Assembly: GCF_029589435.1 (NCBI RefSeq)
Contig: NZ_JARRAG010000002.1
Coordinates: 3,100,001 to 3,164,000 of the forward strand
Reading direction: 5' to 3'
DNA length: 64,000 nt
Source: Paludisphaera mucosa
GTDB taxonomy: Bacteria; Planctomycetota; Planctomycetia; Isosphaerales; Isosphaeraceae
The position numbers and the translations under genes are program-made. Within the stretch, counting starts at the first letter, position 1; the number at the start of each line of letters is the position of its first letter. Positions 1 to 64,000 of the stretch are shown here, piece after piece. A model generated the notes under the pieces. It did no database searches, was not told where the DNA came from, and saw only the letters and a program-made list of their open reading frames with translations.

Positions 1-1
1 G

Positions 2-619
2 ATCGGCGTCGACGGCCTGATGGTCCTTCCGCCGATGGTCTACAAGACCGCGCCCCGGGAGACGATCGCCCACTTCCGGACGGTCGCGTCGGCCACCGAC
101 CTGCCGATCATGGTCTACAACAACCCGGTGACCTACGGCGTCGACCTCACGCCCGAGATGTTCCAGGAGCTGGCCGACCAGCCCACGCTGGTCGCGATCA
201 AGGAGTCGTCCGAGAACGTGCGCCGGATCACCGACCTGAAGAACGCCTGCGGCGACCGCTACACGCTGCTCGCCGGCGTCGACGACCTGGTGCTGGAGAG
301 CCTGATGCTCGGCGCCGAGGGCTGGGTCTCGGGGCTGGTCAACGCCTTCCCGGCCGAGAACCGGCTGCTCTGGGACCTGGCCGAGGCCGGCCGCTGGGAC
401 GAGGCGCTCGAGGTCTACCGCTGGTACATGCCTTTGCTGCACCTCGACACCTTCCCCAAGCTCGTGCAGTACATCAAGCTGGCGGTCCAGGAGTGCGGCT
501 ACGGCTCGGAGATGGTCCGCGCCCCCCGGCTGACGCTCGAAGGCGAGGAACGCGAGCGGATCCTGGCGATCATCCGCAAGGGGATCGCCGATCGGCCCCG
601 GATCCCGGCGACGGCCTGA
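2..619 (+). CDS. DHDPS/NAL-family lyase, probable 1-pyrroline-4-hydroxy-2-carboxylate deaminase (5' partial)
   Basis: The 5' end lies outside the window; the frame is open from base 2 and ends at a TGA. It is the C-terminal two-thirds of a class I TIM-barrel lyase of the dihydrodipicolinate synthase family. The family tyrosine is seen in the MVYNNP segment and the Schiff-base lysine in AIKESS. Family membership alone does not give the substrate, but the two genes directly downstream encode a 4-hydroxyproline epimerase and a FAD D-amino-acid dehydrogenase. In known trans-4-hydroxy-L-proline pathways the third enzyme belongs to this family and deaminates 1-pyrroline-4-hydroxy-2-carboxylate to alpha-ketoglutarate semialdehyde. 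That role is inferred from context; plain DapA is less likely here. Cytoplasmic, and probably first or middle gene of the operon. Confidence 0.85.
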   Translation: MGVDGLMVLPPMVYKTAPRETIAHFRTVASATDLPIMVYNNPVTYGVDLTPEMFQELADQPTLVAIKESSENVRRITDLKNACGDRYTLLAGVDDLVLESLMLGAEGWVSGLVNAFPAENRLLWDLAEAGRWDEALEVYRWYMPLLHLDTFPKLVQYIKLAVQECGYGSEMVRAPRLTLEGEERERILAIIRKGIADRPRIPATA

Positions 620-643
620 CTCGATCGGAAAGGAGGTTGGGCC

Positions 644-1600
644 ATGTCGCAGGTCACGATGCGGCGGATCCAGGTGATCGATTCGCATACCGGCGGCGAG
701 CCGACCCGCGTGGTGGTGTCCGGCGGACCCGACCTGGGTCGGGGGCCGATGTCGGAGCGGGTGGAGATCTTCCGCGACCGCTTCGACGACTTCCGGTCGT
801 GCGTGGTCAACGAGCCCCGCGGGTCCGACGTCGTGGTGGGCGCCCTGCTCTGCGAGCCGGTGAACCCCGAGTCGGCGGCGGGCGTGATCTACTTCAACAA
901 CGTCGGCTATATCGGAATGTGCGGCCACGGCACGATCGGACTGGGGGCGACGCTCGCCCACATGGGCCGGATCGGCCCCGGCGTCCACCGGGTCGAAACG
1001 CCGGTCGGCGACGTCACCATGGAACTCGATCCTGACGGCACGGTGGCCGTCGAGAACGTCGTCAGCCGCCGCGCCCTCAAGGACGTCGAGGTCGACGTCC
1101 CGGGCCTGGGCCGCGTCACGGGCGACCTCGCCTGGGGCGGCAACTGGTTCTTCCTCGTGCAGGACCACGGCGAGCGGCTGGACCTGGCGAACGTCGAGCG
1201 GCTGACCGAGGTCTCGTGGCGGATCCGCCAGGCCCTCGAGGCGCAGGGCGTGCACACCGACGACGGTCGCGAGATCGATCACGTCGAGCTGTTCGGCCCG
1301 CCGTCGTCGCCGGAGGTCGCCGACAGCCGCAACTTCGTCCTCTGCCCCGGCAAGGCCTACGACCGCTCGCCCTGCGGCACCGGCACGAGCGCCAAGCTCG
1401 CCTGCCTGGTCGCCGACGGCAAGCTCGCCGAGGGCCGCGTCTGGCGGCAGGAGAGCATCGTCGGCAGCGTCTTCGAGGGCTCCGCGCGGATCATCGAGGG
1501 GGGCGTCCGCCCCCGGATCCGCGGCAAGGCTTATATCACGGCCGAGTCGACGCTGCTGGTCGACCCCCGCGATCCCTTCGGTTCGGGCATCCGCACATGA
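644..1600 (+). CDS. 4-hydroxyproline 2-epimerase (proline racemase family)
   Basis: 318-aa member of the proline racemase family. It interconverts trans-4-hydroxy-L-proline and cis-4-hydroxy-D-proline by a two-base mechanism. Both catalytic cysteines are visible: Cys93 in MCGHGTIG and Cys244 in SPCGTGTSA. Keeping both argues for a racemase/epimerase, because the related trans-3-hydroxyproline dehydratases replace one of them. The start is fixed by a very strong Shine-Dalgarno (AAAGGAGG) ending about 7 nt before the ATG. The stop overlaps the ATG of the next gene in an ATGA, so the two are translationally coupled. Proline racemase itself is the alternative, but the neighbours favour hydroxyproline. 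Confidence 0.9.
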
Positions 1601-2841
1601 GCAAGCGCGTGGTCGTGATCGGCGGCGGGGTCGTGGGGACCTCGTGCGCGTATTACCTGAACAGGGCCGGCTGGGACGTCACGGTCATCGACCGGGGAGC
1701 GATCGGCGGCGGCAGCTCGGCGGGCAACTGCGGGTTCGTCTGCCCCAGCCACGTCCTGCCGCTCACCGAGCCGGGCATGGTCGCCAAGGGGCTGGCGTCG
1801 CTCTTCAGGCCGAACTCGGCGTTCAAGATCAAGCCGCGCCTCGACCCGGCCCTCTGGTCGTGGCTGCTCCATTTCGCCCGTCGCTGCAACGAGCGCGACA
1901 TGCTCGAAGCCGCCCGCGGGATCCAGCCGATCCTCGACGCCTCGCTGGCCCTGTACCAGCAGTTGATCCGCGACGAGGGTCTCGATTGCGAGTGGCGCGA
2001 GCGCGGGCTCTTCTTCGTCTACAAGGACCGGAAGGCGTTCGAGGCCTACGCCCCGACCGACGAATTGCTCGGCGGCGCGTTCCACTGCCGGGCCGAACGC
2101 CACGACGGCGACGCCGTGCTGGATGTCGAGCCGGCCCTCAAGCCGGGCCTCGCGGGCGGCTGGCACTACCGCGAAGACGCCCACCTCCGACCGGACAAGT
2201 TGATGCGAGCCTGGCGTTCGAACGTCGAGGCGTCGGGCGGATCGTTCCGAGAGAATTGCGCCTTCGAAGGCTTCGAGCGCCGCAACGGCTCGGCGACGGC
2301 GGTCAAGACGGTCCAGGGCCCGATCCAGGCCGACGCCTTCGTCCTGGCGGCCGGCGCCTGGACGCCGAGGCTCAACGACGACCTGGGCTGCAAGATCCCG
2401 ATCCAGCCCGGCAAGGGCTACAGCCTCACCATGCCCCGGCCGTCGATCTGCCCGAGCGTGCCGATGATCTTCCCCGAGACCCGCGTGGCCGTCACCCCGT
2501 TCGACGCGGGCTACCGGCTGGGCTCGACGATGGAGTTCGCCGGCTACGACGAGACCATCGCCCCCGCCCGGCTCCAGCTCCTCCGCGACGGCGCAGCGCC
2601 GTTTTTGCAGGAGCCCGAGGCCGAGCCCATCCAGCAGACCTGGTTCGGCTGGCGGCCGATGACCTACGACGGCCTGCCGATCATCGACCGCGCCCCGGCG
2701 CTCGGCAACGTGATGATCGCCGCCGGTCACAACATGCTGGGCCTGTCCATGGCCACCGGCACCGGCAAGCTCGTCGCCGAATTGCTCGACGGCGAGCCGC
2801 CCTCGCTCGATCCCCGCCCCTACCGAGCGACCCGATTCTGA
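1597..2841 (+). CDS. FAD-dependent D-amino-acid (D-hydroxyproline) dehydrogenase
   Basis: 414-aa DadA/DAO-type flavoprotein. The N-terminal dinucleotide-binding Rossmann motif ([17 protein letters not shown], residues 4-20) is intact. The C-terminal end has the usual second FAD-contact region ([23 protein letters not shown]). In the hydroxyproline pathway this enzyme oxidises cis-4-hydroxy-D-proline, made by the upstream epimerase, to the pyrroline substrate of the DHDPS-family deaminase, passing electrons to a quinone or other acceptor. The start codon overlaps the epimerase stop by 4 nt (ATGA), the tightest sign of coupling in this operon. Substrate assignment rests on gene context; a general D-amino-acid dehydrogenase is possible. 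Confidence 0.88.
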
Positions 2842-2849
2842 CCTCGGCT

Positions 2850-3332
2850 CTACCTGGCCTTGGCGATGCCCGCAACCCGGGCGTCGACGGCCCGGACGTA
2901 GTCGTCGGGCGCCAGGAGCACCTGGACGCCCCGCACGCCGGCCGAGACCGAGATCACCTCGAACAGCTCGGCCGTCTCTTCCAGATAGACGGGGTACGCC
3001 TTCTTGCAGGCCATCGCCGTCACGCCGCCGCGGATGTAGCCCGTGAGCGGCTCGACCTCCTTCAGGGCGACGGTGTCGACCTTCTTGTCGCCCGTCGCCT
3101 TCGCCATCGCCTTGAGATCCAGCTCGCAGTCGGCGGGGACGACGGCCAGGCAGACGCCGTGCTTATCGCCTCGCGCCACCAGCGTCTTGAAGACCTGCTC
3201 GGGGGGCAGGCCGATCTTCCGCGCGACCGATTCGGCCACGAGGTCGTCGGGGTCGACCTCGTACTCCCGCAGCTCGTACGCCACCCCCAGCCGATCCAGC
3301 AGCCGGACGGCGTTGGTCTTCGCGATCGCCAC
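2850..3332 (-). CDS. ybaK: YbaK/EbsC-family aminoacyl-tRNA deacylase
   Basis: 160-aa protein of the YbaK/ProX editing family. These proteins hydrolyse Cys-tRNA(Pro) or related mischarged tRNAs in trans. The [13 protein letters not shown] segment carries the conserved lysine of the deacylase pocket, and [19 protein letters not shown] is the typical C-terminal half. The frame is open upstream to 3464, but that extension has no family similarity. A GTG at 3330-3332 preceded by GGAGG at good spacing gives the normal family length, so I place the start there. The gene converges on the hydroxyproline operon, with 8 nt between stops. Cys-tRNA(Pro) specificity is assumed from the subfamily, not proven. 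Confidence 0.85.
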
Positions 3333-3506
3333 CTCATCGGCCCTCCGCCGCGTGGAAAATTGTATCGAATTTACGGTTTGCGAGCTTACCGGGAAGCCCG
3401 CGTCCCGGCCAACCGAGGCCTCTCGGAAATCCGTGGCACGCCGCGAGGGCCGTCGCTCATCCATCGGGCGGAAGGGGTCACGTCGTTACGCCCGGGAGAT
3501 CGACCG

Positions 3507-3779
3507 ATGGGAACGATTTTCGTCTACGCCCTGCTGATCGCCCTGATCCTCCCGCTGAGCGTGCTGCTCGCGTCGCCCGAGGAGGGCCGCTCGACCCGCA
3601 GCTACCGCACGCCGGCCGTCGTCGCCCTGGCCCTGGGGGCGGTCTTCTTCGCCCTGGGCTTCATCCATCCGACCGACGCCCCCGGCGCCTGGCTCTTCCG
3701 CGCCTTCTACGGAGCCCTCTGCACGTTGACCGTCGCCGCCGCGAACGTGCTCGTCTGCCTGGAGCCGTCCCGCACTTGA
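3507..3779 (+). CDS. small three-helix membrane protein, unknown
   Basis: 90-aa hydrophobic protein starting at the ATG at 3507. Three predicted membrane segments are visible: about residues 4-22, 36-55 and 66-86. A short charged loop ([10 protein letters not shown]) lies between the first two. No catalytic motif and no family that I recognise. The frame is open far upstream, but that stretch is antisense to ybaK and out of register with any family. It ends 112 nt before the DUF4253 gene on the same strand. Real coding is supported by the clean alternation of hydrophobic helices; function unknown. Confidence 0.6.
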
Positions 3780-3891
3780 GGTCGAAACGCCCAGACCGGC
3801 TCCCGCTCGGTCGCCGCGGTGGTACGATTGGGGGTCGAGGTCGCGCGGCTGGCGCTGCGACCTCGGGCCCACCGGGCGGCGGAGACGACGG

Positions 3892-4569
3892 ATGGAGTTC
3901 ACCACGTTCAAGGTCGCCGGGGTCGACGCGTTGCGGCGCCTCGAAGAGTACCGCGCGAAGTATCCGACGAGTCGCGTATATCCGTTCCTGATCGGGGGCG
4001 CCGAGGAGCTGGAATACCTCGAGGAAGCCGCTGAATCCGACGGCCGCGACCCGGCCGCGATCATCCGGGCGTCGCTCGACGTCGATCCCGCCGCCTGGAT
4101 CGCCGGGCGCAAGGGTCAGGTCGAAGACGACGGCGTCGCGCTCGACGACGAACTGATCGGGGAATGGCCGGAAGGCGAGATCGAGAAGTCGGGGATCGGC
4201 CTCCACATCGACCTCATGACCGGCAAGATCAAGCCCGAGGTCTACCTGGGCCTCGTCACGATCGACGAGCCCTGGCAGCTCCCGGCGGTCCTGAATTACG
4301 GCGGCTGGAACGACTGTCCGTTCCCGGAAGTCCACGCTGCGTTCCACCGCGCGTGGTTCCGGCGGTACGGCGCGGAGATCGTCGGCGCGTCCCACGACGT
4401 CGTGGAATGCCTGGTCGCCCGGCCGCCTCAGACCCAGGACGCGGCGATGGACCTGGCCTGGGAACAGTACTGGTATTGCTCGGACATCGTCGACCAGGGC
4501 TGCGGGACCATCGCCAACCTGGCCGCGACCCTACTCGACGCGCCGGTCTGGTACTTCTGGTGGGACTGA
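3892..4569 (+). CDS. DUF4253 domain protein
   Basis: 225-aa soluble protein. The C-terminal half (from about residue 118) matches the DUF4253 pattern as I know it: GGWNDCP, then W-RRYGAEIV, a D-VE-LV segment, a YWYCSDIVDQG segment and a terminal WYFWWD. The N-terminal half is an acidic variable region typical of these proteins. Members occur as single genes or near polymorphic-toxin loci; the biochemical function is unknown. The ATG lies a short way after a GGAG-type ribosome site. A toxin-tail-like orphan frame lies downstream on the same strand, but partnership is only a guess. Confidence 0.8.
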   Translation: MEFTTFKVAGVDALRRLEEYRAKYPTSRVYPFLIGGAEELEYLEEAAESDGRDPAAIIRASLDVDPAAWIAGRKGQVEDDGVALDDELIGEWPEGEIEKSGIGLHIDLMTGKIKPEVYLGLVTIDEPWQLPAVLNYGGWNDCPFPEVHAAFHRAWFRRYGAEIVGASHDVVECLVARPPQTQDAAMDLAWEQYWYCSDIVDQGCGTIANLAATLLDAPVWYFWWD

Positions 4570-4724
4570 CCGAGGCCTTGACCACGCGGGGCCGATCCCG
4601 TCCAACTCCGGAAGGGCTTCGATCCATTCGATAGTACAATCCGAACCCGAAGCATAAATCCCCTGGCGAGCCCGGGCGGAAAGACTCCCGCCTCGACCTG
4701 ACGCCGATCGAGGCGGAACGCCTG

Positions 4725-4943
4725 TTGAACGATCCGGTCCATTGCCTGGAAGTCCCGGACAAGGGGGTCTTCATCGGGGTCCGCGAGGGCAAGATCTATG
4801 CCTTCCGAGACGACGGAACGGGCGGCTACCACGCCTACCCGATCACGGGCAACGAGGTCTGCGCCAAGTTTCACGCCGTCTCCCCGCGCATCGCGGGCTT
4901 GCTCGGGACCGACGTCAAACGCCTCAGCCGGTTGCACGAGTGA
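4725..4943 (+). CDS. orphan fragment resembling a polymorphic-toxin C-terminal tail
   Basis: From a TTG at 4725 the frame gives 72 aa. The coding-like pattern begins further upstream: the same frame is open from 4635 and reads on without an ATG or GTG through RLDLTPIEAERLL. The core has the motif GKIYAFRDDGTGGYHAYP followed by GNEV. From memory this resembles the end of modular secreted toxins, where such tails follow a G-K-RLDLT-EA-LL linker. No N-terminal delivery module or clean start is present, so it may be a truncated tail or pseudogene. The DUF4253 gene ends 155 nt upstream. Family assignment is uncertain; that the segment was once protein-coding is more likely than not. Confidence 0.45.
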   Translation: MNDPVHCLEVPDKGVFIGVREGKIYAFRDDGTGGYHAYPITGNEVCAKFHAVSPRIAGLLGTDVKRLSRLHE

Positions 4944-4976
4944 GGCGCGAGGCCGGCGGTCCCGAGCCGGCGTCGA

Positions 4977-6545
4977 TCAGACCTTGAGCAGGTCCCTCGC
5001 CTGGGCCATGCCGGGCGCGGGGCGGCCGCATTCGCTGGCGGTGACGCGGGCGAGGGCGACGAGCTGCCGCCAGCGGAAGGCGGGCCGGGTCGAGGCGAAC
5101 TCCTCGCGGACCGTGTTGTAATACTTCTCGGCGTGCAGGGCGCCGTCCTCGCTCACCGCGTATTTCAGCATGAGCGCGAAGACCGGCGCGGGGTCGAGGC
5201 CGAGGCCGCCGTATCGGCCCACGAACGCGGACGCGATCTCCTGCTTATTCGCCTTGATTGCGGATTCGGTCTCGGCCAGCAGGACTTTCGCGTCGGTCGC
5301 CGTGATTCCGTCGAGGTACTCGGCGAGCGGGCGGGGGGCCCACGTGCGGAACTCTGCCTCGCGAGACTGGCGGTCGCGGGCGACCTCGAAGCCGGCGAGG
5401 ATCAGGCAGGCGGCGGCGTTGCGGGGGTTGACCACGCGCGCCATGTTTCGCCAGGCGTTGACCGCGTCGCTGGCGTGGACGCCGATCGAGTCGCCGTGGA
5501 CGCTCCCCGGAGGCTTGCCCGGCTGCGCCCAGCGTTCCAGGCGGCCGCCGTCGCGCAGGACGAGCTGATTCGCGGCCAGCGCGATCGCCTCGCCGACGTC
5601 CGCCGGGTCGATCCCCTCGGCCAGCGCCGCGGCCACGGCCTCGGCGGCGGTCGGCGGGCTCGATTCGAAGATCGTCTTGCACATTGCGGCGACCCATTCG
5701 TCGCCGGGCCGCTTCGTCCCGGGGGACGTCCGCGGCAGGTGGTGCCGGTCGAAGAGCGCCGGCAGCAGAACGCGGGACTCGTCGCTCTGCGCGGCGTGGG
5801 CGGCGTCACGCTCGTTCTTGACGCAGTAGCGGACCGACTGCCGGAGCATCGTGTGGGCCTGCTCCCGGCCGACGACGTCGAGCAGCTCCCACGCGCGATA
5901 GGGGAGGACGACGCGGTGCACCTCGGTATGGTCCTCGACAGTCATGAGCAGGCTGTTGAACGCGTCGTCGGGCGAGCCGGCGGCGATCGCGGCGAAGGTC
6001 CCCTCGGCCTCGTCCACGTCGCGGCGACGGACCGCGTCGCGCAGGGCCTCGGCCGGGTCGTGACCCGCCGACAGGACGCCCGGCTTGACGGCGTGCAGGA
6101 CCTCGGACGCCCGGCCGCCGTGCTCCTGGATGCGGTTCGTGTTGCGGTAGAGCACCTTGAGCACGGGCAGCGCGCGACGGTCCTCGGGAAGCTCGCGCGC
6201 CATGTGATAGGCGGGTGCCAGGGCCATCAAAGTATGAAAGCCGATGTAGTCCTCGCCGCCGAACGTCCGCGCGTTGGCGAGCGCCGCGGCCGCCACGAGC
6301 TGCTTCAGGTCGGTCCCGGCGTTGAGCTTCTCGACGAGGGCCGGCAAGATCCGGTCGATCGACGTGTCCTGCATCAAGCCGACGAGGGGTTCCAGATCGC
6401 CGAACGTGATGCGGCCGTCGCCCGCATCCTCGCCTCGGGCGGACGTGAGGCCCATGTCGACCGCCGTGCCGAGGCCGACGCTGGCGACCAGCATGCCCCC
6501 GCCGACGCGGCCCAGGAATTCCCGACGCGTACGCCGTGTGCTCAT
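4977..6545 (-). CDS. Tat-exported protein of unknown function
   Basis: 522 aa. The start is the ATG at 6543-6545, preceded by GGACGGAG; a longer frame to 6605 is open but unsupported. The N-terminus is a clear twin-arginine signal (TRRTRREFLGRVGGG followed by a hydrophobic stretch and a cleavage-like ARGEDA), so the protein is folded in the cytoplasm, probably around a cofactor, and exported. The mature part looks mostly helical and Ala-rich, with repeated short helices (LAAALANARTFGGEDYIGFH, AIALAANQLVLRDGG) and several conserved-looking His residues (GFHTLM, DHTEVHR, DRHHLPR). I do not recognise the family. Helix-repeat layout plus His content could suggest a metal- or heme-dependent enzyme, but this is speculation. 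Confidence 0.8.
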   Translation of the reverse strand: MSTRRTRREFLGRVGGGMLVASVGLGTAVDMGLTSARGEDAGDGRITFGDLEPLVGLMQDTSIDRILPALVEKLNAGTDLKQLVAAAALANARTFGGEDYIGFHTLMALAPAYHMARELPEDRRALPVLKVLYRNTNRIQEHGGRASEVLHAVKPGVLSAGHDPAEALRDAVRRRDVDEAEGTFAAIAAGSPDDAFNSLLMTVEDHTEVHRVVLPYRAWELLDVVGREQAHTMLRQSVRYCVKNERDAAHAAQSDESRVLLPALFDRHHLPRTSPGTKRPGDEWVAAMCKTIFESSPPTAAEAVAAALAEGIDPADVGEAIALAANQLVLRDGGRLERWAQPGKPPGSVHGDSIGVHASDAVNAWRNMARVVNPRNAAACLILAGFEVARDRQSREAEFRTWAPRPLAEYLDGITATDAKVLLAETESAIKANKQEIASAFVGRYGGLGLDPAPVFALMLKYAVSEDGALHAEKYYNTVREEFASTRPAFRWRQLVALARVTASECGRPAPGMAQARDLLKV

Positions 6546-6679
6546 CGTCTCCGTCCTTTTCCCGTGAAGAGATCGGGATGCAAGGTGACCTGCGACGTCG
6601 GCCATCCTACCGCGTCGCGGTGAGATAAGCCATTCGCATCAGCCCTTATCCGTTCGGGAGAAGGAGGCGGGGCGATTCG

Positions 6680-7483
6680 TCAGCCCGTCGGGTCCGCGAT
6701 GGCGGCCGTCCAGTGGGCGACCTCCTCGGGCGACATGCGGCCCAGGGGCCGGAGGCGGGCGTCGTGATAGCCCCATCGGCCGGTGTCGGCAAGGTACTGC
6801 TCGCGCGACAGCAAGGTGCCGAAGCAGACGCCTTCCTGCATGGACGAGTTCTCCAGCTCGTCGCCCAGCTTGGCCAGGAAGCGACGGATCACCCAGCCGG
6901 GGATCCGGTCGCGCTCGGCCGGGTAGATGAAGCCGAAGGTGACGAGGTGGGCGAAAAGCACGCGCCAGTGGTCGCCGAAGCGGCCGATCAGCCGGGTCCA
7001 GTCGAGCGACTCGCCGCAGCTTCGCAGGAGGTGGGCGACGTCCGCGCCGTCGAACCGCTCGCGTTCCTGGATGTAGCCCTTCGACCAGATCATCTCCTCG
7101 GCCGGGCACAGCTTCACCGGCACGCCGAGGATCTCTCCGTCGGACGCGTGGTCGAACCACTCGTCGTCGACCTCCGCCACGCCGTTCCCCGCGCCGTAGA
7201 TCACGTCGATGAACCCGTCGTCGCTGAACGCCTTGGCCAGCCAGTGGGGGAACGAGACCTCGGTGCGATACCCGGCCGCCGCGAGCGTCTGCAGCACCAG
7301 ATCGCGATCGCGCCTCAGGACGAAGACGTCCAGGTCCTTGGTGTGACGTTCGATCCCCGTGTACTTCGCGAACGCATACGCCCCCCCCACGAGGAACGGG
7401 GCGTCCGCCTCGTTCAGGACTGCCAGCGTCCGCACGTAGAACGCCCGCGTGTTGGGATCCAGATCGACCGGTGCCAGTTCCAT
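6680..7483 (-). CDS. nucleotidyltransferase-fold protein
   Basis: 267-aa protein. The N-terminal third has the minimal nucleotidyltransferase signature: GG at residues 33-34 followed by an ERHTKDLDVFV segment in which D50-x-D52 would be the metal-binding pair. The rest is helical and ends with a tryptophan-rich region. Such proteins include kanamycin-type nucleotidyltransferases, MNT/AbiEii-like toxins and sugar-phosphate adenylyl enzymes; nothing here selects one. No antitoxin-like partner is adjacent. I place the start at the ATG at 7481-7483, after GGAGGACGAAGG; the open frame continuing to 7687 overlaps the divergent phosphoesterase gene and is not family-like. Confidence 0.7.
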   Translation of the reverse strand: MELAPVDLDPNTRAFYVRTLAVLNEADAPFLVGGAYAFAKYTGIERHTKDLDVFVLRRDRDLVLQTLAAAGYRTEVSFPHWLAKAFSDDGFIDVIYGAGNGVAEVDDEWFDHASDGEILGVPVKLCPAEEMIWSKGYIQERERFDGADVAHLLRSCGESLDWTRLIGRFGDHWRVLFAHLVTFGFIYPAERDRIPGWVIRRFLAKLGDELENSSMQEGVCFGTLLSREQYLADTGRWGYHDARLRPLGRMSPEEVAHWTAAIADPTG

Positions 7484-7628
7484 CGCCTTCGTCCTCCGCC
7501 GCGATTTCCAGGAACCGCCCAATCTCGCAAAGGCAATGCCGAGTGGGCACGCACTTTGCCGAGAAGAAGGTCCTGTGCGTCGCCCGGTCGGCGGCGACTC
7601 CTGGTCATCCCCGGAGGTGGAGGGCGTG

Positions 7629-8393
7629 ATGTCCGATTCGAAATCGATCGTGCGGGTCGCCGCGGTGGGGGACCTCCACTGCGGCAAGACATCCCGAGGG
7701 ACGATCCGACCCCTGTTCGAAAACGCCGACCGGTTCGCCGACGTGCTGGTGCTCTGCGGCGATCTGACCGACTACGGACTGCCCGAGGAGGCCGAGATCC
7801 TCGTCGAGGAGCTGGCCGTCGCCTCGCACCTGCCCATCGTCGCCGTGCTGGGGAACCACGATTTCGAGATGGGCCGCGAGGACGAGGTCGCTCGGATCCT
7901 GACCGACGCGGGGCTGTTTTTGCTCGACGGCGACGCCGTGGAGGTCAAGGGCGTCGGCTTCGCGGGGGCCCGGGGCTTCGCGGGCGGCTTCGGCCGCGGG
8001 ACGCTCGGCTCGTGGGGCGAGAAGGCGGTCAAGGCGTTCGTCCAGGAGGCGGTCGACGAGGCCCTGAAGCTCGAATCTGCCCTCGCCCGCCTGCGCACCG
8101 AGAGCCGGATCGCCGTGCTCCACTACGCGCCGATCCAGGCGACCGTCGAGAACGAGCCGCCCGAGATCTTCCCGTTCCTCGGCTGCGGCCGCCTGGAAGA
8201 CCCTCTTAACCGCTACCCGGTCGACGCCGTCGTCCACGGCCACGCCCACAACGGCAGCCCCGAAGGACGGACCTCCGGCGGCGTCCCGGTCTACAACGTC
8301 TCGCTCCCCCTGATGCGCCGGACCTCTCCCGACGCGCCGCCCTTCCGCATCATCGAGGTCCCCGCCGTCGAGAGGACCATGGAGCCCCGGTGA
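7629..8393 (+). CDS. metallophosphoesterase (calcineurin-like)
   Basis: 254-aa protein with all core blocks of the calcineurin-like phosphoesterase superfamily: GDLH (D15, H17), GDLTD (D45), GNHD (75-78), then HYAP and a C-terminal GHAHNG. It should bind two divalent metals and hydrolyse a phosphomono- or diester; the substrate cannot be read from sequence. No signal peptide, so it is cytoplasmic. The start is the ATG at 7629, directly after a GTG in the same frame, with GGAGGTGGAGGGCG upstream as ribosome site. The gene is divergent from the nucleotidyltransferase-fold gene, with about 145 nt between starts. Confidence 0.85.
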   Translation: MSDSKSIVRVAAVGDLHCGKTSRGTIRPLFENADRFADVLVLCGDLTDYGLPEEAEILVEELAVASHLPIVAVLGNHDFEMGREDEVARILTDAGLFLLDGDAVEVKGVGFAGARGFAGGFGRGTLGSWGEKAVKAFVQEAVDEALKLESALARLRTESRIAVLHYAPIQATVENEPPEIFPFLGCGRLEDPLNRYPVDAVVHGHAHNGSPEGRTSGGVPVYNVSLPLMRRTSPDAPPFRIIEVPAVERTMEPR

Positions 8394-8414
8394 GGATCAC
8401 TTCGATGCTCGACC

Positions 8415-8828
8415 TCACTCGGCGGCGAAGGCTTCGACGATGTCCCACCCGACGATGCGTACGAAATAGCCGCGGCCGCCCTCCCCGGGAAGGTCGAAGG
8501 TGTAGACCAGCTCGAAGTCCGCGTGGGCGGGGCCGCCCTCGTCTTCGATGTAGCAGCCGATCGTCGGGCTGAGTCCCGCCGCGACCTCCTCGACGGAAAT
8601 CAGGCCGGGGTGGCAAAGGAGCAACGCCTCCGCGATGTCCGGCCAGAGCGAGGGGTATCGCGCCTTGAGCTGATCGAAGGTCGCTCGCTGGAGGGCCGAC
8701 GGGCCCGACTCGTCGGCCCAGATGTGGACCGCGAACCTTGACGTCCGGGACGGCTCGTACGCGAACGGGGCGAGGCCGTCCCAGGCGTCGATTTTGAACT
8801 CGATCTCGCCGAACGTCGGGTCGGTCAC
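8415..8828 (-). CDS. small cytosolic protein, unknown (DUF6985-like?)
   Basis: 137-aa protein starting at a GTG (8826-8828) with a GGGAGG ribosome site somewhat far upstream. It is acidic, with a tryptophan/phenylalanine-rich pattern and a C-terminal ELVYTFD-RGYFVRIVGWDIVEAF segment. That segment faintly recalls DUF6985-type proteins found near contact-dependent toxin and immunity loci, but I am not confident. No membrane segment or signal. Converges tail-to-tail on the phosphoesterase gene, with 21 nt between stops. Confidence 0.6.
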   Translation of the reverse strand: MTDPTFGEIEFKIDAWDGLAPFAYEPSRTSRFAVHIWADESGPSALQRATFDQLKARYPSLWPDIAEALLLCHPGLISVEEVAAGLSPTIGCYIEDEGGPAHADFELVYTFDLPGEGGRGYFVRIVGWDIVEAFAAE

Positions 8829-8886
8829 GCCCGGGCTCGCCTCCCAGGAACATGCGTCGCATCGATCGAGACGGCCCGACGGATTC

Positions 8887-9783
8887 TCACCCCCCGGACC
8901 AGTTCATGTGGTCGAGATCCTCGATCATCCCGGCCTTCTGCGTCGGACGCCATCCCAGCCGCTCCTGCGTCAGCTTGCTGGACGCCGGCATGTCCCAGCC
9001 GACGAACATCGCCATCCATCCGAAGTGGCCGGCGGCCTCCTCGGGCGACAGGGAGACGACCGGGATCTTCAGGCCCCGGCCGATGGCCTCGGCGATCGCC
9101 CTGGCCGTCACGCCCTCCTCGGCGACCGCGTGATACCTCGCCCGGTGCGGTCCCTTCTCCAGGGCCAGACGGTAGACGGGGGCGGCGTCGAGGACGTGGA
9201 CCGCGGGCCAGCGGTTGAGCCCGTCGCCGACGTACGCCGCGAGGCCCTTCTCGCGGGCCACGGCGATCGCCGGGGTGACGAGGCCCTGCTTCAACGTGTC
9301 GTGGACCTGCGGCAGGCGGACGACCGTCACGCGCACGCCGCGATCGGCGACCGCCTCCGCCGCGATCTCCGAGCCTAAGCGGGGGTTCGGGTGGTTGGGG
9401 TCGAAATGGTCCTCGGTCGCGGGCTGGCCCGGCGTCCTGGTCCCCATCCCGGTCCCGGAGGTGACGACGAAGGGCCGATCGGAGCCGGCGAGCGCGTCGC
9501 CGATGGCCTCGATGGCCCGCCGGTCCACCTCGCAGACCTCCTGGAACCGCGAGAAATCGTGGATGAAACCGCAGTGGATCACCCCGTCGCAGGCCGCGGC
9601 CCCCTTCCGCAGGCTGTCGAGGTCTTCGAGGTCGCCCCGGTGGACCTCGGCCCCGGCGGCCGCGAGCGCCCCAGCGCCTTTGTCCGAGCGAGAAAGGCCG
9701 AGCACCGCGTGGCCCGCCTCGATGAGGTCCCGAGTGACCTCGGTGCCGATGAAGCCCGTCGCGCCGGTCAGGAAAACACGCAT
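8887..9783 (-). CDS. extended SDR-family NAD(P)-dependent oxidoreductase/epimerase
   Basis: 298-aa protein. It begins with MRVFLTGATGFIG, the glycine-rich NAD(P)-binding motif of extended SDRs. A VIHCGFIHDF segment and DR-FVVTSGTGMG follow in the usual sheet order. The usual Tyr-x3-Lys pair is not obvious, which is common in atypical SDRs of this kind. Substrate unknown. The start at 9783 follows an AGGGGGG tract. The gene is divergent from an AraC regulator that starts 122 nt away, an arrangement that usually means the regulator controls this gene. Confidence 0.85.
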   Translation of the reverse strand: MRVFLTGATGFIGTEVTRDLIEAGHAVLGLSRSDKGAGALAAAGAEVHRGDLEDLDSLRKGAAACDGVIHCGFIHDFSRFQEVCEVDRRAIEAIGDALAGSDRPFVVTSGTGMGTRTPGQPATEDHFDPNHPNPRLGSEIAAEAVADRGVRVTVVRLPQVHDTLKQGLVTPAIAVAREKGLAAYVGDGLNRWPAVHVLDAAPVYRLALEKGPHRARYHAVAEEGVTARAIAEAIGRGLKIPVVSLSPEEAAGHFGWMAMFVGWDMPASSKLTQERLGWRPTQKAGMIEDLDHMNWSGG

Positions 9784-9904
9784 CAGGAATCCCCCCTGGA
9801 TTGAATTCGGTTTCTGTTCGCGGATTTCCAAGGCTAGGTTTTTGAACCGAGACGATCTATGCTCGGAAGTCCAATCTTTCTTCGCGATCGTCCAGGAGCG
9901 ACCC
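9784..9904. promoter_or_regulatory. divergent promoter region of the SDR and AraC genes
   Basis: 121-nt spacer between two divergent start codons. It is less GC-rich than its surroundings (for example GATTGAATTC and GGTTTTTGAACC segments), as expected for overlapping promoters. AraC-family regulators usually bind direct repeats near such sites, but I cannot assign an operator by eye. Ribosome sites for both genes lie at its edges. Confidence 0.45.
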
Positions 9905-10846
9905 ATGGATCCCTTATCCGGCGTGCTTTCCCTGCTGAAACCACGAAATACCATGTGCGGGGGTTTCGACGTCGGCGGCGAGTGGTCGCTGCAGTTCCCC
10001 GAGCACGAAGGCATCAAGTGCTATGCGATCGTCGGCGGCCAGTGCTGGCTCGTCGTGGAGGGCGTCTCTCAAGCCGTACGCCTGAAGTCCGGCGATTGCT
10101 TCCTGCTCCCCCTGGGGCGGCCTTTCCGACTGACGAGCGACCTGGCGCTGCCGCCCGTCGACTTCAAGGCGATGCATTCGCGGCCGATGAACGGCGGGTT
10201 CGCCGTCTGGAACGGGGGAGGCGACGTCTCGGGCGTCGGCGGCTACATCGGCCTCGAAGGGAAGCACGCCGGCATCCTGCTGAAGATGCTGCCGCCGATC
10301 GTCCACATCCGGAAAGAGGCGGACAAGCTGGCGCTGCGCTGGTCCATCGAGCGGATGATGCAGGAGCTGCGCGAGCCGCAGCCGGGCGGCCATCTCGTGA
10401 TCCAGCACCTCGCCCACATGATGCTCGTCCAGGCGCTGCGGGCGCATCTGGCGGAAGGCTCGAGGGGCGGCGTCGGCTGGCTCTTTGCTTTGGCCGACGA
10501 GCAGATCGGCCCGGCGATCAACGCCATGCACGCCGCCCCCGCCCATCCCTGGACTCTGCAGGAGCTGGCCGAGCGCGTCGGGATGTCGCGGTCGGGATTC
10601 GCCCAGAAGTTCAAGGAGACCGTCGGCGCGACCCCCATCGACTACCTGACGCGCTGGCGGATGCTGCTGGCCGGGGACCGTCTGACCAGTTCCGGCGATC
10701 CCATCTCGGCCATCTCGCTATCGCTCGGCTACGAGTCCGAAAGCGCCTTCAGCACGGCCTTCAAACGAGTCATGGGATGCTCGCCCCGGCAGTACAGCCG
10801 TGGCCGGGACCGGGTGACTTCACATCACGGAGTGCTGGCGGATTGA
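9905..10846 (+). CDS. AraC-family transcriptional regulator
   Basis: 313-aa regulator. The N-terminal half is a cupin-like sensing domain with a CWLVVEG-KSGDCFLLPLGRPFRL pattern. The C-terminal ~100 residues form the AraC double helix-turn-helix: WTLQELAERVGMSRSGFAQKF, then PIDYLTRWRML and the second helix-turn-helix ending in SLGYESESAFSTAFKRVMG-SPRQY. The start is the ATG at 9905, after CAGGAGCGACCC; the longer frame upstream runs antisense to the SDR gene. The likely target is the divergent SDR gene. The ligand is unknown. Confidence 0.9.
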   Translation: MDPLSGVLSLLKPRNTMCGGFDVGGEWSLQFPEHEGIKCYAIVGGQCWLVVEGVSQAVRLKSGDCFLLPLGRPFRLTSDLALPPVDFKAMHSRPMNGGFAVWNGGGDVSGVGGYIGLEGKHAGILLKMLPPIVHIRKEADKLALRWSIERMMQELREPQPGGHLVIQHLAHMMLVQALRAHLAEGSRGGVGWLFALADEQIGPAINAMHAAPAHPWTLQELAERVGMSRSGFAQKFKETVGATPIDYLTRWRMLLAGDRLTSSGDPISAISLSLGYESESAFSTAFKRVMGCSPRQYSRGRDRVTSHHGVLAD

Positions 10847-10888
10847 GCGAGCTTCCCCGCGTCGGACGTACCTCGCCGATCTCTCGAA

Positions 10889-12598
10889 CTAGCGCAGCGG
10901 CGGCGGATCGGCGGCGAGTTCCAGGCGCAGGAGCGAGACCGCCTGACGCGGCAGGACGACCTGCAGCTTGAGCATCCCGTCCTCGGGTCGAAGCCGGGCG
11001 GGGGAGTCGAAGAGCGTCAGCCGCGACTGCCGCTCCAGCTCGGCAATCTGTTCGGGCGTCGGCCGAGGGGGCGAGCCCATCCGCTTCCAGGCCTCGAAGG
11101 CGTTGCCGTGGCGGGCGTCGATCCGGTAATGGTGCAGGAGGACGGGGGCCGCCGCCGGCAGGCCGGCCACCTCGATCGTCACGTCGGCGTCGGGGCCGGG
11201 GACGTCGTCGTCGTGGTAGTGCCAGGCGAGGATGGCGAGCGAGGCGCCGTCGAACGACGCGAGCGCGGAGACGTCCGGGGCCGCGCGCACGCCGTTTTCG
11301 AGGATCGCGTCGAGGCCGACCGCGCCCGAGCTTTGCACGTCCAGCCGCCGGCCGCCCATGAGGCTGAACATCCGGAAGACGTTCAGGACGGGCAGGTCGA
11401 TGCCGTTGGTCGCCAGGGCGCGGAAGCCGGCGAAGAAGGGCTGGTCCTCGAACTCGAAGGCCCAGGTCAGGGCGCCTTCGAGGTTCACGCCGAGCCGCTC
11501 GGCCAGGTCGTGCTTGCGCGCGAAGCTCGCCGCGGTGTAGCTGGAATACATCGTGCCGTTGCGATAGCCGAACCGCGGCCCCTGGCACGCGGCGCAGCCT
11601 TCGGGGTCGGACTCGCCGATGACGATCGGCTTCTCCTTCAACTCGGGGAACGAGGCGACGAGGCGGAAGCCGTCCTGGACCGTCCGCAGGTGCTCGGCGA
11701 TCCCCATCCGCACGTGGCCGTCGACGACGCTCGGGGCCCCTTTGGCGTGGAACGACACGAAGTCGATCGGCGTGCCGACCCGGCCGGTCGCGTGGTTCGT
11801 CCCGCGCAGGCAGTGCTCCAGGAAGTCGCGGCTCCAGCGGCCGCCGCTGCCGGCGGCGTCCGGCCCGCCGACGCGCGCCGTCGGCAGGGCCCGCCGGACG
11901 GCGTCGACGGCGTAGTCGTGCAGCTTCTGGAACTCCTCGGGCGTCCCCCGCCAGTAGCCGATGTTGGCCTCGTTCCAGGTCTCCCAGTACCACCCCTCCA
12001 CCTCGGCCCGACCGTACTTCTCGACGCAGTGCTTCGCCCACTGGTGGACCAGCTCGGCCCACTTCGCGTAGTCCTTGGGCGGGTAGGCCCAGCCCGTGTA
12101 GATCTCGTCGTACTTCGCCGTGGGCGTCCAGCGGTGCTGGTAGGGCTCCGGCTTGATCGACAGTTCCTTCGGCATGAAGCCCATCTGCACGTAGGGCCGG
12201 ACGCCGCGCTCGAGATAGGTGTCGAAGATCCGGTCGACGATCGACCAGTCGTAGACCGGACGCCCTGCAGCGTCCTCGCGATAGGCGCCGGTGGAGCCCC
12301 ACTTGAGCGCGGGCGTTCCGTCGCCCGAGGTCAGCAGGTTGTGCGCGCGGAAGTAGACCGACCCCGGCCGCAGGCGTCCCAGCTCGCCGATCAACTCCCG
12401 GCCGTCCTTCATGGTGGCGTAGTTCGGCTCGTCGGCCCCGAAGAACCGCCAGATCGGATGCAGCGGCCCCGTGGACCGCGTGGCGTCCAGCCGGATCGCG
12501 ACGGGGAACGTCCCCTTCACCTCGGCCGACTCGGCCCGCGCCCGGATCGGGGCCGCGATCAGGAGCAGGACGCATAACGCGACGGCGTGCCTGGACAT
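10889..12598 (-). CDS. secreted GH39-like glycoside hydrolase
   Basis: 569 aa with a Sec signal peptide (MSRHAVALCVLLLIAAPIRARA). The catalytic barrel resembles GH39 beta-xylosidase/alpha-iduronidase clan A. The acid/base glutamate is E210 in YWETWNEANIGYW and the nucleophile E329 in KPIVIGESDPEG. A C-terminal beta-sandwich of about 170 residues follows (VTIEVAGLPAAAPVLLHHY). It should act in the periplasm or outside the cell on a glycan with a retaining mechanism; xylosidase activity is only the commonest option. The start at 12598 follows a purine-rich site; the frame open to 12673 adds a non-signal extension. Neighbours are other secreted glycan-active proteins. Confidence 0.85.
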   Translation of the reverse strand: MSRHAVALCVLLLIAAPIRARAESAEVKGTFPVAIRLDATRSTGPLHPIWRFFGADEPNYATMKDGRELIGELGRLRPGSVYFRAHNLLTSGDGTPALKWGSTGAYREDAAGRPVYDWSIVDRIFDTYLERGVRPYVQMGFMPKELSIKPEPYQHRWTPTAKYDEIYTGWAYPPKDYAKWAELVHQWAKHCVEKYGRAEVEGWYWETWNEANIGYWRGTPEEFQKLHDYAVDAVRRALPTARVGGPDAAGSGGRWSRDFLEHCLRGTNHATGRVGTPIDFVSFHAKGAPSVVDGHVRMGIAEHLRTVQDGFRLVASFPELKEKPIVIGESDPEGCAACQGPRFGYRNGTMYSSYTAASFARKHDLAERLGVNLEGALTWAFEFEDQPFFAGFRALATNGIDLPVLNVFRMFSLMGGRRLDVQSSGAVGLDAILENGVRAAPDVSALASFDGASLAILAWHYHDDDVPGPDADVTIEVAGLPAAAPVLLHHYRIDARHGNAFEAWKRMGSPPRPTPEQIAELERQSRLTLFDSPARLRPEDGMLKLQVVLPRQAVSLLRLELAADPPPLR

Positions 12599-12888
12599 CG
12601 TTCGCTCCCGGTGGAGTCGTGGAGGGGGAGGGGACCGCCTCGCCAAATTCAGGAGGGCGTGGAAGGTCGACAATGAGAATAACCCGGCGCGACCGTCCTC
12701 GAACGGGCCTCGAGCCCGCGCACCGACGTCACGTTTGTAGGGCTTCCGAGCGACGGGCGGTAGCCTGCACCCGGAATTTCAGGCTCGCTTCGTAAGCTTG
12801 CCTCGCGACTCCCGTTGTACGAAGAGTCTCATCCCGATAAGCCGTCCTCATCCCGCCCGCCGGGCCAGCCCCGGTGTGGGGAGGTCCC

Positions 12889-13497
12889 ATGTCCGACGCG
12901 AACGAAACGCTCAACGCCTACATCCTCCTCGATCGTTCCGGCTCGATGGCCTCGCGGTGGGACGAGGCGCTCGGCTCGATCAACACCTATGTAAAAGCGC
13001 TGGCGGGAGCGACCGTCACCCTGGCGACCTTCGACGGCATGGATGGGCTGAAATTCGAAGTGCTTCGCGACCGGGTCCCCTCGACCGAGTGGAAGGACGT
13101 GACGCCCGCCGAGGCGACCCCGCGGGGCGAGACCCCGCTCTACGACGCCCTCGGCCGCATCATCTCGACGGCCGAGGCCGCCGGGGCCGACAGGACCGTG
13201 ATCGTGGTCATGACCGACGGGGTCGAGAACCACAGCCGAGAGGTGTCGAAGTACGACGTTTACGACGCCGTCGATCGGTGCAAGTCGAAGGGCTGGCAAT
13301 TCGTCTTCCTCGGGGCGGACTTCGACGCCTTCCGGCAGGCGTCCCACTTCGGACTCCACCGCTCCCAAACCCTCAGGATGAAATCCGGCGGGTTCCCCTT
13401 CGGCTTCGAGCGCCTCGCGAGGAAGACGACGGATTATGCGACGACCGGCCAGGACATCGCGTTCACGGAGGAAGAGCAGAAGGAGGCCGAGAAGTAA
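12889..13497 (+). CDS. von Willebrand factor type A domain protein
   Basis: 202-aa single-domain VWA protein without signal or membrane segment. The MIDAS metal site is intact: D-x-S-x-S in LDRSGSM, then the threonine in TPRGETPLYD and the aspartate in VVMTDGVENHS. Such proteins bind partners through a divalent metal and often work with MoxR-like or kinase modules. None is adjacent, so the partner is unknown. The start ATG at 12889 has GGGGAGGTCCC just upstream; the reading frame also contains an earlier GTG at 12874, which is not needed. Confidence 0.88.
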   Translation: MSDANETLNAYILLDRSGSMASRWDEALGSINTYVKALAGATVTLATFDGMDGLKFEVLRDRVPSTEWKDVTPAEATPRGETPLYDALGRIISTAEAAGADRTVIVVMTDGVENHSREVSKYDVYDAVDRCKSKGWQFVFLGADFDAFRQASHFGLHRSQTLRMKSGGFPFGFERLARKTTDYATTGQDIAFTEEEQKEAEK

Positions 13498-13508
13498 GCG
13501 GCGAGGCG

Positions 13509-13541
13509 CCGCCCGGCGAGGTCTCGACTGCGGCCGGGCGG
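13509..13541. terminator. hairpin between convergent genes
   Basis: A perfect 9-bp GC stem (13509-13517 pairs with 13533-13541) with a 15-nt loop lies between the stops of the VWA gene and the GH38-like gene. It has no T-tract on either side, so it could serve both directions as a weak or Rho-assisted terminator. Confidence 0.45.
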
Positions 13542-13551
13542 GGGATTGGGC

Positions 13552-16167
13552 TCAGGGGGCCGTAGGAGCCCGGGGCTTGCGCTGGAGGACGAGGGTCTTG
13601 ATCTGGAACGGCGCCAGGTCGACGCTCACCGAGCCCGCCGCGACCGCCGCGAGCGCCGGGACGTTCTCCAGGAGGTCGGCCTCGCCGGCCGCGACGATGT
13701 CCGCGGGCAGCTTGACCACCGTCGCGGGGGCGGGTCGGCCGGAGGTCTCGTAAAGCCGGAGCGCGACCCCGCCCCCGCGCGCCGGCTTGAGCGACGAGAC
13801 GACGACGTTCGGCGCGGAGACATCGACGAAAGCTCGGCTGGTCGGCAGACTCCCCTCGTGCGAGCCCACGGTGCGGGCGATGAGCGGGTGGTTGAACTCC
13901 AGGCCCGCCTTCGGGACGCCCGCGTCGCGCCAGTCGCCGGCGTGGGGGAGCAAGGCGTACCGGGCGGTCCACTCCTTGCCGATCTGGAAGGCCCCTTCCG
14001 AACTCATCCCCGGCTCGTAGCCGCCGCCGAAGCCGTAGGCGCCCAGGTTGTGCGAGCGCAAGGTCGAGACCATCAACGTGCCTTCGGTCACGACGTGCCC
14101 CGGGAGGCCGATGTTGAGCACCGCCAGCCCCCGCCCGGACCCGCTCAGGTCGGACCAGTTCTGCGCGGGGAACTCGATCCCGTCGGGCCGCTCGCTCGCG
14201 CCGAAGGGGATCTCGTCGAACCGCTTGCCGGCCGCGATCGTGGTGGGGAAAAGCACCTGGTAGCGGACGTACTTCTCGTTGTTGACCAGGGTCGTGGTGC
14301 AGTCGATCCGCGGCAGGTCGGCGTATAGCCGCACCGTCGAGGCGTACCCGCCCGAGTCGAACGAGTGGGCAACCCGGAACTCGGAGTAGACCGGCCCCGA
14401 GACGAGAGTGCCCGGCGCGTCGTGGGACTCGTCGCTGAACTTCGCCGAGCCCCGGGCCGGCACGGGCTGAACGGTCTTCATGGCGATGTTGCTGCCGCCG
14501 TCGAGCCCCTTGTAAAGCTCCCACACGTCGCCCTTGTCCTGGTGCCTGGCGACGACGTTGGCGGGCCCCTTGAACACCTCCCAGTCGCCGTCCTTCACGC
14601 GAAGGCCGACGAGGGCCCCCGTGCCGGGGTCGAGCGTGATCTTGTAGAACCGATTCTCCAGCGCGACCGTGGCCGGCGCCGGAGCGGGCGGCGTGGCGGG
14701 CGAGGACGCGGGGCGGGCGTGGTAAGTCCGGTAGCCGAGCGACGGCACGTCGGCCGCGACGAACGCGACCCGCGCCTTGCAGACGCCGCCGTCGGGATAC
14801 GTGGTCGAGGCGACGACCTGCGACGGCCGGACCGCCCCCCGGTCGTCGACGATCTCGACGCCGCCGACGCCCTTCGCGCTGAAGCCGAGGTCGACCTCGG
14901 CCAGGTCGGACCGCGTCCAGCTCAGGGGGTTGAACACGACGATCGGCACGCCCTCGCCCCGGGTGTCGATCCTGGCGGCGAGCGCGTCCCAGCCCCGGGC
15001 GATCTGCTCGGCGGCGAGACGGTCGGAGAACTGGAAGCCGCCGACGACGTCGTCGTAGACGTGGTCGGTCATGACGCCCGACGCCAGGTCGTGGGTCTCG
15101 TTGAACAGGGCCGGCTCCCACGCCCGCCAGAGCGCGGGCAGGTCGGACGCCCCACCGCCCCCCTGCATCTGCTCGATCGCGGCGAGCTTCTCGGCGGTCA
15201 GCAGCCGCTCCTCGATCCGCCGCATCCACGTCTTCAGCTCGATCCGGCTGCTGTAAGCCCCCTGGAAGATCGGGCTCAGCTCGCCCTTGAACACCGGCAG
15301 GTCCGTGCGTTCGCCGATCACCGCCTCGAAGTCGCTGGGCGTCGCCATCCGCGCCCGGAACGGCGAGTCGGGCGCCTTGTCGAACGCCTCGACCATGGGC
15401 GCGAGATGCGGCTCGGGAACTCCGACGTCCACGCCGGCGAGGCCCACCCGATGCGGCCCGGGCGCGTTGCGATCGAGCGCCCCGAATCGCCCGACGAGGA
15501 ATTCTCGGAATTTGGCCGGGTCGTTGGGCGAGCCGTAGAGCAAGGCGTAGGTGGCAGGCATGTAGAACGTCGCCAGCCGAGTGCCGTCGATCCCCTCCCA
15601 GAGAAACTCCGCGGGGTGTTCGCGATAAGGCACCCCGCGCTGGGTCCAGTAGGAACGGAAGCCTGCGAGCTTCATGAGCTGCGGCATCTGCGCGTGGTGT
15701 CCGAACGTGTCGATCAGCCAGCCCGTCGTCACGTCGATCCCGAGCTTGTCGCGATAGTACCCCTTGCCGTACTGGACCTGGCGGACGAACGACTCTCCGC
15801 CGGGCATGTTCACGTCGGGCATGACGTCCATGCCGCCGGTGATCTGCAGCCGGCCCTCGGCGACGAGCCTGCGGAAGAGCGGCTCCTGGTCGGGATAGCG
15901 TTCCAGGAAAGGCCGGACGTAGGCGACCTGATCCAGCACGAAGCGGTTGCCCGGCTGTTCTTCGAGCAGCCGGAGCGCCTTGAGGATGTTCGGCAGCCCC
16001 ATCTCCAGGTACTCTTCGCGCGTCTTGAAGACGGCCCCCTCCCAGTGGGTGTGGGGGATGACCCAGAACGTCGACTTCTCCGCGGCCGGCGGGTCGGCGG
16101 CGCCGGCGGACCCGGCCTGGAAGAGGGCGAACCAGGCCCCGACGACGATCAATCCACGCTGGATCAT
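13552..16167 (-). CDS. secreted GH38-family alpha-mannosidase-like protein
   Basis: 871 aa with an N-terminal signal peptide (cleaved near AGSAGAADPP). The N-terminal domain is GH38: an IPHTHWEG block at residues 37-44, GWLIDTFGHH with the nucleophile at D153, and a later NETHDLASG block that supplies the last zinc ligand. A large beta-sandwich half follows (FYKITLDPGTGAL, then the C-terminal domain). In the family the first block reads H-x-H-x-D; here the aspartate is glutamate (E43) and the following tryptophan is absent, so zinc binding may be altered. AGGAGAGT precedes the ATG. It probably removes alpha-mannose or a related sugar in the periplasm. Confidence 0.88.
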   Translation of the reverse strand: MIQRGLIVVGAWFALFQAGSAGAADPPAAEKSTFWVIPHTHWEGAVFKTREEYLEMGLPNILKALRLLEEQPGNRFVLDQVAYVRPFLERYPDQEPLFRRLVAEGRLQITGGMDVMPDVNMPGGESFVRQVQYGKGYYRDKLGIDVTTGWLIDTFGHHAQMPQLMKLAGFRSYWTQRGVPYREHPAEFLWEGIDGTRLATFYMPATYALLYGSPNDPAKFREFLVGRFGALDRNAPGPHRVGLAGVDVGVPEPHLAPMVEAFDKAPDSPFRARMATPSDFEAVIGERTDLPVFKGELSPIFQGAYSSRIELKTWMRRIEERLLTAEKLAAIEQMQGGGGASDLPALWRAWEPALFNETHDLASGVMTDHVYDDVVGGFQFSDRLAAEQIARGWDALAARIDTRGEGVPIVVFNPLSWTRSDLAEVDLGFSAKGVGGVEIVDDRGAVRPSQVVASTTYPDGGVCKARVAFVAADVPSLGYRTYHARPASSPATPPAPAPATVALENRFYKITLDPGTGALVGLRVKDGDWEVFKGPANVVARHQDKGDVWELYKGLDGGSNIAMKTVQPVPARGSAKFSDESHDAPGTLVSGPVYSEFRVAHSFDSGGYASTVRLYADLPRIDCTTTLVNNEKYVRYQVLFPTTIAAGKRFDEIPFGASERPDGIEFPAQNWSDLSGSGRGLAVLNIGLPGHVVTEGTLMVSTLRSHNLGAYGFGGGYEPGMSSEGAFQIGKEWTARYALLPHAGDWRDAGVPKAGLEFNHPLIARTVGSHEGSLPTSRAFVDVSAPNVVVSSLKPARGGGVALRLYETSGRPAPATVVKLPADIVAAGEADLLENVPALAAVAAGSVSVDLAPFQIKTLVLQRKPRAPTAP

Positions 16168-16419
16168 GCGACTCTCCTGTTCGACTTGGCTCCCGGACGC
16201 CGGCCTCGACCCCGAGGACGCGCCGAAGCTCCCAACCCGCCGACCGCGCCTCGCCTCGCGGACGACATGCTACGGCCGCGCGTCGGGCCGGGCAACCGTC
16301 CGCCTCCGCCGAACCGGGCCGCCCGGGGGCCACGTCCTGGACGGTCGCACGTCGCATCGGTAGAATCCGATCCGACTCATAGCCTGTCGCCGCCACGGTT
16401 TCCGCTTGGAGGGACGCCG

Positions 16420-18111
16420 ATGAAGATGTTCCAAGGCCTCGTCCTTTTGTTAGCCGGCCTCGCCGGCGCGGCCCAGGCGGCCGGCCTCGGCCCGCGATAT
16501 GAGCGGCGATGGGTCTGGGTGATGGCCAACCTGATGGTCGAGGCGGAGGCCGATCGGGTCGTCGCGCTTATCGAACGCGCCGGGAGGGACGACTACAACG
16601 GGGTCGTGATCAGCGACTACAAGCTGAACTTCCTGGGGCGGATGCCGGCCCACTATTTCCAGCACGTCGATCGCGTGAAGGCGGCGGCCGTCCGGGCCGA
16701 AGTCGAGATCATCCCGGGGATCTTCCCTATCGGCTACAGCAACGGCCTCCTTTCGCACGACGTCAACCTCGCCGAGGGGATGCCGGTCGTCGACGCCCCG
16801 TTCGTCGTCCGGGGGCGTGACGCCGTCCTCCAGCCCGATCCCGCCGCGCGAATCAAGAACGGGGACCTGGAGGAGACGAAGGGAGACGTCTTCGTCGGCT
16901 TCGGTTACCAGGACGCCCCGGGGAAGGGGACGGTGGCGGACCGCCAGGTCGCCCACGGCGGGACCACGTCCTGCCGCATGCAAGACCTGGGCTCCACGCC
17001 GGTCTGTCGACTGATCCAATCGGTCAAGGTCCGCCCGCACGCCTGCTACCGGCTCTCCTGCTGGGCGAAGACCCAGGACCTCGCGCCCACCGGCGCGTTC
17101 CGGCTGCTGGCGATCGGCAAGCAGGGCGATCGGCCGTTGACCTTCCACGAGGGGGGCCTGGAGCCCTCTCGCGACTGGACCCGCGTCGAGGTCGTCTTCA
17201 ACAGCCAGGACCAGACCGAGGTGAACCTCTACGCCGGCCTCTGGGGGGGCAAGTCGGGGACGCTCTGGATCGACGACCTGGCGCTGGAGGAGATGGCGCT
17301 CGTCAACGTCCTGAGGCGCGACGGCTGCCCGCTCGCGGTCGCCTCCGCCGACGGCAAGACGAACTATGTCGAGGGGAAGGATTTCGAGCCCGTCCGCGAC
17401 CCGAAGCTCGGCCAAGTTACCTACGAGGGCGAGTACGAGTTCAACCACGACGGCGCCCCGCTGCGGCTCACCTCCGGCTCGCGGATCCACGACGGCGACG
17501 CGTTGAAGGTGAGTTGGTACCACCCCGTGCTCGTCCTGGGCTCGTACGCGGCCTGCTGCCTGAGCGAGCCCAGGGTCTACGACCTGCTGAAGGACCAGGC
17601 GAGGCGGGTCGACGACCTGTACCATCCTCGGACTTTTTTCATGCAGCACGACGAGCTGCGCGTCGCCAACTGGTGTCGGGCGTGCCGCTCCCGCAATCTG
17701 ACGCCCGGCGCGCTGCTGGCCGACAACGCCCGGCGCTGCACGCAGATCCTCCGCGACCTGCGGCCCGACGCCGGGGTCGTCGTCTGGTCCGACATGTTCG
17801 ACCCGACCCACAACGCCGTCAAGGATTACTACCTGGCCAACGGCACCCTCGAAGGCTCGTGGGAAGGGCTCGCCCCCTCGGTCGCGATCGCCAACTGGAA
17901 CGCCGGCAAGGCGAAAGCGAGCCTCGACTTCTTCGCCGCCCGCGGCCACGCGCAGGTCCTCGCCGGCTACTACGACGGCGACGACAATTTCTCGACCTGG
18001 AACGCCGCCGCTCGGGGCGTCCCCAAGGTCGACGGCTTCATGTACACGACCTGGCAGAACCGCTACGACGATCTGGAGCGTTACGGCAGGCTGCTCAGGG
18101 AAGCGAAGTAA
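16420..18111 (+). CDS. secreted TIM-barrel protein with inserted carbohydrate-binding-like domain
   Basis: 563 aa, signal peptide MKMFQGLVLLLAGLAGAAQA, start after GGAGGGACGCCG. Residues ~25-135 look like the first strands of a glycosidase TIM barrel (RRWVWVMANLMV, NGVVISDYKLNF, VEIIPGIFPIGYS). Residues ~140-310 look like a CBM4/9-type jelly roll (NGDLEETKGDVFVGF, CYRLSCWAKTQD, WIDDLALEE). The barrel then resumes with FFMQHDELRVANWCRAC, VVVWSDMFDP and GFMYTTWQNRYDDL. The Asp-Glu in QHDE recalls the GH20/GH84 catalytic pair, but I cannot name the family. The frame is also open upstream over the antisense of the GH38 gene; that part is not coding. Confidence 0.8.
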   Translation: MKMFQGLVLLLAGLAGAAQAAGLGPRYERRWVWVMANLMVEAEADRVVALIERAGRDDYNGVVISDYKLNFLGRMPAHYFQHVDRVKAAAVRAEVEIIPGIFPIGYSNGLLSHDVNLAEGMPVVDAPFVVRGRDAVLQPDPAARIKNGDLEETKGDVFVGFGYQDAPGKGTVADRQVAHGGTTSCRMQDLGSTPVCRLIQSVKVRPHACYRLSCWAKTQDLAPTGAFRLLAIGKQGDRPLTFHEGGLEPSRDWTRVEVVFNSQDQTEVNLYAGLWGGKSGTLWIDDLALEEMALVNVLRRDGCPLAVASADGKTNYVEGKDFEPVRDPKLGQVTYEGEYEFNHDGAPLRLTSGSRIHDGDALKVSWYHPVLVLGSYAACCLSEPRVYDLLKDQARRVDDLYHPRTFFMQHDELRVANWCRACRSRNLTPGALLADNARRCTQILRDLRPDAGVVVWSDMFDPTHNAVKDYYLANGTLEGSWEGLAPSVAIANWNAGKAKASLDFFAARGHAQVLAGYYDGDDNFSTWNAAARGVPKVDGFMYTTWQNRYDDLERYGRLLREAK

Positions 18112-18504
18112 TTCGATGCGCTCGAGGTCAGCCCCCCCTGGTGGATCTCCATTCCACCTTTTCTGCAACTGCACATCTTGATGCATAGTTAGGTTTGGGA
18201 GGTCCTCGAAAACCGACCCGGATCGCTAACCCCGAACCCAGGCGGGCCCCGAAAATCATGAAAAAATCGTCGCGAAACGAAGCCGATCCGATTCCCTAAA
18301 ACCGCCATTAAGTCGATATGAAATAGTCATTTACGTCATAAAATAGGAAGTCGGTTTCTCACGAGCGAACCCAAATCGAAGCCGACCTCCCCGCGAAGGA
18401 CGAGCGGCGTGGTCGGCTTGCGAGCCCCTGGGGCGCGGTCGCGCTCGCGGAATTTTCGCGACGTCGGCCTGCGCGACGGAATCGAGATGCAAGGAGATCT
18501 TTCC
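18112..18504. other. gene-free stretch with an AT-rich core
   Basis: No gene seen. The segment from about 18250 to 18350 is strikingly AT-rich for this genome, with runs such as CATGAAAAAATCG, CCATTAAGTCGATATGAAATAG and CATTTACGTCATAAAATAGG. It ends about 150 nt before the small gene at 18505 and is the best promoter candidate for it. I could not fix -35/-10 boxes with confidence. Confidence 0.4.
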
Positions 18505-18744
18505 ATGAGGTATGCGACTCTGCCCCGGATTCTCGACATGCACCCCGCCCGACGCCCTGGCGGCGCGCAGGGCGCCGCCAGGCCCGACGGCCATAGCGTC
18601 GACGTGGGCGCGCCGATCGTGGTCTGGCTCAAGAACGGCGACTGCATCCAGGTGGAGGCCGAGGAGGCCAGCGTCAGCGACCCCAAGGGGATCGACTTCG
18701 CGGCGGTGCCCTGGGGGCTCGTCGAGTGGTGGATTCCAACGTGA
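18505..18744 (+). CDS. small protein, unknown
   Basis: 79-aa protein with a textbook ribosome site (AAGGAGAT, 7-8 nt before the ATG at 18505). The C-terminal half, from IVVWLKNGDCIQVEAEEA to a WGLVEWWIP ending, looks like a small beta-barrel or SH3-like fold; the N-terminal part is Arg/Pro/Gly-rich and probably disordered. No family recognised. It sits alone between an AT-rich spacer and a strong terminator hairpin, so it is likely a separate transcript. The stop codon opens a run of four TGACC repeats (18742-18761). Confidence 0.65.
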   Translation: MRYATLPRILDMHPARRPGGAQGAARPDGHSVDVGAPIVVWLKNGDCIQVEAEEASVSDPKGIDFAAVPWGLVEWWIPT

Positions 18745-18783
18745 CCTGACCTGACCTGACCTGATCCGACTCGACGAGCCGAG

Positions 18784-18809
18784 CCCGCCCCGGATCCGTC
18801 CGGGGCGGG
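18784..18809. terminator. strong hairpin between convergent genes
   Basis: Perfect 10-bp GC stem: 18784-18793 pairs with 18800-18809 around a 6-nt loop. It lies between the end of the small gene and the end of the GluQRS gene, so it can stop both. No T-tract follows, as is common in very GC-rich genomes. Confidence 0.6.
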
Positions 18810-18824
18810 TGGATCGCGAAACAT

Positions 18825-19796
18825 TCAGGGCTTCCAGGCGTCCGGCGACGCGTGCCAGGCGGTCGACGGGACGCTCGCCGGGTCGAAGGCCGCGATCCAG
18901 TCGGCGGGGCGGGATGGGACCGGCCTGGGCGACAGGCCGAGGGAATGGGCGAGGACGCCGATCAGGCGGCGGGGGTCGACGCCCTGCTCGCGGAGGGTGG
19001 CGAGTTTGATGGAGCCGTCGCGCTTGGCGAGGCGACGGCCGTCGGGGCCCAGGACGAGGGGGACGTGGCCGAAGCGCGGCGGGGTCCAACCGAAGGCCCG
19101 ATAGATCAAAATCTGCCGGGGCGTGCTGGGCACGAGGTCGTCGCCGCGGATCACCTGGTCGACCCCCATCTGGGCGTCGTCGACCACGACGGCGAGCTGG
19201 TACGCCGGCCCCAGGCCGTTGCGGCCGATGAGGAAGTCGCCGCCCAGTCGGGCGGGGTCGACCTCGCGCGGGCCCAAGAACAGGTCGTCCCAGGCGACGG
19301 GGCCGGGCGGGACGCGGAATCGCCAGGCGAACGGGCGGTCGCCCAGGACCTGTGCGTCCAGGGCGGATCGCCCGGCGCAGGTGCCGGGGTAAGTCGGGCC
19401 CTCGTCCTCGGCGTGGGGGGCCGAGGCGGCGCGCTCGACGTCGGCGCGGGTGCAGGTGCAGGGATAGACCCGCTCCTCGGCCTTCAACCGCTCCAGCGCC
19501 TCGTCGTAGATCGACCGGCGTTCGGACTGGACGTAGGGCCCGAGGGGGCCGCCGACGTCCGGGCCCTCGTCCCAGTCGAGGCCCAGCCAGCGGAGGTCGA
19601 CGAGGGCCTGGTCGGCGGCTTCGGTCCGGACGCGGGAAGCGTCGAGGTCCTCGACCCTCAGGATCATCGCGCCGCCGACGCGACGGGAGGCGAGCCAGGC
19701 GGCGAGGAAGGTGCGGGCGTGGCCCACGTGCAGGCCGCCGGTGGGCGACGGGGCCAGCCGGCCCGCGCCCGGCCTTCGATCTCGGCGAAAGGTCAT
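18825..19796 (-). CDS. gluQ: glutamyl-Q tRNA(Asp) synthetase
   Basis: 323-aa paralogue of the GluRS catalytic core without the anticodon-binding domain. This is the hallmark of GluQRS, which attaches glutamate to queuosine in tRNA(Asp). The class I signature is seen as APSPTGGLHVGHAR (HVGH, residues 23-26), and the KMSKS-like loop as LAKRDGS. The GluQRS zinc site is present: C113 and C115, then Y136 and C140. Length fits the family (about 300 aa). The start is the ATG at 19794-19796. It is divergent from prfB with 155 nt between starts. Confidence 0.93.
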   Translation of the reverse strand: MTFRRDRRPGAGRLAPSPTGGLHVGHARTFLAAWLASRRVGGAMILRVEDLDASRVRTEAADQALVDLRWLGLDWDEGPDVGGPLGPYVQSERRSIYDEALERLKAEERVYPCTCTRADVERAASAPHAEDEGPTYPGTCAGRSALDAQVLGDRPFAWRFRVPPGPVAWDDLFLGPREVDPARLGGDFLIGRNGLGPAYQLAVVVDDAQMGVDQVIRGDDLVPSTPRQILIYRAFGWTPPRFGHVPLVLGPDGRRLAKRDGSIKLATLREQGVDPRRLIGVLAHSLGLSPRPVPSRPADWIAAFDPASVPSTAWHASPDAWKP

Positions 19797-19951
19797 GCTC
19801 GCGATCTCACGGGCCGAACGGACGCGGCCGGCGACTGCTCTGGTTGCGGCCGGGGCATTCGGTTCTAATGGACCGATCTTAGCGGCTCGACCCGCAGGCC
19901 GGCCAGACCGCCGGCCCTCTCCCTCCCCTCCCCCTTGCCAGGAGTGTCTCC

Positions 19952-21062
19952 GTGGACGCCGAGTTGAAGCGATCGGCCAAGAATGTGATCGATCGAATCC
20001 TCCATCTCCGAGACTCTCTTTGACTTCGGCGAAAAGCTCGCCCGCCGCGACGCCCTCCAGAGCGAGATGGAAGGGCCGTCGTTCTGGAACGATCAGGAGA
20101 AGGCCAAGGCGGTCATCGCCGAGCTGAAGACGCTCAACGGCGTCCTCAAGCCGTTCGAGGACCTCGTCAAGCAGTCCGACGACATGGCCGCCGCGATCGA
20201 GATGGCCGAGGAGCTGGAGACCGACGAGTTCGACGCCGACATCCAGGCGTCGTGCGAGAAGGCCGACAAGGACTTCGCGGCCTTCGAGCTGCAGTCGATG
20301 CTCAGCGGCCCGAACGACCACTGCAACGCCATCGTGACCATCCACGCCGGCGCCGGCGGCACCGAGGCCTGCGACTGGGCCGAGATGCTCATGCGCATGT
20401 ACCTGATGTGGGCCGAGGCCCGGGGCTTCACGACCCAGATCACCAACCGTGAAGACGGCGGTGCGGCGGGCGTCGCCGAGGTCACGATCTACATCAAGGG
20501 CGGCTACTCGTACGGCAACCTCCGCGGCGAGACCGGCGTCCATCGGCTCGTCCGCATCAGCCCGTACGACTCGGCCGCGCGGAGGCAGACCTCGTTCGCC
20601 TCGGTCGACGTCATCCCCGAGGTCGACGACACGATCGACATCGTCCTCAAGGACGACGAGCTGAAGCGCGACGTGTTCCGGGCCGGCGGCCCCGGCGGCC
20701 AGCACCAGAACAAGACCGAGTCGGCCGTGCGGTACACGCACCTGCCGACGGGCATCGCCGCCGAGTCCCGGGGCGAGAGATCGCAGCACAAGAACGACGC
20801 TATAGCTTACGCCAACCTCAAGGCCAAGCTGGTCCGCTTGGAAGAGGAGAAGCGTGAGGCCGAGTACGCCAAGAAGTACGACGAGAAGGGCGACGTCAGC
20901 TTCGGCAGCCAGATCCGCTCGTACGTCCTCCAGCCCTACCAGTTGGTCAAGGACGCGCGGACGGGGCACGAAGTCGGCAACCCCCGGGCCGTGCTCGACG
21001 GCGGCCTCGACGGCTTCATCGAGTCGTACCTCCGGATGAAGCTGGCCAAGAGCACGCACTGA
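19952..21062 (+). CDS. prfB: peptide chain release factor 2, programmed +1 frameshift
   Basis: RF2 releases proteins at UGA and UAA. The gene is in two frames. A GTG at 19952 (AGGAG upstream) starts a 23-codon leader ending in CTT TGA C at 20018-20024, and the +1 frame from 20022 runs to 21062, giving 369 aa, the normal RF2 length. Low RF2 slows reading of the internal TGA and favours the shift, the known autoregulation. The GGQ loop (residues ~248-250 in GGPGGQHQNKTESAVR) is intact. The stop-codon recognition tripeptide is SPY (about 203-205) instead of the usual SPF. The Shine-Dalgarno-like booster found upstream of the E. coli slip site is not evident. Confidence 0.95.
20018..20024 (+). 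promoter_or_regulatory. RF2 programmed frameshift site
   Basis: CTTTGAC: a slippery CTT leucine codon directly before the in-frame TGA followed by C, the canonical prfB +1 shift site. Upstream peptide and downstream peptide join into one RF2 of normal length only if the ribosome shifts here. Confidence 0.93.
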
Positions 21063-21108
21063 TCGCGGCGGCGCGAGCCGCCCGATCTGGAAAGGGGCTC
21101 ACCCGGCC

Positions 21109-21738
21109 ATGCCCGGCGCTTCGTGGAACCTGGACCAGACCGACGACGCCGTGACGATCCGGACGCCCGCCGTCCGGATCGTCCTTCGTCGCGCCGGCGA
21201 CCGCTGGAGCCACGAGATCGGCCTCGGCGACGGCCCTCCCCTGCTCGCCTCGATCGAGCACGGCCCAGATGCGGGCGACCCGTCGCAGGTGCTCAGCCCG
21301 GTCTACCAGGAAGTCCAGCACCACGCCTTCGACGACGACGACCGTCGCGTCCGCCTGCTGCTCACCGGCCTGCTGCACCGTCACCACTTCTCGGCCGTCC
21401 TGACCGTCTCGACCGACGACGACGGGGGCGCGGCGATCGAGTTCGACGTCGCCGACCGCTGCCGCGACGTCGTGTCCAGCCTGGCCGCCACCTACGAGGT
21501 CCGCCTCGGCCCCGGCGACCTGCAGGAAGCGGACGAGACCGCCGTGCGCTGGGACGGCGGTCCGCTCGGCGACGGGCGCTTGACGTTCACCGCGATCGAG
21601 GCCTCACGCCTGGCGATCGCCGGCAAGGGTCCCCGGGCCGTCCAGGCGCAGGCCCTGGCGAGCCTCGCGCCGGGGTCGTTCACGCATCGGCTCCGCTACC
21701 GCTGGGCCTGGGCGAGCCGCTCGTGCCGCACCCGGTAG
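21109..21738 (+). CDS. conserved-looking protein of unknown function
   Basis: 209-aa soluble protein, probably mostly beta-strand (repeated VTIRTPAVRIVLRRAG, RVRLLLTGLLHRHHF, AIEFDVADRC), without signal peptide or recognisable catalytic motif. It could be a galactose-mutarotase-like sandwich, but I see no conserved residues to support that. The ATG follows GGAAAGGGGCTCACCCGGCC, 46 nt after prfB, so it may be cotranscribed with it. Its last 43 nt overlap the end of the convergent membrane-protein gene. Confidence 0.6.
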   Translation: MPGASWNLDQTDDAVTIRTPAVRIVLRRAGDRWSHEIGLGDGPPLLASIEHGPDAGDPSQVLSPVYQEVQHHAFDDDDRRVRLLLTGLLHRHHFSAVLTVSTDDDGGAAIEFDVADRCRDVVSSLAATYEVRLGPGDLQEADETAVRWDGGPLGDGRLTFTAIEASRLAIAGKGPRAVQAQALASLAPGSFTHRLRYRWAWASRSCRTR

Positions 21739-23687
21739 ACCGCGTATTCGCCCCGCTGCTGGAGGCGTTCGAGGGGGCCGTCGGCCGTCGCCCTCGGCCG
21801 GTCCGCGCCCGCCACGACGTAGTCCGCCCCCTGACGCTGGGCCAGGGCGGCGAGTTGGTCGTCGCTGAGCCCGTCGTAACGGGCTTCCAAACGATGGCGG
21901 CCGTCGAGGTAAGCCCGGACGAAGGCCGCCGGCGGGCCGTCGAAATCGACATGGTCGCGGAACCGCTCGTACCAGTCGCGGAGGCCCTGGGCGTGGTACG
22001 GGCTCCCCGCGCGGTTGAAGGCCCAGTTGCGATGGGACCAGAGCCGGAAGCCCTTCGGCCCCGGCGGCCCGATGAACCGGGCCGACTCGGGCGTGTTCCA
22101 GCGGCACCACGTCGCCAGTTCCTCGACGTCGTCGATCGGCACCGGGGCGAACCGGCAATGGGCGACGAGCCCCCGGACGAACCTCGATCCGGCCGGGGGA
22201 TGAGACGCCGGCAACAGCCCGCCGACGAGCGCCGCCGCCGGGAAAGCCCACGCGGCCGCCGTCGCCCAGCGGTGCCGCCGCGGCGTCCAGGTGAGCGAGA
22301 AACTCGGGAGTCGCCGGCCCGCTGCGCCAAGGGCAAGCCCCCCGACGACCGCCGCCGCCAGCGCGCGCTCGCCGCGCTCGGTGTCGTGCCTGGCGAGGAA
22401 CGCGCCCGCCCAGGCCAGCAGGCCGACCAGCACGACGTCCCGCGTCCCGGAGCCGATCCGCTCGCCGGCCGCCTCCAACAGCGTCATGACGAGTTCGATC
22501 GCGACGACCGCGGCGAAGAGCCAGTCGCCGGTGCAGGCGACGGGGATGAGCACGGCGCGAAGGCGGTCGGCCAGGCCGCCGCGTCGCCAGAGGCCGACGA
22601 CATGGCCGCTCGCCACGACCAGGGCCAGTCCGCGGCCGAAAGTCGCGATCCGGAAGGGCTGGAAGACCGTCGCGCCGACGTGCCCGATCCCTTCGACCGC
22701 CGCCCACGCTCCCGCGAGCCAGGTCAGCACGACGCCCAGCATCAGGAGCAGTCGCCATCGAGGCGAGCTCTCGTGCTCCGAATCGGCGTCCTCGCCGGCT
22801 CGCCTCAGCCCGACCAGCGCCGCCGCCACGAGCCCGAGGTAGGCCGCCGCCGCCAGCCACTGGGGCTGTCGCCAGAGGTGGGGCAGCATGTGCTGGGGGC
22901 TTTGCAGCTCGACGGTCAGGACCCGGAAGGTCTCGGGCTTCAATCCCTCGCGCAGGTTGCCGAAGGGGGCGAGGTTGTCGACTAGACCCGGGACGATCGC
23001 CAGTGACGTCGCGGCGACCGCCCGGATCGCCAGCGGCCAGGAGGTTTGCGTCCGGCTCCCGAAAAGGACCCAGGCGAGCCAGGAACCCGAGAAGACGAGG
23101 GCGAGCTGCAAACCGAGCGACGGGTGGATCCAGGCCGCCGCGCCGAGCGCAATCGCCGACGTCCACCAGCCTTTCCGAGGGTTCTCCACCAGGGCGGCCG
23201 CGGCCGTCCAGGCGAGCGCCAGGGCCATCAGGCGGTCGAGGAGCATCGCCTCGAACAGGTGGTTCGTGCCGATGTTCCCCGCCTTGGCGGCCAGGAAGAG
23301 GACGACGGCCGTCCAGCCGGCGGCCTCCGCTCGCCCCGGCCAGAAGGCGGCGGCCAGTCGGAAGAACCCCCAGACGCTCAGGGCGAACGTCAGGGCGAAC
23401 AGGGCGAACAGGGTCGCCGGCAGGCCGACGGACCGCGTCATCGCCCCCAGCAGCCGGAGCGAGCCGCGATGGGGGTTGAAGGCGTCGAACGAGCGGACGA
23501 ACGGGTCGTCGGCGTAGAGCCGGGGATCGAGGCTGTGGAGCAAGAGCGGCAGCCGGTGCGCCTGGTCGCCGTCCAGGCTGTGATAGCCCTTCAGGGTCAG
23601 ATAGGCCCCGAAGGCCAGCAGCACGAGCCCCCACGCAGGGCCGACGTCGCGTCGCCCTCGGGCCTCGATCCGGCACCCGTCCTCCAT
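21696..23687 (-). CDS. large polytopic membrane protein (DUF6798-like)
   Basis: 663 aa. About 11-13 hydrophobic segments occupy residues ~20-500 (for example GLVLLAFGAYLTL and TLFALFALTFALSVWGFF), with a soluble C-terminal domain of about 150 residues. The order, an N-terminal KGYHSLDGDQAHRLPLLLHSL loop, many helices and a C-terminal PESARFIGPPGPKGFRLWSHRNW block, resembles the DUF6798 family of planctomycetes, distantly like GT-C glycosyltransferases. A sugar-transferase role is speculation. The ATG is at 23685-23687. It converges with and overlaps the upstream-strand gene by 43 nt. Confidence 0.75.
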   Translation of the reverse strand: MEDGCRIEARGRRDVGPAWGLVLLAFGAYLTLKGYHSLDGDQAHRLPLLLHSLDPRLYADDPFVRSFDAFNPHRGSLRLLGAMTRSVGLPATLFALFALTFALSVWGFFRLAAAFWPGRAEAAGWTAVVLFLAAKAGNIGTNHLFEAMLLDRLMALALAWTAAAALVENPRKGWWTSAIALGAAAWIHPSLGLQLALVFSGSWLAWVLFGSRTQTSWPLAIRAVAATSLAIVPGLVDNLAPFGNLREGLKPETFRVLTVELQSPQHMLPHLWRQPQWLAAAAYLGLVAAALVGLRRAGEDADSEHESSPRWRLLLMLGVVLTWLAGAWAAVEGIGHVGATVFQPFRIATFGRGLALVVASGHVVGLWRRGGLADRLRAVLIPVACTGDWLFAAVVAIELVMTLLEAAGERIGSGTRDVVLVGLLAWAGAFLARHDTERGERALAAAVVGGLALGAAGRRLPSFSLTWTPRRHRWATAAAWAFPAAALVGGLLPASHPPAGSRFVRGLVAHCRFAPVPIDDVEELATWCRWNTPESARFIGPPGPKGFRLWSHRNWAFNRAGSPYHAQGLRDWYERFRDHVDFDGPPAAFVRAYLDGRHRLEARYDGLSDDQLAALAQRQGADYVVAGADRPRATADGPLERLQQRGEYAVYRVRHERLAQAQR

Positions 23688-23767
23688 GCCGCCGTCCCTC
23701 GTCCTGGATCACCCGCGTCGGCCGGAACATCCCGCCGGACGCGAGTTTACTCCCGGTCCAAGGTCGG

Positions 23768-24544
23768 TCAACGCCAGTCCGGATCCGGCCGTCGCGACCG
23801 CCGGGCGTCGCGCTCGGCCTTGAAGCGTTCCAGGTCGACGAGCACCTCGGGGTCGATGTCGAGGTTGGACGACGCCTGCGGCGCTGGGTCGCCGGGGATT
23901 TCAAGCCGCGGGGTGATCCGCTCGGGCTCGGGGAGGATCGCCTCGGCGACCTGGCCGGCGGGCGCGTCGGTGAGGACGGGCTCGGCGGGGAGCTTGCCCA
24001 GGCCGTTGCGCTGGATGTGCTCGACGAAGCGGCGGACCGGGGGCGAATCCCAGATCTTGGGGGCCGGCTCGTACTTGCGATTCCATGCGAGGGCCTTCGA
24101 ATCGACCGTCATCCGGTTCGCCCACTCGACCCGCCCGCCCAGGTCCTGGGCGTACTTCTCGACGGCCGCCACCAGGAAGATCGCCGTCAGGACGCCCTTG
24201 GCGGTCCCCAGCAGGAAGCCCGCGAACTGGTTGTCGCGGCGCAGATCGACCTTGCCCGTGGCGTCCGGTCGGCGAGCCATCTTGAGCGCCAGGGTGACGA
24301 CGCCGACGACCACGATGTACGAGGCCGCGGCCGAAGCCCACCAGAGGATTCGGTCCATCAGGGCGGGGTCGACCTTCGGCAGCCGGGCGAGGACGTACGG
24401 CCGCGCCTGGTCCCGGACCGGGTCGGCCAGGTAGAAGCACGCCACGAATCCCCCGATCCGCACGGCCTGGCTGACGAAGCCACGCAGCCAGCCGCGGAAG
24501 GCGGCGATCAAGACGACCGCGCCCAAGGTCAGGTCCAACCCCAT
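23768..24544 (-). CDS. CvpA-family membrane protein
   Basis: 258 aa. The first ~130 residues form the CvpA domain with four membrane segments; it opens LTLGAVVLIAAFRGWLRGFVSQAVRIGGF, including the family's G-x-x-R-G-x-x turn. The next ~125 residues are a soluble, proline- and charge-rich tail. CvpA proteins are linked to colicin V export in E. coli and to envelope stress more widely; the mechanism is unknown. The start is the ATG at 24542-24544, since the frame open to 24652 lacks family similarity. The gene stands alone. Confidence 0.82.
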   Translation of the reverse strand: MGLDLTLGAVVLIAAFRGWLRGFVSQAVRIGGFVACFYLADPVRDQARPYVLARLPKVDPALMDRILWWASAAASYIVVVGVVTLALKMARRPDATGKVDLRRDNQFAGFLLGTAKGVLTAIFLVAAVEKYAQDLGGRVEWANRMTVDSKALAWNRKYEPAPKIWDSPPVRRFVEHIQRNGLGKLPAEPVLTDAPAGQVAEAILPEPERITPRLEIPGDPAPQASSNLDIDPEVLVDLERFKAERDARRSRRPDPDWR

Positions 24545-24722
24545 GTTCCCTACCTCCCGAACCGTACTCGACGAAACCGTCCCAGGGGTATTCGCCGGCG
24601 GCGGCCCATTCTTGAATCCCGGGTGAACATCGAGAGCCGTATCGGCTGTCATCGGTTCGCCGTCGGGCGGACTTCAGGAAATCCGGGGAGACCTCGGAAT
24701 TCGTTTCGGGGGTCCGATCCGC

Positions 24723-25559
24723 TCAGTAGCCGTGCGTCTTCAGGAAGGCGGTGCTGCGGGCGATCCGCCGCTGGCGTTCCTCCAGCCCGGGCTCGGGCTC
24801 GCCGCCGATCCCTTCGATCTCGATCGTGTAGGCGCCCTTGTAGCCGACCCCGTCGAGGATCGCGCCGACCCGGGCGAAGTCGACCGCGCCGCCGTCGCCG
24901 ACGGCCGGGAAGTACCAGTCTTCGAGGCCGCCGCGGTTGTCCTTGAGGTGGACGTTGCGGACGAGGTTTTTGACCTTCTCCAGCTCGTCGCACGGGTCGA
25001 CGCCGGCGTTGTAGTAGGCGATGTTGCCGGTGTCGAAATTGAGCAGGACGTGGGGGTGGCGGACCTCGTCCATCAGCGCGAGCATCGCGGCGGCGTTCTG
25101 GGTCGGGCCCTTGTGAGTCTCCAGGGCCAGGGTCACGCCGACCTCGGAGGCGGCGTCGCCGAGCCTGCGGAGGGCCTTCAAAATGAGCCGACGCTGGTCG
25201 TCGTCGGCCGGCTGGCCGGCGCCGGTCACGCAGAGCGAGACCCCGAACCATCGCGCCGCGAACCGGATCCGGCGCTCGGTCAGGGCGACGCCCTCCTCGG
25301 TGCGCATGTCGGCGCCGCCGACGTTGCAGCCGCTGACCTTGACCTCGTGCTTCGCCAGGTGGTCGACGAAAGCCTGGGCGGTGGCGTCGTCGGCCTTCTC
25401 GGTGACGACGGCCGATTCGGGGATGACCAGGCCGCCGAAGTCGTGGCCGCGGAGGGCCAGCTCCAGGCGGTCGAGGCCCGCCTCGCGGATCCGCTCGACG
25501 GCCGTCCAGACGCCGTCGGGCCCGTAGCAGTTGCTGAAGCAGCTCAGGATCCGCGTCAT
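24723..25559 (-). CDS. sugar phosphate isomerase/epimerase (AP endonuclease 2-type TIM barrel)
   Basis: 278 aa, xylose-isomerase-like TIM barrel. The usual metal-ligand positions are visible: E in LALETHKG, D in LNFDTGNIAY, H in VRNVHLKDN and E in YTIEIEGIGGEPEPG. These proteins act on sugar phosphates or cyclitols; substrate unknown. It is the last gene of a three-gene minus-strand operon, and its ATG overlaps the RNase D stop in ATGA (25556-25559). No signal peptide. Confidence 0.87.
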   Translation of the reverse strand: MTRILSCFSNCYGPDGVWTAVERIREAGLDRLELALRGHDFGGLVIPESAVVTEKADDATAQAFVDHLAKHEVKVSGCNVGGADMRTEEGVALTERRIRFAARWFGVSLCVTGAGQPADDDQRRLILKALRRLGDAASEVGVTLALETHKGPTQNAAAMLALMDEVRHPHVLLNFDTGNIAYYNAGVDPCDELEKVKNLVRNVHLKDNRGGLEDWYFPAVGDGGAVDFARVGAILDGVGYKGAYTIEIEGIGGEPEPGLEERQRRIARSTAFLKTHGY

Positions 25560-26776
25560 CGTCCGGGCGTCTCCTCGGTCCTGGTCGGTTCGAGGGCCAC
25601 CGGGAACTCGCTGGCGGGGTCGACCACCCGCAGCGTCCGGCGGCCGTCGAGGACGTCGAGCAGGAGGCCGCCGCACATCTCGCCGCGCCAGCCTTCGGCC
25701 AGGATCGGCCGCTCGCCGCCGGGGCAGCCGTCGAGCCGCCAGCGGATCAAGCTCTTGAGGTCCGACGTGTTGGCGACGAGCGAGCCGGCGACCTTGTTCT
25801 CCAGGCAGCACTGCGCCAGGGCGGCGGAGAGCAGGTTGGCGACGGTCGAGGCCCCCGGGGCGTCGTCGTGGCGGGGGGCGGGTTCGGGCAACTGGTCGTC
25901 GGGAACGCCGCGGGCCGCCTCGACGGCCTTCAAAATCTCGTCGGCCCGGCTGATCAGGCCCGGCCGGTTGAAGTCGCGGAGGGCTTCCAGGTCGCGGCGG
26001 CCGTTGGGCATCCGCTTGGCGATGGCCACCACCAGGTCGTCGCGCATGACCTGCCGCATCGGCCGGTTCTGGCGGCGGGCCTCGCCCTCCCGCCACTCCG
26101 AGAGCCGGCGGGCCGCCTCCAGGGCGCGGCGGCTGAGCTGATGCAGCCCGGGGAGGCGACGCCAGCGGTCCTGGTCGGCGCGCTCCTCGACCGCCACCAT
26201 GAAGTCGCGGAATTCGGCCTCGGCCCATTCCCGACGGCCCAGGCGGTCCAGCTCGGCGCCGAGCCGGTCCTGCAGGTCCAGCAGGTAGCGGACGTCGTCG
26301 AGAGCGTAGCGGACCTGCGCCGGGGTGAGCGGCCGCCGCCGCCAGTCGGTCCGGGTCTCGCTGCCCGAGACCGTGGCGCGGAGGACCTGGCTCACCAGGT
26401 TGGTGTGCGAGAGCGGGTAGCTGTAGCCCACCAGGCCGGCCGCGAGCTGGACGTCGAAGACCCGCGCGGGGAGCTTGCCGGTGCGCATCAGGCAGATGCG
26501 CATGTCCTCGCCGGCGGCGTGCATGACGACCTCGATTTCGGGGTCGAGGACGACCGCCCAGAAGGCGTCCAGGTCGCCGGCGGCCAGGGCCAGGGGGTCG
26601 ACGGCCGCCAGGCGTCGCGAGGTCGCGACCTGGATCAGGCAGAGGACCGGCTCGTACGTGTCCTCGGAGACGAATTCGGTGTCGAAGCCGAACCGGCGCT
26701 CCTCGCGGATGTGGTCGATCAGGTCGTTCAGCCCGGCCGCGTCGGCGATGAGGCTCTCGTGTCTCGAATCAGGCAT
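25556..26776 (-). CDS. rnd: ribonuclease D
   Basis: 406 aa, a 3'-5' exonuclease of the DEDDy class involved in tRNA maturation and RNA decay. The four acidic residues are seen: D32 and E34 in FDTEFVSE, D91 in HAAGED, and D161 with the tyrosine Y157 in RYALDDVRYL. An HRDC-type helical domain follows at about residues 210-290, and a C-terminal extension of about 110 residues completes the protein. The start overlaps the stop of the upstream hydrolase gene by 8 nt, and the stop overlaps the next start, so all three genes are translationally coupled. Confidence 0.92.
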   Translation of the reverse strand: MPDSRHESLIADAAGLNDLIDHIREERRFGFDTEFVSEDTYEPVLCLIQVATSRRLAAVDPLALAAGDLDAFWAVVLDPEIEVVMHAAGEDMRICLMRTGKLPARVFDVQLAAGLVGYSYPLSHTNLVSQVLRATVSGSETRTDWRRRPLTPAQVRYALDDVRYLLDLQDRLGAELDRLGRREWAEAEFRDFMVAVEERADQDRWRRLPGLHQLSRRALEAARRLSEWREGEARRQNRPMRQVMRDDLVVAIAKRMPNGRRDLEALRDFNRPGLISRADEILKAVEAARGVPDDQLPEPAPRHDDAPGASTVANLLSAALAQCCLENKVAGSLVANTSDLKSLIRWRLDGCPGGERPILAEGWRGEMCGGLLLDVLDGRRTLRVVDPASEFPVALEPTRTEETPGR

Positions 26777-27554
26777 GGGGATGGAGGTCTCTCAGGAAAG
26801 CGAGGGCGGCGGCGTCGAACGCCTCGGGATTCTCGTACGGCGAGAGGTGCCCGGCCAGGGGGATGACGGCGAGCCGGCCGTCGGGGAGGGCCTCGGCGAT
26901 GGCCTTCGCCTCGTCGGGGGGCGAGATCACGTCCTCCTCGCCGACGGCCACGAGGGTCGGGCAGGCGATCTCGCGGAGCTGCTCGCGACGGTCGGGGCGG
27001 CAGGCCATGCCGCGGAGGGCCCCGGCGACGCCCGCCGCGGTCGTCTCGGCCATGACGGCCTGGATGGGCGGCACGATCCCGGGCCTGCGCCGGAAGGTCG
27101 ACCGTGAGAAGAGGCGGGGGAGCATCGTCTCGACCATCGCGCCGGGATGGCCCGCCGCGAGCACCGCCTTGGCGTTCTCCTCGCGCCGGCGCGCCGTCTC
27201 GGGCTCGTCGGCCGCGGCGCGGGTGTCAACCAGCATCAAGCCCCGGACCCGGTTGGGATGCTTGAGCGCCAGGGCGAGCGCGACGTACCCCCCCATCGAG
27301 AGGCCGCCGACCACGACCGGCTCGGCGAGCCCCAGGCCGTCGAGCAGCTCGACGACGTCGTCGGCCATCAGGTCCATCGTGTAGACGGCGTCGGGCGCCG
27401 GCGACTCGCCGTGGCCCCGCAGGTCGGGCGCGATCACGCGGTACGAGCCGCTCCACTCCCGGATCTGGCCGGCCCACATGGCCCGGCTCAGCGGGAATCC
27501 GTGCAGCAGGACGACGACCGGACCGGTCCCCTGATCGGTGAAAGCCAGCAGCAT
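26769..27554 (-). CDS. alpha/beta hydrolase
   Basis: 261 aa, classical alpha/beta-hydrolase fold. It shows the oxyanion HG motif (VVVLLHGFPLSR), nucleophile S86 in GGLSMGGY, an acid in VGEEDVISP and the histidine in LAGHLSPYENP. Carboxylic-ester or epoxide hydrolase classes fit equally; the substrate is unknown. First gene of the operon with rnd and the sugar isomerase. The start is the ATG at 27552-27554. Confidence 0.88.
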   Translation of the reverse strand: MLLAFTDQGTGPVVVLLHGFPLSRAMWAGQIREWSGSYRVIAPDLRGHGESPAPDAVYTMDLMADDVVELLDGLGLAEPVVVGGLSMGGYVALALALKHPNRVRGLMLVDTRAAADEPETARRREENAKAVLAAGHPGAMVETMLPRLFSRSTFRRRPGIVPPIQAVMAETTAAGVAGALRGMACRPDRREQLREIACPTLVAVGEEDVISPPDEAKAIAEALPDGRLAVIPLAGHLSPYENPEAFDAAALAFLRDLHPHA

Positions 27555-27763
27555 GGCCGCCCCTCGCGATGGTCCCCGCGTCGTCCGCCCCCCAGGCACG
27601 TCGCCTATTCTAATCGTTGAAGCTCCCGAAGGCGAGGACCCTCGCCGCGACGAACGTCCGGGGCTTCGCACTCGCGCTGGCGACCGCCGGGCCGTCCGCC
27701 TAGAATGGGAGCCGAGGCGGCCGAGCTCGCCCGCCGACCCCACCCCTCTCGCAGGATCGTCCC

Positions 27764-28084
27764 ATGCCGACGCCGAACGAACTTTACGACCAAGCCATCG
27801 ACCTCCGCGACGGCGGCGACAAGCCGGCCGCCGTGGCCAAGCTCGAAGAGGCCGTGGCGATCGAGCCCGACTTCGCCATCGGCCACGGGATGCTCGCCAA
27901 GCTCTACGCCGACCTCGCCGAGGCCGACAAGGCCATCGCCCACGCCCAGAAGGTCGTCGACCTGGAGCCCGAAGACGCCTTCAGCTACACCGCCCTGTCC
28001 GTGATCTTCCAGCGCTGCGGCAAGATCCCCGAGGCGGAGCACGCCAAGGCGGTCGCCTGGCAGAAGCAGCACGGGCTCGAATGA
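27764..28084 (+). CDS. small TPR-repeat protein
   Basis: 106 aa made of about three tetratricopeptide-like helical hairpins (YDQAIDLRDGGDKPAAVAKLEEAVAIEPDF, then ADLAEADKAIAHAQKVVDLEP). Such scaffolds hold partner proteins. No signal peptide. The start is the ATG at 27764, after GCAGGATCGTCCC. The stop TGA lies in ATGA with the frame of the peptidase gene, although that gene more likely starts 24 nt later. Confidence 0.8.
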   Translation: MPTPNELYDQAIDLRDGGDKPAAVAKLEEAVAIEPDFAIGHGMLAKLYADLAEADKAIAHAQKVVDLEPEDAFSYTALSVIFQRCGKIPEAEHAKAVAWQKQHGLE

Positions 28085-28107
28085 CCAGCTCCCCGGGAGA
28101 ACGCCTC

Positions 28108-29421
28108 ATGCGTCGCTGCCTGATCGTCGGCCTCGTCCTCCTCTCGGCCTGCACCCGCTCCCAGGCCGACGACCCGGCCGCTCCGGACGCCTGGCTCGAA
28201 TCGCATCGCGAGGCGTTCTTCGGCCTCTACCAGAACCTCCACCGGAATCCCGAGCTGTCGAACCAGGAAGCCCGGACCGCCGCGCGGATGGCCGGGGAGT
28301 TGACGAAGCTCGGCGCGAAGGTCACGACGGGCGTCGGCAAGCATGGCGTGGTGGGCCTCCTCGAGAACGGCCCCGGCCCGGTCGTCCTGGTGCGGACCGA
28401 CATGGACGCCCTGCCGGTCACCGAGGAAACCGGGCTCCCCTACGCCAGCACGGCGAAAGCGACCGACCCCCAGGGACGCGAGGTCGGCGTGATGCACGCC
28501 TGCGGCCACGACGTCCACATGACCAGCTTCATCGCCACGGCGACCTGGCTGGCCGAGCACAAGGACCGCTGGAGCGGGACCGCCCTGCTCATCGCCCAGC
28601 CCGCCGAGGAGGCGATCAACGGCGCCCGCGCCATGCTCGACGACGGCCTCTACACGCGCTTCCCCAAGCCCGACTTCGCACTGGCCCTGCACTGCAAGGC
28701 CGACGGGGCCGTCGGCGACGTCTACTTTCGCCCAGGGCCGATGCTCGCCAACTCGACGTCGCTGGACGTCGTCATCCGCGGCAAGGGGGGCCACGGCGCG
28801 ATGCCGCACAAGGCGGTCGACCCGATCGTCCTGGCCGCGCTGGCGGTCCTGGACTTCCAGACCATCGTCAGCCGCGAAGTCCAGCCGATCGACCCGGCCG
28901 TCGTCACCGTCGGCTCGATCCACGGCGGAACCAAGCACAACATCATCTCCGACGAGGTCAAGCTCCAGCTCACGCTGCGGTCGTACAAGGAGTCGGTCCG
29001 GCTCCAGCTCATCGAGGGCGTCGAGCGCCGGGTAAAAGCCCTGGCCCTCGCCCACAAGGCGCCCGAGCCGACCGTGACCGTCCACGAGTCGACGCCGGAG
29101 ACCTCCAACGACCCCGGGCTGGTCGGGCGCGTCTCGCCGCTCCTGAAACGGGCCCTCGGTGAGGAGCACGTCGTCCTGGCCGACCCGGTGATGGGGGCCG
29201 AGGACTTCGCCCTCTACGCCCAGGACGGCGTGCCGATCATGATGTTCTGGATCGGCACGGTCCCCCGCGAGCGGATCCAGGCGGCCGCCGCCCAGGGTCA
29301 GACGCTCCCCAGCCTGCATTCGAATCGCTATCACCCGGAGGCCGAGGCCAGCATCGCCGTCGGCGTCCGCGCCATGACCGCCGCCGTCACGGGCCTGCTC
29401 CCGCCCAAGGCGCAGCCATGA
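28108..29421 (+). CDS. M20-family amidohydrolase, lipoprotein
   Basis: 437 aa. The N-terminus has a lipobox-type signal (LIVGLVLLSACTRSQA), so the protein is probably anchored outside the cytoplasmic membrane. It is an M20D-type amidohydrolase like hippurate/N-acyl-amino-acid hydrolases: the metal-binding HACGHDVHM block has C132 and H134, and QPAEEAING carries the catalytic glutamates. The start is the ATG at 28108 with GGGAGAACGCC upstream; an in-frame ATG at 28081 overlaps the TPR stop but would bury the signal peptide. The D-threonine-aldolase-like gene overlaps its stop by 4 nt. Confidence 0.88.
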   Translation: MRRCLIVGLVLLSACTRSQADDPAAPDAWLESHREAFFGLYQNLHRNPELSNQEARTAARMAGELTKLGAKVTTGVGKHGVVGLLENGPGPVVLVRTDMDALPVTEETGLPYASTAKATDPQGREVGVMHACGHDVHMTSFIATATWLAEHKDRWSGTALLIAQPAEEAINGARAMLDDGLYTRFPKPDFALALHCKADGAVGDVYFRPGPMLANSTSLDVVIRGKGGHGAMPHKAVDPIVLAALAVLDFQTIVSREVQPIDPAVVTVGSIHGGTKHNIISDEVKLQLTLRSYKESVRLQLIEGVERRVKALALAHKAPEPTVTVHESTPETSNDPGLVGRVSPLLKRALGEEHVVLADPVMGAEDFALYAQDGVPIMMFWIGTVPRERIQAAAAQGQTLPSLHSNRYHPEAEASIAVGVRAMTAAVTGLLPPKAQP

Positions 29422-30536
29422 TCGACACGCCCCCGTACACGCTGCTCGACCCCGACTCGATCCCGAGCCCGGCGTTCCTGGTCTTCCGCGACCTCGTCGC
29501 GGCCAACCTGGATGCGATGATCCGGCTGGCCGGGGGCGTCGACCGGCTGCGGCCCCACGCCAAGACCCACAAGTCGGCCGACGTCGTCCGGATGGGCCTG
29601 GAGCGCGGCATCCAGAAGCACAAGTGCGCCACGATCGCCGAGGCCGAGATGCTCGCCGTGGCCGGCGCGGGCGACGTGGTGGTCGCCTACCCGATGGTCG
29701 GACCCAACGTCGCCCGGTTCGTCGGCCTCGTCGCCGCCTTTCCATTGACTACGTTCCGCGCGATGGTCGACGCGCCCGAGCACGCCCGGGCCCTCTCCGA
29801 GGCCGCCTCGGGCCTGGACCGGCCGATCCCGACTCTCGTCGACCTGGACGTCGGCATGGGCCGCACCGGCATCGCCCCCGACGACGAGGCCGTCGCGCTC
29901 TACGAGGATCTCGACCGCCTCCCCGGCCTGGCTCCCGACGGCCTGAGCGCGTACGACGGCCACGTCAACGAGCCCGACCTGGCGACCCGGGAGCGTGGGG
30001 CGCGGGAGGTCGAAGACGTCGTGCTCGCCTTCCGCGACCGCCTGCTCGCGAAGGGATTGCCCGTCCCCCGGCTGCTGATGGGGGGGACGCCGTCCTTCCC
30101 GGTCCACGCCGCATTCGTCGCCCCGGGGGTCGAGTGCTCGCCAGGCACCGTGGCCTATCACGACTACAACTACCACTCGCGATACCCCGACCTGCCGTTC
30201 ACACCCGCCGCCCTGTTGTTGACCCGGGTCGTGAGCCGCCCTCGGCCCAGCCGGCTCTGCCTTGACCTGGGTCACAAGGCCGTCGCCGCCGACCCCGCCG
30301 GCGTACGCGCGTTCCTACCCTCCATCCCCGACGCCAAGATGGTCGGCCACAGCGAGGAACACCTGGTCCTCGAAGTCCCCGACGCCGACCGCTTCCCGAT
30401 CGGCACGCCCCTGCTCGCCATCCCCGCCCACGTCTGCCCCACGACCGCCCTGCACCGCCGCGCCCTCGTCGTGGTGGACGGCCGCGTCGTCGATGAATGG
30501 GAAGTCACGGCGCGAGACCGCCGGCTGCGGTTTTGA
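29418..30536 (+). CDS. D-threonine aldolase-like PLP enzyme
   Basis: 372 aa of the fold-type III (alanine racemase-like) group that includes D-threonine aldolase and D-serine dehydratase. The PLP lysine is K49 in RPHAKTHKSADV, and the C-terminal metal site of D-threonine aldolases is visible as IPAHVCPTTALH. It should cleave D-beta-hydroxy amino acids to glycine and an aldehyde. It begins in an ATGA overlap with the amidohydrolase stop. Together they suggest catabolism of an N-acylated D-amino acid, although the two partners are predicted in different compartments. Confidence 0.87.
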   Translation: MIDTPPYTLLDPDSIPSPAFLVFRDLVAANLDAMIRLAGGVDRLRPHAKTHKSADVVRMGLERGIQKHKCATIAEAEMLAVAGAGDVVVAYPMVGPNVARFVGLVAAFPLTTFRAMVDAPEHARALSEAASGLDRPIPTLVDLDVGMGRTGIAPDDEAVALYEDLDRLPGLAPDGLSAYDGHVNEPDLATRERGAREVEDVVLAFRDRLLAKGLPVPRLLMGGTPSFPVHAAFVAPGVECSPGTVAYHDYNYHSRYPDLPFTPAALLLTRVVSRPRPSRLCLDLGHKAVAADPAGVRAFLPSIPDAKMVGHSEEHLVLEVPDADRFPIGTPLLAIPAHVCPTTALHRRALVVVDGRVVDEWEVTARDRRLRF

Positions 30537-30540
30537 AGAT

Positions 30541-31260
30541 TCAACCGGCGTCGATGCGGGCCTGACCGAACGGGCAAAGGTCGAGCACGGGGCAGCGCGG
30601 ACAGGCCGGGCTGCGGGCGAAGCAGCAGCGCTGGCCGTGGAGCATCAACGCCTCGTGGTTGTCGTAGACCTGCTGCGCCGACCAGTCGGCAGGGAGTTGG
30701 GCCTCCAGCAACGCGTGAGAGGGGCCGACGGCAACGGACGCGGGGATCAGGCCGAGTCGCACGGCCACGCGATGGTGATGGCTGTCCACCGGCAGGGCCG
30801 CGATGCGGAGGCGGCTGAACAGCAAGGTCGCGGCGCTGGTCTTGGGCCCGACGCCCGGCAGCCCTTCGAGCCAGGCGCGGGCATCGGCGACCGAGAGGTC
30901 GACGAGGAAATCGAGTGACAGGTCCCCCCCGCGCCTTTCGGTGATCGCTCGGAGCACCTGCTGGACCCGCGGAGCCTTTTGCTCGGGCCAGGTGCAAGGG
31001 GCGAGCAGTTCCTCGACCTCGGCCGTCGGCGCGTCGCGTACGGCCTCCCACGTCGCGAACCGCGCCCGCAACTGCTTTAAGGCTCGACCCGAGTCGGCGT
31101 TGCGGGTCCGGTGCGACAGCAGCGACGAGATCAGTTCGCTGAGCGGGTCGAGGTCGTGAAAGTAGGGGATGGGGCATCCATACGCGGCGCAGAGCCGATC
31201 GTGGACGACCATCGCCAGGGTTCGCAGGTCGTCCGCCACGGCGGGGGTGTGGGTGATCAA
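30541..31260 (-). CDS. endonuclease III-type DNA glycosylase/AP lyase
   Basis: 239 aa from a TTG at 31258-31260 with GGGAGG upstream; other in-frame starts are a GTG at 31239 and an ATG at 31212. The helix-hairpin-helix is LPGVGPKTSA, with catalytic lysine K140. The general-base aspartate is D159 in VDSHHHRV. The iron-sulfur loop is C-x6-C-x2-C-x5-C at C213, C220, C223 and C229, exactly the endonuclease III spacing. It repairs oxidised pyrimidines. It converges with the PLP-enzyme gene with only 4 nt between stops. The homology is clear; whether it is Nth proper or a related paralogue is not certain. Confidence 0.88.
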   Translation of the reverse strand: MITHTPAVADDLRTLAMVVHDRLCAAYGCPIPYFHDLDPLSELISSLLSHRTRNADSGRALKQLRARFATWEAVRDAPTAEVEELLAPCTWPEQKAPRVQQVLRAITERRGGDLSLDFLVDLSVADARAWLEGLPGVGPKTSAATLLFSRLRIAALPVDSHHHRVAVRLGLIPASVAVGPSHALLEAQLPADWSAQQVYDNHEALMLHGQRCCFARSPACPRCPVLDLCPFGQARIDAG

Positions 31261-31459
31261 GTCCGGGTGCCTCCCGGTCGACTCCCTCCTCCTCGGAAAT
31301 GAAGGGCGGAGCGACCAATAGGCGGGATTGCAAACCGGGCGCCGACGAGGCGTCGCAGGCCGCCTGCCTTCTCGAGGTGGCGGAAACGACGGCGGGCCTG
31401 TACGATTCTTGTTCAACACCTTGGTGCGCGGACGAGCGTGACCTCCTCGGGGCCGACGT

Positions 31460-34400
31460 ATGACGCATGCACGATCACGCAGGGCGGCCCTCCGTCTCGC
31501 GACCGCCCTGATGGCGCTCGGGACCTCGGCCGTCGCGCAGGAAGCGGCTGCGCCGGCCGTCGCGGACCCCGCGGCCGTCGAGTTCTTCGAGAAGCGCGTC
31601 CGACCGATCCTGTTCGATCGCTGCATCGGCTGCCACGGACCCGAGAAGCAGAAGGGCGAGCTTCGCCTCGACTCGCGCGCGGCGGCCCTCGCCGGCGGGA
31701 CGACCGGGCCGGCCGCCGAGCCCGGCGACGCCGAGGCCAGCCTGCTCGTGGCGGCGATCCGCTACGGCGGCGACGTCCAGATGCCGCCCAAGTCGAAGTT
31801 GCCCCGGGAGGAGATCGACGTCCTCACGCAATGGGTCGCGCGCGGGGCCCCGTGGGGAGTGGAGACGAAAGAACCGGCCGCGGCGACCGCGCGGGGGAGC
31901 CTCGACGGCTCGCCCGAGTTCGAGCGGCGGGCCAAATTCTGGAGCTTCCAGCCGATCCGGGAGGTCGCGCCCCCGACCGTCGAGGGCGTGCACGCCGCCT
32001 GGGCGCGCAGCCCGATCGACCGCTTCCTGATCGCGGCGATGGCCGGTCGCGGCCTGGAGCCGGCCGGCGAGGCCGATCGACGGACCCTCATCCGCCGCCT
32101 GACCTACGACCTGATCGGCCTCCCCCCCACACCCGAGGAGATCGCCAGCTTCGTCGCCGACGACGCCCCCGACGCCTATGAGCGGCTGGTCGAGAAGCTG
32201 CTCGCGGACCCCCGCTACGGCGAACGCTGGGGACGGCACTGGCTGGACCTGGTCCGGTTCGCCGAGACGGCCGGGCACGAGTTCGACTATGAGCTGCTCA
32301 ACGCCTGGCGCTACCGCGACTACGTCGTCCGGGCATTCAACCTCGACCTTCCGTACGACCAGTTCGTCGTCGAGCAGGTCGCCGGCGACCTCCTGCCCAC
32401 GCCCAGGAGGAACCCCGCCGACGGCTCGAACGAATCGGTCCGCGGGACCGGCTTCTACTGGCTCGGCGAGGGCGTGCACTCGCCGCTCGACGTCCGCGAC
32501 GAGGGCGTGCGGCGGGTCGACAACCAGATCGACGTGCTGTCCAAGACGTTCCTCGGCCTCACGGTCAGCTGCGCCCGCTGCCACGACCACAAGTTCGACC
32601 CCATCAGCACCCGCGACTACTACGCCCTGGCCGGCTTCCTGCGGAGCACCCGCCACCAGCAGGCTTTCCTGGACTCCGACGCCCGCATCGCCCCCGTCGT
32701 CGCCGACCTGAAGGCTCGCAAAGCGGCCCTCGCCGACCTGCTGACGGAAGCCGCCCCGCGACTGCCCGCCCCGCGCAAGGCGGAGGTCGAGGCGCTTCTC
32801 GCCGCGGTCGCCCCGGCCGAGGAAGCCGGGTCCGCACCGTCACGTCTGGCCGCCTGGAAAACGACGGGCGACGCCTTCGAGAGCCCTTCGGGATCCAACG
32901 GCTTCCGGATCGATCTCCGGGGGCCGGCGACGCGCCTGCTGGCGACGCCCGCCGGCTCGCGAAGCAGCGGCCTGATCTCGGACCGGCTCCACGGCGTCGT
33001 CCGGTCGCCGACGTTCACCATCGAGAAGCGCTGGCTGCACATTTTGGCGACCGGAATGGGCGTGCGGATCAACGTCGTTATCGACGGCTTCGAGAAGGTC
33101 CGCGACCCGATCTACGGGGGCCTGACGACCACGATCGACGCCCCCGCCGGCCCGCGCTGGATCAGCCGCGACCTGGCATCGTGGATGGGCCATCGAGCCT
33201 ACCTGGAAGCCTGCGACGGGGCCTCGCAGGAGTTCACCGGCGCGGTTACGCACCCGGTCGACGGCCGAGGCTGGGTCGACCTGGTCGCGGTCCGGACGAC
33301 CGACGAGGCCACCCCGCCGGCACCGCCCGCGGGTCCGGAGGTCGCGATCGACGCGAACGCCCTGGTCCGCGAGCTTGAAGTCGTCGACTCGCCACTCGCG
33401 GCCCGGCTCGCCGCGGCGCTGGCGGAATATCGCGACGTCGAATCGCGGATCCCCGCGCCGACGCTGGCCCCGGCGGCGGTGGACGGCGACGGCGAGGACG
33501 AATCCGTCATGATCCGAGGCAATCCCAGGACGCCCGGCGAGGTCGTCCCGAGACGCCTGCTCGCGATCCTGGGAGGTGCGGGCCCGGACGCCTCGACCCC
33601 CGGCAGCGGCCGGCTCGGGCTCGCCCGCGCGATGGTCGACGTCCGCTCCAACCCCCTGTCGGCTCGGGTGATGGTCAACCGGATCTGGAAGCAGCATTTC
33701 GGCGAGGGCCTCGTCCGGTCGCCCGACGACTTCGGCGTGATGGGCCAGGCACCGTCGCACCCCGAGCTGCTCGCCTGGCTGGCGGCCGAGTTCGTCCGCG
33801 GCGGCTGGTCGGTCAAGGCGATGCACCGGCTCATCCTCGAGTCGTCCGCATACCGCATGACGAGCCGGGCGACGCCGGAGGCCGACCGCCTCGACCCGAC
33901 CAACGCCCTGCTGCACCGGATGAACGTCCGCCGCCTCGAAGCCGAGGCCGTCCGCGACGCCCTCCTCGCCGTCTCGGGCCGGCTCGACCCCACGCAGGGC
34001 GGGCCGAGCGTCCCGCCGTACCTCTCGCCGTTCATGGACGGCCGGGGACGACCGGCGGCGAGTGGGCCGCTCGACGGCCACGGCCGCCGCAGCGTGTACC
34101 TGCAAGTGCGGCGCAACTTCCTCAACCCGATGTTCATGGTGTTCGACGCGCCCGTCCCGTTCTCGACGATGGGCCGCCGCCACGCCTCGAACGTCCCGGC
34201 GCAGGCCCTGACGCTGCTCAACGACCCGTTGGTGATCGAACTCGCCGACGCCTGGGCCGGCCGGCTGCTCGCGGAGGACGGCCCAAACGCCACCGACGCG
34301 TCGCGGATCGGCCGGCTCTACCAGGAAGCGTTCGGGCGAGCCCCGACCGACGACGAGATCACCCGCTGCTCGGCCTACCTCCAGGCGCGACGATCGACCG

Positions 34401-34480
34401 AGCCCTCGCCCGCCCGAGCCGTCTGGGCCGATCTCGGCCACGCCCTGTTCAACGTCAAGGAATTCGTCTACATCGACTGA
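31460..34480 (+). CDS. PSD1 and planctomycete cytochrome C domain protein
   Basis: 1006 aa with an N-terminal signal. Domain order: Planctomycete cytochrome C (PSCyt1) with heme motif C55-x2-C58-H59 in CIGCHGPEKQKGELRLD, then the DUF1549 (PSCyt2) region with KLLADPRYGERWGRHWLDLVR, and the DUF1553 (PSD1) region with LARAMVDVRSNPLSARVMVNRIWKQHFG in the C-terminal half. This architecture is confined almost wholly to planctomycetes and relatives. Function unknown; heme plus partner hints at an outer-envelope redox or degradative role. It is followed 32 nt later by its usual DUF1501 partner. Confidence 0.93.
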   Translation: MTHARSRRAALRLATALMALGTSAVAQEAAAPAVADPAAVEFFEKRVRPILFDRCIGCHGPEKQKGELRLDSRAAALAGGTTGPAAEPGDAEASLLVAAIRYGGDVQMPPKSKLPREEIDVLTQWVARGAPWGVETKEPAAATARGSLDGSPEFERRAKFWSFQPIREVAPPTVEGVHAAWARSPIDRFLIAAMAGRGLEPAGEADRRTLIRRLTYDLIGLPPTPEEIASFVADDAPDAYERLVEKLLADPRYGERWGRHWLDLVRFAETAGHEFDYELLNAWRYRDYVVRAFNLDLPYDQFVVEQVAGDLLPTPRRNPADGSNESVRGTGFYWLGEGVHSPLDVRDEGVRRVDNQIDVLSKTFLGLTVSCARCHDHKFDPISTRDYYALAGFLRSTRHQQAFLDSDARIAPVVADLKARKAALADLLTEAAPRLPAPRKAEVEALLAAVAPAEEAGSAPSRLAAWKTTGDAFESPSGSNGFRIDLRGPATRLLATPAGSRSSGLISDRLHGVVRSPTFTIEKRWLHILATGMGVRINVVIDGFEKVRDPIYGGLTTTIDAPAGPRWISRDLASWMGHRAYLEACDGASQEFTGAVTHPVDGRGWVDLVAVRTTDEATPPAPPAGPEVAIDANALVRELEVVDSPLAARLAAALAEYRDVESRIPAPTLAPAAVDGDGEDESVMIRGNPRTPGEVVPRRLLAILGGAGPDASTPGSGRLGLARAMVDVRSNPLSARVMVNRIWKQHFGEGLVRSPDDFGVMGQAPSHPELLAWLAAEFVRGGWSVKAMHRLILESSAYRMTSRATPEADRLDPTNALLHRMNVRRLEAEAVRDALLAVSGRLDPTQGGPSVPPYLSPFMDGRGRPAASGPLDGHGRRSVYLQVRRNFLNPMFMVFDAPVPFSTMGRRHASNVPAQALTLLNDPLVIELADAWAGRLLAEDGPNATDASRIGRLYQEAFGRAPTDDEITRCSAYLQARRSTEPSPARAVWADLGHALFNVKEFVYID

Positions 34481-34512
34481 ACGTCGAGCGTCGACCTCGC
34501 GGAGCCCTCGCC

Positions 34513-35931
34513 ATGCACTGCGGCCGATTCGCCGCTCCGATCAGCCGTCGTCAGATGCTCGCCCGTTGCGCCAACGGCTTCGGCGCGATGGCGCTCGCCG
34601 CGCTGCTGCGGGATCGGGCCTTCGGCGCGGACGCCGCCGCTCCCGGCCTCGCCCACGGCCTGCACCATCCCGCCAAGGCGAAGAGCGTGATCTTCCTCTA
34701 CATGGACGGCGGGCCCTCGCAGATGGACACCTTCGATCCCAAGCCTCGCCTCGACCGCGAGCACGGGGAGCCCATCAAGGTCAAGACGGCCCCCACCCAG
34801 TTCAACAACGTCGGCGCCGTGCTGAAGTCGCCCTGGAAGTTCCGCCCCTACGGCGAGTGCGGAGCGCCCGTCAGCGACCTCTTCCCCCACGTCGCCCGCC
34901 ACGTCGACGACCTGGCGATCATCCGGTCGATGACGTCGGAATTCTCCGAGCACACGGCGGCGAACTACTTCCTCCACACCGGCAGCGGCCTGCAAGGGCG
35001 GCCCAGCCACGGCGCGTGGACGACCTACGGCCTGGGCTCCGAATGCGAGGATTTACCGGGCTTCGTCGTCCTCAACGGCGGCCTGATCCCGCCCGGCGGC
35101 CTCGACTGCTTCAGCAACGGCTTCCTGCCCGCGGCCTATCAAGGCTCGGTCTTCCGGCCGGCGGCCGAGGCCGTGGCCAACATCCGGCCCGTCGAGTCGT
35201 CTCCCGGCGGCCAGCTCCGCAAGCTCGACCTGATCCGCGACCTCGACCGCGGCGTCGCCGGCCGGATGGGGAAGCCCGACGCCCTCGAGGCTGCGATCGC
35301 CAACTACGAGCTGGCCTACAAAATGCAGTCGGCCGTCCCCGGCCTGATGGACCTGCACGGCGAGTCGCCCGCCACCCGAAGCCTCTACGGGCTCGACGAC
35401 GCTTACGAACCGACGCGGATCTTCGCGCGCGAGTGCCTGATCGCCCGCCGGCTCGTCGAGCGCGGGGTGCGGTTCGTCGAGGTCCTCTGCCCGTCGGTCG
35501 GCCACGACCGCTGGGACCAGCATTCCAGCCTGAAGGACGGCCACGAGAAGAACGCCCGCGCGGTGGATCGGCCGATCGCCGGCCTGCTCGACGACCTGAA
35601 GGGCCGCGGCCTGCTGGATTCCACCCTGGTCTTCTGGGGCGGCGAGTTCGGACGCACGCCGATGGCCCAGGGGAGCGACGGCCGCGACCACAACCCGTTC
35701 GGGTTCACCGTCTGGCTGGCCGGCGGCGGCGTCAAGGGGGGCGTGACCCACGGCGAGACCGACGACTACGGCTATCACGCCGTCGTCGACAAGGTCGCCA
35801 TGCACGACCTCCACGCCACGATGCTGCATCTCCTGGGCCTGGACCACAAGCGGCTGACGTTCCGCTTCGGCGGCCGCGACATGCGCCTGACCGACGTCCA
35901 CGGCGAGCTGGTCGGGCCGATCATCGCCTGA
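34513..35931 (+). CDS. DUF1501 (sulfatase-like) Tat-exported protein
   Basis: 472 aa with a twin-arginine-type signal (ISRRQMLARCANGFGAMALAALL). The mature part belongs to DUF1501, an alkaline-phosphatase-like fold without proven activity: VIFLYMDGGPSQMDTFDPKP near the start, GVRFVEV and DHNPFGFTVWLAGGGVKGG near the end. In planctomycetes it is nearly always paired with PSD1 proteins, as here, so they likely share a complex or pathway. Coupled in an operon with PSD1. Substrate and activity unknown. Confidence 0.92.
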   Translation: MHCGRFAAPISRRQMLARCANGFGAMALAALLRDRAFGADAAAPGLAHGLHHPAKAKSVIFLYMDGGPSQMDTFDPKPRLDREHGEPIKVKTAPTQFNNVGAVLKSPWKFRPYGECGAPVSDLFPHVARHVDDLAIIRSMTSEFSEHTAANYFLHTGSGLQGRPSHGAWTTYGLGSECEDLPGFVVLNGGLIPPGGLDCFSNGFLPAAYQGSVFRPAAEAVANIRPVESSPGGQLRKLDLIRDLDRGVAGRMGKPDALEAAIANYELAYKMQSAVPGLMDLHGESPATRSLYGLDDAYEPTRIFARECLIARRLVERGVRFVEVLCPSVGHDRWDQHSSLKDGHEKNARAVDRPIAGLLDDLKGRGLLDSTLVFWGGEFGRTPMAQGSDGRDHNPFGFTVWLAGGGVKGGVTHGETDDYGYHAVVDKVAMHDLHATMLHLLGLDHKRLTFRFGGRDMRLTDVHGELVGPIIA

Positions 35932-35943
35932 GTCGAGTCGGCC

Positions 35944-36252
35944 TCAGTCCTCGACGCGGGCGTGGCGCACGTGGTTGAACTCCAGCCAGGCCAGGAGCGC
36001 GTCCTGCTCCTCGCTGAGCTCGACCTCGGTCGCCTTCTCGGTGTCAAGCGGCGACACCAGGTAGAAGACGCCGTCCATCACCCAACGCGCGACCTCGTCG
36101 CGGTCGAACCAGTACTCGTCCTCGCCCAGCTCGGGCATTTCCTTCGCGTCGGGGCCGGCCTGGAAATAGACGAGCTGCGCGCGGAGTCGATCGGAGAGCG
36201 GGAACGGGGCCAGCCCGGGGTGGTCCAGGGCGATCAGTCGGGGATGAGCCAT
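35944..36252 (-). CDS. small acidic protein, unknown
   Basis: 102 aa, strongly acidic, with the EDEYWFDRDEVARWVMDGVFYLVSPLD block in the middle. No signal, no membrane segment, no family recognised. It converges with the DUF1501 gene, 12 nt between stops, and lies downstream of the C1 operon with a gap of 125 nt. Coding is likely because the stop position and composition match the neighbours. Confidence 0.6.
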   Translation of the reverse strand: MAHPRLIALDHPGLAPFPLSDRLRAQLVYFQAGPDAKEMPELGEDEYWFDRDEVARWVMDGVFYLVSPLDTEKATEVELSEEQDALLAWLEFNHVRHARVED

Positions 36253-36377
36253 CGTCGAATTCGTCCCATCGTGGGGGGCCGGCCGTCCTCCCGAAGTGGG
36301 GCGAAATCGGCCCGCCGCCGGCGATTGTCCGCGACGGCACGCGCGACGTCAAGCCACCCGGGGAGTCGGCCGCGGCC

Positions 36378-37010
36378 TCACGAAGGGACGAGGCGTAGCT
36401 CCCACACGGGCTCGCGGAAGGCGACGAATTCGACTCTGCCGAGCCCCTCCGCCGCGGAGGGGAAGACCGGGTCGACGAGGCCGCTCTCGGCCGCCGCGCG
36501 ACGGGTTGTCGATACGCACGGGGCGCTCTTCAGCAAGATCAACCGGGCCGCGCCCAGTCGGACGGCGACGCGGGCCGCGATCGCGTCGGACGTGGTCCGC
36601 CACGAGATCGGCAGGGGGTCGTCGCCCCTCTCGTCGACCTCTTCCAGGTGCCGCCTCGGTGCCAGGATCGGCCGCACGCCCTCGCGCCAGGCCGCGTCCA
36701 GTCCGGCGAAATCGTCGACGACGCGCGATTTCGCCACCAGTCCGCCGAGGACTTCCGCCGTGAGGTCCATCGCCCTCAGGGCGAGGTGATGCGCCAGCCG
36801 TTCGCCGAGGCCGTGCGCCGCGTCGAGCGTCCGCACGGAGTCGGCGGCGGCCCCGCCGCCGGCGATCAGGACGAGCCGGGGCGACCGTCTTTCGAGCAAG
36901 AGGTCGGACGTCAAGAACGCTGCCAGGCTCGCCCTGAGTCCCGGCCAATCGAGCAGGCTGCCGCCGACCTTGACGACGATGACGGGTGATTCTTCAGCTT
37001 TCGAGGACAT
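36378..37010 (-). CDS. amino-acid-kinase-family protein, MfnE-like
   Basis: 210 aa with the amino acid kinase fold: VVKVGGSLLD at residues 12-21, AGGGAAAD, TSDAIAARVAV and LLKSAPCV. In methanogens the MfnE kinase of this family phosphorylates 5-(aminomethyl)furan-3-methanol phosphate to the diphosphate used in methanofuran assembly. This gene is the last of the C1 operon, and its start lies inside the MfnF-like gene (17-nt overlap), so an equivalent step for methylofuran is likely. The family also includes carbamate and acetylglutamate kinases; context decides. Confidence 0.78.
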   Translation of the reverse strand: MSSKAEESPVIVVKVGGSLLDWPGLRASLAAFLTSDLLLERRSPRLVLIAGGGAAADSVRTLDAAHGLGERLAHHLALRAMDLTAEVLGGLVAKSRVVDDFAGLDAAWREGVRPILAPRRHLEEVDERGDDPLPISWRTTSDAIAARVAVRLGAARLILLKSAPCVSTTRRAAAESGLVDPVFPSAAEGLGRVEFVAFREPVWELRLVPS

Positions 37011-38058
37011 CCCCCCGCTCCCCCCCTCGCAGCAGCTCGATCAGGGCGCGGGCGCAGCCGGCCTCGGAGCCGCCCGGGCCCCAGAGGTCGCCGAGGGCCT
37101 GGACCACGCCCCGGGGGCCGACCACCGCCTCGGCGACGCGCCGCGCCAGGAACTCCCCCGAGCCGGAGACGATCGCCGTCGCGGGCTCGCCGATCGTCGT
37201 CGCGCAGGCCCGACGCGCGGCATCGACGAGCCGATCGAGCAGGACGCCGTCCGCGGCCTTCGCCAGTTGCGCCACGTCGTCGGCTGAGCACGACTCCCGA
37301 TCGGTGCAGACCATCCGCGCCAGGCGTTCGATCGACCGGTCCCGGGTCGCGGGGCGGCCGTCGGCGGTGGACGAGTCGTCGGGATCGGCCTCGAGGTCGC
37401 CGATCGTCAGGTAGACGTCGCGCGTGGTCGCGAAGAACTCGGCCGCGAGACCCGTCGGCCTTCCCTGGAAGAGCAGCTCGACCGCCAGGGCGCAGACCGG
37501 CGTCCGCAGCACTCCGGCGTAGACCAGCTCGCCGTTCTGAAGCCGCTCGACGTCCGTCCTCCCCCGAGCCGCGACCCGGCCGCCCACAAGGGGGATGAGG
37601 TCGGTCGTCGTCGAGCCGACGTCGATCAGGATCGCCCGGGCCTCGCCCACGGCCCGCGCGGCGACCGTTCCCAGCGCCAGCCAGTTCGAGGCGGCGGCGA
37701 GCAGCGGCCGACTTCGGATCGACGCCTCGTCATGGAAGCGGCCGTCGGTCCCCCAGAATCGAGGCGGTCGATCCGGCAGCCCCTCGCGCAGGGCGTCGAC
37801 GATGCGCAGGACCCCCTCGCGCTTGGTTTCGAAGCAGTCGCAAAGCTCGGCCGTCATCGTCGCCGCGACACGCTCGAAGGTCGGGAAGGCTGCGGCCAGT
37901 TCGGCGATCGCCCGCCCCAGGCCCGCGGGATCCTTCCAGACCGCGAAGGGGGACGAACGGACGACGCCCGACGAATGCGCGGCCTTGAGGTTCGCGCCCC
38001 CGACGTCGATCGCCAACCAGGACGTCGCCGATGCGAGCGGCCCCCGATCATCCTTCAT
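36994..38058 (-). CDS. H4MPT-linked C1 pathway protein (MfnF-like, actin fold)
   Basis: 354 aa of the hydantoinase/oxoprolinase-related group seen only beside tetrahydromethanopterin genes. It has an AIDVGGANLKAAH phosphate-binding loop near the N-terminus and a second ILIDVGSTTTDLIPL loop in the middle, both typical of the actin-like ATPase fold. In methanogens the related MfnF couples the aminomethylfuran diphosphate to gamma-glutamyl-tyramine. I assign the analogous step here by homology from memory and by context, not by proof. Its start overlaps the ATP-grasp stop by ATGA. Confidence 0.8.
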   Translation of the reverse strand: MKDDRGPLASATSWLAIDVGGANLKAAHSSGVVRSSPFAVWKDPAGLGRAIAELAAAFPTFERVAATMTAELCDCFETKREGVLRIVDALREGLPDRPPRFWGTDGRFHDEASIRSRPLLAAASNWLALGTVAARAVGEARAILIDVGSTTTDLIPLVGGRVAARGRTDVERLQNGELVYAGVLRTPVCALAVELLFQGRPTGLAAEFFATTRDVYLTIGDLEADPDDSSTADGRPATRDRSIERLARMVCTDRESCSADDVAQLAKAADGVLLDRLVDAARRACATTIGEPATAIVSGSGEFLARRVAEAVVGPRGVVQALGDLWGPGGSEAGCARALIELLRGGERGDVLES

Positions 38059-39089
38059 GATTCTCGGCTCCCGATCCGCCCGCAGGCCTCGAAGCGCACC
38101 GGCGCGGCGGCGGCGACGGCCCGCTCGACCCGATCCATCGCTCGGTACCAACGCGACGGGTCGTCGAACGCCGCCAGCCAGGCGTCGGCCAGGAGGCCCG
38201 GGGTTGAGATCCGTCCCAGGCCCACGCAAGACGTCGTCGGCCTCGGGTTGATCTCCAGCACGACGATCCGCCCGCGTTCGGCGTCACGGATGAGATCGAC
38301 GCCCACGAACCCCGCCAGGCCCGGGACCGATTCGACCGCGCGGGCCGCGAGCGAAGCCGCCTCGGGACAATCCACCGGCAAGACCCCGCCGCGATAGGCG
38401 AAACGCCCCTCCGCAAGCTCCATCTCCTGCTCGCCGACGGCGATGAATCGGACCCTTCCGCCGGGGGCGACGAGGAAGCTGACGCTCATGGCCTGGCCGG
38501 GTGCGTATTCCTGGAGAAGCCGGCGCTCGTGCGATCTTCGCTCGTCCGGCCTCTCGATCAGGAAGGTGTCGAGCGATCCAGCCCCGTCGACGGGTTTCAG
38601 GACGGCCGGGTACTGCCAATCGGACGGGTGCGCCTCGCCCGCATCGAGGACCCGAGACCGCGGCGTCGGGACGCCGTACTGCGCGAGATGTTCACCAAGA
38701 GCCGCCTTGTCGGCCGTCAGGGCGACCGCGGACGGCGACGAGCCCAACATGCGGCAGCCTGCAGCGCTGAGCCGCCATGTCAGCTCCTCCAGGACGCCGC
38801 TCGACTCGGGGGCGATGAGCAACGTAGAATCGGCCCGGCGGGCGAGGGCTTCGAGCCGTTCGACCGAGTCGACGACCACGGTCTCCCACGGACCTTCCTC
38901 GGGCGGCAGCCGCGGATCGAGTGCGACGACCACGCGCGTCGGCCGTCCGGCCGCCGCGAATTCGGCGGCCAACGATTGGCGCATCGCGCCCCCCTCGGCC
39001 TCCCACGACGGGGGCAGGGGCTCGCCGGCCATCCCGCCGCCGGTCACATGCTCAAAGATCAAGATCGTCGAGGGACGGGGCGGCGTCAT
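38055..39089 (-). CDS. ATP-grasp ligase, MfnD-like (tyramine-glutamate ligase type)
   Basis: 344 aa with an ATP-grasp architecture: STILIFEHVTGGG at the start, VLKPVDGAGSLDT as the ATP lysine loop and VDLIRDAERGRIVVLEINPRPTTS as the metal-binding end. The opening and the family's appearance next to H4MPT genes match the tyramine-glutamate ligase (MfnD) group of methanofuran synthesis. The start ATG is at 39087-39089, so it overlaps, on the other strand, the start of the HisA-like gene at 39088. The stop overlaps the next gene (ATGA). Confidence 0.78.
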   Translation of the reverse strand: MTPPRPSTILIFEHVTGGGMAGEPLPPSWEAEGGAMRQSLAAEFAAAGRPTRVVVALDPRLPPEEGPWETVVVDSVERLEALARRADSTLLIAPESSGVLEELTWRLSAAGCRMLGSSPSAVALTADKAALGEHLAQYGVPTPRSRVLDAGEAHPSDWQYPAVLKPVDGAGSLDTFLIERPDERRSHERRLLQEYAPGQAMSVSFLVAPGGRVRFIAVGEQEMELAEGRFAYRGGVLPVDCPEAASLAARAVESVPGLAGFVGVDLIRDAERGRIVVLEINPRPTTSCVGLGRISTPGLLADAWLAAFDDPSRWYRAMDRVERAVAAAAPVRFEACGRIGSRES

Positions 39090-39843
39090 GGGGTCGAAGT
39101 TCCAGCTCATTCCCGTGCTCGACGTCCTCGAAGGGAGGGCCGTCCATGCGATCGGCGGCGATCGGGCCCGGTACCGACCTTTGCGAAGCATCTTACACGC
39201 CGGCCACGGCCCTCGGGAACTGGCCCGGGCCTTCCGCGACGTCTTGGGCTTCGCCACCGTCTATCTCGCCGACCTCGACGCCATCACCCAGCGACGAGGC
39301 GAGCCCTCGCTCTACCGCGACCTCGTCGACCTCGGCCTCGATATCTGGGTCGATGCGGGGATCGAGGATCGCGACGACCTCGCCCCCCTGCTCGACGTCG
39401 AGCGGCTCCAGGTCATCGCGGGCCTGGAATCCCTGCGCGGGCCCGACGCCCTCGCCGACGTCCTCGATCGGGCCGGGCCCGATCGCTTGATCGTGAGCCT
39501 CGACCTCCGCGACGGCCGACCGATCACCGCCGCGCCCGATGCGTGGCCCGAACGCGCCGCCCTCGCCCTGGCCCACCGGATCCTCGACATGGGCGTCCGT
39601 CGCCTGATCCTGCTGGACCTCGCGCACGTCGGCCGGGGGGCGGGGCCAGGGACGGATCACCTGCTCGGGCCCCTGCTCCAGGCCCATCCCAGAGTCGAGT
39701 TCACGGTCGGCGGCGGCATCTCGGGCGTCGACGAAGCTGCGGCCTGGCGCGATCGCGGGGCGGCGGCCGTCCTGGTCGGCTCCGCGCTGCACGACGGCCG
39801 CATCGATCGGAATGCCCTGATCGCGATGGACGGCGGCCTATAA
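39088..39843 (+). CDS. HisA-like TIM-barrel protein of the C1 cluster
   Basis: 251 aa resembling HisA (phosphoribosyl isomerase). Both HisA catalytic aspartates are kept: D12 in LIPVLDVLEG and D139 in LIVSLDLRDG. The C-terminal phosphate loops are VGGGIS and VLVGSALHDG. HisA itself belongs in histidine operons; proteins like this one recur in H4MPT clusters of bacteria and archaea, and their substrate is unknown. The gene lies opposite to the operon. Its ATG overlaps the ATP-grasp start (CATG) and its stop TAA abuts the pterin gene's stop. It must use a promoter inside the ATP-grasp gene. Confidence 0.85.
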   Translation: MGSKFQLIPVLDVLEGRAVHAIGGDRARYRPLRSILHAGHGPRELARAFRDVLGFATVYLADLDAITQRRGEPSLYRDLVDLGLDIWVDAGIEDRDDLAPLLDVERLQVIAGLESLRGPDALADVLDRAGPDRLIVSLDLRDGRPITAAPDAWPERAALALAHRILDMGVRRLILLDLAHVGRGAGPGTDHLLGPLLQAHPRVEFTVGGGISGVDEAAAWRDRGAAAVLVGSALHDGRIDRNALIAMDGGL

Positions 39844-40329
39844 GATCAGCTCGACCTCGGCCGACTGGCCGAAGCATTCCTCGACCTCGACGCGGATGGC
39901 CCGGGGGGCGGACCAGCCGCGTTCCTTCATGGCGTCGAGCAGGCGTTCGGCGATGTATCGCGCCAGCAGTTCGGACGTCGTGTTGGCGATCGGCAGGACG
40001 ACGCATTCGTCGCTGGGGAAGCTCCAGAAACGATCGCCGTAGCGCGCCACGAGGTTCGGACCTTCGGCCGCGACGCGGATGAGCGGGCTCTCGGCGGGGA
40101 GCAGCATGCGGTGGTCGAGTTCGTCGGTGATGGCGCGGGTCATGTCGCGGAGCGCGATGAAGTCGACCACGTAGGAGTTGGCGTCCAGATCGCCGTCGAC
40201 TTCCACGGCGGCCCGGTAGTTGTGGCCGTGGATCCTCTCGCAGTGGTCGCCGTCGAACGTGATGAAATGCCCCGACGAGAAGACCAGGTAATCCTTGGTG
40301 ACGCGAACCTTGAAGCGCGTGGCGGGCAC
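39838..40329 (-). CDS. 6-pyruvoyl-tetrahydropterin synthase/QueD-type protein
   Basis: 163 aa from a GTG at 40327-40329 with GAGGGATC upstream; the open frame runs to 40503 but overlaps the CitG-like gene. The T-fold zinc ligands are H21 in SSGHF, H34 and H36 in IHGHNY, and the catalytic Cys30 precedes them. Further landmarks are LDHRMLLP and, at the end, VEVEECFGQSAE. The enzyme converts dihydroneopterin triphosphate to a pterin intermediate; in this cluster, a step toward tetrahydromethanopterin is plausible. Ends tail-to-tail with the HisA-like gene with 6 nt overlap. Confidence 0.83.
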   Translation of the reverse strand: MPATRFKVRVTKDYLVFSSGHFITFDGDHCERIHGHNYRAAVEVDGDLDANSYVVDFIALRDMTRAITDELDHRMLLPAESPLIRVAAEGPNLVARYGDRFWSFPSDECVVLPIANTTSELLARYIAERLLDAMKERGWSAPRAIRVEVEECFGQSAEVELIL

Positions 40330-40355
40330 GGGCGTGATCCCTCGATGGGCGGAGG

Positions 40356-41240
40356 TCAGAACCAGGACTCGCCGGACCACGACGCCGGGCCGGCTGCGCG
40401 AGGCAAGGTGATTGTCCCCGCACGCAAGGCGGCGAACAAGACCGCCGCCGTGAGGTCCGCCGTCGTGCCGGGGTTGCGGCGGTGGCCGTCGCCCCGTAGC
40501 CACGCATCAAGGTCTCGAAGCGCTTTCGTCCCCCCTTCCGCATCGGGCCAACCGGCGTCGAGCACCTCGCGGGCTCGTCGCGACGCCTCGCGGGACGTCG
40601 CATCGCCCAACTTCCTGGCGATCAAGGAGTCGGGATGGGCCCCGAGCAGCTCCAGGAACGCGCCGACGATGGCCGTCTCCATGTTTCGGCCCGCTCCCAG
40701 GTGACGCTCGAGGGCGGGCAAACCTTCGCGGAGAACCTGTTCGAACCCGTTTGCATACTGGCGGCCGATCAGGTCGCGATCGGCGGCGAGTCGCATGGCG
40801 TCGCGGAGAATGATGGTCGGCTCGTCGGCGACGTCCTGCTCGTCGGCCTGGCCGAGTCCGCCGGGGTTCGCCAGCCGGATGGCCCGGTAGACGAGGCGGG
40901 CGTCGTGGATCGTCGTGGCTGCGAGAACGCGAGGGAGGCCATCGGGGAGGCTCTCCGAAAGCGGGACGGCGGCCATCGGGGCCAGCAGCAGGATGATCCC
41001 GAGGTTGGCGTTCGTGGCGACGAGGCGTCGGGTCGCCTCGACGGCCCCGAGCACGGCGACGCCCACGCCATCGGCCTCGGCCCGATCGAGAGGGTCGGCC
41101 ACGGCCGCGGCGGCGAGCACGAAATCGAGGTAGTCGAGGTCGCGGAAGTCGGCGAAGCGGTGGACGTTCCCCGGCTTCCGCGCCGAGGCTTCGAGCAGGC
41201 ACGCGACCTGGGCCAGCTTGCCGGCCGAGAGCTCGTTCAT
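40356..41240 (-). CDS. CitG-like triphosphoribosyl-dephospho-CoA synthase family protein
   Basis: 294 aa with family signatures: ACLLEASARKPGNVHR at the start, NANLGIILLLAPM in the middle, and the TKALRDLDAWLRGDGHRRNPGTTADLTAA end. CitG and MdcB join ATP ribose to dephospho-CoA. No citrate lyase or malonate decarboxylase is in view. Members of this family accompany H4MPT genes in other bacteria, so a phosphoribosyl transfer in H4MPT or methylofuran assembly is the best guess, unproven. The start overlaps the MptN-like stop by ATGA. Confidence 0.82.
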   Translation of the reverse strand: MNELSAGKLAQVACLLEASARKPGNVHRFADFRDLDYLDFVLAAAAVADPLDRAEADGVGVAVLGAVEATRRLVATNANLGIILLLAPMAAVPLSESLPDGLPRVLAATTIHDARLVYRAIRLANPGGLGQADEQDVADEPTIILRDAMRLAADRDLIGRQYANGFEQVLREGLPALERHLGAGRNMETAIVGAFLELLGAHPDSLIARKLGDATSREASRRAREVLDAGWPDAEGGTKALRDLDAWLRGDGHRRNPGTTADLTAAVLFAALRAGTITLPRAAGPASWSGESWF

Positions 41241-42124
41241 CGGGCGGCCTCGCGCAGGGCGTCGAGGAGCGCCGCGGCCACGTCGACCCCCGTCGCGGCC
41301 GAGAGGGCCCGCCAACCCGGCACGGCGTTGACCTCGATCAGGACGCGCGTCCCGGCGTCCAGGTCCTCGATCAGGTCGACGCCGGCGAACACGGCCCCGA
41401 CGGCCTCGGTCGCCGCGACGGCCAGCCGCGCGGCCTCGGCGTCGGGCGTCCAGGCCTCCGCCCGGCCGCCGATCGCGACGTTGGTCCGCCATTCCCCGTC
41501 GCGGGCCGTCCGTCGGATCGCGCCCAGGACGCGGCCCCCCAGCACGAACAGCCGCAGGTCGTGACCCGGGTGGCGGATCCAACGCTGAAGATAGATGACC
41601 GAGCCCGTGCGTTCGAGCGCGTGGAAGCATCGCCAGGCGAGCTCGCGATGGCCCACGCGCATCAGCCCGCGGCCTTCCGACCCGAAGAGCGGCTTGACCA
41701 CCACGTCGCCCCCGAGGGCGTCGAACGCCTCCAACGCCGAGGTTGCCGTCTGACCGGTCCACGTCGCGGGGACCGGCAACCCGCGACGCTCCAGCAGGCT
41801 GAGCGTCAGGTACTTGTCCACCGCCGCCTCGACCGACCGCGGCGGGTTCCAAACGGGCACGCCGACGGCCGTCAGCCGGTGCAGCGCGTCCATCCGGAAG
41901 ACCACTTGCTCCAGGCTCCCCGGCGGCATCATCCGCACGAGGACCCCGTCGACCCCGTCGAGCCCGACGTCGCACGCCGACACCCGCCCCGGCCCGATCC
42001 CCACCGACGCTTCGACGTCGCCGAACGCCAGGACGTGGAGCGAAACGTCGACCGCAGCCGCCGCGCGCAGCAGGTCGGCGACGTGCCATCCGGTGCCCGA
42101 AACCAAAGCGGCGAAGTTGGGCAT
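41237..42124 (-). CDS. RimK-type ATP-grasp ligase, MptN-like
   Basis: 295 aa, ATP-grasp of the RimK/LysX/MptN group. Landmarks are VDKYLTLSLLERRGLPVPATW, VVKPLFGSEGRGLMRV and GVDLIEDLDAGTRVLIEVNAVPGW. Relatives add glutamate to cofactors: MptN makes tetrahydrosarcinapterin and F420 ligases act similarly. Here it follows mch with 10 nt spacing and is coupled to the CitG-like gene, so a glutamyl tail on the pterin or furan cofactor is likely. Lysine biosynthesis (LysX) is the alternative. Confidence 0.82.
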   Translation of the reverse strand: MPNFAALVSGTGWHVADLLRAAAAVDVSLHVLAFGDVEASVGIGPGRVSACDVGLDGVDGVLVRMMPPGSLEQVVFRMDALHRLTAVGVPVWNPPRSVEAAVDKYLTLSLLERRGLPVPATWTGQTATSALEAFDALGGDVVVKPLFGSEGRGLMRVGHRELAWRCFHALERTGSVIYLQRWIRHPGHDLRLFVLGGRVLGAIRRTARDGEWRTNVAIGGRAEAWTPDAEAARLAVAATEAVGAVFAGVDLIEDLDAGTRVLIEVNAVPGWRALSAATGVDVAAALLDALREAAR

Positions 42125-42134
42125 GGCGTGGCGA

Positions 42135-43091
42135 TCAGCCCCAGAACGACTTCGCCACGATCTCGGGCCGGGGGCCGCCGAAGACGTGGGTCTTGCCGGT
42201 GTCGAGGTTCTGGAAGACGACCTCGGCCGGGCTGAAGAGGTGGGGGTCGACGGCGTAGAAGTCGTTGTTGTAGCGGGCGAAGATCGCCGCGAAGGGCTCG
42301 CCGAAGTCGTGCGAAGCTGAGGACGGGACGCGGGGGCCGATTTCCTGGAGGGACTCGTCGTCGCCCGTGACGTGCAGGATGACGCGGGCTCCGTAGAGGA
42401 TCGCGTCGTTGGTGCGGCCGATGGCGGCGAGGTCGTCGCGGGCCACGGGCGGCAGCGGGGCGGTCCCCTGGGCGGAGACGATCCGGCAGAGGTCGAATTT
42501 CAGTTCTGTCAACTTATGAAGCGCCGTCTCGACGGAACGGGCCGTGATCTGCACGCCGCCGGCCAGGCTCGCCGTGGGCGCGGCGAGGAGCGTGACGCCC
42601 CAGGGCTCGACGCCGCACTCCTCGGCCACCCTGGCCACGATCTCGGGCGGCGGGGCCTTGCGAGTCTCGAGCACGCCGACGACCGATTCCGAGTCCTCGT
42701 GGAAGCCGATCGTCTCCAGGACGGCCTCCTTGCCGCGCACCGCGCGCATCGGGCCGGAACCCATTGCGAAGAACTTACCCTCGGACAGGGCCCAGCCCGC
42801 GTACTGGCTGGCGAGGCAGGCCTGGACGGGATGGTCGGTCCAGACCTGGACCAGCGGCGCGGCGCGACCGCCGATATCGCCCAGCGGGATCGAGACGTCC
42901 GCCAGACCGCCCAGGCAGATTCGCGCCAGGTCGACGCCCGCCCGGAGGCCGCCCCGGACCTTGATCCCGCAGTCGAGGAATCGGCCGCCGCCGTCGATCT
43001 CGCGGGAGGCGATCCGCAGCGTGGCGGCGGCGGCCGACATCGCCTCGACGATCTGGGAGGCACGGGCGTTGAGGTCGAGGGTCGTGGCCAT
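42135..43091 (-). CDS. mch: methenyltetrahydromethanopterin cyclohydrolase
   Basis: 318 aa. Mch converts methenyl-H4MPT and water to formyl-H4MPT, reversibly. Recognised by family segments such as GIKVRGGLRAGVDLARICLGGLADV, AGWALSEGKFFAMGSGPMRA and NNDFYAVDPHLFSPAEV, and by its place in an fhc operon. Length is normal (about 320 aa). Cytoplasmic. Starts 11 nt after fhcC. Confidence 0.93.
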   Translation of the reverse strand: MATTLDLNARASQIVEAMSAAAATLRIASREIDGGGRFLDCGIKVRGGLRAGVDLARICLGGLADVSIPLGDIGGRAAPLVQVWTDHPVQACLASQYAGWALSEGKFFAMGSGPMRAVRGKEAVLETIGFHEDSESVVGVLETRKAPPPEIVARVAEECGVEPWGVTLLAAPTASLAGGVQITARSVETALHKLTELKFDLCRIVSAQGTAPLPPVARDDLAAIGRTNDAILYGARVILHVTGDDESLQEIGPRVPSSASHDFGEPFAAIFARYNNDFYAVDPHLFSPAEVVFQNLDTGKTHVFGGPRPEIVAKSFWG

Positions 43092-43102
43092 GGCGGGAAG
43101 CC

Positions 43103-43960
43103 TCAGGAGGGCGAGACGACTTTCAGGGCAGGCCGCGGCGCCGGGGCCAGGATCTCGCCCCGGCCGCCGTTCGCCAGGTCGCCATTGTAGCGGTCGAGGA
43201 CCGCCGAGGACACCGCCGAGGGGAGGTCGAAGCCGCGTTCCGCCAGGTGCGCCTGGTAGAGGGTCAAATATGCGAACGCGAAGCCGCCGGCGTGGGCGAA
43301 GGTGGCCGGGAAGGCCTCGGAGGGGTCGACGGCGAGGCCCAGGAGGATCAGAGTCCCCCGCTTCATCCCCACGCCCGGCGTCGCGCCGACGGGGCCGCAG
43401 GCGAAGATCGTCCCGGCGACCATGCCTCGCCCGAGGCACGCCCCCACGGAGCCGCGGACGGCGATGAGTCCTCGACGCATCTGCAGGCCGACGTCGTTCC
43501 CGGCGGCCCCTTCGACAAGGATCAGGCCCTCGCGCATCCCGAAGAGGCTGCCAGGATAGGCCGCGCCCAGGCCGTCGCCGGCATCGCCCCGGATCCGCAG
43601 CAGGCCCCCACGCATCTCGGCGCCGGCCCAGTCGCGGCACGAGCCGTCCAGCTCGGCCGTCCCGCCCGACATCTCGGCGGCGAAACGGAACCCCGCGTCG
43701 CCGTGGACCCGCAACGTCCCGGTCGACATCCCCCTGCCGATCGCCGAGACGCATCGAAGGTCGCCCTCGAGGACGAGCCTCTCGTCATCAGCCTCGCCCT
43801 CGACGTCGAACAAGTCGCCCAGCTCGGCCGTCGCGTTGCCGACGCGCAGGGGCGTGCGGGCGGCGTCCGTCGACGTCCGCCCGCGAAAGGTCTCGGGCTT
43901 CAGCGGCGAGCCGTCGACCGGAAGCTCGGTCGTCGACCGCCAACGCAGAGTCATCGCCAT
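43103..43960 (-). CDS. fhcC: formyltransferase/hydrolase complex subunit C (FhcC)
   Basis: 285 aa. It is the formylmethanofuran dehydrogenase subunit C homologue, a right-handed beta-helix scaffold with G-x-x-G-x-x-x-G repeats (GTLRVHGDAGFRFAAEMSGG, GGLLRIRGDAGDGLGAAYPG). In the bacterial Fhc complex it holds subunits A, B and D. Start chosen at the ATG at 43958-43960, preceded by GGGGAAGGG; a GTG at 43987 is an alternative nine codons earlier. Confidence 0.92.
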   Translation of the reverse strand: MAMTLRWRSTTELPVDGSPLKPETFRGRTSTDAARTPLRVGNATAELGDLFDVEGEADDERLVLEGDLRCVSAIGRGMSTGTLRVHGDAGFRFAAEMSGGTAELDGSCRDWAGAEMRGGLLRIRGDAGDGLGAAYPGSLFGMREGLILVEGAAGNDVGLQMRRGLIAVRGSVGACLGRGMVAGTIFACGPVGATPGVGMKRGTLILLGLAVDPSEAFPATFAHAGGFAFAYLTLYQAHLAERGFDLPSAVSSAVLDRYNGDLANGGRGEILAPAPRPALKVVSPS

Positions 43961-43990
43961 GTCATCCCTTCCCCGACCAACGGCCACCGC

Positions 43991-44887
43991 TCATTGTTTG
44001 AGGACGTCGTGCAGGCGGATGTGATGGGGCCCGAGCTTGCCGCCGTAGTTGCCCGACGTGACAGCGACGACTCCACGGGACGCCTGCGCCCCGGCGCGGA
44101 CGCCCGCGGCCGTCGCGCGCTCGACGGCCTCCAGCGTCAGGCCGTCGACCACGATCTCGTACGCGCAGCGGACGTCCGCCGGCAGATCGGTCGAGACCAG
44201 GCCGCGGAGGCCCGGCGAGTAGGCCTCGTTCGAACTCGCGCGAAGCCCCTTGTACTTGCTCCCCACCTTCGAGCCCGAGCGGGCGATCCCCCCCGGGAAG
44301 GGCAGGATCACGCCCTCGACGCTCCGCATCACGGCGACGGCCTCCTCGGCGGCGGCGAGCACGCCCGCCGGGTCGGTCCCCAGGAAGATGACGTTGCCCC
44401 CGGCCACCCCCTTGGTCGTGCCGAAGACCTCCTCGCAGACGAACTCGCCGTCCATCACGGGGATCCGCCAGTACCGCCGGCCCGCCAGCCGCTTGGAGAT
44501 CTGCCAGCCGTCGCCGAAGTACCGGAGGCGGCCGCCGACGACGATCGACTTCTCGCCGACGGGCAGGCCGTTGTAGCAGGCCGTGGTCGGGCAGGTCATC
44601 ACGCACTGGCCCACCCGGTTCACCAGGGCCTTCTCGAGCGCCTCGCGGCTGAACGCGAAGATCAAGAGGCTGACGCCGGGCCGGCCGTCGGGCGTCTCGC
44701 GGGGGGACAGCCGGCGCTCGACGGCGACCTCGGCGTCGCAGCCGATGACGCTCGTCGCGTATCCCGAGACCGTCCGCCCGGCGATCTCGGCCCATCGCGT
44801 CGTGTCGGCCGTCACGATCGCCCGCGCGGCGGTCATGGGGAAGGCTTCCGCGAAGGTATCCACGATCAAGACCCCGTCGAGCAACAT
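43991..44887 (-). CDS. fhcD: formylmethanofuran:H4MPT formyltransferase (FhcD/Ftr)
   Basis: 298 aa, normal for Ftr. It moves the formyl group between formyl-H4MPT and the furan cofactor. Recognised by DGVLIVDTFAEAFPMTAARAIVTADT, VMTCPTTACYNGLP and the GGIARSGSKVGSKYKGLRASSNEAY loop. In bacteria it is the D subunit of the Fhc complex, where the furan cofactor is bound. Lies between fhcA (35 nt) and fhcC. Confidence 0.95.
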   Translation of the reverse strand: MLLDGVLIVDTFAEAFPMTAARAIVTADTTRWAEIAGRTVSGYATSVIGCDAEVAVERRLSPRETPDGRPGVSLLIFAFSREALEKALVNRVGQCVMTCPTTACYNGLPVGEKSIVVGGRLRYFGDGWQISKRLAGRRYWRIPVMDGEFVCEEVFGTTKGVAGGNVIFLGTDPAGVLAAAEEAVAVMRSVEGVILPFPGGIARSGSKVGSKYKGLRASSNEAYSPGLRGLVSTDLPADVRCAYEIVVDGLTLEAVERATAAGVRAGAQASRGVVAVTSGNYGGKLGPHHIRLHDVLKQ

Positions 44888-44922
44888 CGTCGCGTTCCCG
44901 CTTGTCTCGGATCGAGGCGTGA

Positions 44923-46587
44923 TCAGCCGGGCCGACGTCGGCCGACGGCGAACGGCCCGGCCAGGTCGTCGAGCCCCAGGCCGAAGTTCGCCGGGTGGAA
45001 CGACGCCCCCTCCGCCAGCTTCCGGCTCAGCTCGCCGCGCGTGGCGGCGTCGACGTCGAGCGAAGTGTACAGCGTCCGGCCGCCGGGCGCGGACCTCAGT
45101 TCGCCGTCGTCGACGACGACCTCGCCCCCCTTCACCACCCAGCGAGGGAGGGCGAACATCCGCCGGCGGTCGACGTCCGGGGCGTAGATCGTCACGTCGG
45201 CGTCGGCCCCCGGCCCCAGGTGGCCCTTGTGGGCCAGGCCGAGGATCCGGGCGGGACCGGCCCGGGTGACGATCGCGACTTCCGTCAACGAGTATTCCCG
45301 CGACAGGTCCCCCAGGCCGCTCCGCGTACGCACCCGCTCGGGGAGCCGGGCGAGCGTCTCATCGCGGAGGTTCTTGTCCATCAGGAGCGCGACGACCTCG
45401 GGGTAGGACCGGAACGACGCGCCGTTGGGGTGGTCGGTGGACATCGCCACCCGCCAGGGATCCTCGACGCGCAGAAACCATTCCAGGCCGATCGCCCACT
45501 GGAGCGCATGGACGAAGTTGCGGTCCTGGTAGACGATCGGCGAGACGCCGCAGCCGTCCTCCTGCTCGACGTCGTGGTTGTACCACTTCCGCCTCAGGAG
45601 GTTCGCCAGGTAGTGCCCGGTCGGTCCGTCGGCCGTCATGCTCGTGGTCTCGCCGAACATGACCTGGCCGACGTCGACCGTGATGCCGGCGTGGGCGTTC
45701 ACGTAGTCCGCCAGCGGCCCAACCTGGGAGTCGAAATCCGCCGGCGCGTCGGGCGTGCCGCCGTAGCTGTGGAACTGGATGTGCGCCATGTGGATGCGAT
45801 GGCCGTCCAGGGCCCGCATCCCCTCCAGCGTTTGGGCCCAGTTGCCGGGCAGGCCCAGGTTCAGGCCGTGGAAGTGCAAGGGGTGGGGAAGCCCCAGCGA
45901 ATCGACGGCCCGTGCCAGCGCGACCACGATCTCCCGCGGGCTGACGTCGAACTGGTCCACGCGGTCGTCCCAGCTCGCGATCCGGTCGCCGCCCAGCTTC
46001 CACTGCTCGACGCCGCCGGGGTTCACCGCCTTGACGCCGTAGCCCTTCGCCGAATCCAGCAGCCAGGCGACCGTCCGCTCGACCCGCGCGGGATCGCCCT
46101 CGCGGACGGCGTCGAGGACCAGGTGGTTGTTGCCCATCAGCACGAGCATCGCCTTGTCGACGAGCGGGACGTCGCCGAACTCGGCGTGGGCGTGCCGCGC
46201 CCCCATCGGCGGGATCGCCGCGTCGACGGCCGTGGTGTAACCCAGGCCCGCGTAGAGGTAGCCGGTGGTGAACGAGCTGGGCACGCTGCCGATCGTCCCC
46301 GATCGGAACGACCGCCACCGCCGCATGACCCGGTCCTCGCCGCGACGCTCCTCGGGCCTCATGATCCGCGCGGCGTTGACCTTCGAGCCGGCGATGTGCG
46401 AATGGACGTCGACGCCGCCGGGCATGACGACGTATCCCCGAGCGTCGATCGTCCGATCGGCGCGGAACCCGGGGTCGGCGGGCGGGGCCGTGACGCGGCC
46501 GTCCTCGATCCAGAGGTCTCCGACCACGTCGTTGACGCCATTGGCCGGGTCGATGACGCGCCCGCCGGCGATCCGCAGGGTACTCAT
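44923..46587 (-). CDS. fhcA: formyltransferase/hydrolase complex subunit A (FhcA)
   Basis: 554 aa, amidohydrolase superfamily. It hydrolyses the formylated cofactor to formate. The zinc motif H62-x-H64 is in GGVDVHSHIAGSK, and further metal ligands lie in LHFHGLNLG, MAHIQFHSYGG and STDHPNGASF. In the archaeal enzyme the equivalent subunit (FwdA/FmdA) has the same fold. The ATG at 46585-46587 overlaps the fhcB stop (ATGA). The frame open to 46851 has no role. Confidence 0.95.
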   Translation of the reverse strand: MSTLRIAGGRVIDPANGVNDVVGDLWIEDGRVTAPPADPGFRADRTIDARGYVVMPGGVDVHSHIAGSKVNAARIMRPEERRGEDRVMRRWRSFRSGTIGSVPSSFTTGYLYAGLGYTTAVDAAIPPMGARHAHAEFGDVPLVDKAMLVLMGNNHLVLDAVREGDPARVERTVAWLLDSAKGYGVKAVNPGGVEQWKLGGDRIASWDDRVDQFDVSPREIVVALARAVDSLGLPHPLHFHGLNLGLPGNWAQTLEGMRALDGHRIHMAHIQFHSYGGTPDAPADFDSQVGPLADYVNAHAGITVDVGQVMFGETTSMTADGPTGHYLANLLRRKWYNHDVEQEDGCGVSPIVYQDRNFVHALQWAIGLEWFLRVEDPWRVAMSTDHPNGASFRSYPEVVALLMDKNLRDETLARLPERVRTRSGLGDLSREYSLTEVAIVTRAGPARILGLAHKGHLGPGADADVTIYAPDVDRRRMFALPRWVVKGGEVVVDDGELRSAPGGRTLYTSLDVDAATRGELSRKLAEGASFHPANFGLGLDDLAGPFAVGRRRPG

Positions 46588-47966
46588 CGCCCCACCGCCG
46601 TTCCCGGCTCGTTCGCGCCCGTCCGCAGTGCGGCGACGGCCTTCCCGACGGCCTCGAGCCAGCCGCCCTCGTCGGGCGAGCGCGAAGGTCGGACGGCCCG
46701 GACGGGGAGCGAGACGCCGTCGACCCGCGTGAACGTGCCCGCCGCGTCGACCCCGGCCGTTCCCGCGGGAAACGCGACCGTGGCGCGATCGAACGCCTCG
46801 TGGTCCGGGCTGCCGACGAAGATCCAGGGGGGGGCCGTCATTTCGTCCCACCGATGGTCGAGGATCGTGTCGAGTGCGGCGGCGCCGACCACGACCGTGC
46901 AGTCGAACTCGCCGTTGGCCAGCCGGACGGCGACGGAGGTCTCGCCCGGCAGCGACTCTGGGAATCCACCGCCGAAGTCGACCCCGGGCGCGAACCCCGA
47001 CTGCCAGCCGAGCACCGATTCGGCCCCATGGGCGTTCCCCGCTTCGCCCAACCCCAGGGCGACGAACCGAGTGCGCCGGCCAAGTTCGCGGACGAGCGCC
47101 GTGACCGCCTGATGCCGCGCTTCAGCCTGGCCGACCGGCCCCCGGCCGGCGAAGGCCCCGACGAACCAGGCCCCGTAACGAGCCCCCTGGAGGATCTCGG
47201 CAAGCTCCTGAAGCTCCCCCAGCGGATGGCCCGTGGCCGCGAGAACCCGCCTGGGATCGAGCGCGACCTCGCGCCACAGCGCCCGCAGCACGAGCAGCAG
47301 GTCCAGCTCGCGTTCCGGATCGACTTGAAGAAACAGGTCCGCCCGGTCGGCCGTCGCCGTCTTCTCTCGGTCGACGACCACGACCCGACGCCCCGCGCGG
47401 CCGTCGGACGCGAACCGGCCCATGGCGTCGGCGGAGTAGCGTTCCAGGTGCCGAGGATGCGTGGCGACCGGGTCGCAGGCCCAGTAGACGATCACGTCGG
47501 CGCGTGCCTTGACCTCGCCCAGAGTGGCCCCGACCGCCCCGCCGCGCTGCATCGCCGCGATCCTGGCCCACGCCGGCGCCTCGCCGATCTCGATCGCCGC
47601 GCCCAGTTGATCCGCCAGCGCGACGGCCTTCCGCACGGCCTCGTTGGTCGATCGGCGCAGCCCGAGAATCAAGGGCGCGCGCGACCCAGCGAGGATCCGG
47701 GCCGCCTCCGCGACAGCCTCCTCGGCGCTCGCGTCGCGGCCGGCGATCCGGGGCGATCGCGTATCCACGGCAATCGTCGACATGCCGACGAGGAACGGTC
47801 GGGCCAGCTCGCACGCCCACCGGGCCTCGACGACCCGTCCCGAATCGGCCGTCAGCTCGAGGTCGTCGCAGAGACAGCCGCAGATCGTGCAGGTGTACGG
47901 CGAGCCGGGATACGTCGGGGGTTCGCCACCGGCGGGAGTCGTAGGGTCGGCGTCGCCGGTGGGCAT
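46584..47966 (-). CDS. fhcB: formyltransferase/hydrolase complex subunit B (FhcB)
   Basis: 460 aa, molybdopterin-oxidoreductase-like fold. The N-terminal cysteines C26, C29, C31 and C33 in YTCTICGCLCDD recall the iron-sulfur motif of archaeal FwdB/FmdB. In studied bacterial Fhc complexes this subunit has lost its Mo/W cofactor and is structural, and I assume the same here. It is the first gene of the operon; the start is the ATG at 47964-47966. The spacer upstream (47967-48217) should hold the operon promoter, but I see no confident boxes. Confidence 0.92.
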   Translation of the reverse strand: MPTGDADPTTPAGGEPPTYPGSPYTCTICGCLCDDLELTADSGRVVEARWACELARPFLVGMSTIAVDTRSPRIAGRDASAEEAVAEAARILAGSRAPLILGLRRSTNEAVRKAVALADQLGAAIEIGEAPAWARIAAMQRGGAVGATLGEVKARADVIVYWACDPVATHPRHLERYSADAMGRFASDGRAGRRVVVVDREKTATADRADLFLQVDPERELDLLLVLRALWREVALDPRRVLAATGHPLGELQELAEILQGARYGAWFVGAFAGRGPVGQAEARHQAVTALVRELGRRTRFVALGLGEAGNAHGAESVLGWQSGFAPGVDFGGGFPESLPGETSVAVRLANGEFDCTVVVGAAALDTILDHRWDEMTAPPWIFVGSPDHEAFDRATVAFPAGTAGVDAAGTFTRVDGVSLPVRAVRPSRSPDEGGWLEAVGKAVAALRTGANEPGTAVGR

Positions 47967-48217
47967 GGTCCCTCGGACGTAAAACCACCCATCGTGCGGC
48001 CCGGCGGCAAGTCGGGATCGCCCGCAGCGGCGATGGGGACGATCTCCGAACATAGCAAGGCCCTGGGCGCGGGCCAAGGGCCGACTCCCGTCCCCTCCCC
48101 CACCGCGACGCGCCGGGGCTGGGGCATGGCCGACGGGGCCGCCCCTGACTGAGGTCAACCGCATCGGCCGCCATCCTGGGCGGGATGGCGGCCTCATGAG
48201 GTTGGCGTGAGTCGGAT
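47967..48217. promoter_or_regulatory. spacer upstream of fhcB, likely holding the C1 operon promoter
   Basis: 251 nt without a gene. As read on the minus strand it includes CTTGCTATGTTCGG at about 48048-48061, a possible -10-like element, but no convincing partner box. Its right end carries the terminator hairpin of the upstream minus-strand gene (48166-48193). Confidence 0.35.
48166..48193 (-). terminator. hairpin after the surface-protein gene
   Basis: Perfect 11-bp stem: 48166-48176 pairs with 48183-48193 around a 6-nt loop. It lies 25 nt beyond the minus-strand stop of the large surface protein, so it should end that transcript and insulate the C1 operon. Confidence 0.6.
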
Positions 48218-51200
48218 TCACCGCCCTACCCAGCGGGCGAGAGCGGCCGGGCCGGCCGGAACAGCACCCTGTCGGACGACGGACTGACGGGCCGCCCGCA
48301 GGGCGTTGGCGTAGGCCACACGCAGAGGAATCTTCGGAGCCTGGCCGGAACGGACCAGGGCGATGCGTTCGGGCGACCTCGACAGGGACTGGAAGACCTT
48401 CAGGGGCGAGCGGTCGGCGACCGTCCGGCTCATCCAGAAGTCGAGGCCCGACGGCTCCGGCTGCCGGCCAAGGACGTCGACGTAGATCGTGGCGATGTAC
48501 GCGTCCGCGGCCCGGACGACCGGGTTCGCCGGCGGAACGTAGGGCTCCACGGTCATGACGCCGTCGACATAGCGGACGGAGTAGTTTGGCGAGTCCGCGC
48601 CGGAGGCGACGATGGGGTAGCTCCCCGCGGGACAGTCGTCGGTCACCGGCGTGGACAGACGGACCGGCGTGGTCAGGCTCGCCGGAGAGTCGTCATAGAC
48701 GAACCCGGTGTACGTCGCCGTCAATTCGGTCACGGCCGCGCCGAATTTCGTCGACCTGGAGTCGGCGGCGATCGTCAGGCCTGCACGCGAGACGTCGAGC
48801 GATCCGTCGACGTCGGACACGACGTAGTTCGCCGCGGTCCCGCCGGAGGCGCGGATCGCGTGCGTCCCGGCCGTGGCCTCGGCTCCCGTCGCGGTCGACA
48901 ACGCGACGCCCGAGACCACCGAGGCGGCGTCGCCGGGGACCAGGCCCAAGACCGTGTAGGTCAGAGTCGGGTCGGCTCCGCCGTAAACCTTCGCCTTGCC
49001 GTCGGCCGAGACCGTCAGCGGGGCGCGGGCGATGGTGAAGACGGCCGAGTCGCCCGCCGGACCGTAGTCGACGCTGCCGGGGAACCGCGCCACGGCCGTG
49101 TACGTCCCCGCGGCGGTCGGCGCGACGACGCCCAGGGCATCGCCGCCCACGCCGAGCCCGGCATAATAAGTGACGATCGGCTCGACCCCCTCCAGGCTCC
49201 CCGAGAAGACGCCGTCGACCCCGGCGACCTCGGCGACGGCCTCGAAGGCGGCGCCGTTGTAGGTGCCCCCCGCGTCGGCCACCCGGACCGTGGGAGTGGC
49301 GCGCCCGATGGACGACGGGTCGCTGAGAACCGAGTCCACCTCGGCCCAGACGTCGGGCTTCGACGACGCATTGAGAGCATAGACGCCCGCAGACGAGATG
49401 CTGAGGCCCTGGAAGGCGACGACGCCCTTCACGGCGGCGACGGGGTTCACGCCCTGGAGCGAGCCCGTCCCCGATTGGGACTCCAGGGTGAGGCCGACCT
49501 CCGAGCCCGGTACGGTCGCGGCGTCGAAATTGACGCCCAGGTTGCCGTCGACGTCCTCGGCGCGGACGACCGGCTGTTGGGCGAACGGCTGGGCGAACAA
49601 CGTCGCCGCGGACGGCTGGGTCGTGAAGACCAGGCGCGTCGGCACGGCGTAATGAGTGACTTCCACGGGATGAAACCCCAACTGTCCAGCCGCGCCGCCG
49701 TCCGTATAGAGGCCGATCCAGGGGCTGAAGCGCACGCCGGGGCCGACGCCCGCTCCGTCGCCGCCCGGGTTGGCGGTCGTCGTCGGGCCACGGAAGCTCC
49801 CCCACCAGTTGTCGCTGGCGTCGAGGAGGCTCCCCGTCGCTCCTCCCCGCACTCCTGTAAGGCTGTTGCCGGAGAGATCGTTCTCGACGACCGTGACGTG
49901 GATCCCGGCGGGGAGATTCCCGAAGAGTCCCTGCACCCGGTCGCGGGCGGCGACGCCGTCCTCGAAGCCCGTGATCGTGTTGTTGGCGATGTCGACGGCC
50001 GCACTCGAGAGGAGCGCGCCGGTCGCGACGTCGTGGGAGTCGACCTCGATGCCCGTGACGAACACGGTCGAGCCATTTCTCCGCGCGACGCCGCCGCCGT
50101 CCAGGCGGTTGTCGGCGATCCGGATGCGTCCCGTCCGACCGCCCCTCACGCCGATGGCGCTGACAGCTTCGTCGGCGGCCGGCAAGACGCCCCGCAGCGT
50201 CAGTTCGTTACCAGACAACTCGCTCTCCCCGCCCAGGTTGCGCAGGTCGATCAGGACGGCGCACTCGAGAAGGCCGGCGTCGAAGGCGAAGGTATTCCCC
50301 CGGACGACCAGGTCGGTGAGGCTGTTGACGAATCCCGCGTTCACCTCCGCGGACGCGAGAATGGGGCTCCCCGCGCCGTCGGCGAAGGCGTTGGAATCGA
50401 TCGTAATCCCGGTGATCGAACCGGTCATGGCGCTCCCGGCGGCGTCCCCGGCGCTCGCCGCAAGACGGATTCCGTATCCGGCGACGTGGCCGATGGTGTT
50501 GCCCCGGATGATCACGTCGCGGATCGAGCCCCCACCGTCGGTCGCGAGGACGAGGCCGTCCCCGTTCAAGACCCGGTCGATCGCGTTATCCTCGATCGTG
50601 ACGCCGCCGATCGTCTGGCCGGAGCCGACGTCGAAGGTGATCGATCCTCTCCCCGAAGTGGACGAAGTCGTCGCCCGGACGTCGTTCCGCGCGACCTCGA
50701 CGCTTCCAGCGACGCCGCCGAAGATGCCGACGAGGCCGCCGGTCATATTCAGAGCATTGTCGTTGAAGGTCGCGTCGCCCAGCGAGTCGTAGATGGCGAA
50801 GAGTTCCCGGCCGGAAACGGCCGTCGCCTCGTTATCGTCGAACTGACCGCTCACGACGTTGTGGAGCCGGAAGACCGCGGTGTCGACGCCCGTCATGCTC
50901 TGGTTCGCGATCAGGTCGTCCGAGACGACGAACGCCGTCGCGACGCTCGAGTCGGACTTGATGAAGAGGGCGCCGTTGTTGGCGGTGAAGACGTCCGAAC
51001 TCAGCTCGACGGAAACGACCGACGTGAGCGGGGCGTCGAAGAGCGCCCCGTCGAAGTGGGTGAAGGTGAGCCCCTCCACGTCCAGCGAGGTGAAATCGGC
51101 TTGCAGGGCGAAGCCGTAGCCCGAGGACCCGGTGAACGTCGTGGCCCCGCCGTCGACGATCGCTTCGGCCCCCCGGCCTGCGCCGCCGGCTCGCGGCGAA

Positions 51201-52382
51201 ATCCCGACGTTCGGCCCCAGCAGGGTGATCGACTTGCCGAGGACGACGTCGGCCTCGAGCGTGTACGTCCCAGCCGAAAGATGCAGCGCCCCCCCGTGAT
51301 CCAGCTCCTCGACGCCTTCCTGGATGGTCCCCGGGGATCCCGACCACTGCGGCACGGCCGGTCCGACGATCAAGGAGCTGAAGTCTCCCTCGAACCCCAT
51401 CACGCCCGGCGTGCTCGCGCCGGACTCCAGCCACGGTCCGTAATCGATCCGGTTGTTCGCGTCGACGTTGACGATGTCGGGGGCGCCCCCGGGATTCACC
51501 GCCGTACCGCCGTACTCGACCGGGATCTGGACGTTGTACGCCGGCTCGCTGGTGTTCACGTTCGAGGTCACGGGGGCCGTCGTCCCGAGCCAGTTGCCGC
51601 CGACGTTGAGGATCGCGGTGCTGGTCGTCCACCGGCGGACGACGCCGCCGTACCAGTTGTCGTGGATCGCGTCGTGAGAGATGGTGACGTTGCTGGTGAC
51701 GGTCCCCACGCCGTCGAAGTTGAACAGGACGCCCACGGTCCAGTTGTACGAAATGTCGCTGTCCTCGATCACGGTCCCGTCGACGTTTCGGACCATCTGG
51801 ACGCCGGTCCGGTTGTTGTCGATCACGTCGTGGAGGAGCTGGATGTTCTGGACGGAGTTCAGGTAGACGCCGTTCCGGTTGCCGGTGATCCGGCAGTATT
51901 CGACCGTGCCGCTCGTCAGGGCCTGGTTGAAGTACAGCCCCTGAGAGTTCAGCGAAGGGTCGTTCCAGTCGGTCGCGTTGTTGCCGGCGCGGGTGATCGT
52001 GAAGTTCCGGACGAGGACCTGGTTGGCCGCCACGGTGAGGGTGTTGGCGGAGACGCCGCCGATGGGCCCCTCGATGATCGTGGTGGCGGCGTCCGCGCCG
52101 ATCAGGCTCAGACGCTTGTTCACGGTGACGTCTTCGCGATAGATCCCGGCGGCCACGTCGACGACGTCGCCCGCGGAGGCGGCGTTGATCGCGGCCTGGA
52201 TGGTGTTGTAGGGCTGGCTCTGGCTGCCGACGGGAATTCCCTGGAAGGCCGAGTCGACGAAGAGCGTCGAGAGCAACCACCGACTCGAGGAGTTCCGGCT
52301 GCCGGGGCCCGGCCCTCGAACGCCTGCGCGAATCACCGGAGGCCGACCGACTCGAACGCCCGCGGGAGAGGGTGCATGCCAT
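48218..52382 (-). CDS. giant beta-helix / MBG-like / DUF4214 surface protein with N-terminal frameshift
   Basis: About 1,387 aa if joined. Residues ~40-860 are a right-handed parallel beta-helix rich in GNT/NN turns, followed by Ig-like strands. Two MBG-like repeats follow (LTVSADGKAKVYGGADPTLTY and a second), then a C-terminal DUF4214 domain (AYIATIYVDVLGRQPEPSGLDFW). Frame A alone would start at a GTG at 52336 with no convincing N-terminus. Frame B has an AGGAG-preceded ATG at 52382 and reads MACTLSRGRSSRSA...ELLE, then frame A continues as RWLLST. The conserved planctomycete LE-LE-R-LLS motif is thus split at 52283. This means a mutation or sequencing error, or a one-base insertion (two-base loss). 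Confidence 0.85.
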
Positions 52383-53092
52383 CACATTGACTCCTGTTTC
52401 GACCCGATCGATCGGGCTCGACGAGGCGCCGAGCCCTCCGACGAGCACGCGTCCGATTCCGGGCCGCTCGGCCCGCTCAGGGAGCGTGCCCGCCTGCGCC
52501 CGGGAGCCGCGTGGGGGGAGGTCGACTCATCAGGATTCAACGATGCGACGAGACCCCGTGCGCGCGAGGGCGCCCCGCGGCGGGAGCGAAGCCTCGGGGA
52601 TCGCCCCTGACATCCTCCCGCTCGCCCATCCAGGATTCGAACCGCTTTCCGACCCTCGACTCTCCTCGAACCGAGCCGGGCTCGGTCGGACGAGAAAAAA
52701 TGAGCCCCGGCTCGCGATCGTTCGCGAGTCGGGGCGTCCATAGCCGTCGGATGAGGCCTACCCGTCGCGAGCAGGCCCAGCCACATCAATCATAGATCGT
52801 ATCAGGATCGCGTCAATTCTCGATCCGACGGATCACGACCGATCCGGGTCGTGGGAAGACAAGCGATGGCGCAAGCGTGTACGGACGACGTGAGTCGTGC
52901 GCCTAAAAATGCTTCGAGACGTCGTCGCGGAGGCTCGCGGCGGGACCACCCGGGATCGCCTGGAGGTCGCGCGTGAGTCGATCGCAGCGGTTCTCGGCAT
53001 TCAGCTTCGCCGAGTCCTCCTCTCGATCCTCCCGAAAGGGCCCGGGCCGGCGATTCGCTCCGGCACTCGCCGGCTCCCGCGCACGACACGAA
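52383..53092. other. gene-free stretch
   Basis: No reliable gene. Open frames here are Arg/Ser-rich and lack ribosome sites. It contains the ribosome site of the surface protein at its left edge and a strong minus-strand terminator at 52704-52735, described separately. Confidence 0.5.
52704..52735 (-). terminator. intrinsic terminator, minus strand
   Basis: 14-bp stem with one G-T wobble (52704-52717 pairs with 52722-52735, 4-nt loop). Read on the minus strand the stem is followed by TCATTTTTTCTCG, a good U-tract. The SDR gene ends at 53093, about 360 nt before it, so its transcript would have a long 3' tail. Confidence 0.72.
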
Positions 53093-53851
53093 TCACCAGG
53101 GGAGGGTCTCGCCGAGGTGGAAGAAGCCGCCGGTCGGGCCGTCGTCCGGCAGCGTCGCCAGTTGCACGCTCGTCTTGCCCCCTTCCGACAGTTCCATGGG
53201 GGCCGCCTCGCCGCCCATGTCCGTCTTCACCCAGCCGGGATGGGCCGAGTTCACCTTGATCGGCGTCTCGATGAGCGCCTGGGCGAGGTGGACGGTGAAG
53301 GCGTTGAGCGCCGTCTTCGACGCGTCGTAGGCGAAGCCCTTCATGTTGTAGATGGGCGACTTCGGGTCGGCGTGCAGCGTCAGCGAGGCCAGCACGCTCG
53401 AAAGGTTGACGATCCGCCCGGCCGGCGACTTGCGGATCAGCGGCAGCAGCTCCTGCGTCAGGGCGACCACGGAGAAGAAGTTCGTCTCGAAGACCTTGCG
53501 GAGGATCTCCGGCTTGACGGTGGTCGTCGTGTTGACTCCGCCCGGGGCCCCGAAATCGGCGTCGTCGAGCATGATGCCGGCGTTGTTGACGAGGACGTCG
53601 AGCTTGACGTAGCGGTCCGCCAGGAAGCGGGCGATCTCACGATGGTCCTCCGGCCGGGTCACGTCGAACCGCACGGGTTCCACCTTCTTGATCCCCTCGG
53701 ACCTGAGCTTCTCGGCCGCGGCGCGGCCGTTCGCCTCGTCGCGGCTGCCCAGGACGACGGTGAAGCCCAGCTCTCCGAGCCCGCGAGCCGTCTCCAGCCC
53801 GATCCCCTTGTTCGCACCCGTGATGAACGCGACTTTCCCTTCACTCGCCAT
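53093..53851 (-). CDS. short-chain dehydrogenase/reductase
   Basis: 252 aa classical SDR: cofactor loop TGANKGIG (in VAFITGANKGIGLETA), NNAG, serine in NLSSVLASL and the catalytic Y-x3-K in FAYDASKTALN. NADP(H) is likely; the substrate is unknown. GGAGG lies 6 nt before the ATG at 53849-53851, so this start is preferred over the ATG 6 nt upstream. Divergent from a MarR-family regulator, which suggests control by it. Confidence 0.92.
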   Translation of the reverse strand: MASEGKVAFITGANKGIGLETARGLGELGFTVVLGSRDEANGRAAAEKLRSEGIKKVEPVRFDVTRPEDHREIARFLADRYVKLDVLVNNAGIMLDDADFGAPGGVNTTTTVKPEILRKVFETNFFSVVALTQELLPLIRKSPAGRIVNLSSVLASLTLHADPKSPIYNMKGFAYDASKTALNAFTVHLAQALIETPIKVNSAHPGWVKTDMGGEAAPMELSEGGKTSVQLATLPDDGPTGGFFHLGETLPW

Positions 53852-53947
53852 TTCCATCCTCCGCTGAGCCGACCGGCCTCGATCGGGTCATGGGGCCGGC
53901 CGGAACGCCCGCTTGACCGCCTGCTTTCCGATGCATATACAGATATT
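53852..53947. promoter_or_regulatory. divergent SDR/marR promoter region
   Basis: 96-nt spacer. It ends in an AT-rich, imperfectly palindromic segment (GCATATACAGATATTATGG) that overlaps the MarR start codon. MarR regulators bind such near-palindromes, so this is a candidate operator for both genes. Confidence 0.5.
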
Positions 53948-54406
53948 ATGGAAGACGTCAAACGGAAAGCCGTCAAGGGCCCTCGCCGACCGGTCGCCAC
54001 CCCGTGCCTGTGTGCGGCCCTCCGCCAGGCATCGCGCGCGGTGACGCGGCTCTACGACTCGGAGTTCCGCGGCTCCGGCATGCGGGTCACCCAGTTCACC
54101 TTGCTGAGCCTGCTCGAACGGTCGGGCGAGATCGGGCAGGGCGACCTCGGCGAATTGGCCTCGCTCGACGGGACGACCCTGACGCGCAGCCTGCGTCCCC
54201 TCGAACGGAGCGGCTGGGTGGCGGTCCAGGCCGGCGCCGATCGACGCCAGCGCCGGGTCGCGATCACCCAGGCTGGGAAGGCCAAGCTCGACCAGGTCCG
54301 CCCCGCCTGGCGGAAGGTCCAGGAGCGACTACACAAATCGCTGCCGGATGGGACCTGGGATTCGCTCTTCGCGGCCTTGCCGGAAGTCACGCAGGCCGCT
54401 CGCTAA
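53948..54406 (+). CDS. MarR-family transcriptional regulator
   Basis: 152 aa, winged helix. Recognition region GDLGELASLDGTTLTRSLRPLERSGWV and wing GADRRQRRVAITQAGK are typical. A CLCAALRQASRAV segment contains two cysteines (C22 and C24) that could sense oxidants or electrophiles. The ATG at 53948 has only a weak ribosome site, and upstream open frame reading is antisense to the SDR gene. It probably represses the divergent SDR gene and itself. Confidence 0.9.
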   Translation: MEDVKRKAVKGPRRPVATPCLCAALRQASRAVTRLYDSEFRGSGMRVTQFTLLSLLERSGEIGQGDLGELASLDGTTLTRSLRPLERSGWVAVQAGADRRQRRVAITQAGKAKLDQVRPAWRKVQERLHKSLPDGTWDSLFAALPEVTQAAR

Positions 54407-54615
54407 ACGATCCGGCAGAGGTTCGGCAAGATGAAGGGGCCGCGCGCGATTCCACGCGATCCCGATCGAAGGCGGTTCGATGCCTTTTCCGGCGTCCGCC
54501 CGCCGACGCGACCGTGTATCTTTATCGGAACATCGGTCAGGTCGCGAAGCCGCGACGCGGCCGGAACGCGGACCGGGCCACCGGCACACAGAACCCAAGC
54601 GAAAAGAGGTGAGAC

Positions 54616-55110
54616 ATGACGGGCCTCCAGATTTTCACGCTGATCCACGTGGCGATCAGCCTGGCCGGGATCGCCTCGGGCTTCGTGGTGCTGTGCGGGC
54701 TGCTGGCGGGCAAGCGTCTCGACGGCTGGACCGCGTTCTTCCTGGCGACGACGGTCGCCACGAGCGTGACCGGTTTCGGCTTCCCCTACCACGGCTTCAC
54801 GCCGGGTATCGCCCTCGGGATCCTCTCGCTGGTCCTGCTGGCGGGCGCGATCTACGCCCGGTACGCCCGACGCCTCGCGGGCCCCTGGCGACCCGCCTAC
54901 GTCGTCACCGCCGTGGCGGCCCTCTATTTCAACGTCTTCGTGCTGATCGTCCAGTCGTTCCAGAAGGTGCCGGCCCTCAAAGCCCTGGCCCCGACCCAGT
55001 CCGAACGGCCCTTCGCCGTGGCGCAGCTGCTGACGCTGGTGGCGTTCCTGACCCTCGGTTACATGGCCGCCGTGAGGTTCCGCGACCGCGCCGTCGAAGT
55101 CATTTCGTAA
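54616..55110 (+). CDS. small polytopic membrane protein, unknown
   Basis: 164 aa with four hydrophobic segments, at about residues 5-30, 40-63, 66-84 and 95-118, and a fifth near 137-152. No motif suggests a transport or catalytic role; the fold resembles DoxX/DUF2306-like small membrane proteins only loosely. The ATG follows AAAAGAGGTGAGAC. It stands 209 nt after the MarR gene. Confidence 0.72.
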   Translation: MTGLQIFTLIHVAISLAGIASGFVVLCGLLAGKRLDGWTAFFLATTVATSVTGFGFPYHGFTPGIALGILSLVLLAGAIYARYARRLAGPWRPAYVVTAVAALYFNVFVLIVQSFQKVPALKALAPTQSERPFAVAQLLTLVAFLTLGYMAAVRFRDRAVEVIS

Positions 55111-55239
55111 GTCGTCCGTATAAGCTCGTCGCGACCAGGGGATTTTCCTTCGACGACTCCTGCACAGCCCCCGGTGCGGCGAGTCGGCGCGGTGTATAAT
55201 CGCGGCCCGACCGCTCCCCACACCGCCCGAGGCCGCACC

Positions 55240-57447
55240 ATGCGCAGCTCGATCTTCTTGTTCATCCTCGTCCTCGCTCCTTCGATCGCCCGGCCGCAGG
55301 CGGCCCCACCTCCCGGAGATCCGGCCCGGGCCGAACCAGGTTGGTTCAAGGGCAACCTCCATACCCACTCGCTCTGGAGCGACGGCGACGACTACCCGGA
55401 GATGATCGTCGACTGGTACGCCCACCGGGGCTACCAGTTCCTCGCGCTCTCGGACCACAACGTCCTGGGCCAGGGCGAGAAGTGGATGAGCGTGGCCGCC
55501 GCGAACGGCCGGGCCAGGCATGACGCGTTCGATCTGTACCTCAAGCGGTTCGGCGAAGCCTGGGTCGAGACCCGCACCGAGAAGGACGACCGACAAGTCC
55601 GGCTGAAGCCCCTGAGCGAGTATCGGACGCTCTTCGAACAGCCTGGGCGGTTCCTGCTCATCCAGGGCGAGGAACTCACCGACCGGTTCGAGTCCAAGCC
55701 GATCCACATGAACGCGACCAACCTGCTCGAACTGATCAAGCCGCAGGGGGGCAAGAGCGTCGTCGACGTCATGACCAACGACCTCGCCGCGGTGGAGGAG
55801 CAGTCGAAGCGACTGGGACGCCCGATCCTGGGCCATCTGAATCACCCCAACTTCGGCTACGCCATCACGGCCGAAGAGCTGGCGATGGTCACCCGGGAGC
55901 GGTTCTTCGAGGTCTACAACGGCCACAACGACGTCCACCACCAAGGCGACGAGCACCACGTGGGCGTCGAGCGGATGTGGGACGTGATCAACACCCTGCG
56001 GATCGGCGAGATGGGGGCCGCGCCGGTCTACGGCCTGGCGACCGACGACTCGCACCATTATTTCGACAAGGGCGGCGCCTCGCCGGGCCGGGGCTGGGTC
56101 ATGGTCCGGAGCCGATTCTTGACGCCCGAGTCGATCGTCAAGGGGATCCAGGCGGGCGACTTCTACGCTTCCAGCGGCGTCGCCTTGAAGTCGATCGCCT
56201 ACGCCGCCGAGAACCGGACGCTGAGCCTGGAGATCGAACCCCGGGGCGAGGCGCGCTACACGACGCAGTTCGTCGGCACGCCCAGAAACTACGACCGCAC
56301 GCGGAAGCCCGTCATGGGCCAGGACGGCAAGCCGCTGGCGGTCACCCAGCGCTATTCCGACGATGTGGGCAAGGTCCTGGCGACCGTCGAGGGGGCCACG
56401 GCCTCTTACCGGCTGACCGGCGACGAGCTCTACGTCCGTGCGGTCGTCACATCCGATCATCCGCCCGAGAACCCCTCCTTCCCGGGCCAGAAGGCGCAGG
56501 CCTGGACGCAGCCGGTGGGCTGGGAGAGACCCGCGAACCCGCCGCATGTCGACGCCGAAGTCGGCAGGCGCCCGGAGATCCGCAAGCTCGGCACGATCGA
56601 CGTCAACATGGTGGAGGCGACCCCGATCGTCTTCCGCGATCGGCTCTACCGCTTCGAGTACGTGCGCAAGGACTACAGGCCGAACACGACCGGCGATTCG
56701 TATTTCCGCCTGGTCGACGTCGAGACGGGCGAGGCGTCGCCGGCCTTCGCCCAGGGGTACGACCTGGGCTGCGCCTACGCCGAGGGGGGCTCGATCTGGG
56801 CCTTCGCCGTCAACGATTGGGACGGCTCGAAAGTCGTCGCGTTCAAGTCGGACGACCTCAAGACCTGGGAAGTGCACCCCGCGCTGGACTTGCCGGGTTG
56901 GGGCCTGTTCAACACGTCGGTCTGCAAGGCGGGCGACCGCTACGTCATGGCGATCGAGGTCGGCAAGCCCCCCGAGGTCGTCGGCGTCCCGTTCACGACC
57001 CGCTTCGCCGAGTCGGCCGATCTGAAGACCTGGGCGCTGCTCCCCGAGGACCGGGTCTACACCAGGGAGCGTTACGTCGCCTGCCCGTCCATCCGCCACC
57101 TCGACGGCGACTTCTACATGACCTACCTGGAGACGCTCCCGGGGCCCCGCTACGAGACTTACATCGTCCGGTCGAAGGACCTGATCCACTGGCAGCCGAG
57201 CCGTTTCAACCCCATCCTCGCCGCGTCCCCCCAAGACAAGGCGATCGCGAACCCCAGGCTCGACGACGAGCAACGGACGAAGATCGCCGGGGCCGTGGAC
57301 CGCAACAATTCGGACATGGACTTCTGCGAGTTCCACGGCCGGACGATCATCAATTACAGTTGGGGCAACCAGCAGGGGACCGAATTCCTCGCCGAAGCGG
57401 TCCACGACGGATCGCTCGCGAGCTTCCTCAAGGCGTTCTTCCCCTGA
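55240..57447 (+). CDS. secreted PHP-domain phosphoesterase fused to a beta-propeller
   Basis: 735 aa with signal peptide (MRSSIFLFILVLAPSIARP). Residues ~35-340 are a PHP metal-dependent phosphoesterase domain: GNLHTHSLWSDG (H41, H43, D48), ALSDHNVLG, a later GHLNHPNFGY and GLATDDSHHY. From about 440 the protein turns into a five-bladed-propeller-like domain with repeated DLKTWE/SADLKTWA and FYMTYLETLPG blocks, as in GH43/GH32 families; I do not see a clear acid triad. PHP enzymes are usually cytosolic, so an exported fusion to a propeller is unusual. It may act on a phosphorylated glycan outside the cell. Confidence 0.85.
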   Translation: MRSSIFLFILVLAPSIARPQAAPPPGDPARAEPGWFKGNLHTHSLWSDGDDYPEMIVDWYAHRGYQFLALSDHNVLGQGEKWMSVAAANGRARHDAFDLYLKRFGEAWVETRTEKDDRQVRLKPLSEYRTLFEQPGRFLLIQGEELTDRFESKPIHMNATNLLELIKPQGGKSVVDVMTNDLAAVEEQSKRLGRPILGHLNHPNFGYAITAEELAMVTRERFFEVYNGHNDVHHQGDEHHVGVERMWDVINTLRIGEMGAAPVYGLATDDSHHYFDKGGASPGRGWVMVRSRFLTPESIVKGIQAGDFYASSGVALKSIAYAAENRTLSLEIEPRGEARYTTQFVGTPRNYDRTRKPVMGQDGKPLAVTQRYSDDVGKVLATVEGATASYRLTGDELYVRAVVTSDHPPENPSFPGQKAQAWTQPVGWERPANPPHVDAEVGRRPEIRKLGTIDVNMVEATPIVFRDRLYRFEYVRKDYRPNTTGDSYFRLVDVETGEASPAFAQGYDLGCAYAEGGSIWAFAVNDWDGSKVVAFKSDDLKTWEVHPALDLPGWGLFNTSVCKAGDRYVMAIEVGKPPEVVGVPFTTRFAESADLKTWALLPEDRVYTRERYVACPSIRHLDGDFYMTYLETLPGPRYETYIVRSKDLIHWQPSRFNPILAASPQDKAIANPRLDDEQRTKIAGAVDRNNSDMDFCEFHGRTIINYSWGNQQGTEFLAEAVHDGSLASFLKAFFP

Positions 57448-57484
57448 TCGACCGACGCCTTGCCACTCGCCGAGCCCGAGGGAG

Positions 57485-58462
57485 TCAGGCCTTGCGCTCG
57501 AAGATCGGGTCGCTGCCCTTGGCGATGGCCGCGACGATCTCCCGCTCGGCGTCGTTGAGCGGGGTAAGCGCCCCCGCCTGGGCCAGCTCGACGGCCATCT
57601 TGAAGAGTTCCCAGTGCCCGGGAGGGATCATGGCGTGGGCCGGGAGCGCGCTCGTGAACCTCAGCCCGAGCGAGACTTGATCGATCTGGTCGAATGGCTC
57701 ATACCAGGCCTTGCCCCACCTCCGGCCTTCCGGCTTGACCGTCCACTTCTGGTGGGCCATCGCCTTGAGGGCGAGGATGCCCTTCCCACCCTCGAGCGCC
57801 CGCTTGTGGACCGAGTGGCCGAAGCCTTCCTTGATCCAGGTCGGGAAGCCCAGGGGAAAGAGGATCGAGTCGAAGTCGTGCCGGTCCATCGCCGCGTGGG
57901 CGGCCTCCTCGCTGTGGGCCGAGAATCCGAGATAGCGGACCTTGCCCTGCTCCCTCGCCTTCAGGAAGACCTCCATCGCCCCTCCCGGGCCGAAGGCCCG
58001 CTCGACCTCCTCCAGCGTCGTGATGGCGTGAAGCTGATAAAGGTCGAGATGGTCGGTCTGCAAGAGCCTCAACGACTCGTCCAGTTCGCGCTGGGCCCCC
58101 ACGGAGTCGCGCTGATTCGTCTTGCACGCGAGGAAGCAGCCCTGCCGATGCGGCCTGAGCGCAGGCCCCAGACGCTCCTGGGCGTTGCCGTAGCTGGGCG
58201 CCACGTCGAAGTAATTGACGCCCCGGTCCACCGCCTCGGAGACGTAGCCCGCAGCCTGCTCGGGCGTCACGTCCTTGACCACGATCCCGCCGAAGCCGAT
58301 CACCGAAATCGGGTCTCGCGCCCGCCCGTACGGCCGCTTCGGCACCGCCCGCGTCGGCGCCTCGCCAGCCTGCACGGCTGCCCTCGCTCTCAAGTAGCCG
58401 GGATCCAACAGCGAGAGCAGCCCAGCGGCGGAGAAACCTTTGAGAAGGTCTCGACGTTCCAT
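57485..58462 (-). CDS. aldo/keto reductase with twin-arginine signal
   Basis: 325 aa. The N-terminus MERRDLLKGFSAAGLLSLL is a Tat-type signal, so the reductase is exported folded with its NADP(H). The catalytic tetrad is intact: D86, Y91 (FDVAPSYGNAQ), K114 and H145. Substrate unknown. Such exported oxidoreductases are frequent in planctomycetes. Converges with the PHP-fusion gene. Confidence 0.9.
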   Translation of the reverse strand: MERRDLLKGFSAAGLLSLLDPGYLRARAAVQAGEAPTRAVPKRPYGRARDPISVIGFGGIVVKDVTPEQAAGYVSEAVDRGVNYFDVAPSYGNAQERLGPALRPHRQGCFLACKTNQRDSVGAQRELDESLRLLQTDHLDLYQLHAITTLEEVERAFGPGGAMEVFLKAREQGKVRYLGFSAHSEEAAHAAMDRHDFDSILFPLGFPTWIKEGFGHSVHKRALEGGKGILALKAMAHQKWTVKPEGRRWGKAWYEPFDQIDQVSLGLRFTSALPAHAMIPPGHWELFKMAVELAQAGALTPLNDAEREIVAAIAKGSDPIFERKA

Positions 58463-58753
58463 GACGCGCGTCCTTTTTGGGTATGATGCTGTTCTCGATC
58501 CATGATAACCGCCCGGACGGCGCGGAACAGTCGTTCGCCTCCGCCCCGCCCGGTCCAGGTCGGAGGTCGCCCATCAAGGGGCCGCATGCTCGCACCGACT
58601 CCGCGATGCGACGGCGGCCTTCCGTCTGCCTGACAGGACGACGGCAGTCCTGGTCCTCTGCCAACGAATGCGCGGAGGAAAGGCTTCGCGCCGAGGGAGG
58701 GGAACCGGACGGCGCACCGGGAAGTCCAACAATTGTCAGCTTCTTCTCGGACT
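58463..58753. other. gene-free stretch between the reductase and the IS200 remnant
   Basis: No gene seen. It holds the upstream region of the aldo/keto reductase and leads into the IS200 subterminal hairpin at 58754. Confidence 0.4.
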
Positions 58754-58784
58754 GAACCACCACCGGCTGGAATCCGGTGGGTTC
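58754..58784. repeat. IS200-type subterminal hairpin
   Basis: Imperfect stem: 58754-58758 pairs with 58780-58784, and 58761-58766 with 58774-58779, with a 2-nt bulge and a 7-nt loop. It lies 30 nt beyond the TnpA remnant's stop, at the side where IS200/IS605 elements carry their end hairpin. Confidence 0.5.
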
Positions 58785-58813
58785 GACAGTCGGCTGCAAG
58801 CCCGACTTCCGGT

Positions 58814-59061
58814 TCACGACGACTCGCCGTCCACTCGGAAGTCGCCGTCTCCTTTATCCAGATCCTGCGACCGGATGTCCTCGATGATCGCCTCGTCCGT
58901 AACGACCCCCGAGCTGGCCACGAAGAAACCCCGCGCCCAAAGGTGGCGGCCCCAGCACTGCCTGTTCAGGCGGCTGTACTCCTGCATCAGCTTTCGAGAC
59001 GTCTTCCCCTTCACAGCACTTTCCGCGATTTTGTGTACTTGCGAGGAAGTGGACAGGTCGC
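58814..59061 (-). pseudogene. tnpA: IS200-family transposase TnpA, N-terminally truncated
   Basis: Only about the last 80 residues of a Y1 (HUH) transposase remain. The reading frame continues in order from DLSTSSQVHKIAESA through KGKTSRKLMQEY, CWGRHLWARGFFVASSG and TDEAIIEDIRSQD to the end. The His-rich N-terminal half, including the HUH motif, is gone: the fragment starts at the stop of the next gene. In intact relatives the catalytic tyrosine lies in a YI(E/R)xQ segment near the end; here the matching segment reads EDIRSQ, so it is lost too. Certainly dead. Confidence 0.8.
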
Positions 59062-59355
59062 CTATGAGTCTATCTCGACGATGCGACCTTCCTGTCCGGT
59101 GACCGCAGTGATGTTCGCCAGCACCTCGGCGACGACGGCATCGGCGACATTCGCGGGCACCTCACCCTCGAAGGTGACCTGGATGCCCGGGTCTTCGTAG
59201 GAGAAGCTGACTTCGACCCCGCCGACTTCGATGCGATAGTCGCCCCAGCCCTCGACGCGGCGACTTGGAATCGAAGATGGCCGTAGCTTGGCATCGTATT
59301 GATCGGGACCGAGGTCGAACCATTCCTCGTCGGTGCGGCGGATGAGGTACTCCAC
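59062..59355 (-). CDS. small protein of unknown function
   Basis: 97 aa from a GTG at 59353-59355; the open frame to 59613 adds only Arg-rich sequence. The mature part looks like a small alpha/beta protein (YRIEVGGVEVSFSYEDPG, then VADAVVAEVLANITAVTG). No family recognised. It is wedged between two decayed insertion sequences and its end coincides with the break in the TnpA remnant, so it may have come with the event that truncated it. Confidence 0.55.
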   Translation of the reverse strand: MEYLIRRTDEEWFDLGPDQYDAKLRPSSIPSRRVEGWGDYRIEVGGVEVSFSYEDPGIQVTFEGEVPANVADAVVAEVLANITAVTGQEGRIVEIDS

Positions 59356-59458
59356 GGGAGGCTCCCGGTGGGCTCTGAGTAGACGGGGGCCGGCCCGACC
59401 GGGACGATGGCGGTCACCACACCAGCCTGACACCCCGAGCGGAGCGGGCCCCCGATGA

Positions 59459-60790
59459 CATCCTCGCATCCGACGCCCGCCCCGTTCCAGTGGTCCTCCG
59501 GGCTCGCCACCCCCCCTCGACCGCCGGTCCGCCCCGAGGCTTGCCCTGCTGTACCTCGGTGCCGTCCTGACGCGGGGACGCCGGACCGTCACGACCTGGC
59601 TCAGGGCGGCCAAGCTCGGCGGCCGGTATCAGTCCTGCTATATTGCCGTCGCCGCCGCCGGCGAGAGGCCCGACCGGATCGCCCGACGCCTGCTGAACGA
59701 GGCGGTTCGGCCGCTCCTGGCCGGGGCCGCGCGACTGACGCTGGCCCTGGACGACACGCCGACGAAGCGGCACGGGCCGCACGTCCAGGGGGCCGGCGTG
59801 CATCACAACCCGACCCCCGGCCCGGCCGGCTCGCCCAACGTCTACGGCCGCGTCTTCGTCGTCCTCGGGCTGCTCGTCACCCACAGGGCCTGGGGCACGA
59901 CCGCCCTGCCGCTGCTGTCTCGCCTCTTCGTCCGCAAGAAGGACCTGCCGGCCATCGACCCGAAACACCGGCCGACGTCCCGGACCAAGCTGGAACTGGC
60001 CGTCGAGCTGCTCAGATGGGCCAAGCCGTGGCTGGACCTGCTGAAGCTGCCGATCTGGGTCGTCGCCGACGGCGCCTCTGCCAAGAAGGAAGTCCTCAAG
60101 CCGGCCAAGGCGATGGGGATGATCGTCGTCAGCCGGCTCCGCAAGGACGCTGCGCTGCGGAGCCTGCCCGGACCGAGGCCGCAGGGGCGGCGCGGCCCAG
60201 CCCCGACCTACGGCGCGGACGTGATCGATCTGGCCAAGCGCGGCGGCCAGCGGCGTGGCTGGTCCTCCGACACCTTCGAGTTGTACGGGGAGAAGGCGGT
60301 CAAGCGGTACGAGACGTTCCAGGCGACCTGGCGGCCGGCCGGCAGGCGGGGCGATCCGGGTGGTACTGGTGGACGAGCCGACCGGCTGGCGGGCGTACTT
60401 CTGCAGCGACACCTCGGCGAGCGTGGCCGACATCCTGGAGACGGTGGCCGACCGCTTCAGCCTGGAGATCACCTTTCGAGAATGCAAGCAGGTCGTGGGT
60501 GCCGGTCAGCAGCAGGTCAGGTCCATCTGGGCGAACATTGGGGCGTTTCACATCTGCCCATGGACGTTCACGCTGACCGAGGCGTGGGCCTGGGGCCGGG
60601 AGGACGAGGAGTTGGTGGACCGCTCGAACTCGCCGTGGGACAGCTCGTCATGCCGTCCGAGCCACGCGGACAAGCGGCGGGCATGGCGTCGCGAAACGCT
60701 GGGCGAGGAGATCCGTGCGGTTCTACGCCTTGGGGTCACCAGGAAGGGATTCAGGCCGCCGCCGTCAGGCTCCTCAGCCTGGCGGAATGA
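59459..60790 (+). pseudogene. IS701/IS4-type DDE transposase with two frameshifts
   Basis: Coding signal for a DDE transposase of the IS701-like group. It runs in one frame from about 59519 (RLALLYLGAVLTRGRRTVTTWL, then LALDDTPTKRHG and IWVVADGASAKKEVL with DDE aspartates). A 4-nt insertion near 60344 then shifts to the next frame (IRVVLVDEPTGWRAYFCSD, ADRFSLEITFRECKQVVGAGQQQVRS), and a 1-nt loss near 60748 restores the first frame to end ...VRLLSLAE at 60790. No start codon belongs clearly to the first part. The element cannot encode an intact transposase. No inverted repeats were identified. Confidence 0.8.
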
Positions 60791-61179
60791 CATATACGTG
60801 CTCCCGGAAAGTGCAGCTTCGATTTCAGCGGGCTTCACCGCCCATGCCGTGCATCAGCACCGTGCAAACGAAACGCAAGCGGTTTCTTATGCGTCGTCAA
60901 AGAACTCTCACCTACCACCGAACCCCTTTCTGTTGATCGGCACTCTCCACACGCACCCCATGCAGGCCCCTTCCTAAACGGCGTAGCCGTCCGAATGCTC
61001 GCGATAGGGATCGAAACCGGATGGCCGAGGCCCGAAGGGGCTCGGGGCGCAGCCTGAGAGCCCGGCCCGGTAGGGATCGCCGGATTTTACCTGTACAGGC
61101 GTTGACATTCTGCCGATAACTGGTTCCAATCCCCGAATCCGGGTCGGCCCCTCGCTACGTTACTTCGGAGGTCCTTTAA
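60791..61179. other. gene-free stretch downstream of the transposase remnant
   Basis: No gene seen. It should contain the right end of the inserted element. The segment just before 61180 carries the ribosome site CGGAGGTCCTTTAA of the reductase gene. Confidence 0.4.
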
Positions 61180-61824
61180 ATGCCGAAAGTCGTGGTTCGC
61201 AACTTCGCCTGTTCCATGGATGGTTTCGGAGCCGGCCTCCACCAAACCCAGTCCGAACCCTTCGGCAAAAACGCCTTCCAGATCATGAACTGGTTCAAGT
61301 CCACCCGTACCTTCAAGGCCATGATCGGCCAGGACGGTGGCAGCACGGGGCTGGACGATGCTTACGCGTCCAGGGCCTTCGAGGGCATCGGCGCCTCCAT
61401 CATGGGCCGCAACATGTTCAGCCCCCTCCGCGGCCCCTGGGCCGATGAGGACTGGAAGGGCTGGTGGGGCGACAACCCGCCCTTCAAGCACCCGGTCTTC
61501 GTGCTGACGCACCATCCCCGGCCCACACTGGAGTTCGGGAACGGCACCTCCTTCCACTTCGTGGGAGGCCCGCCGGAGCAGGTCCTGGAGCAAGCTCTAG
61601 CCGCGGCCGGGGACAAGGACGTCAAGGTCAACGGCGGCACCGCCACGGTCCGGGCCTTCTGGAAAGCCCGGCTCCTCGACGAGCTGCACCTGGTCATGGC
61701 GGCGGTTTTCGTAGGGGAAGGCGAGCGGCTCCTGGGCGGGCTGGGGGTCGAGGAGGACTACGAAGTGGCCGGCTTCGAGGCTTCCGAAGCGGCCGTGCAT
61801 TTCCGAATCGCCAAGAAACGCTAG
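61180..61824 (+). CDS. dihydrofolate reductase-family (RibD C-terminal-like) protein
   Basis: 214 aa of the RibD-C/DHFR-like superfamily. Landmarks: an N-terminal [15 protein letters not shown] strand, [16 protein letters not shown] with the G-R-x-x-Y/F pattern, [10 protein letters not shown], the nucleotide loop [13 protein letters not shown] and [18 protein letters not shown]. It probably reduces a small molecule with NADPH; it is not proven to act on folate. GGAGG lies 10 nt before the ATG. Confidence 0.9.
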
Positions 61825-61903
61825 GTCTTCTTTTGCAGTCGATTTCGAGAAACACCATTCGACCACTCGATGGGATAGTCACCATCCAGTTCAGGAGCCG
61901 AAT

Positions 61904-62746
61904 ATGAAGACCACCACTTTTCTCCTGGCAGCGTTCGTTCCGGCCATCGCATCCGCGCACGAGCCGACTACGGGCTACGCGCCGGTCAACGGGCTGAAGA
62001 TGTACTACGAAGTTCACGGGGACGGAGACCCGGTGGTTCTGCTCCACGGCGCGTTCATGGCGATTCCCAGCGAGGCTGAGTGGATCGCCGAGCTTGCCAA
62101 GACGCGGAAGGTGGTCGCCGTCGAAATGCAGGGGCACGGGCGCACGGCCGATATTTCACGCCCGATGAGCGCGGCGAACTTCGCCGACGACGTGGCGGCG
62201 CTGCTGGATTACCTCAAGATCCCACAAGCCGACGTGATCGGCTACAGCATGGGTGGTGGCGTCGCGATGGAATGTGCGATCCGCCATCCGGGGAAGGTAC
62301 GCAAGGTCGTCATCCTGTCGTCTGCGTTGAGTCAAGATGGCTGGGTCAAAGAAGGCGCTGAGGCGATACCGCAGATTACGGCGGAATTGTTCAAAGGCAC
62401 GCCCATTGAAACGGACTTCAAAAGGCTCAGCCCGACGCCGGACGCCTTTCCGGAGTTCGTCAAGCACGTCGTCGAGTCGGCGACTGACGACATCGGAGCT
62501 GAGCAGCTCAAGGCTACCAAGGCTCCTATGTTCTTCATCCATGGCGATGCCGACGGCGTGCGGCTCGAGCATATCGCGGAGATGTTCCGGCTCAAGGGCG
62601 GCGACGTTCATGGCGACATGCGGCCGCGCTCCGCATCGAGATTGGCCATCATGCCCGACACGACACATGTCACCCTGATGGATCGCAGGTCTCTTGTCGT
62701 CCCTATGGTGAACGACTTCCTCGATGCCAAGCCGCTGAAGCAATGA
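61904..62746 (+). CDS. exported alpha/beta hydrolase
   Basis: 280 aa with signal peptide ([18 protein letters not shown]). Oxyanion motif VVLLHGAFM, nucleophile serine in [11 protein letters not shown], an acid in [10 protein letters not shown] and histidine in [10 protein letters not shown] complete the hydrolase fold. Substrate unknown. It follows the reductase gene by 79 nt on the same strand. Confidence 0.9.
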
Positions 62747-62815
62747 GGAAGTTGAACATCGCTTTCCAAGCGAGGGACCAGCCGCACGATCATTCCTCGG
62801 GCGACGGAGGTTGCG

Positions 62816-63211
62816 ATGCAATCTGATGAACGAGCAATCCGCGAGTTTCACTCGACCTGGATCGACGCCGTCAACGCGGGCGACCCGGCCCGGTTGCTCG
62901 TCATGGCGACCGACGATGTCTTGTTCCTCAATCCGGGCCTTTCGACGCTCGGCCGGGATGGGTTCTCCGCCCATTTCGCGGCCGCCCATGTACAGGTTCG
63001 GATCAGCTGCGTCAGCAAGCTGGAGGAGGTCGTGATCGTCGGCGAGGTTGCCTACACGCGGAGCCGTGACACGCTCACCGCGTCCCCACGCACCAGTGGG
63101 GAAGAGAGCCGACTCGCCGGTGATCGCATGACGATCTATCGCAAACAGCCCGACGGCCGCTGGCTCCTGGCCCGCGATGCGAATGTGCTGTCCCCGGTCG
63201 TTCAGCCTTGA
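62816..63211 (+). CDS. SnoaL-like/DUF4440 NTF2-fold protein
   Basis: 131 aa. The fold is suggested by ERAIREFHSTWIDAVNAGDPARLLVMATDDVLFLNPG near the start and MTIYRKQPDGRWLLARDANV at the end. Members include small isomerases, cyclases and stress-associated proteins of unknown role. ACGGAGGTTGCG precedes the ATG closely. Confidence 0.88.
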   Translation: MQSDERAIREFHSTWIDAVNAGDPARLLVMATDDVLFLNPGLSTLGRDGFSAHFAAAHVQVRISCVSKLEEVVIVGEVAYTRSRDTLTASPRTSGEESRLAGDRMTIYRKQPDGRWLLARDANVLSPVVQP

Positions 63212-63264
63212 GAGGGTCGGTCGTGAAGGGGGCGGCGACATCCCTTCCCAGAGAGGTCAGTCTC

Positions 63265-63618
63265 ATGACCGCGAACGATTTTCGGGAGCTGGCCCTCGGC
63301 TTTGATGACGCCGAGGAAAGTGCACACATGGGGGCTGCCGACTTCCGCGTCGGCGGTCGCATCTTCGCGACCCTTGCCCATGAGCATCTCGGGCTCGGGA
63401 ACCTGATGCTCTCCCCCGAGCTTCAGCAGTCGCTCATCGCCAAGGCTCCGGAAGTGTTCCTCCCCGTCGCCGGCGGCTGGGGCAGAATGGGAGCGACGCA
63501 CATCCGCCTGGCGGAGGCGACCCCTGAGCAATTACTCGAAGGACTCCAGACCGCATGGAACCTGCGGGTTCAGAAGAACGGCAAATCGAAAGCCCCCAAG
63601 CGAAAGACGAAGGGTTGA
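63265..63618 (+). CDS. MmcQ/YjbR-family DNA-binding-like protein
   Basis: 117 aa of the YjbR/CyaY-like fold, with a MTANDFRELALGF-EESAHMGAADFRVGGRIFATL opening, then WGRMGATHIRLAEA and a basic C-terminal tail. Some members are proposed to bind DNA. The start at 63265 has GAGAGGTC upstream; an upstream TTG at 63208, overlapping the previous stop, would add 19 residues. Confidence 0.85.
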   Translation: MTANDFRELALGFDDAEESAHMGAADFRVGGRIFATLAHEHLGLGNLMLSPELQQSLIAKAPEVFLPVAGGWGRMGATHIRLAEATPEQLLEGLQTAWNLRVQKNGKSKAPKRKTKG

Positions 63619-63648
63619 GCACGTCACGCCCATTCCCCGGAGACGCCC

Positions 63649-64000
63649 ATGACCGCCCAGGAAGTCCTCGATGAACTCAAAACCCTGGGAAAGCCTTCCA
63701 TCAAGAAGGTGCTGATCAACCACGGGGCCTGCGAGCCGTTCTTCGGGGTCAGCGTCGAGGATATCAAGAAGATCCAGAAACGCATCAAGAAGGACCACGC
63801 ACTGGCGCTGGAGCTTTACGAAACCGGCATCTCCGACGCGATGTATCTCGCCGGATTGATCGTCGACGACGCCAGGATGACAAAGGCGGACCTCAATCGC
63901 TGGGTGAAGGCTGCCTCCTGGTCCATGCTCAGCGAGTCGACCGTCCCGTGGGTCGCGTCCGAAGGCCCGCACGGCTGGGCGATGGGGCTGGAATGGATCG
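63649..64000 (+). CDS. AlkD-like DNA alkylation repair protein (3' partial)
   Basis: 117 codons are in view; the gene leaves the window. It begins MTAQEVLDELKTLGKPSIKKVLINHG and continues with short helical repeats (FFGVSVEDIKKIQKRIKKDHALALELYETG, then ISDAMYLAGLIVDD). This matches HEAT-like DNA alkylation repair proteins, which cut out alkylated bases without base flipping. The role is by homology. Starts 31 nt after the MmcQ-like gene. Confidence 0.8.
   Translation, partial: MTAQEVLDELKTLGKPSIKKVLINHGACEPFFGVSVEDIKKIQKRIKKDHALALELYETGISDAMYLAGLIVDDARMTKADLNRWVKAASWSMLSESTVPWVASEGPHGWAMGLEWI

Follow-up and report, generated by a model that had tools for sequence, protein, structure and literature searches.

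A spacer-free head-to-head pair of methylofuran-pathway genes in Isosphaeraceae, with a predicted promoter for each gene inside the other

Related arrangements in other bacteria

Three described systems come close to the locus presented here. In an excludon of the long 5' UTR overlap type, polymerase collision or cleavage of the paired RNA makes two genes antagonistic (Sesto et al. 2013; PMC7154746). A non-contiguous operon, such as menE-menC-MW1733-ytkD-MW1731 of S. aureus (PMC7154746), holds a gene of the opposite strand between genes of one pathway. Finally, Methylorubrum extorquens has Orf17, a PF00977 member of unknown reaction; deleting it leaves the organism without methylofuran (PMC8141765).

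Our locus lies in a window of 64,000 nucleotides, the whole stretch analysed, from Paludisphaera mucosa; the genome measures 8.2 Mb, and the named organisms closest to it are Paludisphaera soli and further members of the Isosphaeraceae such as Singulisphaera and Aquisphaera. There, an orf17-like gene and an mfnD-like ATP-grasp gene face away from each other with no spacer between them. We consider it rather probable that they form a divergent methylofuran-pathway pair in which the 5' coding region of each gene houses its partner's promoter.

With the excludon, this locus shares adjacent genes on opposite strands (43 of 43 genomes of the family). Its mRNAs are also predicted to overlap at their 5' ends, each antisense to the other: conserved -10 boxes are so placed that the predicted leaders must overlap. 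It differs in that both predicted leaders start from promoters inside the partner's coding sequence, while the start codons themselves overlap. Moreover, the two genes are thought to act in one pathway, and any mutual exclusion between them would be hypothetical. Like the S. aureus operon, the locus has an opposite-strand gene between genes of one pathway, with overlapping transcription expected; in contrast to it, mfnD, mfnF and mfnE seem to be transcribed from a promoter of their own, and the operon flanking them upstream is in many cases missing. The Methylorubrum protein and the MJ0703-type hisAF_rel proteins (TIGR00734) are, like ours, PF00977 HisA-like proteins encoded beside methylofuran/H4MPT genes. 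The protein of the window scores below the TIGR00734 cut-off, its function is a prediction, and the orientation and promoter arrangement are peculiar to the planctomycete family. We found no published description of this arrangement in methylofuran genes of Isosphaeraceae, and no planctomycete start-site map among the top literature matches.

Gene order, overlaps and conservation of the pair

The minus strand carries fhcA-fhcD-fhcC-mch-mptN-like-citG-like-ptps; the plus-strand orf17 follows, then mfnD-like, mfnF and mfnE-like genes on the minus strand again (Table 1). For the orf17-like protein, the best NCBIfam model is TIGR00734 hisAF_rel, at 90.3 bits against a cut-off of 179.85; HisA (TIGR00007) gives 77.9 bits against 228.95, and a second HisA-like gene is present elsewhere in the genome. 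Invariant residues D12 and D139 align with the two active-site aspartates of HisA. Since this PF00977 member sits among methylofuran/H4MPT genes (mfnD, mfnF, mfnE, mptN-like, mch, fhc), orf17-like is the most economical name. The ATP-grasp protein reaches 73 bits with its best NCBIfam model, MfnD_Meth (NF040722), for a cut-off of 400, and is called MfnD-like only. The pathway-step names of mfnD, mfnE and orf17 thus rest on family models that score below their cut-offs.

Table 1. Genes and predicted elements of the locus, in window coordinates.
Feature	Position	Strand	Evidence or remark
mfnE-like kinase gene	36378..37010	-	NF040622 MfnE 50.7 bits, below cut-off; order conserved
mfnF-like gene, next after mfnD	36994..38058	-	TIGR03123 276 bits, above cut-off; order conserved
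mfnD-like ATP-grasp gene (344 aa), divergent from orf17	38055..39089	-	ATP-grasp_3 103 bits, preATP-grasp_3 66 bits
Possible -35 box TCGACT	38801..38806	+	Consensus scan; weak, not conserved in family
Predicted -10 box TAGAAT of orf17 promoter	38825..38830	+	Within mfnD codons 87-89; Ser written as rare TCT
Predicted region transcribed from both strands, ~345 bp 5'-to-5' overlap	38837..39183		Inferred from the two -10 boxes
CATG, two overlapping divergent ATG start codons	39087..39090	both	Sequence; in phase in 24/43 family genomes
HisA/HisF-related TIM-barrel gene, orf17-like, 251 aa	39088..39843	+	PF00977 98.7 bits
Usual family site of mfnD -10 box, orf17 codons 28-30	39170..39175	-	Window reads GGTACC, box lost
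Predicted -10 box TAAGAT of mfnD-mfnF-mfnE promoter	39190..39195	-	Coding strand ATC TTA, rare Leu codon TTA
6-pyruvoyl-tetrahydropterin-synthase-like (ptps) gene, tail to tail with orf17	39838..40329	-	PF01242 79.9 bits

The two ATG codons, 39089..39087 for mfnD and 39088..39090 for orf17, share two bases. Neither start is followed by another ATG, GTG or TTG ahead of the conserved first strand (IPVLD in orf17, ILIFEH in mfnD), so both starts are fixed to within a few codons. In the window, the orf17 frame is open far upstream; a long N-terminal extension is nonetheless excluded by relatives, in which stops close the frame at distances down to 18-50 bp before the gene. At the other end of orf17, its stop TAA (39841-39843) and that of ptps (39840..39838) bring the coding sequences to overlap by six bases. 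This second overlap is not conserved: orf17-ptps gaps range from -18 to +5038 bp across the family, and ptps is missing from the fetched neighbourhood in about half of its genomes. It looks incidental.

The family set comprises 43 Isosphaeraceae-type genomes having orf17, namely 42 relatives and the window. In all of them mfnD and orf17 stand head to head, with protein identities down to 31-34%, and the pair is continued by mfnF and, in most loci, by mfnE; the genes beyond the 3' end of orf17 vary. The spacing from one conserved core to the other is at most 60 bp in 38 of 43 genomes, mostly 38-47 bp, and keeps the same codon phase in 37. Together with the in-phase CATG of 24 genomes, this order and phase exceed what chance would give. 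In several genomes besides those 24, the starts are 1-4 bp from each other, and a real spacer is present in five; the count of 24 for CATG leaves out L034, where the match is spurious because mfnD has stops there. The spacer-free state has been kept through deep divergence (protein end branches ~0.3). We also observe that the shared CATG slides between the two cores, standing 2-9 codons before that of orf17 and 3-15 before that of mfnD, with a total that often stays at 44 bp. In Planctomycetales bacterium 71-10 (L050:4649-6769), the mfnD and mfnF reading frames are continuous over 707 aa, possibly encoding a fused protein.

Outside the family, orf17 is usually not beside mfnD: 38 of 40 fetched loci have no adjacent mfnD, mfnD-like genes occurring elsewhere in those genomes. 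The exceptions, L084 and L085, belong to one other family in the class and carry the pair with a gap of ~35-40 bp. Seven of the 40 loci have orf17 tail to tail with ptps and no mfnD, and this orientation is probably older than the mfnD/orf17 pair.

A preliminary description of this DNA had reported both overlaps, which are read directly from the sequence, and had pointed to the orientation in relatives as a check, which the head-to-head pair passes throughout the family. It had also depicted orf17 as an inverted gene locked into an operon. Minus-strand genes do flank it; an insertion is unlikely, as the occurrence of orf17-ptps without mfnD in other families indicates that the conserved unit is the mfnD/orf17 pair and that orf17 was probably not dropped into an operon.

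Predicted promoters within the coding sequences

The lack of a spacer leaves the partner gene as the only place for each promoter, barring transcription that arrives from a more distant start; it also rules out a bidirectional promoter between the genes. A plain sigma-70 two-box search upstream of the starts gave little (6.5 versus 6.3 in shuffled sequence for orf17, 7.3 versus 6.5 for mfnD). Across the family, nine genes were scanned on both strands (7,686 hexamer positions), and two sites stand out: codon 87 of mfnD, -10-like in the direction of orf17 in 27 of 43 genomes, and codon 28 of orf17, -10-like in the direction of mfnD in 18 of 43. No other position exceeds 5 of 43. Because the genomes are related, these counts overstate independence. 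Within the genus of the window, only 2 of 14,478 positions are -10-like in six genomes out of six, and they are the two predicted promoters.

The orf17-facing box reads TATAAT, TACAAT, TAAAAT, TATGAT or TAGAAT on the plus strand of mfnD codons 87-89 (exact TATAAT in 16 genomes) and lies ~240-290 bp before orf17 across the family; all six genomes of the genus have it. A tree for which these columns were left out requires 16 or more changes of amino acid 88 in MfnD, yet tyrosine is always written TAT there (16 of 16), cysteine TGT (6 of 6), histidine CAT (5 of 5), leucine CTT (3 of 3), serine TCT and arginine CGT. Synonymous-site analysis flags codons 87-88 (z ~6); odd synonymous use is also seen at other mfnD codons. 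A good box is absent in 11 of the 38 spacer-free genomes. In the window, predicted transcription would begin near 38837 and yield a leader of ~250 nt. The orf17 promoter is thus most likely located inside the ATP-grasp gene.

The usual mfnD-facing box is GATAAT or CATAAT, at orf17 codon 28, where synonymous-site analysis flags codons 28-29 (z ~4). It is absent in 20 of the 38 spacer-free genomes, which is partly explained by a shift in the genus of the window: there the box has moved 21 bp upstream and reads TA[AGT]GAT in six of six genomes. Its versions TAAGAT, TAGGAT and TATGAT are written with the rare codons TTA, CTA or ATA; TTA, used at the box in four of the six, accounts for 8 of 1,842 leucine codons. 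The predicted mfnD start falls near 39183, for a leader of ~94 nt. In four genomes with the orf17-facing box (L037, L038, L042, L043) neither version of the mfnD-facing box, and no mfnD promoter, was found. Altogether, mfnD, mfnF and mfnE appear, from the conserved box, to be served by a promoter of their own.

The boxes are absent from the loci compared as controls. The orf17-facing box is found in none of 30 unpaired mfnD genes of other families, and the mfnD-facing box in none of 40 orf17 loci outside the family, although their GC content is lower. The five members of the family that have a spacer show neither box (for the orf17-facing one, Fisher p = 0.0045 in a test that ignores the tree, on which the spacer changed only twice). 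The family alignment yields no conserved -35 and no extended -10 element. Among the RNase P RNA genes of the family, roughly every second locus carries a TAnnAT (TATAAT-like) box at 16-20 bp upstream, together with a weak -35, so promoters of this type are ordinary in these genomes. Comparison of the region with Rfam gave no match.

We infer with good support that the -10 boxes are promoters, hence that the 5' ends of the transcripts overlap; the reciprocal embedding of the promoters is, as an architecture, probable and computationally well supported. The two promoters would face each other ~360 bp apart (38825-38830 on the plus strand, 39195-39190 on the minus strand), with both start codons between them. 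As antisense, the leader of the orf17 mRNA would cover ~84 codons of mfnD from the start codon onward, and that of the mfnD-mfnF-mfnE mRNA the first ~32 codons of orf17.

The preliminary description had expected the orf17 promoter within the ATP-grasp gene, with transcription antisense to its neighbour; the conserved box supports this location, and from it the predicted transcript would indeed run against the 5' end of mfnD. As for a separate promoter of the MfnD/E/F-like genes, which it had raised, the evidence points to one, with its site corrected to the inside of the HisA-like gene. This position makes the antisense overlap reciprocal and places it at the 5' ends.

Possible role of the overlap and alternative readings

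Antisense overlap of bacterial transcripts is commonly written off as noise. In this pair, two -10 boxes in coding sequence, kept through many amino-acid changes and absent from unpaired homologues, provide evolutionary evidence for reciprocal embedded promoters. The overlap might act through polymerase collision or RNA pairing, in an excludon-like mutual dampening that would set the ratio of the two enzymes. Such a regulatory effect, which the preliminary description had envisaged as a conflict or as antisense RNA control, is a tentative proposal, which we hold at less than even chances. A fuller version is a little less likely still: an excludon kept family-wide, where opposing transcription would set the ratio or timing of methylofuran synthesis and where the MfnD sequence would be shaped by its neighbour's promoter. 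The pair offers a clean test case, as either promoter can be abolished by synonymous mutations that leave both proteins intact, and it suggests a general route to embedded promoters in divergent pairs from genomes alone.

A neutral origin is at least as likely as a regulatory role, and we give it an even chance. The spacer would have eroded by chance in an ancestor and forced the promoters into the neighbouring genes, leaving an antisense overlap of no regulatory role. L084, L085 and the g18 clade keep a spacer of ~35-70 bp without boxes, which suggests that the spacer-free state arose by shrinkage; at the 3' end of orf17, the stop overlap likewise varies freely. Against neutrality, an insertion of a few bases would relieve the constraint, and yet the spacer-free state has outlasted deep divergence: this is weak evidence for selection on the overlap. 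Either way, the promoters would be embedded reciprocally.

The remaining readings dispute the promoters themselves. Were the locus a non-contiguous operon, transcription of the minus-strand fhc...ptps operon upstream would run on through the inverted orf17 into mfnD-F-E. The flanking of orf17 by minus-strand genes on both sides in the window would agree with this, as would the failure to find a terminator-like site between them. The conserved mfnD-facing box inside orf17 argues otherwise, as does the persistence of the pair in the roughly half of the family where the upstream minus-strand genes are not adjacent. On these grounds, we judge read-through from the pterin operon unlikely as the main promoter, and the non-contiguous operon improbable. 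We lend slightly less credence to the idea that a distinct antisense RNA starts from the plus-strand box in mfnD and ends before orf17, the latter then being leaderless or served by an unseen promoter: at ~240-290 nt across the family, the predicted leader is long, and most members have no strong ribosome-binding site, but the scan shows no second conserved -10 box closer to orf17, no terminator-like site lies between the box and the gene, and no known RNA family is present. That the hexamers are by-products of protein sequence and codon bias is very improbable: Asp-Tyr-Thr and Tyr codons do favour such hexamers on the opposite strand, and yet amino acids and codon use predict only 10.1 (mfnD site) and 4.6 (orf17 site) of 43 where 27 and 18 are observed, homologues from other families of similar or lower GC have no boxes, and the boxes have survived 16 or more amino-acid changes and are maintained with rare codons.

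Apart from the pair, a TACAAT hexamer occurs in the sense direction at codon 267, near the end of fhcC (43184-43189, minus strand), in five of the six genomes of the genus. Lying ~93 nt upstream of the probable mch start, it is possibly an internal promoter for mch.
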